64,000 nucleotides of DNA from Chloroflexus aurantiacus J-10-fl (lineage in GTDB: Bacteria > Chloroflexota > Chloroflexia > Chloroflexales > Chloroflexaceae). Positions 1-64,000 of this stretch are shown in pieces. Both the position numbers and the translations under genes were made by a program. The notes under the pieces were generated by a model. The model had not been told where the DNA came from, made no database searches, and saw only the letters and a list, made by a program, of their open reading frames with translations. Positions within the stretch are counted from its first letter, which is position 1; each line of letters opens with the position of its first letter. Where the stretch lies: NCBI RefSeq assembly GCF_000018865.1, contig NC_010175.1, positions 2,418,001 to 2,482,000 of the forward strand. Reading direction: 5' to 3'.

Positions 1-631
1 GAAGGAGATAGCGCAGCGGTTCGTGATACGGGTGATTTTCATCGAGCATCCGTGCTGCCGCTTTGTGGCTGCCAAGCTGCAAGAGGTGCTGATAGGCCAC
101 CCATTCGGCATGCCCTTCCCGCAAGAACTCGTTGCGCAGCAGGGGGCAATGCTCGGCTTGCCAGGCATGGGCATATTCATGAGCTGCTGTGATGCGGAAG
201 ATGAGTGTCGGCAGGCCATACAGCAGATAGATCACACGCACATGATTCTGGCGGCGGTATAAGCCGAGAGTATCCTGTCCAGGTGGAGTTGGACCACGCA
301 AACGGGCCATTGTTGGTGCATCAACCAGCCGGAACGCCACCCCCACATGAAGCCGTAATCCCATGCCTTCAGCCAGCATACCCGCAGTTTGTTGAAACAA
401 GTGTTGAGCCTGTACCGGATCGTAAATCGCGACCGCGTGGCAGGCATCGCATTGCTGGCGGCCATCGTGCAGTTTCCAGAAGTGGTTCCCCAGCGGTGCG
501 CCACAAGTGCTGCATCGTGGCCGCGTCGCAATACATTGAGGGCAAAACCGTTCTGGCCGGTTGATCAAGACATAATAACTACCAGTAAGCGGCTGTCCAC
601 AACTGGCACAATGCACATGATCAGCGGCCAT
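1..631 (-). CDS. DA1-like zinc metallopeptidase with N-terminal LIM-like zinc fingers (3' end outside window)
   Basis: The frame is open from an ATG at 631 down to the window edge, about 210 codons, so the C-terminus lies outside. The N-terminus carries paired Cys motifs (CASCG, FCPQC, RCSTCG, CDAC) typical of LIM-type zinc ribbons. At about residues 155-185 there is HEYAHAW followed by REGHAEWVAY, which is the HExxH-W plus downstream Glu arrangement of the DA1 peptidase family. Two zinc-binding parts are therefore visible: structural fingers and a catalytic site. It is the last visible gene of a five-gene minus-strand run, 11 bp after the esterase gene. No signal peptide is seen, so a cytoplasmic location is inferred. 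Substrate unknown. Plant DA1 proteins cut ubiquitin-pathway partners, but the bacterial role is not established. Confidence 0.8.
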   Translation of the reverse strand, partial: MAADHVHCASCGQPLTGSYYVLINRPERFCPQCIATRPRCSTCGAPLGNHFWKLHDGRQQCDACHAVAIYDPVQAQHLFQQTAGMLAEGMGLRLHVGVAFRLVDAPTMARLRGPTPPGQDTLGLYRRQNHVRVIYLLYGLPTLIFRITAAHEYAHAWQAEHCPLLRNEFLREGHAEWVAYQHLLQLGSHKAAARMLDENHPYHEPLRYLL

Positions 632-642
632 AGCCTACCTGC

Positions 643-1311
643 CTACGCGAGATCGTGCGGTGGCGGGGCGTCGAGCTGTTCGGCCAACCAGTGCTGCATC
701 AGGCTCAAGCCATTTGGATGCAGACTGTGTCCTACCGGGTCTTCATGATAGCGATGGCGTGGTGCGTATTGGGCCAGCACATCACGGGTCGCTCGTGCCT
801 GTTCAACCGGAATGACTTCATCGTAGGTGCCGTGCAATTGCAAGATCGGCAGACGGGCAATGCCGGCAGCGGGTGGTTGTGTGGTCAGGGCCGGATCAAG
901 GTAGCCGTTCGCTGCAATCACGCCGGCCAGGTGTTCGGGAATGCGCCAGGCCAGCGCCATACTGAGAATCGCCCCCTGGCTAAAGCCGAACAGATAGGTT
1001 CGCCGCGGATCAGTTCCGATCCGGCCAGGCAATTCGCTGACAAACTTGATCAGCAACTCGATGGCCTGCGCCCGACCCACCGGATCGGGAACGAGCCGAC
1101 CGGGTGTACCACTTAGCTCATACCAGGCAAAGCCGCCCCACGGCAACGCAATCGGTGCCCGGGCACTCACGATATGCATCCGGTCGTCAATCAGATCGGC
1201 AAGCTCGAAGAGATCGCGTTCGTGACTCCCGAAACCGTGCAGCATCAGTAACAACGGTGCCGGTCCGCTCTCGATAATTGGCCTGCGTTCAATAGTACGA
1301 ATTGTTGTCAT
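643..1311 (-). CDS. alpha/beta-hydrolase, phospholipase/carboxylesterase family
   Basis: 222 aa, the usual length for the Abhydrolase_2 serine esterase family. The oxyanion-side motif LHGFGSHE is near residue 25. The nucleophile elbow GFSQG lies around residue 110, the acid is in GTYDEVIP and the catalytic His is in GHSLHP near the C-terminus, so the Ser-Asp-His triad looks complete. It should hydrolyse short acyl or phospholipid-like esters in the cytoplasm; the substrate cannot be told from sequence. The start ATG overlaps the stop of the upstream LysM gene by 4 bp (ATGA), which indicates translational coupling. Confidence 0.85.
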   Translation of the reverse strand: MTTIRTIERRPIIESGPAPLLLMLHGFGSHERDLFELADLIDDRMHIVSARAPIALPWGGFAWYELSGTPGRLVPDPVGRAQAIELLIKFVSELPGRIGTDPRRTYLFGFSQGAILSMALAWRIPEHLAGVIAANGYLDPALTTQPPAAGIARLPILQLHGTYDEVIPVEQARATRDVLAQYAPRHRYHEDPVGHSLHPNGLSLMQHWLAEQLDAPPPHDLA

Positions 1312-1877
1312 GGAATCACCAGTTCCTGTCCAACTTGCAGGTTATCCCCCTGGGCTGGAGTGAGATTATTGGCTTGCAAGAGTGCCTCAATTGTAACCCC
1401 AAATTGCTCAGCAATCGTCCGCAATGTATCACCGGCCTGCACCGTGTACCGTCGTGGGCCACTTTCCGTTGGGGCGAGGGTAGGTGTCGGTTCCGGTGTT
1501 GGTTCAACGGTTGGCGTTGGTTCAGACGTTGGAGATGGTTCTGGTGTTGCGGTTGCCGTTATCGTGACCGTTGGCCGTGGTGTCAGGGTTGGTAACACCG
1601 GCAATGTTGGCATTATCAATGGTTCTTCACTCATTGTATCAACGACCGGCGGCACCCACGCCGGGAGGATCGTTAGATCGCCGATCCGTAGTGGCGGTAA
1701 CGGGTTGCGGGCGATAGTCAACAGGGCAACGGCTGCCATCACAAGGATGGTCGTCATCCCGGCGGCGATGCCGATGCTACCAATCAAGTGCTGCACCATT
1801 CGCAACACGAGGGCGCCGACCAGTGGTGCCAGCAAGATAAAGAGGAGTAAGAGCCAGAGTGTCGTTTCAGTCAGCAT
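1308..1877 (-). CDS. membrane-anchored LysM-domain protein
   Basis: 189 aa. Two hydrophobic segments occupy roughly residues 7-25 and 30-57. A Pro/Thr/Glu-rich linker with repeated PTPT/PTPEP motifs follows (about 85-140), then a single C-terminal LysM domain starting at YTVQAGDTLRTIAEQFGV and ending QVGQELVIP. LysM domains bind N-acetylglucosamine polymers, so the tail probably reaches into the wall while the N-terminus anchors it in the membrane. It lies 44 bp downstream of the LCP-family gene and overlaps the esterase start by 4 bp. Role inferred: wall attachment or organisation. Confidence 0.8.
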   Translation of the reverse strand: MLTETTLWLLLLFILLAPLVGALVLRMVQHLIGSIGIAAGMTTILVMAAVALLTIARNPLPPLRIGDLTILPAWVPPVVDTMSEEPLIMPTLPVLPTLTPRPTVTITATATPEPSPTSEPTPTVEPTPEPTPTLAPTESGPRRYTVQAGDTLRTIAEQFGVTIEALLQANNLTPAQGDNLQVGQELVIP

Positions 1878-1921
1878 ATAATATGCTCAATCCCAGGTCA
1901 TTGCTTGACAAGAACGTACTG

Positions 1922-3319
1922 TTATGGTGCCATTGCCCAGGCTGGATCGTAATCCTGTCCGATCAACAACACAATATCCGCTCCCAATGGTTGCGGGGGC
2001 GCATCGTCTGGTGGTGAGGCAAAGACCTGGCTGGCCGGTAACCCAAGATGCCCGGCAAGACGGGCCAGTGTCGCCGGTTTACCGGTATAGTCGATCAGAA
2101 TGGTTGTTTCTCGCCGATCCGTGTTAGCCGCCGGAAGGGTCTGAAAATTGGCGTTAGCAAGTGCCCGACTAATCCGGGCTGCCAATCCATTCACCGGCGT
2201 GCCATTCAACACCTGTATCCGCGCCTGTTCAGCATTGATCCGTGGCCCGGCCCGCAATCGTTCGACCATCGCTGCTACATCCCGGCGGTTCCAGTAGATG
2301 TCTGAACCAATTTCAGCGACAATCGCCACTTCGCGTGGGTTGATACTGAAGGTAGCGATACGCTGACTGTCAATCGTCTGGGCCAGCGTCATCAGTTCAC
2401 GCAGGGCCGCTGGATCATCGATAGGCAGCGTCGTCTTCACACTACGCCGGGCTTCGTCAATCAATGCTGTTAACAAGCTGGCCTGTTCAAACACTCCACG
2501 CGTGCGGACGGTTTCCAGCACGGCGCGCAACAGCATCTGCTGCCGTCGGGCGCGCTCGAAGTCGCTCGATCCGTGGCGTGACCGTGCATACTTCAGCGCT
2601 GTCTCACCATTGATCACCTGTAAACCGGCAGGAATGAAGATCCGTTCGTAGCCGTAATCTGCGGTTGGAAAACTACTATCGAGCACCGGGTACGGAACAT
2701 CAATTACTACCCCACCGAGTTTATCAATGAAGCGCTCGAAACCGGCAAAATCAATCTGAGCAACATAATCAACCGGGATGTTCAGGAACTGAGCCACCGT
2801 TTCGGCGGTCAGCGCTGCCCCGGCGGCTGCCGGATCGGCATCTGCGCCGTAGAGTTCGGTCGCGTGCTGATAACCATAACTATACGCGACGTTGATCTTC
2901 TGCTCACCCAGGCCGGGAATTGTGGCAACCGTATCGCGTGGGATCGAGAGCAAACTGGCCCAACGTTCTGTCGGATGCACGTAAGCCAGGATCAGGGTAT
3001 CGCTGCGAACGCCTTCGCTGCCATCAGGGCGACGATCAACTCCCAGCAATAATACGGTAAACGGCTGACGAAACACTGCGTTCGTCGGCACCACTGTTCC
3101 GGCAGGTCGTAGATCGGGTTGCCGCATTCCGGCAACGGTTTGCCATAGCCAGCCGGCACCGGCCAGCGCCAGCAAGAGCAACAGCACGATACCACCTGTT
3201 ACCCACAACCACCGCCACCGTCGTCGGCGCTGGGCACGCAGCAAGGCAACCCGCTCGCGTGCACTGCCCTGGGGCGATATGCGTCGCTGTTTTTGTTCAG
3301 TGCGCCGTGGTCGCTCCAT
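1922..3319 (-). CDS. LytR-CpsA-Psr (LCP) family cell-wall glycopolymer ligase
   Basis: 465 aa. A basic N-terminal tail precedes one transmembrane helix (about 38-60). The LCP catalytic domain spans about 85-290 with LLLGVDRR, RSDTLILA, LSIPRDT and YARSRHGSSDFERARR, the Asp/Arg-rich motifs that bind polyprenyl pyrophosphate and magnesium. A C-terminal LytR_C-type domain (about 360-455) starts at ARIQVLNGTPVNGLAARI. LCP enzymes transfer undecaprenyl-linked polymers to the cell wall outside the membrane; the polymer used here is unknown. It lies 17 bp after the phosphatase gene, so the two are probably co-transcribed. Confidence 0.9.
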   Translation of the reverse strand: MERPRRTEQKQRRISPQGSARERVALLRAQRRRRWRWLWVTGGIVLLLLLALAGAGWLWQTVAGMRQPDLRPAGTVVPTNAVFRQPFTVLLLGVDRRPDGSEGVRSDTLILAYVHPTERWASLLSIPRDTVATIPGLGEQKINVAYSYGYQHATELYGADADPAAAGAALTAETVAQFLNIPVDYVAQIDFAGFERFIDKLGGVVIDVPYPVLDSSFPTADYGYERIFIPAGLQVINGETALKYARSRHGSSDFERARRQQMLLRAVLETVRTRGVFEQASLLTALIDEARRSVKTTLPIDDPAALRELMTLAQTIDSQRIATFSINPREVAIVAEIGSDIYWNRRDVAAMVERLRAGPRINAEQARIQVLNGTPVNGLAARISRALANANFQTLPAANTDRRETTILIDYTGKPATLARLAGHLGLPASQVFASPPDDAPPQPLGADIVLLIGQDYDPAWAMAP

Positions 3320-3336
3320 CCCTATCTAACCTGTAC

Positions 3337-4101
3337 CTACTCATCAACCATTTCCGGTTCATCGGGAGGTTCGTATTGACCGGTCGCAATAATCGGTGCA
3401 CTGACCGTCATTCGTCGTAACCCAGGAACGCCACTGACCGGCAGAATGCCGAGCACCACAATGCTCATATCATCAACCGGCTGACCGTCGTCCAATTCAA
3501 GCGCCTGATTCATAATGCTATCAACCAGCGTTTGCGGATCGCGTCCCTCGTGCGCCGGCCAGGCTGCCAGATAGTTCGGGAGACCAAGGTCTTCGCCGCG
3601 TCGTTCACCTGCACGTAGTAAGCCGTCGGTAAACAGAACAACATAAGTATAGGCGGCAATTGGTATCTCGCTGATTTGCGGTCGTATCAGTGGATGTAAG
3701 CCAATCGGGGTTGACGGCGTATTAAAGCTGCGTAACTCTTGTGGCGTTATAACAAAGAATGGCGCTGGATTATTGCGCGTCACCAGAATCTTGGAGCTGG
3801 CGAAATCAACCGAAAGGATATTCAGCGTTGCTGATGCCTGGCCCATCCGATAGGTATAGAGATAATCGTGGACAGCCCGCGCTACCGCTCCATCACGAGC
3901 GCCATCTTTCAAGAGGGTAATTGCCCGCGTTGCAACCAGATGCGATAACGTCTTGGCACTTCGGCCATTCCCCTGCCCATCAACCAGCACAAACGAGAAG
4001 CCGCCACCCGGACGCTCTATCGTCTCGAGCGTATCACCACTCTCCCGATCTCCATAGCGGGGAACTTTGGCAACTGCGACACGCATTTCCAGATCGGCCA
4101 T
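3337..4101 (-). CDS. PP2C/SpoIIE-type protein serine phosphatase
   Basis: About 254 aa from the ATG at 4101. That start is chosen because an AAAGGGG ribosome-binding site lies 9 bases before it; a longer in-frame start exists at 4143. Motifs fit the SpoIIE/PP2C fold: FVLVDGQGNG (metal-binding Asp), VVLFTDGLLRAGE and VDDMSIVVLG. The protein is a bare catalytic domain without sensor or membrane segment, so it is probably a soluble phosphatase acting on a phosphorylated partner. It is the first gene of a minus-strand envelope operon, which suggests control of wall genes or a kinase pathway, but no partner is encoded nearby. Confidence 0.8.
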   Translation of the reverse strand: MADLEMRVAVAKVPRYGDRESGDTLETIERPGGGFSFVLVDGQGNGRSAKTLSHLVATRAITLLKDGARDGAVARAVHDYLYTYRMGQASATLNILSVDFASSKILVTRNNPAPFFVITPQELRSFNTPSTPIGLHPLIRPQISEIPIAAYTYVVLFTDGLLRAGERRGEDLGLPNYLAAWPAHEGRDPQTLVDSIMNQALELDDGQPVDDMSIVVLGILPVSGVPGLRRMTVSAPIIATGQYEPPDEPEMVDE

Positions 4102-4286
4102 CACGCTCATCCCCTTTAGCTTGCACCTTATCCGTAACAGCATACCATAATTTGCCTCATGCTATAATCACCCTAAGAGCCTATCTGATAACGGTACCGC
4201 GGTAGATGAAGGTGGTGACCGCACTTATATTGGACAGGCTCTCACCGGTGTTCAGATGTTTGTTGTATGGTTGAAGGAGGACAAGG

Positions 4287-5783
4287 GTGTCCACACCACG
4301 TGTATTTCACAATTTGATTGGCGGCGAATTCGTGCCTGCGCAGAGCGGAAAGACCTTTGAGCGTCGTAATCCGGCGGATACCCGCGACGTGGTAGGCATC
4401 TTTGCCGATAGCGATGAGCGCGATGTGCACGCGGCTGTTGAAGCAGCCAAGGCGGCATTTCCCCAATGGAGCAAGGTACCGGCGCCTAAGCGCGGCGAGA
4501 TTCTGCTCCGGGCAGCCGAACTCTTACAGGCGCGCAAAGAGCAGTACAGTCGCGACCTGACACGCGAAATGGGGAAACCGTTGTTTGAAGCCGGCGGCGA
4601 TATTGTTGAAGCCATCGGGATGGCCCAATACGCCGGTAGCGAGGGGCGTCGGATGCATGGTGTGACGACCCCTTCCGAATTACCCAACAAGTTTCAGATG
4701 AGTATCCGGCAACCGATTGGGGTGGTGGGCCTGATTACGCCGTGGAACTTCCCGATGGCAATTGCATCCTGGAAGATGCTGCCGGCGATTGTCTGTGGCA
4801 ACACAGTGGTCATTAAACCGGGAGAGGATGCCTCGGTCAGCACCTACAATCTGGTGCAATGTCTGATGGAAGCCGGCCTGCCCCCTGGCGTGGTCAATAT
4901 CGTCACCGGATACGGGCCACGAGCCGGGCAACCACTGGTTGAACATCCCGATGTGCCGGTGATCTCGTTTACGGGTAGCACTGAAACCGGGCGGCTGGTG
5001 TACGAATTAGGAGCACGACGGATCAAACGGGTAAGCCTGGAGATGGGTGGGAAGAACCCGTTGATCGTGATGCCTGATGCCGATCTCGATCTGGCTCTCG
5101 ATGGCGTATTGTGGGCCGCTTTTGGGACGACCGGCCAGCGCTGTACGGCAACCAGCCGTCTGATCGTCCATCGTGCCGTGGCTAAAGAGCTGGTCGAACG
5201 GATTGTAGCTCGTGCGCAATCCTTGCGGGTAGGTAACGGACTTGATCCGGCAACCGAAATGGGTCCGCTGGTCAACGAGAAGCAGTTGCAGCGTGTGCTG
5301 AACTACATTGACATCGGAAAGCAAGAGGGGGCAACGTTGTTGTGCGGCGGCTATCGCCTGACCGGTGGTGACTACGATTATGGCTACTTCATTGCGCCAA
5401 CCGTATTTACCAACGTCACCTCCCAGATGCGAATTGCCCGCGAAGAGATCTTCGGGCCGGTACTGAGCGTGATCGAAGTTGATAGTCTCGATGAGGCTGT
5501 TGCCATTGCCAACGATGTCGCCTACGGCCTCAGTTCGGCGATCTACACCCGCGACATCAACGCCGCGTTCCGGGCAATGCAGGCGTTGCAGGCCGGGATT
5601 GTCTACATTAACGCACCAACGATTGGCGCCGAGATCCATCTGCCTTTTGGTGGTGTCAAAGCCACCGGCAATGGACACCGCGAAGCCGGCCCGACCATGC
5701 TCGATGTCTTCTCCGAATGGAAGAGTGTGTACATCGATTACAGTGGTGCCTTGCAACGGGCGCAGATTGACAATGCCGATTAA
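4287..5783 (+). CDS. NAD(P)-dependent aldehyde dehydrogenase
   Basis: 498 aa with a GTG start, set by AAGGAGG six bases upstream. ALDH superfamily motifs are complete: [10 protein letters not shown], cofactor-loop FTGSTETG, general-base Glu252 in LEMGGKNP, nucleophile Cys286 in GQRCTATSR and [11 protein letters not shown]. The closest resemblance I recognise is to semialdehyde dehydrogenases acting on small dicarboxylate or amino semialdehydes, but the substrate is not certain. The gene stands alone: divergent from the envelope operon and followed by a strong terminator at 5858. Confidence 0.85.
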
Positions 5784-5857
5784 CAGTCATTGCGGCGCCT
5801 GAACGACAGGTTTACACAAACTATCAAAGATAATACTACGTATACGGAAACATTTCC

Positions 5858-5890
5858 GCGGCGACGCATGCGTCGCCGCTATTTTTGTTA
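5858..5890 (+). terminator. rho-independent terminator after the aldehyde dehydrogenase
   Basis: A perfect 22-bp palindrome (arms GCGGCGACGCA/TGCGTCGCCGC, 5858-5879) is followed by TATTTTTGTT, 75 bp after the stop. Being symmetric it could also act from the other strand. Confidence 0.85.
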
Positions 5891-6019
5891 GAACTTATGC
5901 CATAAAAGCGGTACTGTCGCTACCTGGCCATCGCACAGGCGTATGAATGTTTGTTAATCACCAACGATAGTCTATCCTGCTCCCAGGCTGCCGGTATGTC
6001 AGCGAGAAGGGCTGACGAC

Positions 6020-6225
6020 CATCTCCAGTGCCATCACTCATTGGATTGGTTGCCTTACCCATTTGTTATAAGCTTGTCGCAGCGTTTGGAGTGCGGCAGC
6101 CATGCTGCCGCACCAGCCGTGCGCACGATCCGGCGCGTGGCATGCTGTTGACCATACTGCTCACGAGGATACTGGATGTACTCGTTGCGCTCATAGAGTC
6201 GGACAGGACTGAATGAGATACTTTT
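6020..6225 (+). repeat. dispersed hairpin repeat, copy A
   Basis: The core hairpin at 6091-6113 has arms GTGCGGCAG and CTGCCGCAC. It is preceded by GGTTGCCTTAC...GTCGCAGCGTTTGG and followed by a conserved stretch including CGATCCGGCGCGTGG and ACTGGATGTACTCG. The downstream stretch is nearly the same as that of copy D at 16479. No coding potential. The rest of 5784-6489 holds the terminator and an AT-rich promoter zone. Confidence 0.75.
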
Positions 6226-6291
6226 GAGATAGGTTCTACTGTGAGCGAAACCTGGTATATGTTTTAAGCGTGCGGATTCGTATGTAGATTT

Positions 6292-6318
6292 TTAACAATT
6301 TTTCGCGACGAATATAAT
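6292..6318 (+). promoter_or_regulatory. candidate sigma-70 promoter for the binding-protein/kinase operon
   Basis: TTAACA at 6292-6297 and a consensus TATAAT at 6313-6318, with a 15-base spacer (short). It lies in an AT-rich stretch about 170 bp before the first gene of the operon. Confidence 0.45.
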
Positions 6319-6395
6319 GAAGTTAGTGACAGATAGGGTCGCTACATAGTAGCTGTGTACTGGAGATGAATAATTTTTTGCAAAAATAATTTTTA

Positions 6396-6413
6396 CAGCA
6401 ACATCTGTTGCTG
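6396..6413. promoter_or_regulatory. 18-bp perfect dyad, candidate operator
   Basis: CAGCAACA-TC-TGTTGCTG, a perfect inverted repeat with a 2-bp centre, between the candidate promoter and the first lipoprotein gene. The short centre argues for a protein-binding dyad rather than an RNA hairpin. Confidence 0.45.
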
Positions 6414-6489
6414 GTAACATTGTGGTAATGCCAGGACGGTATATATCGAATGTATATGCAGTCGTCACGTGGGGAAAGTTCATACCGCT

Positions 6490-7542
6490 ATGCGAATACT
6501 GTTTATCATGGCGAGCCTGTTGCTCGCGGCGTGCTCGCCTGGGGCTATCATCAACCCGGTCTCAACTCCTCCCAAACTGACGGTGACCGGTTGGGTTGGG
6601 TATATGCCTCAAGCCATCATTGATGCATTCAGTGCTGAGACTGGAGTGAGCGTCGAATATATTGGATACGACACACCCGAAGAGGCATTGATCGCCCTGG
6701 AACAGGGTGCTAACTACGATTTGATGATCATGGTCAATTCCTTAGTACCCGATCTGATTGCTGCCGGTAAACTTGCCCCCTTAAACTACGCGAACATTCC
6801 CAATGCCCGCAATATCAGCCCTAGCTTTCGCGATCTGATCTTTGATCCTGGGGGACGCCATTCAATCGTCTATCAGTGGGGCACAACTGGCTTACTGGTA
6901 CGTACCGATCTGGTTGAACAACCAATCACACGCTGGGCCGATCTGTGGAAACCAGACCTCGCAGGGAAGATCGTGCTCTGGCCAATTCCCCGCGATACCA
7001 TCAATGTGTTATTAAAGTCGCTTGGCTATTCGATCAACACTACTGATCCCGGCCAACTTGCTGTAGCTCGTGAACGGGCTGCCGAACTGGCTCACCGGGT
7101 AACCCTGACCCAGGAAGGTGATGAGGTTGTGACGCCCTATCTCCTGTCTGACGAGCACGTGGTTGCGCTCGGTTGGACGTATGACGCATTTGATGCTCAG
7201 GCGCAGAACGAGAATATCGCATACATCATACCTGCTGAGGGTACCATTCTCTGGTTTGACAACTTTGTCATTCCGACCACCAGCTCAAACAGGGCATTGG
7301 CCGAACGCTTTATCGATTTTGTGTTACGACCCGAGATGAGTGCACTTGTAACGAACGAACTGGCGGTAGCAACCGGTAACGAAGTAGCCTATCCACTGAT
7401 TGATCCTGCTCTCCGTAACAACCCGGCTATTTTTCCATCCGGTGATGTCTTACAGAACGCTGAAATAGAATTGTCACTTGACCCGACAACACAAGCAATA
7501 CATAATGAAATATACGCAGCCTTCATATCAGCAAAACCGTAA
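6490..7542 (+). CDS. periplasmic solute-binding lipoprotein, PotD-like (paralogue 1)
   Basis: 350 aa from the ATG at 6490, which gives a clean lipoprotein signal (MRILFIMASLLLAAC, lipobox LAAC); a GTG further upstream would put charged residues ahead of it. The mature part opens with LTVTGWVGYMPQAIIDAF and has the extracellular-binding fold of family 1/8, resembling spermidine/putrescine and iron-type binders (YQWGTTGLLVR, RWADLWKPDLAGKI, FIDFVLRPEMSALV). It would sit on the outer face of the membrane. It lies 4 bp before an equal-length paralogue and no ABC permease or ATPase is nearby, so a sensory role with the downstream kinase is inferred. Ligand unknown; polyamine is only a family-based guess. 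Confidence 0.85.
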   Translation: MRILFIMASLLLAACSPGAIINPVSTPPKLTVTGWVGYMPQAIIDAFSAETGVSVEYIGYDTPEEALIALEQGANYDLMIMVNSLVPDLIAAGKLAPLNYANIPNARNISPSFRDLIFDPGGRHSIVYQWGTTGLLVRTDLVEQPITRWADLWKPDLAGKIVLWPIPRDTINVLLKSLGYSINTTDPGQLAVARERAAELAHRVTLTQEGDEVVTPYLLSDEHVVALGWTYDAFDAQAQNENIAYIIPAEGTILWFDNFVIPTTSSNRALAERFIDFVLRPEMSALVTNELAVATGNEVAYPLIDPALRNNPAIFPSGDVLQNAEIELSLDPTTQAIHNEIYAAFISAKP

Positions 7543-7546
7543 ATGT

Positions 7547-8599
7547 ATGATACGACCACTAACACTATGTTTGTTGTTACTCACGTTGGTTGCCTGTAGC
7601 ACATCAGCACCTGCGCCTGTAGCAGACAGATTGGTCATTACGGGTTGGGCCGGCTATATGCCGCAGGCGATTCTGGATGCCTTCCAGGCTGAGACTGGGG
7701 TTACGGTTGAGTACCGTATCTATGAAGAACAGCCCGCTGCTATCGAGCAAATGCGGGCCGGCGCCGATTACGACCTGGTGGTCATGGGGAGTTTTTTTGT
7801 ACCGCAACTGATCAAGGATGGTCTGCTTGCACCGATTGATTATCGTCAGATTCCCAAATTCCGCTATGTCAGTGCGAATTTTCGCGATCTGAGTTACGAC
7901 CCCGGCGGGAAACATTCAATTGTCTATCAGTGGGGGGTTGGAGGATTGGTGGTACGGCCTGATTTACTTGAGCGACCGGTGACGCGCTGGGCCGATCTGT
8001 GGGATCCGTCTTTGGACGGTAAGATTGCCATGTGGGTGACAGAAGATGACTTGTTTGCCATTGCCCTCAAATCAATCGGCCAACCCCTGGGTACGACCGA
8101 TCCGGCAGTACTAGACCAGGCTGCCGAACGCATTCGTGAACTACTCCCTCGGATTGTTGCCCTCGATCCCACGATGCCTAATGCCGCAACATTGTTGGCT
8201 GACGGCACCTATCCGATTGTGTATGGCTGGGCGTTTGATGCACTGGAAGCACAGTCGCTCAATCCGGCGGTTGAGTTTGTATTGCCGGAAGAAGGGGCCA
8301 TACTCTGGATCGATACATTTGTTGTACCGGCCAGTAGCACTCGCAAGTCACTGGCGTGGCAGTTTATCGATTTTGTCTTGCGTCCAGAAATGAGTGCCCT
8401 GATTACCAACGAGATCTTTGTTGCTACTGCGAATGAATTTGCGTCGCAATTCATCGATCCAGCATTGCGTGATCATCCCTGGGTCTTTCCCAGTGGAACC
8501 GATCTGATGAACGCCGAATATCTGGAAGAACTACCACCGGACATCCTCTCTTATCGCCATCAACTCTGGCAAGAATTAGAGAGTATCACTACGAGGTGA
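7547..8599 (+). CDS. periplasmic solute-binding lipoprotein, PotD-like (paralogue 2)
   Basis: 350 aa from the ATG at 7547, chosen because it starts a lipoprotein signal (MIRPLTLCLLLLTLVAC); the longer frame overlaps the previous gene. It is a clear tandem duplicate of the preceding gene, sharing GYMPQAI-DAF-AETGV, SIVYQWG, RWADLW and FIDFVLRPEMSALITNE, but diverged in the ligand-facing middle, so the two may bind different ligands or form a pair. The stop is 3 bp before the kinase GTG start, so the three genes form one tight operon. No transport partners are seen. Confidence 0.85.
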   Translation: MIRPLTLCLLLLTLVACSTSAPAPVADRLVITGWAGYMPQAILDAFQAETGVTVEYRIYEEQPAAIEQMRAGADYDLVVMGSFFVPQLIKDGLLAPIDYRQIPKFRYVSANFRDLSYDPGGKHSIVYQWGVGGLVVRPDLLERPVTRWADLWDPSLDGKIAMWVTEDDLFAIALKSIGQPLGTTDPAVLDQAAERIRELLPRIVALDPTMPNAATLLADGTYPIVYGWAFDALEAQSLNPAVEFVLPEEGAILWIDTFVVPASSTRKSLAWQFIDFVLRPEMSALITNEIFVATANEFASQFIDPALRDHPWVFPSGTDLMNAEYLEELPPDILSYRHQLWQELESITTR

Positions 8600-8602
8600 T
8601 CT

Positions 8603-11356
8603 GTGCACTCCCTGCGTCGTCGCCTACATCACTTGTTTACTCACTTTAACACCAGCTTGCAAGCCAAACTGGTGCTCTTTACGAGCCTCATGCTAACGGC
8701 AATTCTCCTGATCGCCGCTTACGGTGTCTTTCTGTTTATCGAGTCGATTGAACAAGAGGGATGGGCGGGACGTCAACGCGAAGCGGCGCAGAATGCGGTG
8801 CGTACCATTGATGATTTTTTGCTGCGGGTTGAAGATACGCTGGTACTGCTCGGTTCCCTCTCGGCTGAACAGATCCACCAGTCGCCCGACCTGGCTCCAG
8901 AGCTTCTCAACCGGATACCGGCGTGGGTGGAAATTGTTCGTGTCGATCCAGATGGTCAGGTTATTGCCTCAGCGACACGTGATCGCGCACTGCTGGCTGA
9001 CCTCGTCACCATACCACTCTCCAACTGGTTTCGCGAGGCACGCAGCGGTAAGAGTTATCTTGGCCCTCTCTACATCACTGCCGATAGCGAACCCTATCTT
9101 ATTATGGCAGTACCGGCCAGTGATGGTGGTGTCGTTGCCAGTCGATTGCGGGCAAATTTGCTCTGGGAAACGGTGGCAGCAATTCGATTTGGGCGTACCG
9201 GCAATGCGTACATTGTCGATGAATATGGCACCATCATCGCACATCCTAATCCGCAGCTTGCCCTCTCGTATACATCGATTAGTGAGCGCCCTGAATTTCG
9301 TAGCTTTCCCCCCGATGGCGAGCAACGCTTTTACATTAATCTCTTCGGTGAGGAGACGCTTGGGGTAGCACTTGCTATCCCCGGCACGCCATGGCGGCTA
9401 TTCGCCGAAATTCCTGAAGCAGAAGCCACCGAGTTGTCAACCCAGGCTGGTATTACCTTTACATTCAGCCTGATAATCTTTGGCGTCGTTATGGTGCTCG
9501 CCGTCAACTACCTGCTCAACCGCTTTGTTTTTCGCACTTTGGAGGAGTTACAGCAGGGGGCTGAACGGATCGGAAGTGGTGATTTATCACACCCCTTACC
9601 TGTACCACCTGAACAAGAACTGGCTCAGGTTGCTCAATCCTTCAACACCATGATGCATCAGTTACGCACGCGCAATACGGAGATTGCCCGTCAGACGGCA
9701 AATTTGAAAGCTGAAATTCAGGAGCGTCGTCGGGTCGAACAAGAATTGATCAAAGCCCGTGACGCTGCCGAGGCGGCATCACGCGCCAAGAGCACGTTCC
9801 TTGCCACGATGAGCCATGAGTTGCGTACCCCATTGACGGCAATTATTGGCTATAGTCAGCTTCTGGAACAACTGGTGAGCAAAGGGATATACGATACAGT
9901 AGCGCACGATGTTGGGCGTATTCGGGCAGCCGGTACGCATCTGCTTGCCCTTATTAATGATATCCTCGACATCTCGAAGATCGAGGCCGGTCGGATGACG
10001 GTGAGTGTCGAGTATGCGGATGTGGCCGATCTGGTGCGATCTGCCGTGAATACGATCATTCCCCAAATCGAGAAGAATCGCAATCGGCTCCATGTCCATT
10101 GTCCGCCGGACATAGGCATTCTGAACAGCGACGCAACAAAAGTGCGTCAGGCTCTGATTAATCTGCTAAGTAATGCAGCCAAGTTTACCGAAGACGGTGA
10201 GGTCACTCTGACTGTCAGCCGGTATCAAAAGGATCATCAAACCTGGTTCCGTTTTGTCGTTGCCGATACCGGTATCGGCATTCCGGCTGACAAGCATGAT
10301 AAGTTATTCAAAGCATTTTCGCAGGTCGATGACTCGCCAACCCGTAAATACGGTGGCACTGGCCTGGGTCTGGCATTGAGCCAGCGGTTGTGTGAGCTTA
10401 TCGGGGGCCGGATTACGATGGAGAGTGCCGTTGGGGTTGGTTCAACTTTTACGATGGAAATTCCTGAAATCCCTGGCGATCCTCTAACAACGTCTACATT
10501 GGATTTAGATGAACTGCCTTCTCAAATGACAAGTGAACAACCGGTTGCCATTGACGCATCGGTACCGGTGATGCCGGTGAGTAATGCCATCATTCTCGTC
10601 ATTGATGATGATCCGACAGTCGGAACGATGATTCAGCGTCTCATGGCGGCAGGTGAGGCGTATGTTGTGACAGCGACAACCGGTGCAGAAGGCTTGCGTC
10701 TGGCAACCGATCTTGTTCCCGACCTGATTGTTCTCGATCTCAAACTACCCGATCTCCATGGGCTGGAAGTTCTGGCCCGCCTGCGCGACAATCCTGAACT
10801 AACCAACGTTCCGATAGTTGTATTGACTATCGATGAGCAATCACGGCGCAGTATTACCTTTCCCATTGCCGAGTATCTCGTTAAACCGGTCGCACTTGAA
10901 ACGCTCCTGGAGGTGGTTAAACGCTATTGTCGACCCCAATCTACATCCTCTACTGACCATATCCTGCTGGTTGAAGACGATCAGAGGTTGGCTGAACTGC
11001 TGGAACGAACGTTACGCACTGCTGGCTGGTCGGTTGAAGTAACCTTTGATGGCGAGGCTGGTCTTGCCGCAGCTCTGGCTCGACCACCAGGATTAATTCT
11101 GTTAGACTACATGTTACCGAAACTCGATGGTTTGCAATTCCTTGCTCAGTTGCGCGCTGATCCGGTTGGTCAGACTATTCCGGTGATCTTGATGACTGCG
11201 CGTGACTTGTCTACCGCTGAACGGCAGCAACTGGCAGCAAGCGCGGATGCTATTCAGTATAAGGCTGAATTGGATATAGAGACGCTTATTACGCATATTC
11301 GCAACATGTTGACGCACGCTCGCTCAACTTCTGCTGATAGTACTATTTCGGGATAA
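8603..11356 (+). CDS. hybrid sensor histidine kinase with two receiver domains
   Basis: 917 aa with a GTG start preceded by GAGGTGAT. Order: TM1 (about 20-45), an extracytoplasmic dCache-like sensor (about 50-285, including FGRTGNAYIVDEYG), TM2 (about 288-312), HAMP, coiled coil, HisKA with His405 in SHELRTPL, HATPase (NLLSNAAKF, DTGIGIP, GGTGLGLALS), receiver 1 with Asp712 in VLDLKLPD, and receiver 2 with Asp835 in LLDYMLP. It should autophosphorylate and relay phosphate. No Hpt domain is visible, so the route to an output is open. Its position directly after two binding lipoproteins suggests ligand-loaded lipoprotein is sensed by the dCache domain, as in TorT-TorS or LuxP-LuxQ type systems (inference). 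Confidence 0.9.
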   Translation: MHSLRRRLHHLFTHFNTSLQAKLVLFTSLMLTAILLIAAYGVFLFIESIEQEGWAGRQREAAQNAVRTIDDFLLRVEDTLVLLGSLSAEQIHQSPDLAPELLNRIPAWVEIVRVDPDGQVIASATRDRALLADLVTIPLSNWFREARSGKSYLGPLYITADSEPYLIMAVPASDGGVVASRLRANLLWETVAAIRFGRTGNAYIVDEYGTIIAHPNPQLALSYTSISERPEFRSFPPDGEQRFYINLFGEETLGVALAIPGTPWRLFAEIPEAEATELSTQAGITFTFSLIIFGVVMVLAVNYLLNRFVFRTLEELQQGAERIGSGDLSHPLPVPPEQELAQVAQSFNTMMHQLRTRNTEIARQTANLKAEIQERRRVEQELIKARDAAEAASRAKSTFLATMSHELRTPLTAIIGYSQLLEQLVSKGIYDTVAHDVGRIRAAGTHLLALINDILDISKIEAGRMTVSVEYADVADLVRSAVNTIIPQIEKNRNRLHVHCPPDIGILNSDATKVRQALINLLSNAAKFTEDGEVTLTVSRYQKDHQTWFRFVVADTGIGIPADKHDKLFKAFSQVDDSPTRKYGGTGLGLALSQRLCELIGGRITMESAVGVGSTFTMEIPEIPGDPLTTSTLDLDELPSQMTSEQPVAIDASVPVMPVSNAIILVIDDDPTVGTMIQRLMAAGEAYVVTATTGAEGLRLATDLVPDLIVLDLKLPDLHGLEVLARLRDNPELTNVPIVVLTIDEQSRRSITFPIAEYLVKPVALETLLEVVKRYCRPQSTSSTDHILLVEDDQRLAELLERTLRTAGWSVEVTFDGEAGLAAALARPPGLILLDYMLPKLDGLQFLAQLRADPVGQTIPVILMTARDLSTAERQQLAASADAIQYKAELDIETLITHIRNMLTHARSTSADSTISG

Positions 11357-11390
11357 TCCCCTTACTATCACGGTGCTACCGGGTACACCT

Positions 11391-11765
11391 ATGGCAAAGA
11401 TTCTGATCGTCGAAGATGATAGCAATAACCGGGACTTGATCGCACGTATCGTTGAACTCATGGGACATCAGCCAATTCTGGCAATTGATGGGGCGCAGGG
11501 TGTTGCCCTGGCACGTAGTGAACAACCTGACTTGATCATCATGGATATGGGTCTACCAGTGCTCAATGGCTGGCAGGCAACTCACCGTATTAAGTCGCAA
11601 CCGGCAACCAGGCACATCCCTGTCCTGGCCCTCACGGCATACGCGATGAATGAAGATCGGATACGGTCGTTGGTTGCAGGTTGTGATGATTTCGAGACCA
11701 AGCCGATTGATTTCAATCGCTTCCGTGAAAAGGTAGATGCATTACTTGCACGGCGGGTAGACTAG
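11391..11765 (+). CDS. single-domain response regulator (CheY/DivK-like)
   Basis: 124 aa from the ATG at 11391; an in-frame GTG at 11373 adds only six residues. A lone receiver: acidic pocket VEDDSNN, phospho-acceptor Asp52 in IIMDMGLP, Thr in LALTAYAM and conserved Lys in ETKPID. There is no output domain. It lies 34 bp after the hybrid kinase and is the probable last relay of that operon. The DivK-like composition suggests protein-protein signalling rather than DNA binding. Confidence 0.85.
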   Translation: MAKILIVEDDSNNRDLIARIVELMGHQPILAIDGAQGVALARSEQPDLIIMDMGLPVLNGWQATHRIKSQPATRHIPVLALTAYAMNEDRIRSLVAGCDDFETKPIDFNRFREKVDALLARRVD

Positions 11766-12026
11766 CGGCTGGTATGCTTGCCTGTGGTTGCCGTATATGG
11801 GTTCACCACAGAGGCACGGCGGGCACAGAGGTATATCGTGGTCGCCCCGTTTCCTGTACGATGGGGGCGCCATTATCGCACTATCATCACATCGCACAAG
11901 TTGACAAATACCGGATGCTATGGTATCTAAGTGAAATGCATGAGACCCGCTGCGACGGATCAGGCAGCCAATAATCATCAATACACCTGCAATGCTCCGC
12001 TCGAACAGGGTCTGTCTCACCGAAAA
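11766..12026. other. intergenic, fragment of a dispersed repeat
   Basis: No convincing gene. At 11812-11840 there is TCACCACAGAGGCACGG...CACAGAGG, matching an inner part of the MITE-like element found at 31609 and 45537. The rest shows nothing I recognise. Confidence 0.5.
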
Positions 12027-12117
12027 GGGCAGGTCGCATAGTTGGTCTAGTGCGCGGCACTGGAAATGCCGTACAGCGGCAACGCTGTCGTGGGTTCGAA
12101 TCCCACCCTGCCCGCCA
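12027..12117 (+). tRNA. tRNA-Ser (anticodon GGA), CCA encoded
   Basis: The acceptor stem GGGCAGG/CCTGCCC is followed by G and an encoded CCA. The anticodon stem CGGCA/TGCCG encloses loop CTGGAAA, giving anticodon GGA. A long variable arm (TACAGCGGCAACGCTGTC) marks it as type II, and the T-arm GTGGGTTCGAATCCCAC is canonical. It reads UCC/UCU serine codons. Confidence 0.93.
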
Positions 12118-12317
12118 TATCTTATGAGGAATACAGGGAACACAATCCAATGTGCTACCTGTATTTATTTTTACGGGTCATTGGAGAAGCCTTCCAACAA
12201 CCATTCTCTCGCTTGTCCGACATCTGTACCACTGCTCCCCGATCCGCGTCACCGCTCACGCGCAAGCTCATCACGGATGGTTCAGCCTGATGGACCTGCT
12301 CTGTACGCATAGTGCCT

Positions 12318-12445
12318 CTGTGTTCCGCGCCTGATCGTGAGCACGGCTGGCGCGGCAGCCACGCTGCCGCACTCCAAACTCTGCGACACAGGAAACCCTG
12401 TCTGGCAATGGTATCTGCTCTGAAACGTAATCGCACCCCTCAATA
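12318..12445 (-). repeat. dispersed hairpin repeat, copy B (reverse orientation)
   Basis: The core at 12350-12372 (CGGCAG/CTGCCG arms) is flanked on the minus strand by GTCGCAGAGTTTGGAGTGCGG and GCCAGCCGTGCTCACGATC, matching copies A, C and D. Nothing else is recognised between the tRNA and the carB promoter. Confidence 0.7.
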
Positions 12446-12559
12446 AAGCATGTGCTACATCGCACAATGAATTATCGCAAGCTGGATCGTCTGATGACGA
12501 TGTTTGTGTTGCTTTGTCACCCTTTTCGCCATTGTGCTACCATACCCGTCGATCTGCTG

Positions 12560-12565
12560 TATAAT
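12560..12565 (+). promoter_or_regulatory. candidate -10 element for carB
   Basis: A consensus TATAAT lies 57 bp before the carB start. No good -35 sits at normal spacing (TTGTGC is 22 bases away), so support is modest. Confidence 0.35.
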
Positions 12566-12621
12566 CAGTCAGCGTCGCCGGGGCGCGCGCATGTGTCCAC
12601 CGCGGAGGAGTTTGAGAGAAG

Positions 12622-15915
<3,294 letters not shown>

Positions 15916-16264
15916 TCTGGTAGGGGTCAGTTAAACGAGCAGTATCAAATCCTGACCGACACTGTGCCTCGTTCAGGTGGTCAGACCCGTGCTGGTGCGC
16001 TGTCGGTGTGTTCCCGGCGTATTGCTGGTGAGTCGGCACAGGTGCACGAACTGGTTTGCGTACTTTGCCAGCGTGAAGGGTGGCGAGGGTGTCATGGTGG
16101 TGCTGCATCCAGTGGTGGTATGCGACACGCCCCCACCCTCACCCGCCCCGCTCTATGCATTACCCACAACTGGTGTCAACCACGTGCGTATCAGCGGGTA
16201 TGATCGCCATGGGTGCTGTTGTGGACGACTGGCACGGTGGCAGTGCGCCGCTCCAGCCGTGCCA

Positions 16265-16390
16265 GCACGTGCTGAATGGGTTGCCTTACACGCGCATCAT
16301 GTGCGTGTCGCGCAGTTTGGCGTGCGGCAGCCATGCTGCCGCGCCAGCCGTGCTCACGATCCGGCGCGTGGTGGAGCGGTGCCCCGGATG
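16265..16390 (+). repeat. dispersed hairpin repeat, copy C
   Basis: The core at 16322-16344 is preceded by GGGTTGCCTTACACGC and GTGTCGCGCAGTTTGGC and followed by CAGCCGTGCTCACGATCCGG. It shares the left flank with copy A. Confidence 0.75.
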
Positions 16391-16459
16391 GTCATAGCAC
16401 GAACAAATAGCTGTATCTCGTTCCCATTCCGCACACCGGCAAGGATACCGCTTCCAGCC

Positions 16460-16610
16460 CGGATTGCCCTCGTATGGCGTGCGGCAGCCATGCTGCCGCG
16501 CCAGCCGTGCTCACCATCCGGCGCGTGGCATACCGTTCCCCATCCTGGTCACGGAGGTACTGGATGTGCTCGTGCCGATCATCGAGTCGGTCAGGCATGT
16601 ATGCGATACC
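16460..16610 (+). repeat. dispersed hairpin repeat, copy D
   Basis: The core at 16479-16501 is followed by CAGCCGTGCTCACCATCC, GGAGGTACTGGATGTGCTCG and GAGTCGGTCAGG. The right flank matches copy A over roughly 110 bp. Confidence 0.75.
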
Positions 16611-16917
16611 TGCGCGTAGACGTATTGTTGCACCAGGTTCGTGCCTGCACACCATCGGCCACGGTCAGCACCTGACAGCAGTGGAGAGGAATGCCTGCAC
16701 GCAGGCTGGAAGCCTGCGCCACGGAGAGCGCTTGCTGCCCGGCCTAATGCAGCGTGACATGTGGGTAATGCATAGCCCGCCCCCGCTGGGGCGGGTGAGG
16801 GTGGAGCTGAATGGCTTCCGCTCAAGACCTAATATCCCGCCAACCTCGCGCTTGCCGCGTCTCTCGTGTGGCAATGTTAAACAGGAATATTCACGTCCAT
16901 CCGTAGGGGCGGGTTGT

Positions 16918-16946
16918 GTAGGGGCGGGTTTAGAACCCGCCCCTAC
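16918..16946 (-). terminator. GTAGGGGCGGG hairpin downstream of the ABC exporter genes
   Basis: 13-bp arms GTAGGGGCGGGTT/AACCCGCCCCTAC around a 3-base loop, about 60 bp past the stop at 17004. It belongs to a dispersed family (also 42253 and 61880). It lacks a T-tract, so termination is inferred from position and stem strength. Confidence 0.45.
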
Positions 16947-16996
16947 TTCTATTTCCTATCTCCTATCTCCTATTTCCTACCTTCTACTTCCTCCCC
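16944..16996 (-). repeat. heptamer (GATAGGA-type) array, copy 1
   Basis: On the minus strand the array reads GGAAGTAGAAGGTAGGAAATAGGAGATAGG and so on, imperfect units of 7 bp. It starts just downstream of the ABC exporter stop codon, in sense orientation. Confidence 0.7.
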
Positions 16997-17003
16997 ACCG
17001 GCA

Positions 17004-18821
17004 CTACGCCGCATCCCTCCGCCCGGCGGCCTCAATATATTCGAGGCTCTGATGGCGAAAATAGGTGTTGTAAAGCTCAGCATAATGCCCGCCGGCAGCC
17101 AGCAACTGATCGTGGGTGCCCTGTTCGAGAATGGTGCCATGGCGGAGCACGATGATCCGATCCACCTCTCGCACAGTGCTTAGCCGGTGAGCGATAATGA
17201 TCGCGGTACGTCCGCGCATTGCCTCGTCAAGCCCCTCCTGGATCAATGCCTCGGTGAGCGGGTCAATGCTGGCCGTCGCTTCATCGAGGATCAGAATCGC
17301 CGGGTCTTGCAATAAGACCCGCGCCAGGGCAACCAGTTGTCGTTGGCCCATACTCAGGCCACTGCCGCGCTCGCCTACCGGTGTGTCCAGTCCGGCTGGC
17401 AGGCTACTCAGCCAGTCGCCGTTGCCGACACGCTGTGCAGCAGCCATCACCGCCTCATCGTCAGCATCTGGTCGTCCGTAACGAATATTCTCGCGCACCG
17501 TACCGTCGAACAAGAAGGGGATTTGGGTCACCATCCCAAGCTGACTACGGTAGGCATTCAGATCGAGACGACGAATATCGTAGCCATCGATCTGAATCTG
17601 ACCACCTTGAAATTCGTAGAAACGAGCAATCAGCTTGGCAATGCTACTCTTGCCCGAACCGGTGTGGCCCACCAGTGCTACCCGTTCACCCGGCTTGATA
17701 TGCAGGTTGAACTGGCGCAATACCGGTTCACCCGGCTTGTACGCAAAATCGACCTCGCTAAACCTGATCTCGCCACGGAGACGTCCCGGATCAAGCCGGT
17801 CAACCTGCACTACTCGCGGTTCAGCGTCGATCAGGGCAAAGACCCGCTCGCCGGCTGCCAGACCGAGCTGAAACTGGCTCCAGAACGAAGCGATACTGGT
17901 CAGCGGAAACCAGAAGCTTTGCAGACCTTGAATGAACAGGAACCAGCTCCCGGTGGTGAGTTCACCGGCATACACTGCCTGTCCACCCAGATAGACCAGT
18001 AATGCTGTCCCAACTGCGGCCAGCAGATTGAGCAACGGAAAGATGCTGCTAAAGGTATAGCGCGTGCGGAGATTGATCCGTCGACTCTTCTGATTCACAT
18101 CGAGGAAGTCAGCGTAGACGGCTTGCTCCTGGCGAAAAGTTTTGGCCACGCCAATACCACTCACCGTCTCTTGAATGTGGTTGCTGACTTCAGCATTGAC
18201 CCGGCGCGATGCGGTGATGACCCGGCGGGCAATGGCGCGAAAAGCCAGCGCTGCGCTGATGATCAATGGGGCCAGTCCCAGCAATATCAGGGTCAATGAC
18301 CAGCTTACACTGGCCAGATAACCGATTAGCACCACGACCAGCAAGAGCCGGCTGAGCAAATCCATCGTCAACGTCATCACCTGTGCGAACGCAGCGGTAT
18401 CAGAGTTGACCCGACTGACAATCTTCCCGGATGGAAACTCATCGTAGAAGCTCAGATCACGGGCCAGGACAGCATCGGCAGCATCGCGGCGCATTGCCAG
18501 TACCACTTCACCAATCGCCCGTACCGACATCGTCTGGCGGATCAGGTTAAATACCCACGAGAGACAGGCAATCAGAGCCAGTGCACCGGCCAGGATACCC
18601 ACCCGATCCAGCGATGTTGCCGTCTGTATCTCATCGATACTGCGCGAGATAAAGATCGGGATCAGCGCCTCGATCAGCGCCGTTGCACTGATCATAAGCG
18701 CTGCGGTGATGATGCGGGGCGCTTGTGGGCGAAAATAGCGCAGAATACGCCGCACCAGTTCACGATCACTGTATTTGCGGTCGTAACCCTCGGCGTCGAG
18801 GCCATCAAACAGAAAACCCAT
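17004..18821 (-). CDS. ABC exporter half-transporter, catalytically competent subunit
   Basis: 605 aa from the ATG at 18821; the longer frame runs into the upstream gene. One base separates this ATG from the upstream stop, so translation is probably coupled. The N-terminal six-helix exporter domain spans about 25-320 and the C-terminal ATPase about 350-590. Walker A is GHTGSGKSS, the signature is LSMGQ (degenerate), Walker B with catalytic Glu is ILILDEATAS and the H-loop is IIAHRLS. It pairs with the preceding gene as a heterodimer. The canonical ATP site would be built from its Walker motifs plus the partner's LSGGQ. Likely exports lipids or drugs; substrate unknown. Confidence 0.9.
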   Translation of the reverse strand: MGFLFDGLDAEGYDRKYSDRELVRRILRYFRPQAPRIITAALMISATALIEALIPIFISRSIDEIQTATSLDRVGILAGALALIACLSWVFNLIRQTMSVRAIGEVVLAMRRDAADAVLARDLSFYDEFPSGKIVSRVNSDTAAFAQVMTLTMDLLSRLLLVVVLIGYLASVSWSLTLILLGLAPLIISAALAFRAIARRVITASRRVNAEVSNHIQETVSGIGVAKTFRQEQAVYADFLDVNQKSRRINLRTRYTFSSIFPLLNLLAAVGTALLVYLGGQAVYAGELTTGSWFLFIQGLQSFWFPLTSIASFWSQFQLGLAAGERVFALIDAEPRVVQVDRLDPGRLRGEIRFSEVDFAYKPGEPVLRQFNLHIKPGERVALVGHTGSGKSSIAKLIARFYEFQGGQIQIDGYDIRRLDLNAYRSQLGMVTQIPFLFDGTVRENIRYGRPDADDEAVMAAAQRVGNGDWLSSLPAGLDTPVGERGSGLSMGQRQLVALARVLLQDPAILILDEATASIDPLTEALIQEGLDEAMRGRTAIIIAHRLSTVREVDRIIVLRHGTILEQGTHDQLLAAGGHYAELYNTYFRHQSLEYIEAAGRRDAA

Positions 18822-18822
18822 A

Positions 18823-20640
18823 CTATGCAGCCCCTTCTGTTGAACGAACAAGATCGGTCAGCGTGGCGGTATGTTCGTAGCGCGCAAAGATACGACGATA
18901 GTGTGGTGATGTGCGTAACAGCTCTTCGTGAGTACCGGATGCCACCAGGCGCCCACCGTCGAGGACAAGGATTTGATCGGCCCACCGAATCTGGGCCAGG
19001 CGATGGGTAATCAGCAGTACGGTGCGGCCCTGTTGTGCCTGCCGAATCGCCCGTTGAATCTCGTCTTCAGTCGCGCTATCAATCGCGCTGGTGCTATCGT
19101 CGAGAATGAGAATGCGGGGATTGGCAAGGAAGGCGCGGGCGAGGGCAATGCGCTGGCGCTGACCACCAGACAAAGTGACGCCGCGTTCGCCGATCACTGT
19201 CTGGTAACCATGCGGCATGCGACTGATAAACTCGTGGGCCTGTGCTGCCCGTGCTGCTGCTTCGATTTGCTCCGGTGTGGCCTCTGGTGCGCCGAACGCA
19301 ATATTCTCAGCGATAGTGCGCGAGAAGAGAAAAATATCCTGCTCGATTTTTCCGATCTGCGAACGCAGCGCATCGAGATTCCAGTCACGCACATCAACCC
19401 CGTCAATCAACACCCGTCCGGCAGTAGCGTCGTAGGTACGGTTAACGAGTTGGGTAAGCGCACTCTTCCCGCTGCCGGTCTGGCCGACGATGGCGACTGT
19501 CTGCCCGGCAGGAATATGGAACGAGATGTCGTGGAGCACCTGATGGGGTTCTTCACCAGGGTTGGCAGCAAAACTGAAGCTGACATGCTCAAAGGTGATT
19601 TCGCCACGCAGCGGTGCCCGATAGCCATCCGGGTTCTCATCGAGATCGGTTTCAGCGTTGATGATGGCGAGAATACGTCGCGCACCGGCCAATCCGGCCT
19701 GAAAGACCGAAAAGGCGAAGAGGGAAATAAACGTTGGAAAACGCAACACATTCATCAAGCCAATGACCGCGACCACCTGCCCCAGACCGATGTCACCTGT
19801 ACTGTACAGCCAGAGGGCATGGAAGAATTGAGCACCCAAGGCAATGCCAAACAGCAACAACGGTAAATAGCGGGCCTCGATCCGACCCTGTTCAACAAAT
19901 AGATCACGGAAGCGTTGGGCATTGCGGAGGTATTTCGAGCGTTCGAGTGCCTCGCGAGCGCTGGCCTTCACCACTTCAATACCGCTGATGGTCTCTTCCA
20001 GACCGGCATTCATCAGTCCATACTGCTCGCGCTGCTGCTGAATCACCGGCATCAGGCGGCGCAAGTAATGGCGCGCCGTGATGATATAACCGACCACAAA
20101 GATCAGTGGCACAACCATCAACCGTGGCTCGGTAAAGAAGATAAACGTTAGAGGGACGACAATCCCTAACACCGTTTCTGAAATCAGGGTTGCGCCGGGC
20201 ACGATCATATTGGCCACCAGATTGGTATCGTCGGTGGCGCGGGCCATCAAATCACCGGCTCGTTGCCGATCATGAAACGCTTTACTCTTGGCGAGCAGGC
20301 TCTCGTAGAACTCCTGGCGCACATCAGCTTCGACCCGTGCTGCCACATTCTCGGCGGACAGACTTCCAATCAGTGCGCTGATACTGTCGGTAATCATCAA
20401 CGCCAGCACTCCCAACGCCAGCGCAGTCAATGCAGCATAGTCAGGAGTGCCACTGAGCACATCAGCAGCACGCCCAATCACCGCCTGTGCTCCCGAATAG
20501 GAGGCCCATGCCGTGATGAAACAGAGATAAAACCCCAACACAAACGGCCAGTAACGAGCAGCATGCGAGAGGAGCCAACGCGCAACACTGCGTCGGTCAT
20601 AAGAATAGGCAGAAGCCACAGAAAATTCACTACGCTGCAC
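18823..20640 (-). CDS. ABC exporter half-transporter, degenerate-site subunit
   Basis: 605 aa. The GTG start has AAAGGAG nine bases upstream. The exporter membrane domain spans about 30-320 and the ATPase about 345-590. Walker A is GQTGSGKSA, the signature LSGGQ is intact, but Walker B reads ILILDDSTSAID, so the catalytic Glu is Asp. That substitution, combined with the partner's LSMGQ, is the known signature of heterodimeric exporters with one non-hydrolysing site (TM287/288, BmrCD type). First gene of a two-gene operon. Confidence 0.9.
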   Translation of the reverse strand: MQRSEFSVASAYSYDRRSVARWLLSHAARYWPFVLGFYLCFITAWASYSGAQAVIGRAADVLSGTPDYAALTALALGVLALMITDSISALIGSLSAENVAARVEADVRQEFYESLLAKSKAFHDRQRAGDLMARATDDTNLVANMIVPGATLISETVLGIVVPLTFIFFTEPRLMVVPLIFVVGYIITARHYLRRLMPVIQQQREQYGLMNAGLEETISGIEVVKASAREALERSKYLRNAQRFRDLFVEQGRIEARYLPLLLFGIALGAQFFHALWLYSTGDIGLGQVVAVIGLMNVLRFPTFISLFAFSVFQAGLAGARRILAIINAETDLDENPDGYRAPLRGEITFEHVSFSFAANPGEEPHQVLHDISFHIPAGQTVAIVGQTGSGKSALTQLVNRTYDATAGRVLIDGVDVRDWNLDALRSQIGKIEQDIFLFSRTIAENIAFGAPEATPEQIEAAARAAQAHEFISRMPHGYQTVIGERGVTLSGGQRQRIALARAFLANPRILILDDSTSAIDSATEDEIQRAIRQAQQGRTVLLITHRLAQIRWADQILVLDGGRLVASGTHEELLRTSPHYRRIFARYEHTATLTDLVRSTEGAA

Positions 20641-20918
20641 GAGGATTTGCTCCTTTCGCGGCTAAATAGAACATGGTTGCTAGTATATCTGATAGGAAAC
20701 TGAAAAAGATCGGTCAGAAGGTGGAATGTCGCAGGCCTGTCAAGGTTCTTCACGAGAAGGCACTGGCCGTGTTCAGTCCGTTTCATTTGCTCTATCACAA
20801 CATTGCTTTGGCGGTAAGTGAAGGCATTCACCAGATGTAACCTTTTTCCTATATCCAACGTATTGATAGCGTGCTACAATGCGAACGTATCTGCGTATCG
20901 TTACGGAGAAACAGCCCT

Positions 20919-23900
20919 ATGACAGCACGTGTCGTCGCGGTAAGCGGCTCCCTTGCGGGTCGCTCTATTCCGCTCGGTGACATTCCAATGACCTTCGGTC
21001 GTGCCCCCGAAAACACGGTCGTCATTGCCAGTCAGCGTGCATCCCGTCGGCATGCCGAGATTCGACGTGAAGGCGGTGTATATCTTCTGATCGATCTGGG
21101 AAGTTCCAACGGTACTTTTCTGAATGGTCAACCTGTTCAACGCCAGATATTACGCAACGGCGATACATTTACTATCGGTGACGAGAGCTTTCGGTTTGAA
21201 GAATTAGCTGTCGGCCTCGATCCGACGGTGCCGATCGGCTCATCACCACCCGCGACGCCACCGGCTGCGCCCGGCTGGTCGGCGCAACCACCGCCCGCGA
21301 CGCCACCGGCTGCGCCTGGCTGGTCGGCGCAACCACCGCCCGCGACGCCACCGGCTGCGCCTGGCTGGTCGGCGCAACCACCGCCCGCGACGCCACCGGC
21401 TGCGCCTGGCTGGTCGGCGCAACCACCACCCGCAGCACCGCCATCTGATGGTGGTTTTCGCTTACCACCCACCCCACCACCTGTTGCCCCACCCCGACCA
21501 CAACCTCGTCGCTTTCCAATCTGGTTACTGATAGGTGGATTGTTTACCTGTATCATTCTGGCCGCAGCCGTGGCCGGTGGGGTCATGTTCCTAAACCGTG
21601 GTGGAACAATTGCCGGTGGTGGTAACAATACGGATAACAGTGGTGGGAGCAATATTGTGAACACGTCGCCCACCACGGCACCGCCAACCGCGCCCACTCG
21701 CGAGCCACCACCTGATGCTGCCGAATGGACAATTCTCGTCTACCTTGATGGCGATAATAACCTGGAAGCTGATGCCATTGACGATTTTCTCGAAATGGCA
21801 CGAGTAGGATCGACGGAGCAGGTTCATATTGTTGTCCAAATGGATCGCATTCGCTCGCCGGAAACGTGGGACGATGAGCGTTACAATAATTGGGATGGAT
21901 CGCTGCGCTTCCGGGTGGAGAGTGGTATGGAGCCTGATCCGGCAAATGCGCTCGCTGATATTGGTGAGCGAAACATGGGCGATCCGGCGACACTGACCGA
22001 CTTCCTGATCTGGGGGATTGAGACCTATCCGGCGCGTCGCTACGCGATCATTCTCTGGGATCACGGTGCATCGTGGTTGGGCATTGCTAGCGATGATACC
22101 GATGGTGATGTGTTGAACTTGCCTGAGATTAGCTCGGCGTTGCAAAATGCGCTGGAACGCACGCAGATCGGCGGTTTCGAGCTGATCGGGTTTGATGCCT
22201 GTCTGATGGCGCAGATTGATGTATTACAAACGGTGGCACCGTATGGGCGAGTCGCAGTGGCTTCAGCCGAATTGGAGCCGAATAGCGGTTGGGCATGGGA
22301 TGCCTGGCTCGAACAACTGGTTGCCAATCCGGCTCAGGATGGCGCGGCGATTGCACCGGTTATTGTGCAGACCTACATAGATTCGTTCAGAGACAGCCGT
22401 GCCGATGAAGTAACCCTCTCGGCATTCGATCTGACGCGCATCAATGATATTGTCAGGGAACTCGATGGCCTGGCACAAACACTCCAGCGTGATGTGGAGC
22501 AGAGCTATACTGCCATCGGCCAGGCTCGCTCTTTCACCAACGTCTACGCACCTGCCTACTCAGAGGATTTTAATGCTATTGATCTACCGCATTTTCTCGC
22601 CCTTCTCCCTCAGCAAGGTGCGAGTAGTGCTATCACGGAACAGGCGGGGCAGCTCTTGCGTACTATTGAATCAGCACGGTTGGCAAATGGCGTAGGCCGC
22701 TATCATCGTGAAAGCGGTGGTCTTTCGATCTACTTCCCGCAATTAGTCGATCTTTACGCTGAAGCCTATGAACGGGCGTCGCCATTACCACGGGCTACCG
22801 CATGGGAAGAGTTTCTGAACGCTTACTATCAGGCCGGTAATGTTGTTGTCCAGCGGCCAACCATCAGCGACTTGCTGATCAATCGAGAGGTAGTGAGTAT
22901 TAATGAACCGGCCAGTCTCACCGGGACAGTTGCCGGGAACGATATTGCTTATGTCTTCCAGTTCATCGGCATTCCCAACGACCGTCGTGATACGGTCGAT
23001 CTGATCCTGGTTGATTTTATCTATCCACCTGGAACGATTCCCGGTAACCAGGTTCCAAATTGGGACGCCGGCGAGTATAATATACGTCTGAACTGGGATG
23101 CGACGAGCTGGTATCTGAGCAATGGCAGTGACGTGATTGAGGTCTTACTCGGCCCAATCAAGTATGGTTCAGAGTTCTACGGCGTCGAAGGCATCTACAC
23201 CTCAACGGCAACCGGAGAGCAGATCAACGCTGGTCTCATCTTTTCAATCCAGGGCAACGAAGCCCAACTGGTGCGCATCTGGGGCTTTCCCCGGGCTGCC
23301 GGCAAGCAAGAGCCACAGCCGTTCGAGTTAATCCCGCGCGCAGGTGACACCTTTACCGCCTATTATCGCTCGTACACCGATACCGGCAGCGGGTTGGAGG
23401 CGAATCGGTTCGAGGGTCAGACCATCACCTTCGGGGATGCGCCGATGAAGGCGCTACGCGGCCCCACACTCAACGGGAATTACGTGATGGGCTTTCTCGT
23501 GCGCGACATTTCCGGCAATTATCACTATGATTACGTGGATGTCACTGTAGACAATACCGGTGTTCCGGTTGATTCGGGTAACGTTGTTGTGCCAACACCC
23601 GGGACATCGCAGGCCGGATTCCAACGCTATGAAGGCACATTAGGCTTTACCATCGACTACCCGCAGGAGTGGCGAGCATTTGATACTGGTGATGATCGTA
23701 TCATCTTCTCACACCGCGAAAACGATGACGGTGTATACGTTGTTGTGGATGTATATAAGTTTATAGACAGCGACCCGGCTGTCGCTACCCGTACCCTGAT
23801 GGAAGAACTTAAACGGCTGGTCGAGCAAAATGGTGAGTTACGTGTCGATACAACCGATTTTCGTGCTGCCGGCATCGACGGTCTGAAGATCGAGTATGTC

Positions 23901-24062
23901 TACCCCAATCAGCGGGGTGGCAACAGTTATGTGGTCGCAATCGTGGTCACCAGTCCAAATACCGGCTGGACATACCTGGTCATGTTTGAAGCACCAGAGG
24001 AGAATTTCGACCGTCAACTCGATCTCTTTAATCAGATGCTTAACAGCCTCGTAATAGGGTAG
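20919..24062 (+). CDS. FHA domain / Pro-rich repeat / transmembrane / clostripain (C11) protease-like protein
   Basis: 1047 aa from the ATG at 20919 (GGAGAAA upstream). An FHA domain (1-95) with GRAPENT, SRRHAE and LGSSNGTFLNG binds phosphothreonine inside the cell. Four identical-length 15-residue repeats (PPPATPPAAPGWSAQ type, residues 109-168) follow, then one helix (about 205-228). Outside lies a peptidase C11 domain with His382 in WDHGASW and Cys428 in DACLM. The C-terminal 120 residues resemble a PsbP/DUF1795-type fold (FTIDYPQEWRAF). A phosphorylation-reading domain is thus joined across the membrane to an external Cys protease. A histidine kinase follows after 36 bp. Confidence 0.85.
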   Translation: MTARVVAVSGSLAGRSIPLGDIPMTFGRAPENTVVIASQRASRRHAEIRREGGVYLLIDLGSSNGTFLNGQPVQRQILRNGDTFTIGDESFRFEELAVGLDPTVPIGSSPPATPPAAPGWSAQPPPATPPAAPGWSAQPPPATPPAAPGWSAQPPPATPPAAPGWSAQPPPAAPPSDGGFRLPPTPPPVAPPRPQPRRFPIWLLIGGLFTCIILAAAVAGGVMFLNRGGTIAGGGNNTDNSGGSNIVNTSPTTAPPTAPTREPPPDAAEWTILVYLDGDNNLEADAIDDFLEMARVGSTEQVHIVVQMDRIRSPETWDDERYNNWDGSLRFRVESGMEPDPANALADIGERNMGDPATLTDFLIWGIETYPARRYAIILWDHGASWLGIASDDTDGDVLNLPEISSALQNALERTQIGGFELIGFDACLMAQIDVLQTVAPYGRVAVASAELEPNSGWAWDAWLEQLVANPAQDGAAIAPVIVQTYIDSFRDSRADEVTLSAFDLTRINDIVRELDGLAQTLQRDVEQSYTAIGQARSFTNVYAPAYSEDFNAIDLPHFLALLPQQGASSAITEQAGQLLRTIESARLANGVGRYHRESGGLSIYFPQLVDLYAEAYERASPLPRATAWEEFLNAYYQAGNVVVQRPTISDLLINREVVSINEPASLTGTVAGNDIAYVFQFIGIPNDRRDTVDLILVDFIYPPGTIPGNQVPNWDAGEYNIRLNWDATSWYLSNGSDVIEVLLGPIKYGSEFYGVEGIYTSTATGEQINAGLIFSIQGNEAQLVRIWGFPRAAGKQEPQPFELIPRAGDTFTAYYRSYTDTGSGLEANRFEGQTITFGDAPMKALRGPTLNGNYVMGFLVRDISGNYHYDYVDVTVDNTGVPVDSGNVVVPTPGTSQAGFQRYEGTLGFTIDYPQEWRAFDTGDDRIIFSHRENDDGVYVVVDVYKFIDSDPAVATRTLMEELKRLVEQNGELRVDTTDFRAAGIDGLKIEYVYPNQRGGNSYVVAIVVTSPNTGWTYLVMFEAPEENFDRQLDLFNQMLNSLVIG
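21243..21422 (+). repeat. 45-bp tandem repeat, four copies, inside the FHA-clostripain gene
   Basis: Four in-frame 45-bp units encode PPPATPPAAPGWSAQ, the first with Ser instead of Pro. Units differ by only a few bases, which suggests recent expansion or gene conversion. It forms the cytoplasmic linker between FHA domain and membrane helix. Confidence 0.9.
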
Positions 24063-24098
24063 TTCAGGCCAGACTACGCAGCGAGGAAGGAACGAACC

Positions 24099-25358
24099 GT
24101 GGGGGGGCGCAATCAACGTGAACTTGGTGGAAGGCAGGCAGAGAAGACGACGCCAGATATTCTGGAGCTACGCGCCTGTCTTCGGATGGGGGTAGCAGGC
24201 GGCTATACCCCAGCGGCTCTTATTCAACTGGCACAGGCATTAAGCTATGCCACACTGAGCGAAGGCGGTTCGGTGTTAGTGGCAGGTGCCGGTGGTGGTC
24301 ATTGGGCAGATCTGGCACTCCAGGATATCCATCTACCGGTTCAGCGCAGCAATCTGGTTACGCGCGGCAAAGGGGTGGCGCTTATCGGTTTAGGACCACG
24401 CTATGGTTACGCATTGGCCGCGATCCCGATGGAACCACTCGAAGGCGATGCCGATTTGCAGTTGCACGATGCACATTGGAGTTGTGCGCCAGAAGATTTG
24501 CTGGCAATTGGTGAATTGCTCGATGGGGCCATTCCAATGATGCAGCGCGCTGCACTCCTGCGACTCCAACCTCCACCATCCAGCATCCTCTTGCAGATTG
24601 CTAACCAGGCACTCGATTTTGCGGCACGCCAACATATCACGCTCGCCCTGGCCAACCGCTCTCTGAGCGAGCGTTTACGGAACCACGAGGATCAAACGCG
24701 CATGGTCGTACACGATATGCGGGCACCGCTGCATACGCTGCTGATTAGTCTGAAAGCACTTGAGCGACAGGGGTTTGATGCCGGTGCTCGCCAGGAGTTG
24801 CTGGAAGTTGCCCGGGAAAGTTCCAATTATCTGCTTGGCCTTATCGATACCGTGCTTGATACGGCGCGTCTGGAGACCAGTAGCTGGGCTTTGCAATTAC
24901 AGCCGACCAATCTGGTTACTCTGATTAAGACGGTGTGTGAACCGTTCCGACAACTGGCGCATCCCGATCAACCGACAGTACGGGTGGAAATACCGGTAGA
25001 GTTGCCGACAATTGTGCTGGATAGCCATCTCATTGAGCGGGTGATTGCCAATCTGGTCTCGAATGCGATCAAGTTTACACCAGCAGGTGGTGAAGTCAGG
25101 ATCATGGCTCAGCTCATCAACGATGGTCATACGGTTGAGATTCGGGTCAGTGATACCGGTTATGGGATACCACCCGAAGCGCAACATCATATCTTTGAGC
25201 GCTTCTATCAGGCTCGCGAACATGATCGGCGCCGTGGTACCGGGTTGGGTCTCTATTTCTGTCGGCTTGCTATCGAAGCGCACGGTGGCAGCATTGCGTT
25301 AGAGAGTGAAGTAGGGCGCGGGAGTACGTTTATTGTGCAGTTGCCGGTGGGAGAGTAG
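24099..25358 (+). CDS. soluble sensor histidine kinase
   Basis: 419 aa. The GTG start is supported by GAGGAAGGA. The N-terminal 180 residues are a GAF-like region without a membrane segment, not assigned to a family. HisKA His is in VVHDMRAPLHTLL (about residue 206). HATPase motifs are NLVSNAIKFTP, DTGYGIP, and RRGTGLGLYFC with GRGSTF. Probably a cytoplasmic kinase reading an internal signal, perhaps the phospho-dependent FHA protein 36 bp upstream (inference). No response regulator is adjacent. The reading frame ends directly before a heptamer array. Confidence 0.88.
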   Translation: MGGRNQRELGGRQAEKTTPDILELRACLRMGVAGGYTPAALIQLAQALSYATLSEGGSVLVAGAGGGHWADLALQDIHLPVQRSNLVTRGKGVALIGLGPRYGYALAAIPMEPLEGDADLQLHDAHWSCAPEDLLAIGELLDGAIPMMQRAALLRLQPPPSSILLQIANQALDFAARQHITLALANRSLSERLRNHEDQTRMVVHDMRAPLHTLLISLKALERQGFDAGARQELLEVARESSNYLLGLIDTVLDTARLETSSWALQLQPTNLVTLIKTVCEPFRQLAHPDQPTVRVEIPVELPTIVLDSHLIERVIANLVSNAIKFTPAGGEVRIMAQLINDGHTVEIRVSDTGYGIPPEAQHHIFERFYQAREHDRRRGTGLGLYFCRLAIEAHGGSIALESEVGRGSTFIVQLPVGE

Positions 25359-25365
25359 GTTGGTG

Positions 25366-25440
25366 GGGAGGAGGAAGTAGGAGATAGGAGATAGGAGATA
25401 GGAAATAGGGGATAGGGGGATAGGAAGTAGATTAGGTAGG
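25366..25440 (+). repeat. heptamer (GATAGGA) array, copy 2
   Basis: Starts 8 bp after the kinase stop as GGTGGGGAGGAGGAAGTAG, then GAGATAGGAGATAGGAGATA and variants. The same opening (GGTGGGGAGGAAGTAG) precedes copy 1. Confidence 0.75.
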
Positions 25441-26156
25441 GAAAGTGGGGTATTCCTGTGTATATTTGGGTAGCTCAGGCAAGAGCCTGGGCTACTTTGT
25501 TCTGTTTGTGGCCTGGCGGGGGGGGCAACAGTTGGTGGAACCATCTCCTTATACCAAAATCCTGACCAATTCTGGGCCTTATCACTGCGGCTATCAATAC
25601 TCAGCCCCTGCGCTGGATTTTCAGCGATGCACCGGTGCAGTTCGATCTGAGGCGGAATTCCAGCCCGCGTTGATGCTTCCCCGTTACCAGGGTCACGTAC
25701 CGGCAAGGGAGGCCGCTGCAACTCGTGCCGGATCGGGAGCGCGACTGCTGCGGCAGCCACGCTGCCGCACTCCATATCACGCGACACGGGCAATCCAGTC
25801 TGGTAACGGTATCCTCTCCGAAACGTGATGCTATCGCGTGCGCAAGGGGAATGCTGGTTCGGCGTATCCGCGCTCAGGTATGGTGCCAGGGGGATCGTTG
25901 GATCGCGTCTCAGGAACGCTATTCCACCAGATTTGATAATACGCGGTGTGTTCTTGCAACTGCGGGAGCTGTGTTTTCGTAGCCATCGTGCAACAGTGCC
26001 AATTCTGTATCATCAACGACTGACAGCTCCTCACGCTGCTACCGTAGGAGCGTGAGAAGCTGTGGAGTCAGGCAGGCGGTATGTTCTGGTGTGATGACGC
26101 ACAGTTTCGGCTACGAGGTAGTATTGCTCGCTGCATACCGTGCGCCGGATAGAGCA
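25441..26156. other. intergenic region with repeat copy E and a hairpin after the dabA-like gene
   Basis: Dispersed repeat copy E (minus orientation) has its core at 25749-25770, with TCGGAGAGGATACCGTTACC and CGTGTCGCGTGATATGGAG on the minus strand. At 26023-26063 a two-part hairpin (ACAGCT, TCACGCT / AGCGTGA, AGCTGT) lies about 95 bp past the minus-strand dabA-like stop and may terminate it, though no T-tract follows. No gene is supported. Confidence 0.6.
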
Positions 26157-28673
26157 CTATACCGGTTCCCACTGAAGATTGCCGGCGTACTTGTGGGTGA
26201 CGACTCCCCGATCATCAAGGGCAAACAGGTAGAGCCAGCCGTTATCGAGCAGTTGCCGCACCTGCTCGTGTTTGGCGATGATGGCTGTCATCGCCGGGAT
26301 GGGGGCTTCAATCAGCACGTGGAGCCGCATCGGTTCGTGGACATAATTTTCTCCGTCGTGCACTGACTGCCAGGGTAATCCAACCCGTAAGTCACCGGCA
26401 TTGCCCTCAAGTACGCCGAGTGTGCCGACAACGTTGTGTAACGTTTTGTTGCCACTGCCGAACAACCGGTTATCGACGGTCGAGCCGTAGTACTGGAGGT
26501 TGATCCAACTGGCCACAATCATCGGTGCCGTCATGATCAGCTCCAGGACGCTGAAGTCGCTGTCTTGCTGCCAGGTGTACGAGTGAAGGAAGGAACGGCC
26601 ATCGAGTTTGATCCCGGCAGTGCGATCCCGTGGTGCGGCAATAAATGCTGCACAGCCGGCCAATCCCCATTCGGGTCGTACCTGCGACCAGTCTTTGCTG
26701 CGCTGACGCACTTGCCGATCAATGTCGGCCTTGCGATCAATCTTGAGCAGGGCTGCACGCTCGGCACGTGCCAGGCGACCGGCGGCAGCCAGGTCGGCCT
26801 CTAACCGCTTGAGATCGTCGGCATGGCTGGCCGGGATCATGTGCTTATCGAAGATGGTGATGTCGTCGGTGGTAGTGTCGTGCAGGGCGGCCACAAACAC
26901 GGTGTCGTCTGGAATGACGATCCCCTGCTCCTTGAGTTTGGTCCGTACTGCCGGATCGTTCAGAATACGCACAGCGACCCGCACATTCGCTTCACCGGTA
27001 TGACCACCACAGGCACCACAATCGAGGCCGGTGGCGTGCGGGTTGTTGACCGTTGTTGAGCCATGGCCGGCCAGTAAGACAATGCGGGCGAAGTTGTCGG
27101 TCAGCGACATTGCCTTGAGCGCACCGGCGGCGGCAGCGACCCGCTGTTCCAGCGTCATGCCGGTAGGTCGGTCGCCGATCAAGCCCGGTTCAAGAATGGG
27201 GGCCACGTGCTCGCGTGTGCGGGCATCGAGACCAAACTGGGCCGGGTGTGGCACCGGACGGGTGATGCCGAGCGTATCCAGCACCAGCTTGCGCAGATAC
27301 GCCAGTCCCACCGGGCCAACGAAGCCGAAACAGGAGATCGGGGCGAACTTGAACATGCGCCATGCCTTGGCAACCCGTTGCCTTAGAGCGCGTCGCTCTA
27401 TGATCTTTGCCACTTCGTCTGTCGATGCACCATCCACTGCTTCCGCGATCACAAACTGAGGTGTCAACAATACCGGACACTGGGCACCGCCGTGGACTTC
27501 AGCCAGTGGCACATACTCGATGGGAAAGCCGAAGAAACCGGCGAAACCGATGGTTTCAATGTCATCGGTGGTGGTTTCAAGCGCACGTCGAAAAATTTCA
27601 GAACGTACATCGATGCAGAATGCCGCCTGCACTCGCTTGCGCTGTGGGGTCGTTGCCGGTCTGGCAGTGCCGAGACGGGCAAACAATTGGCGTTGATACG
27701 ACTTCTCGAAGGCACGCTGGAGCAGTATGTTGCCGGCCAGCGCATACCGGGCTGTTTCCGTCAGTTGTTCGTTACTCAGTTCAGGCTTGCATTTGTGCCA
27801 CGCCTCGGCGACACCCCGGTCGGCAAAACTATGCCAGAGTGCAACTTCCCACACCAGACGGATTGCCAGCAGGTCGGTCAGCGTGTGATCCTCACCGCCG
27901 TAGAGTTCTGCATCCCAGCGCAGGTAGCGGGCATAGCTGGCCCAACCGTGAATCGTCAGTAACAGTCGGTGCAGATAGGCTTCCAAACCTTGTTCAGGGA
28001 TGTTGAGCATCTTCACCGCAGTGACAATCGTCTCAAGCGCTGTTTCAGGTAGTTCGCGGAGCGCCCGGCGCATGCCATGCACACCACGTGCCTGCGCAGT
28101 GCGGTCGTGAGCGGCCTCGGCCCGCCAGGCAGCATAAGCCGGCAACTGCGCCCACGGTGAGCGCCAGTAGGATTGACCCAGATCGAAGTATGCGCCGGCC
28201 CAGGTGGAGATTGCATCGGTGACGAAATCTGCCCAATTGATACCGGTAACAGTGGTCGCGACATCAGCAATAGTAGGCAGTGGTGTCGTTGCCGGGTCGG
28301 GATCTTTGCTGAATGCGAACTCCTTCAGCGCAGCGACGCTTGCCGGGGCCGGAGAGGGCAGCTTCTCGTCAGCAATTGCCGCAGCAAGATCGGCATCGGT
28401 GATGCGCCCACTCTTGATGGCCTGGGCGTAAAAGTCGCGGGGTGCCGTCATACGGGCATCTGTTCGCCGGGCCAGCAACTGCGCAGCATCGGCAAAGGTG
28501 TGATCGATCAGCCCCAAATAGGGATTGACTGCCACGAAGTAGCGTAATGGCCATAGCGGAGCAATCCGCTGTTCGGCGCGCTTTGTTGCCGCGATAACCG
28601 CATCAATCGTCAGGTCGCGGATTGGCTTCGTGGTCACCAGTAGCGAGCGAAGCTGCGTTTCAATCATGGTCAT
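26157..28673 (-). CDS. dabA: DabA-type inorganic carbon transporter subunit (DUF2309/UPF0753)
   Basis: 838 aa from the ATG at 28673, chosen because GGAGGT lies seven bases upstream. It has the beta-carbonic-anhydrase-like zinc site of DabA: Cys353 and Asp355 in FCIDVRSE, His537 in AGHGSTT and Cys552 in LDCGACGG. The spacing matches the published DabA ligands C351/D353/H524/C539 of Halothiobacillus. DabA works with the membrane partner DabB to turn CO2 into bicarbonate vectorially in the cytoplasm, driven by ion gradient. The partner gene ends 42 bp upstream. In a 3-hydroxypropionate-cycle phototroph this would feed bicarbonate-using carboxylases (inference). Confidence 0.9.
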   Translation of the reverse strand: MTMIETQLRSLLVTTKPIRDLTIDAVIAATKRAEQRIAPLWPLRYFVAVNPYLGLIDHTFADAAQLLARRTDARMTAPRDFYAQAIKSGRITDADLAAAIADEKLPSPAPASVAALKEFAFSKDPDPATTPLPTIADVATTVTGINWADFVTDAISTWAGAYFDLGQSYWRSPWAQLPAYAAWRAEAAHDRTAQARGVHGMRRALRELPETALETIVTAVKMLNIPEQGLEAYLHRLLLTIHGWASYARYLRWDAELYGGEDHTLTDLLAIRLVWEVALWHSFADRGVAEAWHKCKPELSNEQLTETARYALAGNILLQRAFEKSYQRQLFARLGTARPATTPQRKRVQAAFCIDVRSEIFRRALETTTDDIETIGFAGFFGFPIEYVPLAEVHGGAQCPVLLTPQFVIAEAVDGASTDEVAKIIERRALRQRVAKAWRMFKFAPISCFGFVGPVGLAYLRKLVLDTLGITRPVPHPAQFGLDARTREHVAPILEPGLIGDRPTGMTLEQRVAAAAGALKAMSLTDNFARIVLLAGHGSTTVNNPHATGLDCGACGGHTGEANVRVAVRILNDPAVRTKLKEQGIVIPDDTVFVAALHDTTTDDITIFDKHMIPASHADDLKRLEADLAAAGRLARAERAALLKIDRKADIDRQVRQRSKDWSQVRPEWGLAGCAAFIAAPRDRTAGIKLDGRSFLHSYTWQQDSDFSVLELIMTAPMIVASWINLQYYGSTVDNRLFGSGNKTLHNVVGTLGVLEGNAGDLRVGLPWQSVHDGENYVHEPMRLHVLIEAPIPAMTAIIAKHEQVRQLLDNGWLYLFALDDRGVVTHKYAGNLQWEPV

Positions 28674-28715
28674 TGGTATTACCTCCATTGCAAGCGAGTA
28701 ATCCCCATTCAACGA

Positions 28716-30299
28716 TTAACGGGCCAGGCGAAACGTATCGATGAAGCGGTCAAACAGCGTGTTAGCGTAGAAACCATTCTTGAGATGGACGTAGAAGGTG
28801 CGCCAGGCCGGACGATCCTTCAGGATCGGCAGGTAGACGCTGAGGATCATTACCAACGCAAACGCGATCACCGACACAATCACCATTGTGAAGGTAGTCG
28901 GATCAAGTGGTGGGTAGACAGCAACCGCCGAACCGAATATGGCTTCAGCGACAACTTCGAGGATGAAAAAGGCGATGGTGACCAGGGTTGCCATACCAAT
29001 GGTGCGACTCGCAACGTACAGCGGGGCCTGGCCGGTCGTGCCTTTGACAATCAGATAGGCAACCGCGATCATAAAGATCGTGATCATTGCGGTCTCGGCG
29101 GGGCGTTTGGTGACATCAATCCCCAGTGCTGTCGCGACTGCCAGGAAGATGGCGATTGCCAGCACGATATTCACCAGCAACTGCAACGGATTGGGGACTT
29201 TGTCGAGTTTCTGGATGCCGGTATTGCGCACGTATTCAATAATGCTGCCCGACGACAGGAAAGCGTGCGCCTTGTAACACGAGTGGGCGATCAGGTGCAT
29301 AATCGCTACTGTGTGCGCGCCAAACCCACACAGCATCAGCATAAACGCCATGTGTGCAGCACTGGAATAGGCCAGCGAGACCTTCACGCTGCTCTGAGTA
29401 ATCATTGCCGATGAAGCGAAGATGGCGGTAAAGCCACCAATCACGATCAGCAGGATCAGTGCCGGGGTGGAGAGAAACACCAGTTCACCGAAACGGACAA
29501 CCAGGAAGATGCCCGCATTCAGCAGACCGGCGTGCAGCAGTGCTGAAACCGGCGTAGGTGTCTCCATCACCTCAAGCAGCCAACCGTGGAAGGGAAACAT
29601 CGCCGATTTCAAAGCTGCGGTTATGACAATCAAAATGGCAGCGATGGCTGCTCCGGTTGGGATAACGCCTGTGGCAAGAGCTGAGGCAGCGGCAGCCCGG
29701 ATCATGCCGATGTCGGTCGTGCCAAAATCCGAGGCAAGGAGAACTGCCGCAATGATAAGGCAGATGTCTCCGATCCGCGCTACGACAAACTTCTTGCGGG
29801 CGGCCCGGATGGCGCGTGAGCGTTCGGGGTAGAAGACCAGCAATTCGTGCAGGGCAAGACTGGTACCAATCCAGGCCAGCACCAATTGCCAGAGATTGCC
29901 GGATGATACCATCAATAACACTGTACCAATTGTTAGATAGAGACGAAGAAAAAACACCTTCTGGCGTGGATCACCATCGAGGTAATTACGGCTAAACTGG
30001 ATCAAGAGCGTACCCAGCAAGATGACCAACCACGACATTACGACACTCAGTGCGTCAAACCTGGCGACAAACCCGATCTCACCAACACCGATGGTTGGGC
30101 TTACTATTGGCCCAGAAGTAAAGACAACAATCCCAATACCGAGGAGGATCAAAAATGAACCGATCCCGATCAGCCGTCCGATCTGAAATGTCAGATGAGT
30201 CGACGGCAACAGATTGATGGCCGCGAGCAAGGCCACGGCCATCAACAACAGTGGTGGGAGATACCCCAACAGCGCCAGGTTACTGACCAACACGTCCAT
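28716..30299 (-). CDS. dabB: DabB-type NuoL-like membrane subunit
   Basis: 527 aa from the ATG at 30299 (AAGGAGG ten bases upstream); the longer frame has no ribosome-binding site. About 14 hydrophobic helices are seen, with NuoL/MrpA signatures: LVLAWIGTSLALHELL, AALKSAMFPFHGWLLE, TPVSALLHAGLLNAG and HLIAHSCYKAHAFLSSG. These Lys/His/Glu residues form the ion path of complex-I antiporter-like subunits. Shorter than NuoL because it lacks the long C-terminal lateral helix. With no other complex I genes around and dabA following, the DabB assignment is strong. Confidence 0.88.
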   Translation of the reverse strand: MDVLVSNLALLGYLPPLLLMAVALLAAINLLPSTHLTFQIGRLIGIGSFLILLGIGIVVFTSGPIVSPTIGVGEIGFVARFDALSVVMSWLVILLGTLLIQFSRNYLDGDPRQKVFFLRLYLTIGTVLLMVSSGNLWQLVLAWIGTSLALHELLVFYPERSRAIRAARKKFVVARIGDICLIIAAVLLASDFGTTDIGMIRAAAASALATGVIPTGAAIAAILIVITAALKSAMFPFHGWLLEVMETPTPVSALLHAGLLNAGIFLVVRFGELVFLSTPALILLIVIGGFTAIFASSAMITQSSVKVSLAYSSAAHMAFMLMLCGFGAHTVAIMHLIAHSCYKAHAFLSSGSIIEYVRNTGIQKLDKVPNPLQLLVNIVLAIAIFLAVATALGIDVTKRPAETAMITIFMIAVAYLIVKGTTGQAPLYVASRTIGMATLVTIAFFILEVVAEAIFGSAVAVYPPLDPTTFTMVIVSVIAFALVMILSVYLPILKDRPAWRTFYVHLKNGFYANTLFDRFIDTFRLAR

Positions 30300-30703
30300 A
30301 CTGTCGTTCCCTCCTTCACAATATACTCGACATCTCGATAGTAGCATGTGTTAAATAATCAGTAAAATATATGTATCTGTATAAAACGTTCTACTAAGAA
30401 GAACGTTTGATAACCTGCTCTGACCATCATCGGGATGGTATAACCAGGCTTTCAAACATTCCTGCGCAGCGTGGAGTAGCCAGGGAGGGGGCAGGCGACA
30501 CGATTCTGAAATAGATTGCACCATCTCCCTCTCAGTCGTGGTGCATCCGCAACGATACGTCGGTATGTGGTTGTCAGGTTCTTCCTCGATCATGAGTGAC
30601 GCATTGCCACCTTCATCACCGGCGAATCACCTGCTACCCAGCGGTGGTATATTGGTAGCATCTGGCAAGAACGAGAGCATGTACCAATACGAGACCTGGC
30701 AAT
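30300..30703. promoter_or_regulatory. divergent control region between dabBA and the LysR-type gene
   Basis: A 404-bp spacer. It holds a perfect inverted repeat AAACGTTC-N9-GAACGTTT at 30384-30408, about 85-110 bp before the dabB-like start, in an AT-rich stretch (TAATCAGTAAAATATATG). No open frame here is convincing. Confidence 0.55.
30384..30408. promoter_or_regulatory. inverted repeat, candidate operator of the dab operon
   Basis: 8-bp perfect arms with a 9-bp centre, total 25 bp. Size and place suit a LysR-type dimer site upstream of dabB, although the arms do not show the classic T-N11-A core clearly. Confidence 0.5.
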
Positions 30704-31585
30704 ATGCTGAACTACCATCACCTCCGATATTTCTGGATCGTGGCTCATGAAGGTAATCTGACGCGGGCCGCTCGTAAACACAACATTGCCCAGTCTGCGC
30801 TTTCGATGCAGATCAGCGCGCTCGAAGAGTATCTGGGCCAGCCACTGTTTGAGCGTGCCGGTCGTCGTCTGGTGTTGACCGAAGCCGGTCACATTGCGTT
30901 GGACTTTGCCGACGCGATTTTTGCCAAAGGTGACGAACTGCTCGGTACCTTTGGCCGGCTGGCAGAAGCACACCAAAAGGTCTTGCGGGTTGGTGCGCTG
31001 GCAACCTTATCGCGCAATTTTCAAGTGGGGTTTTTGCGTCCTTTGTTTGCCGATCCCGAAATTACCGTGATTGTCCGTTCCGGCACGCTGGACGAGCTAC
31101 TTGGGAGTCTGAAGCTCTACGATCTGGATATTGTGCTGGCAACCGGTGTTCCCAATCGCGACCACGCTACGCCGTGGATTGTCCATATCATCGATACGCA
31201 ACCGGTAGGGCTGATTGGACAGCCGCGATCAGATCGGTATCAGCAACCTCTGGAGGTATTGCTCCAGCGTGAACCGCTTATCGTGCCATCACCGGAGTCT
31301 ACGATTCGCACCGGCTTTGATGCGCTTGTTCATCGGCTAGGTATTCGCCCTCGTATCGTGGCTGAAATCGACGATATGGCGATGATGCGTCTTGTGGCGC
31401 GTGAACACAACGGATTAGCAGTCATTCCACCAATCGTCGTGACAGATGAGTTGCGCAGCGGGATGCTGGTGGAATACGCTGAACTGCCAGAGCTTGTCGA
31501 GACCTTCTGTGCGATTACCATGCCACGGCGCTTTCCCAATCCTCTGCTGCGGTTGGTGCTACCCGGACACACAACACCGGAATAA
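30704..31585 (+). CDS. LysR-family transcriptional regulator, probable dab regulator
   Basis: 293 aa. The N-terminal winged helix-turn-helix reads MLNYHHLRYFWIVAHEGN then LTRAARKHNIAQSALSMQI. The effector domain follows (about 95-290), closest in feel to the NhaR/CbbR-like branch. It is transcribed divergently from the dabBA genes, the classic LysR arrangement, so it likely controls them and itself in response to a carbon-status signal. The effector is not deducible. Confidence 0.87.
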   Translation: MLNYHHLRYFWIVAHEGNLTRAARKHNIAQSALSMQISALEEYLGQPLFERAGRRLVLTEAGHIALDFADAIFAKGDELLGTFGRLAEAHQKVLRVGALATLSRNFQVGFLRPLFADPEITVIVRSGTLDELLGSLKLYDLDIVLATGVPNRDHATPWIVHIIDTQPVGLIGQPRSDRYQQPLEVLLQREPLIVPSPESTIRTGFDALVHRLGIRPRIVAEIDDMAMMRLVAREHNGLAVIPPIVVTDELRSGMLVEYAELPELVETFCAITMPRRFPNPLLRLVLPGHTTPE

Positions 31586-31608
31586 CTGTCATTCTGACCG
31601 ATTATCAT

Positions 31609-31838
31609 TAACCCAAGTTGCTACCTTTGTCACCACAGAGGCACGGAGGACACAGAGGATGGGGATAACCGGAATTGCTACCCTGAGACGTGCGTGAAAG
31701 AGCGCGTCTATAGGAACCGGCTGCTATTCAAATCGTTCATACAGGTACGTCGCACATTACTGTGCGCAGCGTCGTACCGTTCATCCTGGTAGTCAGCCTC
31801 ACGTGGCCTGTTCACAGCATAGGTGGCAACCTGGGTTA
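31609..31838. mobile_element. MITE-like element, copy 1 (230 bp)
   Basis: Ends are inverted repeats: TAACCCAAGTTGCTACCT on the left and AGGTGGCAACCTGGGTTA on the right, matching at 16 of 18. There is no open frame inside. A second copy at 45537-45759 is in the opposite orientation, roughly 80% alike by eye. Inner landmark: TTTGTCACCACAGAGG. It fills most of the 31586-31932 spacer. Confidence 0.7.
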
Positions 31839-31932
31839 TGAAACTATATTGTGGATGCATCAACAGCACCGTAGCGGCATATTTGTCTATCCTGTCCTGT
31901 ATTGAATGCCATGAACACTGTGGAGAACCATC

Positions 31933-32265
31933 ATGAAATACTGGCTCTACCTGATGCTGGCAATTCTGACCGAAGTTGTGGCTACCTCAGCGCTCAAAGC
32001 CAGCGCCGGCTTTAGCCGTCCCTTGCCATCACTGATCGTTGTAGCGGGCTATGCAATCTCGTTTTACGCGATGTCGCTGGCGCTGGAGGCAATACCCGTT
32101 GGCATCGCTTATGCAGTCTGGTCGGGAATCGGGATTGTGCTGATCACGGTTGCGGCCTGGTTCCTGTACGGCCAGCGGCTTGATGTATGGGCACTCATTG
32201 GGATTGGGTTCATTATTGTCGGGGTGGTTATTTTGAATCTTTTGTCAAAAGTTGAGGTGCGCTAA
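31933..32265 (+). CDS. small multidrug resistance (SMR) family transporter
   Basis: 110 aa with four hydrophobic helices, the standard SMR size. The membrane-embedded Glu14 ([15 protein letters not shown]) that binds proton and cation in EmrE is present, as is [13 protein letters not shown] in helix 3. It would work as a dimer in the cytoplasmic membrane and exchange protons for lipophilic cations or related small molecules. GGAGAACC precedes the ATG. Single gene, no neighbouring partner of the paired SMR type. Confidence 0.9.
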
Positions 32266-32344
32266 TAAACTAATGTTTATTGATTTCGATCATCACAACT
32301 GCTAGAATGACAGTGTTCAATAGCAGATCAATCGTTCCGGCACT

Positions 32345-33157
32345 GTGATGAAACTAACCGTTTTACAGCAGGCGATCAGGCTTTTGGCCTACCGGCGCAT
32401 GTTTCTCACCAATCTCACGCCGGTTGATCAGGTACGAACCCTGATCCGTCAGCTCCATCCACTGACACCCCCGACACCCTTCATCCGGCTCGGCCCTGCC
32501 GGCGATGGTGGATACCTCGTACCTGACGATCTGGCAGGAATTACCACCTGTTTCTCGCCTGGGGTGGGTGGAATTGCCGGTTTCGAGCACGATTGCGCGA
32601 ACCAGGGAATGACCGTCTTTATGGCAGATGCCTCAGTTGACGGGCCACCATCGCATCATCCGGCATTTCGCTTCTGTAAGCGCTTTATCGGCGCATTGAC
32701 CGACGAGCAGTACATCACATTAGACGATTGGGTGCAGCAATCGCTGCCGGCAGGCAATACTGGCGATCTCTTGCTGCAAATGGACATTGAGGGATCGGAG
32801 TACGAAGTACTGCTGGCAACACCGACCGACCTGCTCCGCCGGTTTCGGATCATCGTGATCGAGTTTCATTATCTGGATCAGTTGTGGAATAAGTTCTTCT
32901 TCCGGGTTGCCGGTCGGGCAATCGCGAAACTGCTCCAAACCCATGCCTGTGTTCATATCCATCCAAATAATCAGCGTGGTGCGATGACGCTGAGTGACAT
33001 TACTATTCCCCGTACCATGGAATTTACATTTCTCCGCCGAGATCGGTTAACCGGTGAGCACTATCGCCGTGATTTTCCCCATCCCCTCGATCACACGAAT
33101 ACGGCTCGTGATGGGCTTTCGCTGCCGAAGTGTTGGTATGGAGGAGATAGGAGATAG
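32345..33157 (+). CDS. FkbM-like SAM-dependent methyltransferase domain protein
   Basis: 270 aa. A Rossmann methyltransferase core is visible: GPAGDGGYLVPDDL (glycine-rich), MADASVDG (acidic strand end), LLLQMDIEGSEYEVL and RIIVIEFHYLD. The DIEGSE and EFH motifs are typical of FkbM proteins, often O-methyltransferases for sugars or lipids. The substrate is unknown. The last codons (GGDRR, stop) come from the start of a heptamer array, so the original C-terminus may have been altered. Confidence 0.7.
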   Translation: MMKLTVLQQAIRLLAYRRMFLTNLTPVDQVRTLIRQLHPLTPPTPFIRLGPAGDGGYLVPDDLAGITTCFSPGVGGIAGFEHDCANQGMTVFMADASVDGPPSHHPAFRFCKRFIGALTDEQYITLDDWVQQSLPAGNTGDLLLQMDIEGSEYEVLLATPTDLLRRFRIIVIEFHYLDQLWNKFFFRVAGRAIAKLLQTHACVHIHPNNQRGAMTLSDITIPRTMEFTFLRRDRLTGEHYRRDFPHPLDHTNTARDGLSLPKCWYGGDRR

Positions 33158-33345
33158 AAGATAGAAGATAGAAGATAGAAGATAGAAGATAGAAGATAGA
33201 AGATAGAAGATAGAAGATAGAAGATAGAAGATAGAAGATAGAAGATAGAAGATAGGGGATAGGAGATAGAAGATAGATAGGGGATAGAAGATAGATAGGA
33301 GATAGGGGATAGATAGGAGATAGGGGATAGGAAGTAGGAGGTAGA
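33139..33345 (+). repeat. heptamer (GATAGAA/GATAGGA) array, copy 3
   Basis: Fourteen perfect tandem GATAGAA units run from 33153 to 33250, flanked by GATAGGA/GATAGGG variants to about 33345. The array begins inside the FkbM-like gene and supplies its TAG stop. Confidence 0.95.
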
Positions 33346-34037
33346 TTAAGTAAGAGTATTGGTGCAGGTGATGGGAAGTGATTTCATGTGTTTAGTGAAG
33401 AGTGATCCTCTGGATTGTGCCCTTGCCTACGCGGGAATGCATGAGTTGGGTGGTTGTGCAAGTGAAACAAACTAACCCATCTGCTATTGCTACCCGTGGC
33501 CTGTTCTCCATTCATACCTTTTCAGCAATTGAAGACGATTTCTAAAACGGCATGAACACTGGTAGCCGGGTGTTTATGCCTCGTGGTTGTGCCGGGATTT
33601 GGCGATACCTGATAGCGTGCCGGCGTCCGCCAGTCGTACTCTGGGTATGAAGGCCGCCGTTGTGGGTACCGCGTACATTGTCCGAAGCGATGGACGAGCC
33701 GGTTAGAATGTCTTCCGATTCCCAACATTCCATCCCCAACTCCACAACATATTTCTCCTAAATGTACTCCTCGTGTGATACAATTCCAGGCCAGACAATA
33801 CACAACGACAGTGAAGGGTTTCTGGCTTGCCCAACTGTTTGACCTACGCACCAGAACATATTCCCAGCAACACTTTCCGATAGTCAGTTGGCAAGAGAGT
33901 GTGACTTCTGGATTGCGAGCGATTTTCATCGTATGAGCGCGCCATCAGCATCGTTTGGTGCGGGCAGATTTGCCATTGATTCGGTGGCTGATGAACTGCA
34001 ACCTGCTCCCGACCCGTAGTGTGGCAATGGAGGAAGT
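33346..34037. other. intergenic, no gene supported
   Basis: A 135-codon minus frame (33522-33929) is Cys/Trp/Arg-rich with no recognisable domain and no ribosome-binding site. I see no other feature. Confidence 0.5.
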
Positions 34038-35066
34038 ATGCAAACCTCACAGTCGCTCCTCGATCAGTTTTTTCGCCAGATTGCACGCAGTATTGCCTTG
34101 GGGATCGGAGTGATTGCCGCCGTCGTTGTGCCGATTGAACTCATCAGTTTTGTGCTGACAAACAACACCTTGCTGGCGATTGCGGCGGCGATCAGTACAA
34201 CAATAGGGATCGGGAGCGGGTGTACGGTATTTTTGCTGGATCGGGGACAACCGCTCTGGCAGGGTATTTTGCCTTTTGCAGTCCTGATCGTGGTTGCCGA
34301 GATCATGGTTGCGCTCTGGCTGCCAGAACTCTACGTTTCTGCAGCGCCGTTTATTGTGGTTGCGATTCTGCTGGCCAGCCTGATCAATCGGCGGGTATTT
34401 ACTATTAGCGTTCTGGTGATCTGTATTGTGGTAACGGTGGTGCTGCTGCTCATCAGTCAACCGGCTCCTGAAGCGAAAATTCCTGCCCCGATGTTTAGCT
34501 TTTTGCAGGCCAGCAGTCTTGCAGCGCTGTTTGTTGCGGTCTGGATATTCCTTGATCGGATTATCGCCGCGCAGATGCAGGCGTTGCAGATCGCCGATCA
34601 GCGGGCCGACGATGCAGAAGCGGCCCGTCAACAAACCGAACTGGCACGTCAGGAGGTTGAACGACGGGCCAGCGAACAACAACGTCTGCTTGAACTGGTA
34701 GCAGTACTTGAACTGCCGATTTTGACGATAGATGATCGGGTGCTGCTGGCACCGTTGGTCGGTAACCTCGACAGCCGACGGGCCGATGCGTTACGGCAGC
34801 GGGTGCTTGAGCGGCTCGCCGAACTGCGTGCTCATACAGTTATCATTGACATTACCGGTATTACGGTGATAGATACTGCGGTGGCGAAGGCGTTGATCGA
34901 CACGGCTACCGCGATCCGTCTGCTCGGTGCGCGCACGATTATCAGTGGGATTCGTCCGACAGTCGCGCAGACGCTGGTTCATCTTAACACTGGTCTCCAC
35001 GAGATCACGACTGCTCCCAATCCTGAAGCGGCGCTTAGACTTGCCCGTCCGGCGGTGATGATCTGA
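34038..35066 (+). CDS. membrane protein with C-terminal STAS domain (RsbR-like)
   Basis: 342 aa with GGAGG before the ATG. Five or six helices fill residues 20-175, then a coiled coil rich in Ala/Glu/Arg (about 180-220). A STAS domain follows (about 225-335) with VIIDITGITVIDTAVAKAL, LGARTIISGIRP and VAQTLV, very like the RsbR/RsbS stressosome branch. A threonine in the IDTA motif marks the usual switch-phosphorylation region. It probably senses a membrane-related signal and acts in a partner-switching pathway. No RsbT/RsbU-like kinase or phosphatase is adjacent. Confidence 0.8.
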   Translation: MQTSQSLLDQFFRQIARSIALGIGVIAAVVVPIELISFVLTNNTLLAIAAAISTTIGIGSGCTVFLLDRGQPLWQGILPFAVLIVVAEIMVALWLPELYVSAAPFIVVAILLASLINRRVFTISVLVICIVVTVVLLLISQPAPEAKIPAPMFSFLQASSLAALFVAVWIFLDRIIAAQMQALQIADQRADDAEAARQQTELARQEVERRASEQQRLLELVAVLELPILTIDDRVLLAPLVGNLDSRRADALRQRVLERLAELRAHTVIIDITGITVIDTAVAKALIDTATAIRLLGARTIISGIRPTVAQTLVHLNTGLHEITTAPNPEAALRLARPAVMI

Positions 35067-35094
35067 AGTCTGCGGTCTTCGTTAGGTGGAAAAC

Positions 35095-35136
35095 GGCGCA
35101 AACATTGTTGGGTGGAAAACCCGCAATGTTTGCGCC
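35095..35136. terminator. bidirectional hairpin between convergent genes
   Basis: A 13-bp perfect stem (GGCGCAAACATTG/CAATGTTTGCGCC) with a 16-base loop lies between the STAS gene and the sugar symporter gene. Two direct copies of GTTRGGTGGAAAAC (35081 and 35106) overlap it. No T-tract. Confidence 0.5.
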
Positions 35137-35176
35137 AGACAGACGCCACGTTGGTCTATGGTTTTCAGTCGGGACG

Positions 35177-36595
35177 TTATCCTGGTCGCCGGCGCAATGC
35201 CAGTTTGGCCAGGGTTTCGGCGTGGCTGGCCTTCGTAATCGGGTAGAAGGCGGTCAGGATCATGCCACTGATCAGAATGAGCGTGGGTAAGGGGCCGATC
35301 AGCAGGCGGATCGCAAGTAGTGCGCTTTCGGGTTGCTGGCCAGGTTGCAGGTTTTCGTTGAAGCCGGCGAATTGCAAGGCCAGACCGACAAGAAATAATC
35401 CCAGCGCTAACCCCATCTTTTGCAGCAAAACCATAAAACCGTAGAACATCCCCTCGCGGCGCTGCCCGGTTTCAAGTTCGTCAAGCTCGATCACGTCGGG
35501 CATCATGCTCCATGGAATGAGATAGGCTGTTGCTACCCCGGCACCGGCAATCACACCCAGGATGATTGCCAGGTCGAGTTGTTCAGGTTGCAGGAAGAAG
35601 AGAAATGCCTGTACTCCGATCCAGATCAGGCTGCCGATCATGTAGACGGCTTTCTTGCCGATGCGACGGCTAACCGCGCTCCAGATAAAGAGGAAGAGCA
35701 ACGCTGAACCCTGTACGGCAAAGAGCATGATGGGGATGACATCCTGGACGGTATTGAAGGTCAGGCCAAAGCTGGTACGGGGAAATTGGGGCACACTGCC
35801 CAGCCAGAAGACGATGAAGAAGGTCAGGACGCTGGACGTGACCTGGACGGCCAGCCAGGAGAACATGTAGATACCAACGACGAAGAGAAAGGGGCGGTTT
35901 TTGAACACATAGCGAATCTGATCCGGTAAGCTCAGTTCGGCACTGCCGGGTTCTGGTTCGTAGCGTTCACGAGTACCGAAGAAGCACCAGAGAAACGGTA
36001 GGGCAATGATGACACCGGTGATTGCACCTGAGACCAGATAGCCGGTTTGCTGATCGGTAAATTGACCGACAATGATTTGATGTAAAATGCCGCCGAGCAG
36101 GCTCCCACCGATGCTGAAGGCAAAGCGATACGAATTGAGCGAAGTTCGCTCATCATAATCACGGGTCAGTTCTGGGGTAAGCGCCGTATATGGTACATTC
36201 ACCACGGTAAAGGCGGTATCGAAAAGCAGGGCAATCGCGAGGTAGTAGATAAACTTGCCGGTCACGTCAAACGGGGGTACCACCCACTGCAAAAAGAAGA
36301 GGACACCAAATGGTACGGCACCGAACAGCAGCCATGGCCGCCGCCGTCCCCAACGGGTCTGCGTTTTATCGGTGAGCCAGCCGATGATAGGATCGTTGAC
36401 AGCATCCCAGATTTTCACGACCAGCAGCACTGTCCCGGCCAGGCCAGGGGGGAGGCCGGCGATGGTGGTGAGAAAGTAGAGCTGGAAGAAAGAGGCGATG
36501 ATGGTGGCGATAGCCGGGCCGAGATCACCAGCGCCGAAAGCAAGACGGGTTGCAAGCGGCAAACGCTCTGAACGTGCCGACGTCGAGGCGGCCAT
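35177..36595 (-). CDS. GPH-family (MelB-like) sugar:cation symporter
   Basis: 472 aa from the ATG at 36595 with AGAGGAG nine bases upstream; the longer frame adds a soluble stretch without support. Twelve hydrophobic helices. MelB/GPH landmarks: AFGAGDLGPAIAT, KIWDAVNDPIIGWLTDKTQTRWGRR (shown here only by its key D/R residues), FTVVNVPYTAL and RDYDERTSLNSYR. It imports a glycoside or oligosaccharide with sodium or protons. Divergent from sbtA with a 129-bp control region. Confidence 0.87.
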   Translation of the reverse strand: MAASTSARSERLPLATRLAFGAGDLGPAIATIIASFFQLYFLTTIAGLPPGLAGTVLLVVKIWDAVNDPIIGWLTDKTQTRWGRRRPWLLFGAVPFGVLFFLQWVVPPFDVTGKFIYYLAIALLFDTAFTVVNVPYTALTPELTRDYDERTSLNSYRFAFSIGGSLLGGILHQIIVGQFTDQQTGYLVSGAITGVIIALPFLWCFFGTRERYEPEPGSAELSLPDQIRYVFKNRPFLFVVGIYMFSWLAVQVTSSVLTFFIVFWLGSVPQFPRTSFGLTFNTVQDVIPIMLFAVQGSALLFLFIWSAVSRRIGKKAVYMIGSLIWIGVQAFLFFLQPEQLDLAIILGVIAGAGVATAYLIPWSMMPDVIELDELETGQRREGMFYGFMVLLQKMGLALGLFLVGLALQFAGFNENLQPGQQPESALLAIRLLIGPLPTLILISGMILTAFYPITKASHAETLAKLALRRRPG

Positions 36596-36724
36596 AGGGA
36601 ACTTCTCCTCTGGGTGCAAAAAGGCGACCGATGCCTCATATTGTAGCATTACTCGCCATGTTACGCGAGATGGTACGATAACGGAGATAGGTTGAGCAGA
36701 CTTGAAATCGATGTAAGGAGTCTT

Positions 36725-37699
36725 ATGACCATCATTGAATTGTTGCAAGTCAACCTGCTGTCGCCGATGGTACTCGCCTTTGCGCTCGGTATCATCGCCA
36801 CGCTGGTACGCAGTGATCTGAAACTACCCGATGAGTTGTACACGACGCTTTCCATCTATCTCCTGCTGGCAATTGGGCTGAAAGGTGGCGTGGCATTGGC
36901 CGAAACCAGTCTGGCCGTCTTTTGGGCACCGGCGCTGGCAACGCTATTCCTCGGCCTGATTATTCCAGTGTTTGCCTATAGCGTGGCCCGCAAGATTGGC
37001 AAAATGACCATTGCTGACGCAGCAGCACTTGCTGCTCACTACGGCTCGGTGTCGGCTGTGACGTTCGCTGCGGCACAGACCTTTCTTGACGCTGTAGGTA
37101 TTCGTTATGAGGGCTTTATGCCGGCGCTGGTTGCGATTTTAGAGGTGCCGGCGATTGTGATTGCCCTGTTTATTGCTCAGGTGGCCGGTGGGCCGCAGGG
37201 GGGAGATTGGCGTGAGGCACTCCGTGAGTTGATCACCAGCAAGAGTATTTTGCTGCTCGTTGGTGGCATGATCATAGGTTGGTTGACCGGCCCTCGCGGC
37301 GGGAAAGAGGTTGCCCCGTTGTTTGTGGATTTATTTAAGGGTGCCTTGACCTTCTTTCTACTTGAACTGGGCATGGTGGCGGCCAGACGATTCCGGGATT
37401 TGCCCAGTGCTGGCCTGTTCCTGTTAGGATTTGGTATCATCATGCCAATACTCAACGGTCTGCTCGGAGTCTGGTTTGGCAGTCTTGCCGGTCTATCAGT
37501 GGGGGGCAGTACTATTTTGGGTGTCCTGGCGGCCAGCGCTTCGTATATCGCCGCACCGGCCGCAGTGCGTATTGCATTGCCCCAGGCCAATCCTGGATTC
37601 TACCTGACGGCGTCACTCGGGATTACGTTCCCGTTTAATCTGGCAATTGGGCTTCCACTCTACTACACGCTGGCGTTGTGGATTGTTGGTGGGCAATGA
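36725..37699 (+). CDS. sbtA: SbtA-family sodium-dependent bicarbonate transporter
   Basis: 324 aa from the ATG at 36725 (AAGGAG eight bases upstream). About ten helices in two inverted halves. Family features include LKGGVALAET, LAAHYGSVSAVTF, EVPAIVIALF and the second-half GPRGGKEVAPLF/FLLELGMVAARR stretch. SbtA imports bicarbonate with sodium at high affinity. The next gene, 17 bp downstream, encodes the PII-like partner, so this is the standard sbtAB operon. Together with dabAB some 6 kb away it suggests strong bicarbonate demand. Confidence 0.92.
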   Translation: MTIIELLQVNLLSPMVLAFALGIIATLVRSDLKLPDELYTTLSIYLLLAIGLKGGVALAETSLAVFWAPALATLFLGLIIPVFAYSVARKIGKMTIADAAALAAHYGSVSAVTFAAAQTFLDAVGIRYEGFMPALVAILEVPAIVIALFIAQVAGGPQGGDWREALRELITSKSILLLVGGMIIGWLTGPRGGKEVAPLFVDLFKGALTFFLLELGMVAARRFRDLPSAGLFLLGFGIIMPILNGLLGVWFGSLAGLSVGGSTILGVLAASASYIAAPAAVRIALPQANPGFYLTASLGITFPFNLAIGLPLYYTLALWIVGGQ

Positions 37700-37716
37700 T
37701 CTGGAAAGGTAACGCC

Positions 37717-38034
37717 ATGGAATTGACAACCGTCAAGCTGGTTACCATTATTGCCGAGGCCGTGCTGGAGGATCGTCTGTTGCACGATCTACGTCATCTC
37801 GGTGCCCGTGGTTATACCGTTGGCACGGTGCGCGGTGAAGGAACACGGGGTATTCATGCCAGTGAATGGGAAGGGAAGAGTCTGCGTATCGAGACGCTGG
37901 TGAACGCTGAGGTGGCAGAAAAGATTTTGCAGCATCTGGCGACAGCGTACTTTCCGCACTTCGCCGTGATCGCGTATGCGATGGATGTGCAGGTGGTGCG
38001 TGGGGCGAAGTTTAAGGGGGGAGGGGGGAGATAG
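37717..38034 (+). CDS. sbtB: PII-like signalling protein SbtB
   Basis: 105 aa from the ATG at 37717. A ferredoxin-like PII fold is apparent: VKLVTIIAEAVLEDRLLHDL, LGARGYTVGTVRGEG (T-loop side), GKSLRIETLVNAEVAEKIL and FAVIAYAMDVQVVRG. SbtB binds adenine nucleotides (cAMP, AMP, ADP) and gates SbtA. The C-terminal KFKGGGGR and the stop codon arise from the G-rich start of a heptamer array, so the tail may differ from relatives. The redox CGPxGC tail known from cyanobacterial SbtB is absent. Confidence 0.87.
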   Translation: MELTTVKLVTIIAEAVLEDRLLHDLRHLGARGYTVGTVRGEGTRGIHASEWEGKSLRIETLVNAEVAEKILQHLATAYFPHFAVIAYAMDVQVVRGAKFKGGGGR

Positions 38035-38145
38035 GAAATAGGAGAGAGGAGATAGGAAATAGGGGAGAGGAGAGAGGAGATAGGAAATAGGGGAGAGGAG
38101 AGAGGAGATAGGAAATAGGGGAGAGGAGAGAGGAGGGAGAAGGTA
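38022..38145 (+). repeat. heptamer (GATAGGA/GAGAGGA) array, copy 4
   Basis: Units such as GAGATAGGAAATAGGGGAGAGGAGA are repeated. The array starts within the sbtB 3' end and provides its TAG stop, in sense orientation. Confidence 0.85.
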
Positions 38146-38247
38146 GGGGGTGGGGCAAGAGGCATGGGGGTGTGCTTGCGGTTCTGAGGCGGTCACCGGA
38201 ACACCTGTTATGCGGATGGAGTGGGCATGCGCTGGTAATTGGAGAAA

Positions 38248-38274
38248 GCGTGCGGAAGTCTGGCTTCCGCACGC
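38248..38274 (-). repeat. variant of the dispersed hairpin repeat, copy F
   Basis: Arms GCGTGCGGAAG/CTTCCGCACGC around five bases. On the minus strand it is preceded by CGCTCAGTTTG, the same left flank as copies A, C and D (CGCGCAGTTTGG). The stem differs from them by a paired change (GCGGCAG to GCGGAAG and CTGCCGC to CTTCCGC). It sits about 40 bp past the YvcK-like stop and may terminate it. Confidence 0.65.
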
Positions 38275-38310
38275 CAAACTGAGCGGCTGATGTCGCTGAG
38301 AGTCATCCGA

Positions 38311-39348
38311 TCAGCCGGTCGCTTGATCGTGGCGATCAAGGGCGATCTTCCACAACGCCAGGCCAAGGGTTTGCGGATCGTGGCGAATGGTATCGGCCTT
38401 GTTCCACAGCTCACGTGGCCCTGGATCAGGTTCGGCCAGGTCGCGTACCAGTGGTTCAACGCCGAGCGCCCGGATGGCCTGTCGGTCAGTCTCAGTGACG
38501 ATCAGCGGCGTGAGACCAGCGGCACTGTAGCGCGCTACGACTGCCGGATGCAACCCACTCGCATCGTTGATAAGTGCAACATCAAGCACACCGGGGCCGA
38601 TCACGTCAACCAGGCGGGTTACGTGATCGGCGATGCTCATGCCATCGGTCTGGCCGGGTTGGGCGGTTGTGTTGCAGACGAAGACAATAGTTGCTGATGT
38701 TTCGCGTAGTGCGGTGACGATGCCGTCGAAGCAGAGCGTTGCCAGCAATGAGGTGTAGAAGCTCCCTGGCCCAAGCACCACCAGGTCAGCAGCCATGATC
38801 GCTTCCAGTGCAGGTGGATAGGCCGCTGCCGGTGGATCGAGGAAGAGGCGACGAATAGGCGGTTTGCCCAACGCACGCACTGCAATCTCTTCCTTCACGA
38901 CTCGACCATCAATCAGCTCGGCGCACAGATGGGTATTGGTCGTTGCTACGGGAAAAACCTGTTCTGGACATCCGACCATCTGGCGGGCCAGAGCAACAGC
39001 CGCGGCAAAATCGCCTTCCATTTGGGCCAGACCACCCAGGATCAGGTTGCCCAGCGCCATGCCATCGAGTAAGGGCACTGCCGGACTGCGCAGGCGATGC
39101 TGCATCAGACGCGGTAGTATGGCATTAGGGTCGGCAGCAAGGGTCGCCAGCAGGTTGCGGAGGTCGCCGGGGGCGGGAATAGCGGCAATTGTCCGTGCGG
39201 CACCGGTACTACGACCCGAGTCGGTAACTGCAATCACGGCGGTGCGTTCGGCGAAGAAGGGACGGGTGCCGAGCAAGACCTGGGCACTACCGCCGCCGCC
39301 CCCAATGGCGACAATGCGAAGGGGTGGAAGGTTTGTCAGTTCAGCCAT
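38311..39348 (-). CDS. YvcK/CofD-like protein (gluconeogenesis factor family)
   Basis: 345 aa from the ATG at 39348 with AAGGAG six bases upstream. The CofD/YvcK fold shows IVAIGGGGGSAQVL (nucleotide-sugar loop), AVTDSGRSTG, PAPGDLRNLLATLA and GPGSFYTSLLATL. YvcK proteins bind UDP-GlcNAc and link central carbon state to wall synthesis in Firmicutes; the CofD branch transfers phospholactate in F420 synthesis. The GGGGG-S loop and the length favour YvcK. Often found with rapZ and whiA, which are not seen here. Confidence 0.8.
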   Translation of the reverse strand: MAELTNLPPLRIVAIGGGGGSAQVLLGTRPFFAERTAVIAVTDSGRSTGAARTIAAIPAPGDLRNLLATLAADPNAILPRLMQHRLRSPAVPLLDGMALGNLILGGLAQMEGDFAAAVALARQMVGCPEQVFPVATTNTHLCAELIDGRVVKEEIAVRALGKPPIRRLFLDPPAAAYPPALEAIMAADLVVLGPGSFYTSLLATLCFDGIVTALRETSATIVFVCNTTAQPGQTDGMSIADHVTRLVDVIGPGVLDVALINDASGLHPAVVARYSAAGLTPLIVTETDRQAIRALGVEPLVRDLAEPDPGPRELWNKADTIRHDPQTLGLALWKIALDRHDQATG

Positions 39349-39589
39349 GCGTAACTCCTTACGGAATGGTGATCGGTGTGATAACGTCCATGAGCGATTG
39401 TAGCGCACGTGCTGCCAGGATGCAGCATAACACCTGTTGCCCAACATTGCCGGGCTGTTAGGTTACTTTTGCGCGAAGATGTGTATCGTTTGGGCGGAAG
39501 GGTCACTGGTGGGCCGTTAAGCGGCACTGCGTAGTGCCGAAGTGCCGGTTCAGCGTATGACCTGTGCGCTGTACTCAGAGGTGCTGTGC

Positions 39590-40053
39590 GACCCGCCCCA
39601 CCCCATCCCGCCACCGCTGGGGGCGGGAACCGGCGGCGCCGTATGGCGCTCGCAGTCGAGGGATGGTGCAGGTGATGAGCGCGCCTCCGGCGCGTGCTCT
39701 CAGCGCTGCCGGTGAGTGAGCGGGAGGCGCGTGCTCCCAGGGCGTACCGACCCGCCCCCACCCTACCCCGCCACCGCTGGGGGCGGGAACCGGCGGCGCC
39801 GGATGGCGCTCGTAGTCGTGGGCCGGTGTAGGTGATGAGCGCGCCGGAGGCGCGCGCCCAGCGCTGCCGGTGAGTGAGCGGGAGGCGCGTGCTCCCAGGG
39901 CGTACCGACCCGCCCCCACCCTACCCCGCCACCGCTGGGGGCGGGAACCGGCAGCGCCGGATGGCGCTCGTAGTCGTGGGCCGGTGTAGGTGATGAGCGC
40001 GCCGGAGGCGCGCGCTCCCAACGCTGCCGGTGAGCGAGCGGGATGTGTTCGCT
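39590..40053. repeat. three tandem 158-bp repeats
   Basis: Units start near 39590, 39749 and 39907. Each carries CCGCCACCGCTGGGGGCGGG (a G/C hairpin), GCGCGCC-TCCGGCGCGC-type palindromes and GCTGCCGGTGAG. The last unit is truncated. Frames through it are Pro/Arg/Ala low complexity and not genes. The rest of the 39349-40190 spacer shows nothing else. Confidence 0.85.
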
Positions 40054-40190
40054 CCCAGGGACGTATCAGCACGTGTGTGCAGGTGAGTGGCTGGCGTGGC
40101 AAGATTGCTACCACACCAGATTTGATATGTTTCCTCTGTGATATGTGAAAGAGCTTTCGGTCATTGTGGACAATACGAGGTGATGTGTCT

Positions 40191-40766
40191 ATGCAGCAAC
40201 CTGATAACTATCAGCGCTTTGATCGCTCAACATCGCTGGAGAAAGCCAATCTGGTTGGTGGCTTGTTTGGTCTGATTCCGGCGATTGCCCTATTCGTCGG
40301 TCATCTGCTCTACAATGGTGAATTCACGTTGACTTTCAATCCGAATGACTGGTTTGGTATTATTCTGCTCATCATCATCGTGATCGGTGGTGTTTTGGTT
40401 CACGAATTGCTGCACGTTATCGGGTGGATGCTGGCCGGGCGGGTATCACTCTCGGCGATGAAGCTCGGCTTTGATCGCAAGACGTTAACCCCATATGCCC
40501 ATATCCGTCAGGCACTTCCGATCAATGCCTATCGCTTCGGGACAATCCTGCCAGCCATCGTTCTCGGTTTGCTGCCGGGATTGATCGGCATCGTGAATAA
40601 TCTTCCCCCGTATACCGCATTTGGCGTCTTCTTCACGGTTGCAGCAGGAGGCGATATGCTGATTTTGTGGTTGCTTCGTCGTGATCCGGCTCAGGCACTG
40701 GTGATCGATCATTCGGATCGGGTGGGTTGTGAGGTACTGATCCCAAACGAGAGCAACTCACGGTAG
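40191..40766 (+). CDS. DUF3267 membrane zincin-like protein
   Basis: 191 aa from the ATG at 40191 (GAGGTGATG upstream). Four or five helices. The second helix is followed by VHELLHVIGW, an HExxH zinc motif at a membrane surface, as in DUF3267 putative zincin peptidases related to site-2-protease-like folds. Function unknown; intramembrane or membrane-proximal proteolysis is a family guess. Its last 58 bp overlap the 3' end of the convergent glycosyltransferase gene. Confidence 0.75.
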   Translation: MQQPDNYQRFDRSTSLEKANLVGGLFGLIPAIALFVGHLLYNGEFTLTFNPNDWFGIILLIIIVIGGVLVHELLHVIGWMLAGRVSLSAMKLGFDRKTLTPYAHIRQALPINAYRFGTILPAIVLGLLPGLIGIVNNLPPYTAFGVFFTVAAGGDMLILWLLRRDPAQALVIDHSDRVGCEVLIPNESNSR

Positions 40767-41992
40767 AGCTGAAGTGTTTGCGCAGCCACAATCGGCCAGT
40801 CGAAGGTCGAGCGCACGATCTTTTCGCTCTCGGCTCCCCAGGCTGGCCAGCGATCACGGGTGGCGAGGGCGGCCTGAAGCTGAGCGGTCAGGTCATCAAC
40901 ATCGCCGGGCTGTACCAGTAAGCCGTTACGCCCGGGAAAGACTTTATCGGGGATACCACCGATAGCGCTGGCGACAACCGGACGACGGTGGATCATTGCT
41001 TCCAGGGTGACCAGTGAGCTGCCTTCGTAGCGGGTTGGGTGAACGAAAAGATCGATCTCTTCGTAGAGGCTGTGCAGTTCCTCATCGTTCAAACGTCCGA
41101 CAAACAAGGTGTGTTCAGCAATGCCGGCTGCCTGCGCCTGCTGTTCAAGCGCAGCACGCGCCGAACCATTACCAACTACTATCCAGCGCCAGCGGGGTGG
41201 TAGTTCGTTGCGCAGGCGGGCTAACGCAGCAATCAGAATGTCAAACCCTTTGTTCGGTTCGAGACGACCGACACTGAGCAGAATTGGATCACTACTTCCC
41301 AAACCAAAGCGAAACCGGAGCGCTGTACGCAGCTCACTTCGTACCTGAGCGAGGCATTCTTCGACATCAATCGCCGACGGAATGACGACGACCCGATCCG
41401 GATCGACCCGGAGGTAGTGGGGTATGTCGTCTTTCGTGCAGGCATCGGTGGCGATCACGCGGTCGGCCTGGCGATGACCATAGGCGTAGAGCCAGCGGAA
41501 TGGCGCATACGCCAGCCATTTGCGTCGATCCGGCGTGCGAAATTCCTCCATGCCGTGCGGATTGGCAACAAAGGGAACGCTGCGGAGTAGCGTTATCCGA
41601 TTGCGGGCAACCGCGTACCCAAAGGCACATAATCCCTGCGAATGGACGACATCGAAATCGCCGTGTTGCACGCGCCGGGCTGCCCGATGGCCGATCCGCC
41701 AACTGTAGATTGGAAAATTGATCTGGCGGCCAATCACGCCATTTGGGGCCAGCAGCGGTGAGGTATAGTCGTAGCGCAGTGTCTCGATGGCGTGCGGTTG
41801 GAGATCACCCTGTTCGGCGTTGTCTGGCGGCGATTGTACGTACAGGGTTACCTCAACTCCCAGGCGGGTCAGATATTTGGTGAGGTGGTAGACGTGACGC
41901 TCGATGCCACCGTAGCCGTGCAGAGGGAAGACGGCGCGAGCCAGCATCGCCACCCGGATAGGGCGGGGATGGTGTGGATGGGTAGCGTTCAT
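40709..41992 (-). CDS. GT4-family glycosyltransferase
   Basis: 427 aa with a GGGAGG ribosome-binding site. GT-B fold: N-terminal FPLHGYGGIERHVYHLTKYL (acceptor domain) and C-terminal LLSVGRLEPNKGFDILIAAL, the family-1/4 donor domain, with the E-x7-E motif in HPTRYEGSSLVTLEAM. It is a retaining transferase using a nucleotide sugar, probably on a lipid-linked or envelope glycan in the cytoplasm. Single gene; its 3' end overlaps the DUF3267 gene by 58 bp. Confidence 0.9.
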   Translation of the reverse strand: MNATHPHHPRPIRVAMLARAVFPLHGYGGIERHVYHLTKYLTRLGVEVTLYVQSPPDNAEQGDLQPHAIETLRYDYTSPLLAPNGVIGRQINFPIYSWRIGHRAARRVQHGDFDVVHSQGLCAFGYAVARNRITLLRSVPFVANPHGMEEFRTPDRRKWLAYAPFRWLYAYGHRQADRVIATDACTKDDIPHYLRVDPDRVVVIPSAIDVEECLAQVRSELRTALRFRFGLGSSDPILLSVGRLEPNKGFDILIAALARLRNELPPRWRWIVVGNGSARAALEQQAQAAGIAEHTLFVGRLNDEELHSLYEEIDLFVHPTRYEGSSLVTLEAMIHRRPVVASAIGGIPDKVFPGRNGLLVQPGDVDDLTAQLQAALATRDRWPAWGAESEKIVRSTFDWPIVAAQTLQLYRELLSFGISTSQPTRSE

Positions 41993-42252
41993 GCGTGACG
42001 ATCCTCCCTCAACTCAATCACATTATGTCAGGGCGATGATACCATAAGTTAGGCGCGGAGAAGTGGGGGGCGGATAAGTGGCAGGAATATCAGATCGTGA
42101 TTGACACTGCGCACTATTCAGGTTGTCAGGCCTGTGTTAAGACCTCCACTAAGCGTACCTCTGGCCTGCCGCTGGCACCGAATATGCGGATAGCCGTGAC
42201 TACCCTCCCCCGTCGTGACGATCCGTCGGGATCACCTGCATGATGGCTGGTT

Positions 42253-42285
42253 CCGTAGGGGCGGGTTCGGAACCCGCCCCTACGG
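42253..42285. repeat. GTAGGGGCGGG hairpin
   Basis: Perfect 15-bp arms CCGTAGGGGCGGGTT/AACCCGCCCCTACGG with a CGG loop. Family members: 16918 and 61880; 62015-62036 (GGGGCACGGCA/TGCCGTGCCCC) is an analogue with a different stem. Confidence 0.8.
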
Positions 42286-42340
42286 ACGGTGTATGCGCCC
42301 GTTTACGTTGCTCCTACCGGGCACGGTAAGGCTATCTTTC

Positions 42341-42612
42341 ACCCGCCCCCGCTGGGGGTGGAAACCAGCGGGGACGGATGGTTCCCACTGGCGCAAGCCG
42401 GTTTAGACGAGAAGCAGGCAGGGAGCTACGTGTTGCAGGTGGCTAGCGAGCCGGAGGCTCGCGCTCCCAGGGTCTGACCTGCCCCCGCTGAAGTTGGGAA
42501 CCGGCGCTGTCAGATGGCTCCCACTGGCGCAAACCGGTTTAGACGAGAAGCAGGCAGGGAGCTACGTGTTGCAGGTGGCTAGCGAGCCGGATGTTCGCGC
42601 CCCCAGGGGGCG
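42341..42612. repeat. 136-bp tandem duplication
   Basis: Two units (about 42341-42476 and 42477-42612) share ACTGGCGCAARCCGGTTTAG, ACGAGAAGCAGGCAGGGAGC and TGCAGGTGGCTAGCGAGCC. The inner 90 bp are almost identical. Confidence 0.8.
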
Positions 42613-42883
42613 ATACATTGCGGAACACAGGTACGGTGGGCTGGTGCAGGTTTGGGGGGCGAGCCGGAGGCTCGCGCTCCCAGGCACCCTGCGGGACGCG
42701 GGGACAGTGGGCTGGTGCAGAGGGATGTGGTACCTTTTCCAGCCCATAGCGGCTCTAACCGTGCATTGTCAGGAGATCGGGTTATCCACGGTTCTCCCGG
42801 TTTTGGGGATGCGAGTGGGTCATTCGACTACCGAGGGCGGGATGTTGCCCGCCCTCTCCTGTGCAGTCCTGCGCTGCGCCATT

Positions 42884-44236
42884 CTACATCTGGCGGAAGA
42901 GTGAGCCGCGCTGGGCCCAGGCCCAGGCGTTGTTTGGATCAATTTCAATCGCCCTGGTCAGATCGATGTACGCCTCTTCGTAGATTTTCAGTGACTGATA
43001 GGTTGCACCTCGCCGGCTGAGTACCCACGAATCGTTGGGTGATAGTTCAAGCGCACGATTAAAATCTTCCAGCGCCTCGTTGTAGTTGCGGAGCAGGCGG
43101 TGGGTTTCCCCCCGTTCAGCAATCACCCATACCATATCTGGCTTCAGGGCCAGCGCACGGTTGAAGTCGGCCAGGGCTTCGTCGTAACGAGCCAGCACGC
43201 GATAGACCTGGCCGCGACTACCCAATGCCCAGGCGTGATCGGGTTGGAGTTCGATGGTGCGGTTGAAGTCCCGCAGGGCTTCTTCGTAACGACGCTGCAA
43301 ACGGAACAGTTCACCGCGTTCGGCCAGGGCAGCTATATAGTTCGGTTCCAGTTCGATAGCACGGCTGAAGTCAGCAATTGCCTCGTCGGTACGATTGGTG
43401 TTACGGTGGAGGAGACCACGCTGAAAGTAGACCCAGGTGTAGCCTGGATCTAATTCCAGCGCTCGATTGAAATCGGCCAACGCTGCGTTGAGATCGCCGA
43501 CGGCGCGAAACGCGGCTCCGCGACTACCAAATGCCCAGGCGTAAGCGGAATCAAGTTCCAGCGCCCGGCTCAGGTCGGCAAGGGCACCCTCAAAGTCATC
43601 GGCCAGCCGACGGGTTTCACCACGCTCGGCGTAGAGCCAGGCCATGTTGCCCTGCAAGGCAATGGCGGCGTCGAAATCGGCGATAGCTGCCGGGAAATCG
43701 CGCATCTCGCGATAGGTGATCCCCCGATGTCCCAATGCCCAGGGGTAGGCCGGATCGATGGCTAACGCCCGACTAAAGGCTTCTATTGCTTCCTGATGCT
43801 GATTGAGCGCCCGCAGTGACTCGCCCCGTTCGGCGTGGATCCACGCCAGATTGGGATTGAGCGCCAGGGCAGCATCGAAGTCGACCAGGGCTTCGTGATG
43901 GCGCCGCAAGGCTCGCCAGACCTGACCACGACTGCCTAATGCCCAGGGGTATTCTGGACGGAGGGCAATGGCGCGTGAGAAGGCCTCGATGGCCGCTTCA
44001 TGCCGCCGTAACATGCGGAGCGTCTCGCCGCGTTCGGCGTGATACGCCGGATCGTCGGGTTCGAGGTCACAGGCTCGCGTTAAGTCGTCCAGCGACTCTT
44101 CGAGACGTCCCAGTTCGCGCAGTACTTGCCCGCGCTGAAAGTAGGCCCAGGCATAGTTTTCGTCAATGGCGATTGCCCGATTGAAATCGGCCAGTGCCGC
44201 TTCCCGACGGTCGTTGTAGAGGTTTTCCAGACTCAT
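42884..44236 (-). CDS. tetratricopeptide (TPR) repeat protein
   Basis: 450 aa made almost wholly of about 13 TPR units of 34 residues (W/A-x-x-RG-x-x-R ... EAI-DF-RAIEL-P). No signal peptide or other domain, so probably a soluble protein-interaction scaffold. The repeats alternate between an AERGE type and a GSRG type, giving a partial 68-residue super-period. AAAGGGGGG precedes the ATG. Partner unknown; the flanking genes are unrelated. Confidence 0.88.
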   Translation of the reverse strand: MSLENLYNDRREAALADFNRAIAIDENYAWAYFQRGQVLRELGRLEESLDDLTRACDLEPDDPAYHAERGETLRMLRRHEAAIEAFSRAIALRPEYPWALGSRGQVWRALRRHHEALVDFDAALALNPNLAWIHAERGESLRALNQHQEAIEAFSRALAIDPAYPWALGHRGITYREMRDFPAAIADFDAAIALQGNMAWLYAERGETRRLADDFEGALADLSRALELDSAYAWAFGSRGAAFRAVGDLNAALADFNRALELDPGYTWVYFQRGLLHRNTNRTDEAIADFSRAIELEPNYIAALAERGELFRLQRRYEEALRDFNRTIELQPDHAWALGSRGQVYRVLARYDEALADFNRALALKPDMVWVIAERGETHRLLRNYNEALEDFNRALELSPNDSWVLSRRGATYQSLKIYEEAYIDLTRAIEIDPNNAWAWAQRGSLFRQM

Positions 44237-44324
44237 GGCCCCCCCTTTCAGCGTAGATATGCCAATACAAAGGCTATGACATAGTACGAAACAACGTGAA
44301 GAATTGTTACACCCTGTGCCGCCA

Positions 44325-45323
44325 TCAACCGCGGCGCGCTGCTCCGAGCAGACCGCCTGGTCCTAGCGCCACAATTTCGCGGCGCCCGATCCGTTCGTTG
44401 GCCATCAGGCGCGGTAGGATAAGATCGACGATGTTTTGATCGCGGGAACGCACGCAGCCGGGAGCACCAATGAGCGGAATACGGTCATCGGCAGCGTTCA
44501 GGTAGGCCAGCAAGAGCAAATTACCCGGCTCGACCGGTGCACCGTAGTGGGCAATCTCGCCACCGATCCGACGCACGGCACGGGGAATGACATCGTCGCG
44601 GTCGACAACGGAGGTTTCGCCGGCGGTTATGATCAGGTCGGCGCCGGCAGCCAGTAGTTCGTGCAGACTGGCAGCAACTTCTGCTTCGTCCGGCGGTACG
44701 TGACAGCAGCCGATCATGGTTGCGCCCAGATCGGTGATCCGACCGACAATTGCCGGTAGCATGCCACGTTCAACTCGTGCCCGTGCCGCCGGGCTGCTCA
44801 CCAGGGCAACGCCAATGCGGCGACGTACCATCGGGGCAACACGCAATACACTCTGGGCATCAGCGGCGGCACCGGCTTGCGCAAGATCTGAAGCAGGCAC
44901 GGCGAAGGGGATAATTTTGATCGTTGCCAGCATCTGATCAGCGGCAACCAGGGTGTACGGTGGTAGGGTGGCGACTGTTAAGCCATCAATCAGATTGATC
45001 GCCAGTAATGCTTCTGTATCAATCATCAACGGGCCGGCGTAGGCCGAGCGAAGATTAACGCGACCGGCGTGCGGTTCGCCAATGATGACGCCCGGCCCGG
45101 CGACGATCTGGGCCAGGCGCAGCGCAGCTTCGTCTTCGTGAACATCATCAGGCTCAAGCACCGCAACGCGCACTGTGGCAACCCCAAGCCCGGTGAGCTG
45201 GGAAATGTCCTCTGGCCGCAGCCGTCGTCCTTTGTTGAAGGCTTTACGCCCCTGATCATCGGCAATATTGTGGCACAGAATGTGTCCAACTGCCGCTACC
45301 ACCGGTAGGGTCTTGATGTGCAT
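44325..45323 (-). CDS. molybdopterin-binding (MoaB/Mog-like) domain protein
   Basis: 332 aa. The C-terminal half has the MoCF-binding signature: GVALVSSP, ADLIITAGETSVVDRDDVIP and APVEPGNLLLLAYL, with GAPGCVRSRDQNIVDLILPRLM. The N-terminal half (about 1-165) resembles the companion region in MoeA-like or molybdopterin-binding proteins of nicotinate/xanthine-dehydrogenase type clusters. It may handle molybdenum cofactor or sense it. No molybdoenzyme genes are adjacent, so the exact role is open. Confidence 0.7.
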   Translation of the reverse strand: MHIKTLPVVAAVGHILCHNIADDQGRKAFNKGRRLRPEDISQLTGLGVATVRVAVLEPDDVHEDEAALRLAQIVAGPGVIIGEPHAGRVNLRSAYAGPLMIDTEALLAINLIDGLTVATLPPYTLVAADQMLATIKIIPFAVPASDLAQAGAAADAQSVLRVAPMVRRRIGVALVSSPAARARVERGMLPAIVGRITDLGATMIGCCHVPPDEAEVAASLHELLAAGADLIITAGETSVVDRDDVIPRAVRRIGGEIAHYGAPVEPGNLLLLAYLNAADDRIPLIGAPGCVRSRDQNIVDLILPRLMANERIGRREIVALGPGGLLGAARRG

Positions 45324-45851
45324 AGCTGCCTGCCCGTTGTGTCGTGATTGACAATAATCGTGATACCGTCAATATTTCTTGCTAACGTCGATCTACTTTT
45401 TCTAGGGGTTTGTTGCGCACGGTTACCAATCTCTACCCACCCCTTCAGCATCGGTGTCGGCACCGGCGATCCTTTTGGCGATACATTTCCAACCACGGTA
45501 CAATAATGCTCGTTGCACCGATGATATAGTTTTGTCTAACCCAGGTTGCCACCTATCCTGTGAGCAGGCCACTTGAGGCTGACTGCCAGGATGAACAGCA
45601 CGACGCTTCAGGCAGCATCGTACAACGTACCTGTACGAACGATGTGGGTGGCAGCCAGTTCCTATAGACGCGCTACTTCACGCACGTTTCTGAGGTAGCA
45701 ACCCGGTTTGTGTCCATCCTCTGTGTCCTCTGTGGTGACAAAGGTAACCAATCAGGTTGTACACACTCCTGATCTGGCGACTCTGGATTTTGGATTGATA
45801 GACTCATGGTACCATGACGATGGTGTAGACGAATCACTATTTGCAACAGTT
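45324..45851. other. intergenic, mostly MITE-like element copy 2
   Basis: Positions 45537-45759 hold the element. The remaining stretches show nothing recognisable except possible promoter sequence for the DUF3352 gene. Confidence 0.5.
45537..45759. mobile_element. MITE-like element, copy 2 (223 bp, inverted relative to copy 1)
   Basis: The left end TAACCCAGGTTGCCACCT is intact; the right end (AGGTAACCAATCAGGTTG) has decayed. It shares with copy 1 GCGCGTCTATAGGAAC, TACAGGTACGT, TTCATCCTGG-AGTCAGCCTCA and TTTGTCACCACAGAGG, read on opposite strands. The reading frame of the next gene extends into it by chance. Confidence 0.7.
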
Positions 45852-46661
45852 ATGGCAGGTATGATCAATTCTTCAACACTACCTCGCGAACGCGGTCTTG
45901 GGTATGCCCTGGTTGGTGGCCTGGCCATTACGCTGGTTGCCGCCTTGATCGGTGCGCTGTTCGTTTACTGGTTTGTGACCGTGCAACAAGGGCCGGCTCC
46001 TGCTGATCTGTTACCGGCGGATGTGCAATTGTACGCCAGCCTGTCGCCGACCCTGAGCGATGTGCCTGAACAGCCGCGCATCGAGCGGGCATTGAATGAG
46101 GTTTTTGGCCTGACGATGCCGTCAGACGCCGCAGCGAATGTGGCGGCACTACTGGGGGTTGATCTGGATAGCGATGTTGTGACCTGGATCGGCAGCGATA
46201 TTGCGGTGGTCGTGCGTGATTTCACGCCGGTGACCCGTGATGTAGCCGCTGACCTGGTGACGAATGGTGAGGTGCTGGTGTTTCTCGCTTCGCGCAACGA
46301 TCCGCAGGCGCGTCTGTTTTTGGAGAAGCATCTGACGGTGCGTCGTAATCGTGGTGAGACGATTAACGAGCAGCGGGTAGGCGAGGCTATCATTTACAGT
46401 GGTGAGTTGAACAGTCCGCTGCGCGCCGTCGGTCTGATCGAGCACTATGTTGTCTTCTCCAATCGCCAGGAGGCGCTGATCGATCTGGCTGCCGGTCCGG
46501 ATCGGCCCAACCGCCTGGCCGACCTGCCGGCATTCCAGCAGTTTCGCGAGACGATAGCCGCAGTGCGTTCGGGGGCAATCTATACCGATGGCTCGCCTGA
46601 ATCGGAAGCGGCCCGCGCCGCAGTGCGGGCCTGGCTGGTGCAGATGTTAGGGCCTCAATAG
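45852..46661 (+). CDS. DUF3352-type membrane-anchored protein
   Basis: 269 aa from the ATG at 45852 (another ATG lies at 45861). The frame stays open back to 45708, but that part lies in a repeat element. One helix at about residues 14-38 (YALVGGLAITLVAALIGALF) anchors a long external domain beginning with PADVQLYASLSP, the DUF3352 hallmark, and continuing with WIGSDIAVVVRDF, VLVFLASRND and HYVVFSNRQEAL. The function of this family is unknown. The 3' end faces the ProRS-like gene with only 20 bp between. Confidence 0.7.
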   Translation: MAGMINSSTLPRERGLGYALVGGLAITLVAALIGALFVYWFVTVQQGPAPADLLPADVQLYASLSPTLSDVPEQPRIERALNEVFGLTMPSDAAANVAALLGVDLDSDVVTWIGSDIAVVVRDFTPVTRDVAADLVTNGEVLVFLASRNDPQARLFLEKHLTVRRNRGETINEQRVGEAIIYSGELNSPLRAVGLIEHYVVFSNRQEALIDLAAGPDRPNRLADLPAFQQFRETIAAVRSGAIYTDGSPESEAARAAVRAWLVQMLGPQ

Positions 46662-46681
46662 GCTGCGTCGGTGTCGATCAC

Positions 46682-48259
46682 CTACCGCTGCCCGATCACA
46701 GTCAGTAGGGCTGATTGATCGATGACGGTGGCCTGGGCGGCGGTACGGTGTCGGATTTCAAGCTGATTCGCGGCCAGTAGCTTCTCACTGATGACGACGC
46801 GCCACGGGGCGCCGATCAGGTCGGCATCGTTGAATTTAACTCCGGCCCGTTCATCACGATCATCAATCAACACATGCCAACCAGCCGTTTGCAGCATCGC
46901 CGCCAGTGCGTGTCCGGCGGTAACTACTGCCTCGCCGCGCCCCAGGGTGACGAGGTGGATGGCGAAGGGGGCAATGGCCGCCGGCCAGACAATCCCGCGT
47001 TCGTCGTGATGCTGCTCAACCACCAGGTACAGGAGCGGTTCCAGATCGATTTCGAGACCCGTAATGATGAGTGGCCGGTTTTGGCCCTCTGCATCTTGCA
47101 CGAGCAGCGCAGTTGGTTGAGGGGCTGTTATAGCGCCGATAAGCGCACCCCGCCCTTCAATCCGGGCCGTTCCACACCATGGGCATGGATCGCCGGCCTC
47201 GGCCTGGCTAATGTCGGCGACCAGGGTGGCCTGCCAGTCACGGCCATAGACCACATCGCGCAGATGGTAGCCAGCCCGGTTTGCGCCCGCCACCAGTGGC
47301 GCCCCAGTGGTGACCATTGGGTCGGCAACGACGAGCACATCGCGCAGGCCGACGGGTGACGCATAGCCGGGAACGGCTCCGCACGCTCGAATCTGCGCTT
47401 CGTCGGCAGGAACCAGCTCGTCGGCACCGACAACGGCAGCCAGTTTGGGTAGACTTGCTTCCCGGTCGCCACGCACCACGGCGAACACGAGGCGCCGGTC
47501 GTCGGCACAACGGGCATCGAAGAAGAGCGCTTTTGCCGTCGCTGCGGTGGGAATACCGAGGTACGCTGCCAGGGCAGCAATCGTGTTGGCGTTGGGGGTT
47601 TCGACCAGGCTCATCGCCGGAGTCGGCCCGCTGTAGGCCGGTGGTGGCGCCATTGGCGCCAGTTCGCGCGGTGCTCGCCGGTTGCAGGTGGGGCAATCGA
47701 GGGTTGTTAACGGCCCACTCGCACTGTCAACGATCAGCGGCGCAGATTCGGTGGCCTGCAAGGCATCGGCGACAATCGTTAGCCCACACTCGTGCAAGGC
47801 GTGGCGCAGGTGTTGCAGCGTCGTTTCAAGCAACGCCTGGGCCTGCGAGGCGTCGCGCGCCAGTCCGGCCCAGCTCAACGTCGTGGGTGTGGGCAGTTCG
47901 AGCAGGCTGAAGCGCTGACGGGATTGCGGTCGTTTGCGCCGACGCTGACCCCAGATCGCCTGGGGAAGCTGGCGGTATGAGTCGATCTCACGCCGGGCCA
48001 GCGCAGTCACGGTCGCCGGCCAGGTGGCTGTGGATGTGTTTGGCAGATACACCTCTTGAGCACCGCCAGCCTGGATCGCTGTGGTCAGATGGTGGCTGAG
48101 CCGGCGCAGCACCGCACTCCCCAGGGGTAACAGGGCCGGTTCACCGTTATCCAGGGCGCGGATCATCCCGGCGCGCCAGAGTAGTTGGGCTGCCCGCGTA
48201 TCAGCTTCTGCGGGCGCCTGGCGTAACGTTCGCCCAAACAGCGTGGCAAGTTGTATCAT
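46682..48259 (-). CDS. prolyl-tRNA synthetase-like protein lacking class II catalytic motifs
   Basis: 525 aa, co-linear with bacterial ProRS. The N-terminus keeps LLWRAGMIRALDNG and LLPLGSAVLRRL (motif 1 side). The inserted editing domain (about 225-385) is well kept: ATAKALFF (key Lys), GDREASLPKL, SPVGLRDVLVVADP and LVAGANRAGYH. The anticodon domain keeps LIDDRDERAGVKFNDADLI. However the motif 2 region (normally FRDE plus RFG-R-REF-MKDAYSF) reads RFSLLELPTPTTLSWAG, and motif 3 (normally GxGxxR) reads LIITGLEIDLEP without Arg. It is therefore unlikely to aminoacylate; trans-editing of mischarged tRNA-Pro or regulation is inferred. A genuine proS should exist elsewhere. Confidence 0.8.
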   Translation of the reverse strand: MIQLATLFGRTLRQAPAEADTRAAQLLWRAGMIRALDNGEPALLPLGSAVLRRLSHHLTTAIQAGGAQEVYLPNTSTATWPATVTALARREIDSYRQLPQAIWGQRRRKRPQSRQRFSLLELPTPTTLSWAGLARDASQAQALLETTLQHLRHALHECGLTIVADALQATESAPLIVDSASGPLTTLDCPTCNRRAPRELAPMAPPPAYSGPTPAMSLVETPNANTIAALAAYLGIPTAATAKALFFDARCADDRRLVFAVVRGDREASLPKLAAVVGADELVPADEAQIRACGAVPGYASPVGLRDVLVVADPMVTTGAPLVAGANRAGYHLRDVVYGRDWQATLVADISQAEAGDPCPWCGTARIEGRGALIGAITAPQPTALLVQDAEGQNRPLIITGLEIDLEPLLYLVVEQHHDERGIVWPAAIAPFAIHLVTLGRGEAVVTAGHALAAMLQTAGWHVLIDDRDERAGVKFNDADLIGAPWRVVISEKLLAANQLEIRHRTAAQATVIDQSALLTVIGQR

Positions 48260-48296
48260 TTCGTCCTCGTTCGATCACATCACATAGGCGAAGGGT

Positions 48297-49154
48297 TTAG
48301 CCAAACAGGTTGAGCTGAGCCGGTGTGGTCGGCGGTTCGTTATCTCTCTCAGCCAGCGGCGCGCCGTGGGCACGCAGCCGGGCCGCGATCTGGCGGCAGA
48401 GAGTGGGAGATCGCGATTCATCAGGGCAATGCATAAACAGATAGATTTGCGGGTCGGTGGTTGCCCATTCGGCGATGCGAGCTGCCCACTCGGTGAGAAA
48501 CGGTTCGTTGCGGGCCAGATCGGGATGGCCGATGTAGCGCACCAGCGTTGGCCCGCCACCCCGGAGTGGCCGCAGTGGAACATCCGGTTTGCGCTCGCGA
48601 GCATCGGCGAGGAGTGTGGTCGGCGGTTCGGCGGGATCGCGGATTGGGCGCACGTCCATGATTACTCGCCCGATCCGGTAGCGAGCGAGCAGCTCCATCA
48701 GCGGCACTTCGCCAACCGGCAGATACCAGTCGGGATGGCGCACCTCAAGTGCCAGAGCCACATCAGGTGGCCAGCCGGCCAGAAACCGCTCCAGATCGGC
48801 GAGCCGGGCCGGGCCGTATGCCGGTGGTAGTTGCAGAAAAAATGGCCCGCAGCGCGATCCCAGCCCCTGCATCCGTTCGATGAAAGCACGGGCCTGGGCC
48901 AGCTTGTCGGCCAGCGGCCCGGCGTGACTTACGTCGCGTGGCAGCTTGAAACAGAAGTGAAAGTCGGGCGGGGTCTCTTCGGCCCAGCGCGCAACCGTAG
49001 CCGGCGTTGGCGTGGCGTAGAAGGTAGTATTGCCTTCCACCGTCGTCAACTGCCGGCTATAGAGCCTGAGAAACTCGCTGTTGCGGGTGCCCGGCGGAAA
49101 GAGATCGCCGACCCAACCGTTGTACGCCCAAACTGCACAGCCAATTCTGATCAT
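48297..49154 (-). CDS. DUF72 family protein
   Basis: 285 aa from the ATG at 49154; a TTG at 49160 is the only longer option. DUF72 TIM-barrel motifs: IGCAVWAYNGWVGDLFPPG, LYSRQLTTVEGNTTFYATP, FCFKLPRD and YIGHPDL. Function of the family is not established. It begins 9 bp after the P5C dehydrogenase stop, so the two share a transcript. Confidence 0.85.
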   Translation of the reverse strand: MIRIGCAVWAYNGWVGDLFPPGTRNSEFLRLYSRQLTTVEGNTTFYATPTPATVARWAEETPPDFHFCFKLPRDVSHAGPLADKLAQARAFIERMQGLGSRCGPFFLQLPPAYGPARLADLERFLAGWPPDVALALEVRHPDWYLPVGEVPLMELLARYRIGRVIMDVRPIRDPAEPPTTLLADARERKPDVPLRPLRGGGPTLVRYIGHPDLARNEPFLTEWAARIAEWATTDPQIYLFMHCPDESRSPTLCRQIAARLRAHGAPLAERDNEPPTTPAQLNLFG

Positions 49155-49163
49155 GGGCAACCG

Positions 49164-50729
49164 TTAAAAGCGCTCACAGATTACCTTCGGCTGGGTGAAG
49201 AGCCGCAGGTAATCGCTACCGCCGGCCTTGCTGTCAGTGCCCGACATATTGAAGCCGCCGAATGGTTGCACACCAACCAGCGCACCGGTACACTTCCGGT
49301 TGAAGTAGAGGTTGCCGACGTGGAACTCTTCACGCGCCTGTTCGAGTCGTTCGAGGTTGCGGCTGTAGAGACCACCGGTCAGGCCATATTCGGTATCATT
49401 CGCAATCGCCAGTGCCTCGGCAAAATTTGCTGCCCGAATGAAGGCCAGCACCGGCCCAAAAATCTCTTCTTGGGCGATGCGGGCGTGCGGCTTGACATCG
49501 GCGAAGATGGTCGGGTTGATGAAAAAGCCGCCATCCTTGACCAGTTCGTGATCGATGACCTCACCACCGGTCACCAGCCGACCTTCTTCCTGACCGATGG
49601 CAATGTACTGGCTGATGGAGTCGAACGCCCGCTGGTCGATCACCGCGCCCAGATCGGTCTCTGGTTTGGTCGGGTTGCCCAGCCGCAGCGCCTTCGTCTT
49701 CTCGATCACCCGCTGCAACACCTGATCGTAGACCTGATCAACCACAATGGCCCGCGAACAGGCACTGCACTTCTGCCCCTGAAAGCCAAACGCGCTGACG
49801 ACAATGCCGGTCGCTGCGGCTTCGAGATCGGCGGTTTCATCGACAATAATCGCATCTTTCCCACCCATCTCCAGAATCGCCCGCTTGAGCCAGTTCTGGC
49901 CGGGTTGGCGCACGGCTGACCGTTGGTGGATGCGTAATCCGACATTCTTCGAGCCGGTAAACCCGATGAAGCGCACCAATGGATGATCGACCAGAAAATC
50001 ACCCAGCACCGCATCTTCCCCGGTGACCAGATTGACCACACCGGGAGGCAGGCCGGCCTCTTCGAGAATTTGCACCAGAATACCGGCAATAATCGGCGCA
50101 CGTGGTGATGGCTTTAACACCACGGTATTCCCGACCACAATTGGGGCGACGGTGAGGGTTGTGGTGATCGCTAGCGGGAAGTTCCAGGGCGGAATAGCCA
50201 GTCCTGGGCCGAGGGGAATATAGCGCAACTCGTTATCTTCGCCGGGGTACGGCACGAGTGGCTGGCGTTCACCCTGCAATGCCAGTGCCTGACGGGCATA
50301 CCATTCGCAGAAATCAATCGCTTCGGCGACATCGGCATCGGCCTCGACCCAATTCTTGCTGACTTCGTGCATCATCCACGCGGCCAGTTCTTCTTTGCGC
50401 CGGCGCATAATCGCTGCGGCCCGCAACAATACCTGGGCCCGGGCACTGACCGGTGTGCGTGACCAGGTGCGGAATGCGGCATCAGCAGCCAGCAACGCCT
50501 GGTGTGCCTGTTCTTGCGATGCGCTGCTGGCGTAGCCAACCACCTTTTTTGGCTCTGCCGGGTTGATGGAAGGTAACTTGCGCTCGGTCACAATGTGTTC
50601 TCCACCGATGACCAGCGGATAGGTTGCTCCCAGTTGTCCGGCAACATGGCGAATAGCACGTTGCATGGTGGCCCGGCGGTCGCCACTATCGAAGTTGCCG
50701 AAGGGTTCATTTTGAAACGGGGTAAGCAT
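49164..50729 (-). CDS. 1-pyrroline-5-carboxylate dehydrogenase
   Basis: 521 aa with AAGGAGCGATCT before the ATG. ALDH4-type features: IPPWNFPLAI, ITGSKNVG-like FTGSKNVGLRI, Glu287 in LEMGGKDAI, Cys321 in GQKCSACSR and [11 protein letters not shown]. It oxidises glutamate-5-semialdehyde to glutamate with NAD in proline breakdown. Length and the QKCSACSR context match the RocA/PruA single-domain branch. Proline dehydrogenase is not adjacent. Followed closely by the DUF72 gene. Confidence 0.9.
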   Translation of the reverse strand: MLTPFQNEPFGNFDSGDRRATMQRAIRHVAGQLGATYPLVIGGEHIVTERKLPSINPAEPKKVVGYASSASQEQAHQALLAADAAFRTWSRTPVSARAQVLLRAAAIMRRRKEELAAWMMHEVSKNWVEADADVAEAIDFCEWYARQALALQGERQPLVPYPGEDNELRYIPLGPGLAIPPWNFPLAITTTLTVAPIVVGNTVVLKPSPRAPIIAGILVQILEEAGLPPGVVNLVTGEDAVLGDFLVDHPLVRFIGFTGSKNVGLRIHQRSAVRQPGQNWLKRAILEMGGKDAIIVDETADLEAAATGIVVSAFGFQGQKCSACSRAIVVDQVYDQVLQRVIEKTKALRLGNPTKPETDLGAVIDQRAFDSISQYIAIGQEEGRLVTGGEVIDHELVKDGGFFINPTIFADVKPHARIAQEEIFGPVLAFIRAANFAEALAIANDTEYGLTGGLYSRNLERLEQAREEFHVGNLYFNRKCTGALVGVQPFGGFNMSGTDSKAGGSDYLRLFTQPKVICERF

Positions 50730-50802
50730 AGATCGCTCCTTACTACGCCATGTGGCTGCTGTTGATTGTCATTGTACACGGATCTGACCGATCTGATTAT
50801 CG

Positions 50803-53253
50803 CTACGGCCCAATCTCGCGGGGTACGCGGGGTAGGATACCGGTCAGCACTTCGTAGCTGATCGTGCCCAGCCAGCCGGCGATCTCATCAACCCCGATCA
50901 CGGCATCACCCTGCCGCCCGATAATCGTGACCGCATCGCCGCGCCGGACACCGGGAATGTCGGTCACATCCACCATTGCGTAATCCATACAAATGCGTCC
51001 GACAATTGGGGCGCGCTGCCCCCGAATCAGCACTTCCCGCCACGGTGGTGAGCGCCGCAAACCATCGGCATAGCCAACCGGAATCGTCGCGATGCGCGAC
51101 GGTCGCGCGGTGACGAAGGTACCGCCGTAGGAGATGGGAGTACCGGCTGGATGATCCTTGACCTGGGCTACTTCGGTGTAGAAGCTCAATGCCGGGCGCA
51201 TACCGGGCAGGAGTGGAGCAGCCGCACCCGGCGCCAGCCCATAACAGGCCAGGCCGGGGCGCACCATATCGAAGTGTGTCGCCGGAAAGCGCAAGGTGGC
51301 TGCGCTGTTGGCAGCGTGAACGCACGGCGGACGCAGGCCGGCGGCAGTTAGATCGGCCAGCACCGCCTGAAAGCGGGCCAACTGTTGTTCGGTTGGCGTC
51401 GGATCGGCTTCGTCGGCGCGGGCAAAATGGGTGTAGAGGGCAACCGGTTCAATGCCGGGTAATTCCCGTAGCCGGGATAAAAACGGGGCGACTTCAGCGG
51501 GCGATAAACCTAACCGGGCCATACCGGTATCAACTTTCACATGCACCCGGGCGGGACGACCGCATTCGAGGGCGGCGGCGTGCAGGGCCTGGGCCGTATC
51601 ATCGTCGAAGAGGGTCAGCATCAGATCGAGTCGAATCGCCTCGGCTGCCTGCCAGGGTGGTGTGTAGCCCAAGACCAGGATGGGCGCCGCAATCCCTTGC
51701 GCACGCAGTGCCCGGCCTTCACCGAGCGTCGCCACCGCCAGCATCTCGGCACCGGCCTGTAGTGCGGCCCGGGCTACCCGCGCAGCCCCGTGGCCGTAGC
51801 CATCACCCTTGAGCACGACCATAAGCGGGACACCAGCATGGTTGCGCAACGCACGCACATTATCGGCAATCGCGGTCAGGTCGAGATGCACCCAGGTCGG
51901 TCGTCCCGGATCACCGATCCGCACACTACGCCACGCCGGTTCCTGGCGTACCAGATATTGTTCTGGCGGCCAGCCGGGGGCCAGCAACGGGGCTACCACC
52001 TGTTCGAGGCGTTCGCCGGCACCCCCCGACACCAGTACGACATCCTGATCGTTGCGCGAAGGTGGCAGCGCTGCCCGAATCGCCTCGTTGGTGTCTACGA
52101 CGTGAATGGTCACCGTTGGATTAGCCAGCCGGGCGGCCTGAGCCATTGTGGCGGCTCCCATGCCCTTCAGTACCAGATACTCAGCGCTGCGGGCTGCCTG
52201 CATACCCAGTTCGGTGAGCAGGGGCGTGGCATCAACTGCCGGCAATTCGGTTGGTGTTCCCAGAACAGCAATCCGGCGTCCGGTCGGGATGGCCGCCAGC
52301 GTCTGCAAGGCTGCCCTCATCGCTTCCGGTGTCGCATTGAAACTATCGTCCAGAATCAGCTCGCCATTGGCCCCCGGCAGCGGACGAAGCCGGCCCGCCG
52401 GCGCATCCAGACCGGCCAGGGCCTGGCGGATCGCTGCCGGTCTCACCCCGTAGTGCAGACCAACGGCAACGGCGGCCAGGGCAGCGGCTACACCGGGTGG
52501 GCCAGGTAAGGGGATGGTGATCGGCAGCTCAAGCCCCTGGCCGATCACCACACAATCAACGCCATCCCGACGGTAGGAGATAGCCGTAGCACGGATGGCA
52601 CACCCACTCCCTGTGCCGAAGGTCAGATGAGCCGACGATACGCCTTCGGCGGCAATAACGGTCACTCCCTGGCGAGCCAGAAATCTCGCTGTGGCATCAT
52701 CGGTTCCGGCGGTCACGACTGCAAGCCGGGGTGGGAAAGCCGCTGCCAGCGGGGGCAGATGTTCGCCGGCAAATTCGAGCACCGCATACTGGTGATCACG
52801 CTCAAGGCGGGCCAGGGCAATCGGCAGCCCCAGCAGAGAATTGAAATTGCGCCGGCTTTGAAACGTGGGAGCGTGGGTCGCCAGCACAGCGGCAATGGCC
52901 CGCCGGGCCAGCGTTTTCCCGATACCACCCGTCACGGCAATGACGGTGGGTTGCAACCGCTGCAAGCGATTGCTGGCCCAGCGCAACAACAAAGCCTGGG
53001 GGTCGGGGCAAACGACAACCGTGGCCGTACCGGCGTCGTGCGGTGGTCGCGTACACAGAATACCGCGGGCACCGGCGGCCAGCGCCGCCGGAATATAGTC
53101 GTGACCGTCGGCCCGTGTGGTGCGCAGCGCGATAAAACACTCACCGGCCACAGTCAGCCGCGAGTCGTAGCTCCAATCGGTAAAGGTATCGGCGTGGATC
53201 GGCCCGATCACCGTGCCACCAGCTTCAATAAGTTCGGCGAGTTGAATATCCAT
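50803..53253 (-). CDS. MurF-like / alanine racemase fusion
   Basis: 816 aa from the ATG at 53253. Residues 1-430 follow MurF (SYDSRLTVAGECFIAL, TGGIGKT with Lys113, NSLLGLPIALARL, DDSFNATPEAMRAAL) but several MurF hallmarks are altered: P-loop GKTT is GKTL, and the usual TNIG-x-AHL segment reads VTAGTDDATARF. Residues 450-816 are a full alanine racemase with PLP Lys482 in VVLKGDGYGHG, KVDTGMARLG, GYADGLRR and GRICMDYAMVDVT. It converts L- to D-alanine for peptidoglycan; ligase activity of the MurF half is doubtful. Similar fusions are known from Bacteroidetes. Confidence 0.87.
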   Translation of the reverse strand: MDIQLAELIEAGGTVIGPIHADTFTDWSYDSRLTVAGECFIALRTTRADGHDYIPAALAAGARGILCTRPPHDAGTATVVVCPDPQALLLRWASNRLQRLQPTVIAVTGGIGKTLARRAIAAVLATHAPTFQSRRNFNSLLGLPIALARLERDHQYAVLEFAGEHLPPLAAAFPPRLAVVTAGTDDATARFLARQGVTVIAAEGVSSAHLTFGTGSGCAIRATAISYRRDGVDCVVIGQGLELPITIPLPGPPGVAAALAAVAVGLHYGVRPAAIRQALAGLDAPAGRLRPLPGANGELILDDSFNATPEAMRAALQTLAAIPTGRRIAVLGTPTELPAVDATPLLTELGMQAARSAEYLVLKGMGAATMAQAARLANPTVTIHVVDTNEAIRAALPPSRNDQDVVLVSGGAGERLEQVVAPLLAPGWPPEQYLVRQEPAWRSVRIGDPGRPTWVHLDLTAIADNVRALRNHAGVPLMVVLKGDGYGHGAARVARAALQAGAEMLAVATLGEGRALRAQGIAAPILVLGYTPPWQAAEAIRLDLMLTLFDDDTAQALHAAALECGRPARVHVKVDTGMARLGLSPAEVAPFLSRLRELPGIEPVALYTHFARADEADPTPTEQQLARFQAVLADLTAAGLRPPCVHAANSAATLRFPATHFDMVRPGLACYGLAPGAAAPLLPGMRPALSFYTEVAQVKDHPAGTPISYGGTFVTARPSRIATIPVGYADGLRRSPPWREVLIRGQRAPIVGRICMDYAMVDVTDIPGVRRGDAVTIIGRQGDAVIGVDEIAGWLGTISYEVLTGILPRVPREIGP

Positions 53254-53936
53254 CGGTGTATCCTGATTGGCTGCAAGACAGGCCAGATGGCAATGCTTCG
53301 TATCAAAGCATACCACCGGCGCAGTCGCGCAGGTGTGGATGAGTGGGATGTTGTGGAATGTTCAGGCAGCGTCTTAACAGCAGGCGAGTTGCCTGTTGCC
53401 ACTATTGTGCACTACGTAAGCGGTTCACGTCAATTGTTGGCGGAAGTTGCTTTGTGCGGGTGAGAGTTCAGATCTGAAGTGTAGTGTAGTGGGACGCACC
53501 TTCGCTGAGGGTGGGATAATGCCCGCGAATCCTCCCTCCAGCGGCTATGCATTACCCATAACTCGCATACTGCATTGCCCGCGTGTTGGAGCGGGTCGGG
53601 GGAGTGATGACGGGCGTGCTCCCCAGCCGGGAGCTGGGAGCGCGCGCCTCCGGCGCGCATGGTGCCGCAGCAACAAGTCTGATCACAGCCCCCGCAACCC
53701 TATCTTCTACCTCCTCCCCCCGATTTCCTATCTCCTCACTCCTATCTCTTACCCTCTCACTCCTATTTCCTATCTCCTCACTCCTATCTCTTACCCTCTC
53801 ACTCCTATTTCCTATCTCCTATCTCCTCCCTCCTCCACCCTCCCCCCTATTTCCTATCTTCTCTACCCTATTTCCTATCTCCTCCCCCTATCTTCTCCTT
53901 TCTATTGACAAGTCAATCTTTGCTATAATGTCCCCC
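53254..53936. other. intergenic region with heptamer array copy 5
   Basis: It holds a GGGAGCGCGCGCCTCCGGCG-type palindrome at about 53635 and the array below. Just before the EamA gene are TTGACA (53905-53910) and TATAAT (53924-53929), but with a 13-base spacer. If the -10 is real the transcript would start almost at the ATG at 53937. Confidence 0.5.
53703..53907 (-). repeat. heptamer (GATAGGA-type) array, copy 5
   Basis: On the plus strand it reads CCTATCTCCTCACTCCTATC and variants; on the minus strand GATAGGAGATAGGAAATAGG. It lies upstream of the EamA start, and unlike the other four arrays it does not follow a gene in sense orientation. Translating through it gives a false Leu/Ser/Pro-rich N-terminus. 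Confidence 0.85.
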
Positions 53937-54881
53937 ATGAACAACGCTTCTTCGACCGCAACCACAACAACGCGCACCGGTGTCTCGTGGCTCTGGTTAA
54001 CGGTTGCCCTCTTCGCCCACACCGGCTGGGGTGCCTACCCGGTGTTAGCCCGTTACCTGCAAACCATCAGCCATCTGCCGAGTATGGCGATCCTGGCGTT
54101 GGGGAATGCGCTGGCGCTCGTGGTCTATTTGCCGTTTGCGTATCGCCACATCAACGCCAGCCTTTGGCGGACACCGATTATCTGGCTGTTCGCGCTGGTG
54201 GTCAGCATCCGGGCAATGACGAACCTGACCTCGGCTCGCTTTACGCTGGCAATCTACGTGCAACTGATTACCCTGCTCACACCACTCATTGTTGCGCTTC
54301 TGAGCAAGCTGCTTTTTCGCGAAAGGCTGCCGCCATTCACCCTGCCTGCCATCGGCTTATCAATCTTCGGCTCCCTCTTGATGATGAGCGGTGATGTCAG
54401 CAGCGGCGTTATCTTACGGCTCACCGGGAGCGATCTGATCGGCATCGCGATTGCGTTTGTCTCGGCCTGTGCGTTGGCGCTGTATATGCTGCTGATCCCA
54501 CGTGCCACCAGCGCAGGGCATGTCAGCGCAGAGGCGATGTTGTTCGTGCAACTGGTCGCGCTGACGATCACCTGTGGCGCGATGAGTCTGTTGCTGCGCG
54601 AACCCTGGAGCCGATTTGCTGCTATCGGACTGCTGGACTGGATCGTGTTCGCTGCTTTTGTCATCTTTGTCTTGCTCGGTGCCAATCTGGGCCAGATCGT
54701 TGCCTTGCGTCAGCTTGGCGCACCACTGGTGAGCAGCACAATGGGCTGGCGCCTGATCAGTGCGCTGGCGCTGGCCGCATTCCTGCTTGGCGAAGCATTG
54801 CAGAGCGTCTGGCAGGTGTTGGGGGCTGTGATTGTGCTGGTAACGATTACCGTGTATCTACGCCGGCAGTATCGCGTCTGA
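53937..54881 (+). CDS. EamA/DMT-family membrane transporter
   Basis: 314 aa from the ATG at 53937 (an in-frame ATG at 53928 is also possible). The frame is open much further upstream only because it crosses a stop-free heptamer array. About ten helices in two EamA halves (AHTGWGAYPVLARYLQ; SDLIGIAIAFVSACALALY). A metabolite or drug exporter of unknown substrate. It lies 18 bp before the dipeptide epimerase gene, so export or import of a related peptide or amino acid is possible. Confidence 0.82.
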   Translation: MNNASSTATTTTRTGVSWLWLTVALFAHTGWGAYPVLARYLQTISHLPSMAILALGNALALVVYLPFAYRHINASLWRTPIIWLFALVVSIRAMTNLTSARFTLAIYVQLITLLTPLIVALLSKLLFRERLPPFTLPAIGLSIFGSLLMMSGDVSSGVILRLTGSDLIGIAIAFVSACALALYMLLIPRATSAGHVSAEAMLFVQLVALTITCGAMSLLLREPWSRFAAIGLLDWIVFAAFVIFVLLGANLGQIVALRQLGAPLVSSTMGWRLISALALAAFLLGEALQSVWQVLGAVIVLVTITVYLRRQYRV

Positions 54882-54899
54882 GGTCAGCTTGAGGAACGT

Positions 54900-55988
54900 A
54901 TGAGTACCGTCATTCGCACATTATCCGTTGCTCCGCTCGACATCCCGCTGCGCAGTCCGTTCGGGATTGCCGGCGGTGCGCAAGAGGTGGCGCGCAACCT
55001 GTTGGTCACAGTCGAACTGATGAACGGCGTCCGGGGCTACGGTGAAGCGGCTCCTTTTCCGGCTTTCAACGGTGAAACGCAGGAAAAGGCACTCCAGGCG
55101 ATAGAGTCGGTTCGTTCGGCGGTAGAGGGTGGTGATGTGCGTGAATGGCGGGCCATCGCCGGTCTGCTCCGCGACCGCATTCCCGCCAGTGGGTCAGCCC
55201 GGTGTGCGATTGAGACGGCGATCCTCGATGCCTTGACCCGGCACTATCGACTGCCGATGTACGTCTTCTTCGGCGGGGCCGGTCACACGCTCGAAACCGA
55301 TATGACGATCACGACCGGCACGGTGGAAGAAGCTGCGCTGGCGACGCTAGACATTCTCGAACGCGGCATTCGTCAGATCAAGGTGAAGATCGGCGGCTAT
55401 GATGTGCAGCACGACCTGGCCCGCATCACCGCGATCCGGGCGCTCGCCCCTGATGCCCCGCTGATCCTCGATGGCAACGGTGGCTTCACCGCCGAAACAA
55501 TGCTCGAACTGCTCGGTGCGCTCAGCCTTCAGCAGATCGTGCCGGCGTTGGTGGAGCAACCGGTGGCCGCCGACGACTGGCCGGGTTTGCGGCAGTTGGT
55601 ACAGTGGGGCGGCGCACCAATCGCCGCCGACGAGACGGCGAGCAGTTCGCTGAACGTGCTACGGATCGTACAAGAGCGTGCCGCGCATGTCATCAATATC
55701 AAACTGATGAAGACCGGCATTGTGGAAGCGCTTGAGATTGCGGCTATCGCTCGTGCTGCCGGACTGGGATTGATGATTGGGGGCATGGTCGAGTCGATCC
55801 TGGCCATGACCGTATCGGCTCACTTCGCTGCCGGCTTAGGCGGCTTCCGTTTCGTTGATCTGGATACGCCGCTATTTCTGGCCACGAATCCTTTCCAGGG
55901 CGGATTTGAGCTGCGGGGCGGCGTGATCGACCTCTGCCACATAGCGACAGGCCATGGGGTAGAGCCGGCCACACTGCTGGCGGCATAA
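54900..55988 (+). CDS. dipeptide epimerase (L-Ala-D/L-Glu epimerase type, enolase superfamily)
   Basis: 362 aa with GAGGAAC before the ATG. Muconate-lactonizing subgroup motifs: IKVKIGG (catalytic Lys pair), LILDGNGGF, VEQPVAADDW, AADETASS (three metal-binding acids) and NIKLMKTGI (second-side Lys). It epimerises the second residue of dipeptides, typically L-Ala-D-Glu from murein recycling. The MurF-Alr fusion across the spacer and the upstream transporter support a link to wall peptide metabolism, though specificity within this family varies. Confidence 0.87.
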   Translation: MSTVIRTLSVAPLDIPLRSPFGIAGGAQEVARNLLVTVELMNGVRGYGEAAPFPAFNGETQEKALQAIESVRSAVEGGDVREWRAIAGLLRDRIPASGSARCAIETAILDALTRHYRLPMYVFFGGAGHTLETDMTITTGTVEEAALATLDILERGIRQIKVKIGGYDVQHDLARITAIRALAPDAPLILDGNGGFTAETMLELLGALSLQQIVPALVEQPVAADDWPGLRQLVQWGGAPIAADETASSSLNVLRIVQERAAHVINIKLMKTGIVEALEIAAIARAAGLGLMIGGMVESILAMTVSAHFAAGLGGFRFVDLDTPLFLATNPFQGGFELRGGVIDLCHIATGHGVEPATLLAA

Positions 55989-56052
55989 CAATCGTCACTC
56001 CCATCCATAACGGATTGTACAATTCAACCATAGTCTTCCCGCCGGACATCTT

Positions 56053-56132
56053 CTATACTGCGTATAGACGTTATATTCGCATTGATGCCACCTGCACGTC
56101 GCACTGCGGCGACGGCAGGTGCTTATTGTTTT
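56053..56132 (+). promoter_or_regulatory. leader with dyad and terminator-like hairpin before the ANTAR gene
   Basis: CTATAC-TGC-GTATAG (56053-56067) is a perfect dyad. A hairpin at 56089-56121 (CACCTGC...GCGACG-GCAGGTG, one bulge) runs into CTTATTGTTTT and ends 11 bases before the GGAG ribosome-binding site. Since ANTAR proteins bind leader hairpins to prevent termination, autoregulation is a reasonable inference. Confidence 0.45.
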
Positions 56133-56141
56133 GGAGCACGC

Positions 56142-56729
56142 ATGGCAGCGCGACTCTTAATTGCTGATGATGAAGCTTTGATCAGATTCCACCTGCGCGA
56201 AGTGTTGCTCGCGCTTGGCTACCTGATTGTCGGTGAAGCGGCTGATGGTCAACAGGCGATTGCTCTGACGCGCCAGATGCGACCCGATCTGGTCTTGCTC
56301 GACTACAAAATGCCACATCTCGACGGGATAGAAGCGGCGACCGTACTTCACAACGAAGGGCTGGCGCCGGTCATTCTCCTGACAGCTTCGGCTTCGCGCG
56401 AACTGGCTGAACGCGCCCGTGCAGCGGGTGTCTTCGGCTACCTGATCAAACCATTTCGCGATGGCGAACTCTTACCGTTGATAGAGGTCGTCCTGGCCCG
56501 CTGGCAGGCGTATCAGGCGCGGCGGAAAGAGATGCTGGCGTTACGCGAACGCCTGGAGACTCGTCAGGAGATTGAGCACGCGAAGCACGTCTTGATGGAA
56601 CAGCACGGCCTGACCGAAGGCGAGGCATTTCGGCGTATCCAGCAACTGGCGATGCGCAATCGCAAAACCATGCGCGAGGTAGCGCAGGCCATTCTCCTGA
56701 CCCATCAATTGTCGAGTGGGCAGAGGTGA
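56142..56729 (+). CDS. response regulator with ANTAR RNA-binding domain
   Basis: 195 aa from the ATG at 56142 (GGAG upstream). Receiver domain 1-120 has LLIADDEAL, phospho-acceptor Asp54 in LLDYKMP, LLTASAS and LIKPFRDGEL. A helix follows, then an ANTAR domain (about 135-190) with KHVLMEQHGLTEGEAFRRIQ and RNRKTMREVAQAI. Such AmiR/NasT-type proteins work as transcription antiterminators through paired RNA hairpins. No cognate histidine kinase is adjacent. Confidence 0.88.
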   Translation: MAARLLIADDEALIRFHLREVLLALGYLIVGEAADGQQAIALTRQMRPDLVLLDYKMPHLDGIEAATVLHNEGLAPVILLTASASRELAERARAAGVFGYLIKPFRDGELLPLIEVVLARWQAYQARRKEMLALRERLETRQEIEHAKHVLMEQHGLTEGEAFRRIQQLAMRNRKTMREVAQAILLTHQLSSGQR

Positions 56730-56766
56730 GGGGGAGCACTCCCCACTCCCCGCCCCTTCATGGTAT

Positions 56767-56828
56767 CCTACAACCGAGTGTGCGCACGCCGGTGAGTTGC
56801 AACAGTAATGTGCGCACGGGCTTGTAGG
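56767..56828 (+). promoter_or_regulatory. long imperfect hairpin overlapping the ribosome-binding site of the nucleotidyltransferase gene
   Basis: CCTACAA (56767-56773) pairs with TTGTAGG (56822-56828), and two copies of TGTGCGCACG (56779 and 56809) can pair with each other. The right arm includes the first G's of the GTAGGAGAGA ribosome-binding site, so folding would limit translation. As DNA, the two palindromes 30 bp apart could instead be a double operator. Confidence 0.45.
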
Positions 56829-56836
56829 AGAGAGCC

Positions 56837-58009
56837 ATGTCTAGTGCCAAACACGCCGTGATCCTGGTTGCCGGTGCTTCGACCCGCACGCGCCCGTTGA
56901 CCGACCAGCGTCCGAAGCCGCTGATTCCGCTGCTCGGTAAGCCGTTGCTGGCCCACATCCTCGATGAACTGGTCGGGCTGGTGGAACGGGTGACGCTGGT
57001 GGTTGGCTATCGCGCCGATCAGATTGTCGCGACCTTTGGTGAAACATACCGTGGTATGGCAATCCGTTATGTATACCAGACGACCATCAACGGCACGGCG
57101 GGCGCGTTGCTGGCGGCGGCACCGATTGACGAGCCGTTTTTTCTGTTGTACGGCGATAATCTGATTGATCGCGCCGATGTAATCGGGGTCGGTCAGTTCC
57201 GCTACGCCCTGGCCGGGCTGCGCCTGCCCGATCTGCGCTCGTTTGGTGTGCTCGATGTCCACGATGGCCTGGTGCAGCGGATCATCGAGAAGCCGACCCA
57301 ACCCCCACCCGATGCCCTTGCCAATCCCGGTATCTACCATTTCGATGCCGAAGTCTTTCCGCTCCTGCACCGGATCACGCCTTCCCCACGCGGTGAGCTG
57401 GAGTTGACCGACCTGATTGCGCTGCTGGCTGAACAGCATCCGGTGGCCTGCCACGTCTGTACCGGGCACTGGCTGCCGGTCGGCACCCCGTGGGAAGCGC
57501 TCCTGGCCGCCCGTTTTCTGCTGGCGCGGCAGGCCCACACGCAGCCCCTGCCGCAGATCGCGCCGAATGCCCACATCGCTCCCCAGGCCGATCTGGAAGG
57601 GTCAGTCGTGGTGAGCGACGGAGCATCCATCGATCAGGGTGCCCGCATTGTTGGCCCGGCCTGGATCGGGCCAGGCGCAGTGATCGGGTCGGGTGCGCTG
57701 ATTATTGCCTCGGTGATCGAAGCCGGCGCCACGATTGGGGCCGAAGCAATGATCGGTGGCTCGGTGATCGGTGCCCAAACAGCAGTTGGTGCTCAGGCGT
57801 CGATCAGTCACTCCTGGCTTGATGAACGGGTGCAGATCGGCTATCAGGCTGTGTGCCAGGCCGCTGAATACCGCGATGCGCCGGTCAACGTCGTTGTCAA
57901 TGGCTTGTTGACAGAAGATGACCTGATCACCCGTGGGGTGGTGGTTGCTGCTGGGGTAGCGATTGCCCCGCAGAGCGTGATTGCCGCAGGGAGCATTGTC
58001 CGTCTGTGA
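56837..58009 (+). CDS. sugar-phosphate nucleotidyltransferase with left-handed beta-helix
   Basis: 390 aa. N-terminal nucleotidyltransferase: AVILVAGASTRTRPLT then RPKPLIPLLGKP, INGTAGALLAA and FLLYGDNLI (metal Asp). C-terminal hexapeptide repeats from about residue 245 (IAPNAHIAPQADLEG, IGPGAVIGSGALI, AGATIGAEAMIG) form a left-handed helix as in GlmU and archaeal sugar-1-phosphate transferases. It makes a nucleotide sugar for glycan synthesis; sugar and base are not determined. The glycosyltransferase at 59.0-60.1 kb may use the product. Confidence 0.87.
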   Translation: MSSAKHAVILVAGASTRTRPLTDQRPKPLIPLLGKPLLAHILDELVGLVERVTLVVGYRADQIVATFGETYRGMAIRYVYQTTINGTAGALLAAAPIDEPFFLLYGDNLIDRADVIGVGQFRYALAGLRLPDLRSFGVLDVHDGLVQRIIEKPTQPPPDALANPGIYHFDAEVFPLLHRITPSPRGELELTDLIALLAEQHPVACHVCTGHWLPVGTPWEALLAARFLLARQAHTQPLPQIAPNAHIAPQADLEGSVVVSDGASIDQGARIVGPAWIGPGAVIGSGALIIASVIEAGATIGAEAMIGGSVIGAQTAVGAQASISHSWLDERVQIGYQAVCQAAEYRDAPVNVVVNGLLTEDDLITRGVVVAAGVAIAPQSVIAAGSIVRL

Positions 58010-58022
58010 CCGATAGCAACCC

Positions 58023-58997
58023 TCACACCGGTTGCCCAAAGACCTCGCTGATGATCTCCTCGATGGGTGGCTCGGCGATGTTGACATCGGCAACCGGTAG
58101 CGCGGTCAACAGCCGGGCACCGATTCGGGTTGTCTCGTTACGCGCAACCTTTAACTCGACCTCCAGTCCATCGCAGCGTTGCACCTCACCGAACTGCGCC
58201 AGCGTCTCGACCGGTACCGGTTCGTGTAAGACAAGGTGAATGATCTTGTGCGGTGCCACCTGCTCGACCATACTCTGGAGATTGCCGTCGTAGAGCAGGC
58301 GCCCGTGATTGATCACAATCACCCGCTTGCAGAGTGCCGTCACATCGGCCATGTAATGGCTGGTGAGCAAGACCGTTGCGCCGTAACGCCGGTTATACTC
58401 GGCCACGAATTCGCGAACTCTGGCCTGCATCGTCACATCAAGCCCAATCGTCGGCTCATCGAGGAAGAGGACACGCGGACGGTGTAACAATGCTGCTGCC
58501 AGCTCGCACTTCATCCGCTCACCCAGGCTGAGCTTACGCACCTGTTTGTTGAGCAGATCACCCAATTCGAGCAGCTCGATTAGCTCGTTCAGCGTCTGCC
58601 GATACTCGTGCTCCGGTACCTCGAAGATGACCCGATTCACCTCGAAGGTCTCGATGGCCGGCAAGTCCCAGAGCAACTGTTGTTTCTGGCCCATCACCAG
58701 CGTAATCTGCTTGAGGAACGCGGTCTGCCGGGCAAAGGGGGTGTATCCCAACACCCGAACTTCGCCCGCAGTAGGGTGCAGCAAACCGGCAAGCACCTTG
58801 AGCGTGGTTGTCTTGCCGGCACCGTTCGGGCCAAGAAAACCCACCATCTCACCGGACTCAATCGTGAAATCAATGCCATCCACGGCTTTGACCGTCTCGT
58901 ACTGACGACGGACAAACGCCCGGATTGATCCCATCAAGCCGGCTTCTTTGCGATGCACCTGATAGTACTTGCGCAGACCGCGAACTTCAATTGACAT
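58023..58997 (-). CDS. ABC-2 type transporter ATP-binding protein
   Basis: 324 aa from the ATG at 58997; the frame also has a TTG at 59006 overlapping the previous stop. Walker A FLGPNGAGKTTT, signature LSLGERMKCEL, Walker B VLFLDEPTIGLD, H-loop LLTSHYM. The family matches ABC-2 type (daunorubicin or polysaccharide exporter) ATPases with a C-terminal extension. The permease genes are not on this side; gene order suggests they may have separated or lie elsewhere. It follows the glycosyltransferase directly (5 bp). Confidence 0.88.
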   Translation of the reverse strand: MSIEVRGLRKYYQVHRKEAGLMGSIRAFVRRQYETVKAVDGIDFTIESGEMVGFLGPNGAGKTTTLKVLAGLLHPTAGEVRVLGYTPFARQTAFLKQITLVMGQKQQLLWDLPAIETFEVNRVIFEVPEHEYRQTLNELIELLELGDLLNKQVRKLSLGERMKCELAAALLHRPRVLFLDEPTIGLDVTMQARVREFVAEYNRRYGATVLLTSHYMADVTALCKRVIVINHGRLLYDGNLQSMVEQVAPHKIIHLVLHEPVPVETLAQFGEVQRCDGLEVELKVARNETTRIGARLLTALPVADVNIAEPPIEEIISEVFGQPV

Positions 58998-59002
58998 TGG
59001 TT

Positions 59003-60055
59003 TCAACCACGTGTGACGGTGAGAAATTGTTCGGCAACCCGCATCCAGTCAAACTGAGCCACATAATCGCGCCCAAACGATCCGTAGCGCCGACGCAACG
59101 ACACATCACCAAGCAGAGTGGTCAGCGCGTCGGCCAGGGCCGCTACGTCAGCGGGCGGCACCAGCAAACCGGCCATACCGTGCGGTACAACTTCCGGGAT
59201 CGCGGCTGCCGTGGTCGCCACAATCGGCAAACTGGCAGCCATCGCCTCCAGAAACACAATCCCAAAGCCCTCCTGCACACTCGGCAGACAGAAGAGATCG
59301 GCCCGGTAGTACCACGACCGCACTTCATCATCAGACGGTAACGCACCGAGAAGCTGACAGGACGCTCCCAAACCGAGCGTGTGGGCCAGAGTTTTCAGAT
59401 TGGCGTGTTCCGGGCCATCACCAATAATGACCAGACGGGCGTCAGGTAGCCGCTGCCGCACCTGCGCAAATGCCCGGATCAGGTCGGCAATATGCTTGCG
59501 CGGGTATTGCCGCGCCACACAGAGAATGGTCTGCCCACCATCACGTGCCACAGGTGCCGGCCATTGCGTCAAATCAATCCCTTCCGGCACCAGCCGAATC
59601 CGCTCCGGCGGCACACCGTAATGGCGGTGAATACTCTGCCGACAATAGTTGCTCGTGGTAATAATCAGTGGTGACTGACGGGCATTCATCCGTTCGAGGC
59701 GCGACAGCAACCAGAGCAAGCGGCGGACATTACCACGTTCGTGTTGCAGCTCTTCAGCGATCACACCCTTAATACTGCACACATAGGGGGTGGTGACGCG
59801 CCCGGCGACAAACACCCCATCAATATCCACCCCCACGATCAGGTCGTAGGGCAGCGTGCGCAGCAGCGCCGGCACGTACAGATTGAACAACAAGCGCCGC
59901 AACGTCAGGTTCGCCGGCCAGGCCACCGGTGGCGCAATCCGGGCCACATGATGACCATGGGCACGCAGAGCGCGTCCCAGCCCGCCAATCGCGGCGGCGG
60001 TACCACTCCCTTCAGCCACGTGCTGAAGCCATGAATCAAGAAAAGCGATGCGCAT
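59003..60055 (-). CDS. GT4-family glycosyltransferase
   Basis: 350 aa. GT-B fold with C-terminal ILCVARQYPRKHIADLIRAF, LVIIGDGPEH, LGALPSDDEVRSWYYRADLF and the E-x7-E region PSVQEGFGIVFLEAMA. It uses a nucleotide sugar, likely for an envelope glycan or glycolipid. It overlaps or abuts the ABC ATPase gene, suggesting a synthesis-plus-export pair. Only a weak ribosome-binding site (GAGAAA) precedes the ATG. Confidence 0.88.
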   Translation of the reverse strand: MRIAFLDSWLQHVAEGSGTAAAIGGLGRALRAHGHHVARIAPPVAWPANLTLRRLLFNLYVPALLRTLPYDLIVGVDIDGVFVAGRVTTPYVCSIKGVIAEELQHERGNVRRLLWLLSRLERMNARQSPLIITTSNYCRQSIHRHYGVPPERIRLVPEGIDLTQWPAPVARDGGQTILCVARQYPRKHIADLIRAFAQVRQRLPDARLVIIGDGPEHANLKTLAHTLGLGASCQLLGALPSDDEVRSWYYRADLFCLPSVQEGFGIVFLEAMAASLPIVATTAAAIPEVVPHGMAGLLVPPADVAALADALTTLLGDVSLRRRYGSFGRDYVAQFDWMRVAEQFLTVTRG

Positions 60056-60200
60056 TGATGTTTCTCGCCCTTGCTATCAGGGCAGGCAAGCGTAGTCAAA
60101 GCATTCCGCTTAGGAGTATATCACAGAACGCCTGTCACATCACGGCAATGCGTGTGTACAGCATCTCATAGCAATCACGGTATCATCTCTATGATGATTG

Positions 60201-60517
60201 CAGCCATCATCTGGCAGCGCCCATCCTCTTCGCGCCGGGTAGCCAGGCCTGTGCCTGCTGCCCGGCCCGTCAAACAGAGAGGACTGAAGGCGCCATGAAA
60301 CACCCGTATCGCCGGTGCGGAAGCCTTACTCCCGCACCCGGCCTGCTCCGTAGCCGATGCGCGTGGTACGTACCGGCTTTCGCTAAAAACCGGCACTCCC
60401 TGCGATCAACACAGTATCTTCTCTTTGGCTGGTCGCAGCCATCATCTGGCAGCGCCCATCCTCTCCGCGCCGGGTAGCCAGGCCTGTGCCTGCTGCCCGG
60501 CCCGTCAGACAGAGAGG
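60201..60517. repeat. 82-bp direct repeat pair with hairpin spacer
   Basis: Copies at 60201-60282 and 60436-60517 (offset 235) differ at about two positions; both include CAGCCATCATCTGGCAGCGC and GCCCGGCCCGTCARACAGAG. The 153-bp spacer holds a GGTGCGG/CCGCACC hairpin near 60310 resembling the dispersed hairpin family. No gene in 60056-60534. Confidence 0.8.
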
Positions 60518-60534
60518 GTTTGATAGCGCGAACG

Positions 60535-61767
60535 CTAAGCAGTTGCCAGCTCGCGCAACACCGCCAGGAACCTGTCAACCTCTTCCGCAGTATTGTAATG
60601 AACAAGGCCAACCCGTACCATCCCACCGAGTGGCTCAACGCCCAACCGTTCACTCAAACTAAGCGCATAGTAATTGCCGTCCCAGACAAAGATGCCACGT
60701 TGAGCCAGCGCAGTTGCTACTTCGCGTGGTGAGCGGTTGGCCAGGCGGAACGAGATGGTTGGGGTGCGCTGACCGAACCGTTCTGGCTCGCGAATCCCGT
60801 AAAAGGTCAGACCGGGAATAGCGAGCACGCCTTCGATAAGCTGTTCGGCCAGCGTGCGTTCATAGGCAACAATCCGGTTCATCGCCTGCACCAACGCAGT
60901 ACGCCGGTCGGGTGCCGGTTGACCCAGTCTGGCCAGATAGTTGACGGCGGCGGTCACCCCTGCCAGCCCCTCGTGATTTTGCGTGCCGGTCATCCAGCGT
61001 TCGGGAACGGTATCGGCTGCCGGACGAACTTTGTACGGCTGGAAGCGTTGCAGATGCTCGCGTTTACCGTAAACAACACCAACGTGAGGGCCGAAAAACT
61101 TGTAGACACTACAGGCCAGAAAATCACAGTCAAGTCCTTTGACATCAATCGGGCCGTGCGGCGCGTAATGAACAGCGTCAACAAAGACCAGTGCCCCCAC
61201 CCGGTGTGCCCATTCGACAATCTGGGGAATATTGTTGATGGTACCAACCGCATTGGAAGCATACCCCACTGCGACCAGCTTCGTGCGCGGCCCGATCAGC
61301 GCCGCCATATCGTCCATCGCCAGCGTACAATCTTCCGGGTCAATATCCACCTCACGAATCACAACCCCACGCTCGCTCAGTGCTCGCCAGGGGGCAACGT
61401 TAGCATCGTGATCCAGGCGAGTAACCACGATTTCATCGCCGGGCTGCAACACCCGTCCAATCGCCCGACTCAGGGCAAAAGTCAGCGATGTCATATTTTG
61501 CCCAAAGAAGACCTCATCGGGATCGCACCCCAGCAAATCGGCCATTGCCGCGTGAGCTTCGGCAATCACGGCATCGGTGCGTTGACTGGTGATAAATGCA
61601 CCGTGCGTATTGGCATTACTATGTGCCAGGTAATCACTAATCGCATCAATAACCGTTTGCGGAACCTGCGTACCGCCAGGACCATCGAAAAAGATAGCCG
61701 GCTGCCCGGCAACGGTTTGGCTCAGAGCAGGAAACAGTGGACGAATGGCGTGTGGGTCGAAGTTCAT
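60535..61767 (-). CDS. class V aminotransferase-fold, cysteine-desulfurase-like protein without the catalytic cysteine
   Basis: 410 aa from the ATG at 61767 (GGAGGT four bases upstream). PLP fold: FFDGPGGTQVP, LDHDANVAPWRAL (substrate-side His), VDAVHYAPH and Lys223 in SVYKFFGPHVG, the PLP Schiff-base lysine. The C-terminal loop that in SufS reads GHHCA is GNYYA here, so Cys is replaced by Tyr367. It resembles the VC1184-like subgroup of desulfurase relatives. Activity as a sulfur donor is unlikely; a PLP lyase or aminotransferase-type reaction is possible but unproven. Confidence 0.82.
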   Translation of the reverse strand: MNFDPHAIRPLFPALSQTVAGQPAIFFDGPGGTQVPQTVIDAISDYLAHSNANTHGAFITSQRTDAVIAEAHAAMADLLGCDPDEVFFGQNMTSLTFALSRAIGRVLQPGDEIVVTRLDHDANVAPWRALSERGVVIREVDIDPEDCTLAMDDMAALIGPRTKLVAVGYASNAVGTINNIPQIVEWAHRVGALVFVDAVHYAPHGPIDVKGLDCDFLACSVYKFFGPHVGVVYGKREHLQRFQPYKVRPAADTVPERWMTGTQNHEGLAGVTAAVNYLARLGQPAPDRRTALVQAMNRIVAYERTLAEQLIEGVLAIPGLTFYGIREPERFGQRTPTISFRLANRSPREVATALAQRGIFVWDGNYYALSLSERLGVEPLGGMVRVGLVHYNTAEEVDRFLAVLRELATA

Positions 61768-62066
61768 ACATACCTCCATGCAATGCGGCTCGCACTGATC
61801 ATATCAAATCTTGCGCGATACAGTGCATCCCTGCCCGCCACCGGATATGCGGCGAGCTGTGACGATCCGTACCATTCTTGTAGGGGCGGGTTCAAAACCC
61901 GCTCCTGCGGCCTCCGCTCTTTCCACCACACGCCAAACGTCACTCCTGACACACCGGTCAACGATAACCCCGATACTGCACCAGAACGATGCAGCACCGC
62001 TGACGTGATTAGTAGGGGCACGGCATGCCGTGCCCCCGCGCTACCTGCCACGATAGAACGACCCGC
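61768..62066. other. intergenic with two hairpins of the G/C-rich families
   Basis: 61880-61908 is a GTAGGGGCGGG hairpin with two mismatches; 62015-62036 is a perfect GGGGCACGGCA/TGCCGTGCCCC hairpin, about 30 bp past the minus-strand protease stop and possibly its terminator. No gene. Confidence 0.55.
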
Positions 62067-63341
62067 TCACCTTACCTCTCTGATACGGTCGAGCGCCAGT
62101 GCAATCCACGGATCGGCCTCGAAGCGAAAGCGAGTCCAATCGCTGGACGGTTGAATATCCGGCTGTACACCCTTGCCTTCAAGGTCACTACCATCGTTGA
62201 GGCGAAACACCTCTTGCGCAACCCACAGCCGGGCACCGCCGGTAATCTCATAAGCGTAAATGGTTTCTGTATTACCGGCTGATGGTCGCCCAATGACTGT
62301 AGCCTGAGCCTCTTGCTGTAACACGGCTGCCAGTAGCTCGGCGTATGAGGCAGTACCACGATCAACCAGGATCACCAGCGGCAAACCCCGGAGATCGGGA
62401 TTGCGCGCCGTGACCACCAGTGGTGTAGCTCCTTTGCGACTGATGAACGCACCTACATCACCGGTGACAAAATGACCGAGTAGACCACTGAGCACGTCGC
62501 GCCATCCGCCTGGATTGCTGCGCAGATCGAGGATCACTCCCCGCAGCGGTCGCTCAGCCATCAGCCGTTGTAGCGCCGTTGCTACCTGCTCGTGCATGTC
62601 GTTGACCCACAGCGTACTGATGCCGACGTAAGCCACATCATCGCTCAGCCGACGTATCAGTGGCTCGATACGGCCTTCCACCCGCTCTCGGATCAGTTCA
62701 AGTTCGCGCGAATCACCTTCTGGCTGTACGATCAGCAACCGCACGCTACTCCCCAACGGACCTTCAATTGAACCCAGATTGAATGAAAGGCCATCAATCG
62801 CCACAATGCGATCACGTGGCTGCAAACCGGCCCGGGCAGCCGGACTGTCGGGGAAGACGTGCTGAATCAGCAAGCCGTCGCTTAACGGGAGAGTACTGAC
62901 ACCGATGCCAACCTGCTCTTCACGTCCTCTGGTCAACTGATCTTCGGCGATCACCGCCTGCGGTGGCACAAAACGTGAATGGTCGTCGCGGAGTAGTCTG
63001 ACCATAGCGCTGATGACAGCGAAGAAGGATGCATCATCCTCGGCGGCCAACGCTCGTGCTCCATACTCTGCCCGCACACGTGCCCAATCCACACCGTTAA
63101 AGGTGGGATCAAGGTAGTGTTCGTTGATCGTTGTCCAGACCTCTGTGAAAATTTGCTGCCGTAGCGTCGCGTCAAGCGGTGGTCGCGGTGTCGGTGTTAT
63201 CAACGCTGCGGTCGGTGTTGGTGAGATTGCAGTAGGAGTCGGTGCAGGTTCACGGACTTCCGTTGACGCAGGTGTGCATGCCCACAAGAGCGCACACAGG
63301 AACCATATCGACACCCAGCGAAAGCTCATACGTTCCAGCAT
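62067..63341 (-). CDS. S41-family (C-terminal processing type) protease, lipoprotein
   Basis: 424 aa. Signal with lipobox LLWAC, then a PT-rich linker; an internal ATG at 63329 is an alternative start. A helical region with LLRDDHSRF (His121) leads to a PDZ domain (about 145-235, VGIGVSTLPLSDGLLI...GLQPRDRIVAIDG). The protease core has ILDLRSNPGGW and Ser332 in GTASYAELLA. The usual CtpA lysine 25 residues later is Asn357 (PSAGN), so catalysis would need the Ser-His type of the tricorn branch. It acts outside the membrane, next to a penicillin-binding protein. Confidence 0.85.
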   Translation of the reverse strand: MLERMSFRWVSIWFLCALLWACTPASTEVREPAPTPTAISPTPTAALITPTPRPPLDATLRQQIFTEVWTTINEHYLDPTFNGVDWARVRAEYGARALAAEDDASFFAVISAMVRLLRDDHSRFVPPQAVIAEDQLTRGREEQVGIGVSTLPLSDGLLIQHVFPDSPAARAGLQPRDRIVAIDGLSFNLGSIEGPLGSSVRLLIVQPEGDSRELELIRERVEGRIEPLIRRLSDDVAYVGISTLWVNDMHEQVATALQRLMAERPLRGVILDLRSNPGGWRDVLSGLLGHFVTGDVGAFISRKGATPLVVTARNPDLRGLPLVILVDRGTASYAELLAAVLQQEAQATVIGRPSAGNTETIYAYEITGGARLWVAQEVFRLNDGSDLEGKGVQPDIQPSSDWTRFRFEADPWIALALDRIREVR

Positions 63342-63362
63342 GTATTCAAACCAGCAATTTAC

Positions 63363-64000
63363 TTACTCTAACGCGAAAGCAGCAGCCAATACCTCGCCGG
63401 CCAGCCGGGCAGCTACACCGCTACCTTCGCCACCCTGCTCGATGATGACCGCTACTGCGTAGCGTGGTGTGTCGATTGGGCCGAGCGCGATAAACCAGGC
63501 GTGAGGTGTCGCACCGGGAATATGCTCCGCAGTACCCGATTTTCCTCCCACCGGCCAGTTAACATATTGCGAGATGCTTCGTCCAAAGCCATATTGAGCT
63601 ACCGCAGCCATATAGCTGCGCATGCGATTAGCAGTTTGGCTTGACATAACACGACGCAGGCTATACGGATTGGCCTGCCAGATCGTACTCCCGTCAGGGC
63701 GGGTTACCCGCTGAACGAGGTAAGGTTGCATCATGACCCCATCGTTACCGATAGTGGCTGCGACAAGTGCCATCTGCAACGGTGATACCAGCAGTTGGCC
63801 CTGACCGTAGCCGGTGTCGGCCAACGCACGGGGCTGGTTCAAAAAATCGTCCTGTACAGATAGTAAAGACGGCTTTGAAGGCAGATCGCGCAGGGGCTGA
63901 AAACCATTCGGCAGGCGGTTTGGTGCGAAGATATTAAAGCGTTGTGCAACTTCGGTTAATCGTTCGGCACCGAGGCGCACGGCGTATTGGGCGAAGGCCG
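63363..64000 (-). CDS. penicillin-binding protein transpeptidase (5' end outside window)
   Basis: About 212 codons, open to the right edge; the visible N-terminal side reads AFAQYAVRLGAERLTEV, so the true start lies beyond 64000. Class B/A transpeptidase features: GYGQGQLLVSPLQMALVAA, NDGVMMQPYLV, VGGKSGTAEHIPG (the KSGT third motif), AWFIALGP. The SxxK and SxN motifs must be further upstream. It cross-links peptidoglycan outside the membrane. The protease gene begins 21 bp downstream. Confidence 0.9.
   Translation of the reverse strand, partial: AFAQYAVRLGAERLTEVAQRFNIFAPNRLPNGFQPLRDLPSKPSLLSVQDDFLNQPRALADTGYGQGQLLVSPLQMALVAATIGNDGVMMQPYLVQRVTRPDGSTIWQANPYSLRRVMSSQTANRMRSYMAAVAQYGFGRSISQYVNWPVGGKSGTAEHIPGATPHAWFIALGPIDTPRYAVAVIIEQGGEGSGVAARLAGEVLAAAFALE

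Follow-up and report, generated by a model that had tools for sequence, protein, structure and literature searches.

In the NspS-MbaA systems of Vibrio cholerae and Sinorhizobium meliloti, a solute-binding protein (SBP) of the PotD family is described as signalling without transport, and its gene lies directly before that of a membrane receptor (PMC9993111, PMC8967002, PMC8079147). NspS is thought to contact the MbaA ectodomain, and V. cholerae is reported to have a separate PotABCD1 importer; the same sources present MbaA as a GGDEF-EAL protein and a single NspS as the reader of two polyamines. A single operon of Ruminiclostridium cellulolyticum encodes the three-component system CuaD-CuaS-CuaR (CuaDSR), made up of a lipoprotein SBP, a sensor kinase and a response regulator, of which the SBP is described as a sensor that binds the kinase (PMC10384115). 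In the Vibrio LuxP-LuxQ system the ligand signal reaches a kinase with a double-PDC (Cache-like) ectodomain through an extracytoplasmic binding protein (PMC8534201), and in Escherichia coli TorT-TorS an SBP is likewise combined with a hybrid kinase. The Salmonella dCache_1 receptor STM1987 is reported to require a solute-binding protein, ArtI, for its ligand response as well (PMC8846402), and the hybrid kinases BvgS and EvgS have two Venus-flytrap domains each (PMC8534201).

Here we describe an operon of Chloroflexus aurantiacus J-10-fl that lies in a 64,000-nucleotide stretch of the genome (positions 2,418,001-2,482,000; the window) and encodes two paralogous PotD-type SBPs, SBP1 and SBP2, a hybrid histidine kinase and a single-domain receiver (Table 1). 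A sequence-only reading of the window had proposed two 350-aa PotD-type lipoproteins followed by a dCache hybrid kinase and a lone receiver, and the frames and gaps agreed with that proposal, the genes being separated by 4 bp (SBP1-SBP2), 3 bp (SBP2-kinase) and 34 bp (kinase-receiver). Chance does not account for the operon: the same order of genes is found in further Chloroflexus genomes, and purifying selection acts on SBP1 (dN/dS 0.10-0.17) as well as on SBP2 (0.09-0.15), both in non-saturated pairs. A promoter scan was uninformative (8 sites versus 8.5 expected).

Table 1. Features of the operon and its surroundings; coordinates are window positions.
Feature	Position	Strand	Details
SBP1, PotD-type lipoprotein, core sensor candidate	6490..7542	+	350 aa; SBP_bac_8 2.1e-27
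SBP2, paralogous PotD-type lipoprotein, accessory sensor candidate	7547..8599	+	350 aa; SBP_bac_6 1.9e-27
Hybrid histidine kinase, dCache - HAMP - HisKA - HATPase - REC - REC	8603..11356	+	917 aa; Pfam
dCache ectodomain of the kinase (residues 58-268), proposed SBP docking site	8774..9406	+	Pfam; low-confidence model
Kinase receiver domains in tandem (residues 664-772 and ca. 785-915)	10592..11347	+	Response_reg x2; PhoB-model match 785-915; D/T/K motifs
Single-domain response regulator, receiver only	11391..11765	+	124 aa from its ATG; Response_reg 4.6e-23
tRNA-Ser(GGA), just downstream, outside the operon	12027..12117	+	ARAGORN

Like NspS-MbaA, the operon joins a PotD-type SBP that has no linked transporter to an adjoining membrane receptor gene, and three of its relatives give a hint of output through c-di-GMP; it differs in that the receptor is a histidine kinase, that two SBPs stand beside one kinase and that several PotD contact residues have been lost from its SBPs. 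LuxP is a single protein that is not known to belong to the PotD family, unlike the SBP pair of the operon, and LuxQ relays through an HPt protein, whereas the operon has no linked HPt gene. The account of CuaDSR describes a single, cellobiose-specific SBP and a 627-aa class-I kinase, shorter than the 917-aa hybrid here, and its figure legend gives CuaR a helix-turn-helix domain (PMC10384115). The TorS ectodomain is described as all-helical (PMC8534201), unlike the dCache domain of the present kinase; STM1987-ArtI, presented as a diguanylate cyclase with an arginine SBP, involves neither a kinase nor a tandem pair (PMC8846402); and the flytrap domains of BvgS and EvgS are fused into the kinase, while the operon has two separate lipoproteins. 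The sequence-only reading had not recognised the arrangement, and a tandem SBP pair on a dCache hybrid kinase does appear to be new: we found no description of the operon, or of paired SBPs with a kinase, in the open-licence literature, subscription papers being outside the scope of the search. The sensing principle, however, is already known, because NspS-MbaA and CuaDSR, both missed by that reading, precede it.

By sequence, and for SBP1 also by the fold of its model, SBP1 and SBP2 are members of the PotD/PotF family of polyamine-binding proteins. Each scored far above the cut-offs of both SBP_bac_8 and SBP_bac_6, each has an N-terminal lipobox (LAAC in SBP1, LVAC in SBP2), and for each the top NCBIfam model was PotD (PRK09501), at 159 bits against an equivalog cut-off of 582 bits that neither reached. 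Their top PDB sequence match was the same entry, 7xjm (5e-51 for SBP1, 1.9e-49 for SBP2). When the SBP1 model was compared with the PDB, 4eqb_A came first by E-value (TMq 0.76, rmsd 3.7), and further matches included 7xjm_C (TMq 0.84, rmsd 2.2) and 1pot (0.85, 2.2). The paralogs are identical at 164 of 347 positions. Identity bottoms out at residues 199-238 (10 of 40 columns) and reaches 29 of 40 at residues 119-158 and 28 of 40 at residues 279-318, so the earlier remark that the pair has diverged in the middle was correct.

The sequence-only reading had noted that the operon has no permease or ATPase. A domain search for permeases returned no BPD_transp_1 match between genome positions 2,312,369 and 2,766,332; the nearest importer-type permease match lies more than 100 kb from the operon. 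Membership of a PotABCD transporter was rejected, as permease and ATPase are not encoded with the SBPs. Of the 19 sensor-type SBP rows in our survey, none was accompanied by a permease within 4 kb or by an ATPase match, and 18 had a kinase match, the contig of the one exception (L064) breaking off 11 bp further on, whereas a permease accompanied 55 of the 65 transport-type rows. Homologous loci with an adjacent permease or ATPase were thus sought among close relatives and not found, and the proposal that the lipoproteins act as sensors rather than transporters is well supported. A kinase match was also present near three of the 65 transport-type rows (L070, L088, L118), and the proximity of a kinase gene is therefore not in itself proof of a role confined to sensing. 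In the SBP tree, SBP1 (99/98), SBP2 (100/100), SBPB (the SBPs of a second SBP-kinase family) and the transport-type SBPs of the class formed separate clades. The SBPs of the present operon and its relatives (system A) joined two proteobacterial transport PotDs, those of E. coli and V. cholerae, weakly (83/85), instead of SBPB, and there is thus no single sensor clade. This placement, and the three rows that combine permease and kinase, would be compatible with orphan-SBP transport, in which SBP1 and SBP2 feed the PotABC-type permease that the genome does encode at 2.31 Mb, in a separate classical ATPase-permease-permease-SBP operon (L062), with the kinase a mere neighbour or a regulator of uptake. 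We consider this highly improbable: the gene of a PotD-type SBP of its own adjoins that permease, this protein groups with the transport SBPs, apart from SBP1 and SBP2, and the sensor-type SBPs examined are nearly always linked to kinases and never to permeases. About 5 kb downstream of the operon, the minus strand (17004-18851) encodes a 615-aa ABC protein that looks like an exporter, not an importer permease, by by-eye motif recognition.

Conservation within the genus bears on the respective roles of the two SBPs. The search for the four-gene order that the sequence-only reading had suggested found it in five of eight Chloroflexus genomes; two carry SBP1, kinase and receiver without SBP2 (L056, L058), and one was not assessable. 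SBP1 and the kinase co-occur at all seven assessable loci (that of the window included), SBP2 is present at five of them, and synteny of SBP and kinase extends to C. islandicus and other members of the genus. The lone receiver is 78-89% identical to those at the six other assessable loci. No SBP2 remnant was found in the SBP1-kinase gap of L056 or L058, where the sole SBP2 match below E 0.01 was the C-terminus of SBP1 in L058. Since these relatives keep only one of the two SBPs, the data suggest that SBP2 is an optional extra, and the idea of an obligatory two-protein sensor finds no support, as two of the seven assessable loci have SBP1 alone. The absence of SBP2 may reflect one loss or two, as bootstraps are no higher than 24-57 at several points of the kinase trees. 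Directly after the lone receiver, three of the seven loci (L055, L057, L059) carry a gene for a REC-PAS-GGDEF-EAL protein, called by Pfam in L055, by similarity in the other two, and bearing the GGDEF and EAL motifs each time, which hints at a link to c-di-GMP; no ortholog was found in the window's own genome, where the best match is 43% identical.

We compared the binding pockets by alignment of 12 system-A SBPs (7 SBP1 and 5 SBP2), 9 SBPB and 14 transport-type rows, using PotD numbering. All 12 system-A SBPs have W34, W229 and W255 of the aromatic box as well as Y37, D257 and, at position 232, an Asp; this Asp was shared by 9 of 9 SBPB but by only 3 of 14 transport-type rows. In PotF the aromatic box is given as W37, W244 and F276 and the amine contacts as D247 and D278, the D247 position being Ser in PotD (PMC8666671). 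Eight norspermidine contacts are predicted for NspS, and W41, Y233, D236, W261 and D263 among its contacts (PMC9993111) apparently match system-A positions when mapped via the published list and PotD/PotF numbering. The proximal D39/E36 position (PotD E36) is Gly in all 12 system-A SBPs, and PotD Y85, D168, Y293 and Q327 are replaced in all of them; Ser is found at the S83 position in 3 of 12, and the E171 position holds D in 9 and Q in 3. The distal set listed for the spermidine-specific PotD (S83, Y85, D168, E171, Q327; PMC8666671) is thus not retained as a whole. Because several classic polyamine contacts are gone from all 12 proteins, classical spermidine appears unlikely as the ligand, and a non-amine would be possible.

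The two paralogs also differ from one another, with PotD-168 being I in 7/7 SBP1 and T or E in 5/5 SBP2, and PotD-327 being E in 7/7 SBP1 and L or M in 5/5 SBP2. Since the amine-head pocket is common to both and the distal residues differ, different ligands for SBP1 and SBP2 are plausible as far as the alignment goes. Were the two instead redundant, binding the same ligand as a matter of dosage with the second copy on its way out, the identical amine-box residues and the traceless absence of SBP2 from two of seven loci would be explained; such redundancy is unlikely, however, given the paralog-specific distal residues, the separate clades and the purifying selection on both copies.

The kinase matched Pfam dCache_1 (3.5e-17; 63.2 bits against a cut-off of 45), HAMP (3.7e-13), HisKA (8.8e-19), HATPase_c (9.7e-29) and, in two stretches, Response_reg; of the catalytic motifs, H, N, G and those of the receivers were sought, and all are present. 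It was identified neither as TorS, as TIGR02956 scored 328 bits against a cut-off of 676.5 although it was the top-scoring NCBIfam model, nor as LuxQ (NF041947, 261.8 bits against 1200). A genome search for a dedicated HPt protein found none linked to the operon, the five Hpt matches lying in frames of 724-964 aa.

dCache domains are themselves able to bind ligands. The low-confidence model of the present one (pLDDT 65.3) gave alignments with the ectodomains of chemoreceptors and sensor kinases (Z up to 15.7), among them the ligand-binding domains of PctA (Z 14.9) and DctB (Z 14.5); LuxQ was not among the 50 structural matches listed, which excludes nothing. These alignments would accommodate direct binding of the signal by the dCache domain, with the SBPs confined to buffering, sequestering or modulating it, and so would the better conservation of the dCache domain between the window's genome and its congeners (73-80% identity, versus 59-65% for SBP1) and the report that in CuaDSR weak sensing of the sugar by the kinase may not require the SBP (PMC10384115). 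SBP1 nevertheless accompanies the kinase at every assessable locus, and the tandem PDC ectodomain of LuxQ is described as able to sense via its SBP (PMC8534201), and we therefore give direct sensing little credence. No faster dCache evolution was visible after SBP2 loss (branches 0.20 and 0.20 for G008 and G000), which fits either SBP-mediated or direct sensing. In the same class outside the genus, the best-scoring dCache relative was only 28% identical (E 1.5e-20), and at the 13 extra-genus dCache loci (L041-L053), short stretches of 2,976-3,849 bases each, no SBP of these types was detected at E 1e-4.

Taken together, we somewhat favour the reading that the operon is a binding-protein-dependent amine-sensing two-component system with SBP1 as its core and SBP2 as an accessory for a different amine, whose mode of action is, by analogy, best read as like that of NspS-MbaA, CuaDSR and LuxPQ. 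SBP1 and SBP2 would be lipid-anchored at the outer face of the membrane. As the core receptor, SBP1 would bind a cationic amine and act on the dCache ectodomain, to which it is predicted to dock, and this contact would alter kinase activity; phosphate would then travel from the kinase's His to its two built-in receivers and to the separate single-domain one. SBP2, probably an old tandem duplicate, may serve the same kinase with a related but different amine and would be optional; where it is present, one kinase could read two amines or their ratio. The output in some relatives is probably c-di-GMP, via the REC-PAS-GGDEF-EAL regulator encoded next in the operon. In the window, by contrast, the operon lacks both this gene and any other for an output protein that binds DNA or has an enzymatic domain, which tells against the reading. 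More tentatively, and with considerable doubt on our part, two amine receptors with a shared amine-head pocket and a different far end might give one kinase a ratiometric or agonist/antagonist comparison of two amines, for example an own-kind amine and that of a mat neighbour, in which case two proteins and a kinase would do the job of one protein and a cyclase in V. cholerae NspS-MbaA. If the amine-sensing reading is right, sensing by transporter-free PotD-type proteins would extend from proteobacterial c-di-GMP receptors to a histidine kinase of the Chloroflexota. The natural one-SBP and two-SBP versions of one kinase within the genus offer a ready test of what a second binding protein adds.

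Finally, a scan of genome contigs with the SBP alignment yielded 43 loci; it relied on two short peptide patterns and does not amount to a census. Neighbours were inspected for 35 of the 43 (L141-L175), leaving out the weak Streptomyces matches L176-L183, and at several scan loci the SBP itself was missed by ORF calling. Four of the inspected loci were from Chloroflexus and the rest were transport-type or unlinked SBPs. At three loci (L157, L167, L172) potABC genes, an SBP and a GGDEF-EAL match occur together, and at L174 a kinase match lies a few genes ahead of potABC-type genes.

The arrangement claimed from sequence for this region, two PotD-type lipoproteins (SBP1 and SBP2) followed by a dCache hybrid histidine kinase and a lone receiver, was borne out gene for gene, and the operon is real. 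The predicted model of SBP1 is good (pLDDT 87.8, pTM 0.84); its structural match with the lowest E-value was Streptococcus pneumoniae PotD (4eqb; TMq 0.76, rmsd 3.7), and the Vibrio cholerae and Escherichia coli PotD structures aligned with TMq 0.83-0.85 and rmsd 2.2-2.3. The kinase domains carry all motifs searched for. The kinase ectodomain model is weak (pLDDT 65.3) and, among its best 50 rows, resembles other extracytoplasmic sensor domains, of the Cache type, with Z 13.0-15.7. Pieces of a repeat family, 79-89% identical and in part inverted, are scattered through the window, upstream of the operon (6028-6221) and at 12326-12388, 16259-16609 and 25724-25829.

Genes of the operon and of the adjoining output candidates in relatives
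Feature	Position	Strand	Basis
SBP1	window 6490-7542	+	PotD-type by sequence; lipobox
SBP2	window 7547-8599	+	PotD-type by sequence; lipobox
Kinase	window 8603-11356	+	dCache, HAMP, HisKA, HATPase, two receivers
Lone receiver	window 11391-11765	+	
REC-PAS-GGDEF-EAL gene	L055:5079-7274		domains by Pfam
REC-PAS-GGDEF-EAL gene	L057:13846-16041		similarity and motifs
REC-PAS-GGDEF-EAL gene	L059:4044-6266		similarity and motifs

A BPD_transp_1 profile search of the host genome (one contig, 5,258,541 bases) identified no importer genes near the operon: none of the 50 matches lies between 2,312,369 and 2,766,332, which upholds the claimed absence of an ABC permease. The 615-aa ABC protein at window 17004-18851 (minus strand) is exporter-like by motifs recognised by eye and is not an importer permease. 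The genome holds four PotD-like matches, namely SBP1, SBP2, a copy in a classical ATPase-permease-permease-binding protein operon (L062) and a copy adjoining another hybrid kinase (L063).

SBP1 has a match in 104 of the 158 genomes of the class. We surveyed 79 neighbourhoods containing 84 binding-protein rows, each typed as sensor or transport by its best match to four references. Among the 19 sensor-type rows, which leave out the window's own pair, none has a permease match within 4 kb, so the homologous loci with adjacent permeases that would have contradicted the sequence-only reading did not appear among these close relatives; 18 have a same-strand kinase match, and the remaining row stops at a contig end. 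A permease is present in 55 of the 65 transport-type rows, with a kinase match also nearby in 3 of these 55; the other 10 have neither permease nor kinase, and one of them (L109) has an ATPase match. The sensor reading is thus the best supported. Transport-type loci with both a permease and a same-strand kinase match nearby include L070, L088 and L118, and likewise L174. At three further loci, potABC-type genes, a PotD-type binding protein and a GGDEF-EAL match are consecutive (L157:5266-11393, Marinobacter excellens HL-55; L167:5041-10886, a Spirochaetales MAG; L172:7833-13178, Marinobacterium profundum), and here one binding protein may be common to transport and c-di-GMP signalling.

SBP1 and SBP2 would act on the dCache domain and thereby switch the kinase. 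The implied unfamiliarity of such a system does not extend to its principle, since SBP-dependent sensing is already known. In the excerpts of the cited papers, the PotD homologue NspS controls MbaA through polyamine binding, with no transport (PMC9993111, PMC8967002, PMC8079147), the lipoprotein binding protein CuaD partners kinase CuaS and regulator CuaR (PMC10384115), LuxP signals to the double-PDC kinase LuxQ (PMC8534201) and the dCache cyclase STM1987 depends on the binding protein ArtI (PMC8846402); these systems supply steps of the mechanism proposed here. As far as our searches reach, three things are new: a single dCache hybrid kinase served by tandem PotD-type lipoproteins, the retention of this arrangement across the genus with some members naturally lacking one of the two, and the presence in these bacteria of a further family that joins a PotD-type protein to a kinase; we found no published description of the operon in the open-licence literature.

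Pfam detects no HPt domain in the kinase, and the five Hpt matches in the genome are all elsewhere, in frames of 724-964 aa; direct phosphotransfer from His to the receivers would therefore be the likeliest route. In three of seven genus loci a REC-PAS-GGDEF-EAL gene directly follows the lone receiver, which points to c-di-GMP output in those species (L055, L057, L059). No such gene was found beside the receiver in the window, L054, L056 or L058, and the best match in the C. aurantiacus genome (43% identical) is located away from the operon.

When sought in relatives, the four-gene order held in five of the eight Chloroflexus genomes (our own, G006, G007, G009, G012) and was reduced to SBP1-kinase-receiver in two (G008, G011). 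In the eighth (G010) the contig stops ~660 bp past the upstream aldehyde dehydrogenase gene, and a search of that assembly for the kinase ectodomain found no match. The binding-protein alignment search also matches C. islandicus isl-2 contig NZ_LWQS01000046.1. SBP1 alone accompanies a kept system, and because two genomes retain that system without SBP2, SBP2 looks like a losable accessory, lost twice if the SBP1 tree is correct.

In a tree of 38 binding proteins, a supported branch sets each of four groups apart from all other sequences: SBP1 (7 sequences), SBP2 (5), SBPB of the second kinase-linked family (9) and the transport type of the class (14). SBP1 is sister to SBP2 (100/100), and their duplication is older than the split of the sampled Chloroflexus. 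Purifying selection acts on both, with dN/dS of 0.10-0.17 in SBP1 (one pair saturated) and 0.09-0.15 in SBP2. The pair (system A) does not branch as sister to SBPB; it clusters weakly (83/85) with two transport PotDs from proteobacteria, and the sensor role may therefore have arisen more than once.

Excerpts of a PotF/PotD study (PMC8666671) describe the polyamine pocket in three parts: the proximal site for the amine, with PotF residues S38, D39 and D247; the aromatic box, with W37, W244 and F276 of PotF and W255 of PotD; and the distal site. By alignment, all 12 system A sequences have a W-W-W box, Asp at the D247 and D278 equivalents, Gly at the D39/E36 position and substitutions of PotD Y85, D168 and Y293. 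The D247-type Asp occurs in 9/9 SBPB but only 3/14 transport-type rows. The paralogues differ at the distal end, at PotD-168 (I in 7/7 SBP1 versus T or E in 5/5 SBP2) and PotD-327 (E in 7/7 versus L or M in 5/5). The simplest inference is that both would grip a cationic amine head alike while the tails of their ligands differ. In SBPB, W255 is lost in 7/7 Chloroflexus copies and W34 in 4/7; both copies from another genus keep the two residues.

The second permease-less PotD-type gene with its adjoining hybrid kinase lies at L063:5852-9999 (~1,580,851-1,584,998 of the C. aurantiacus genome), where the kinase frame has one in-frame TAG at codon 247. Its orthologues in L065, L066, L067, L068 and L073 are unbroken (1025-1032 aa). 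A different genus of the family has a lone second-type binding protein whose neighbour is a hybrid kinase (1055 or 1063 aa) with no Cache domain by Pfam (L060:6843-11102 and L061:3540-8230).
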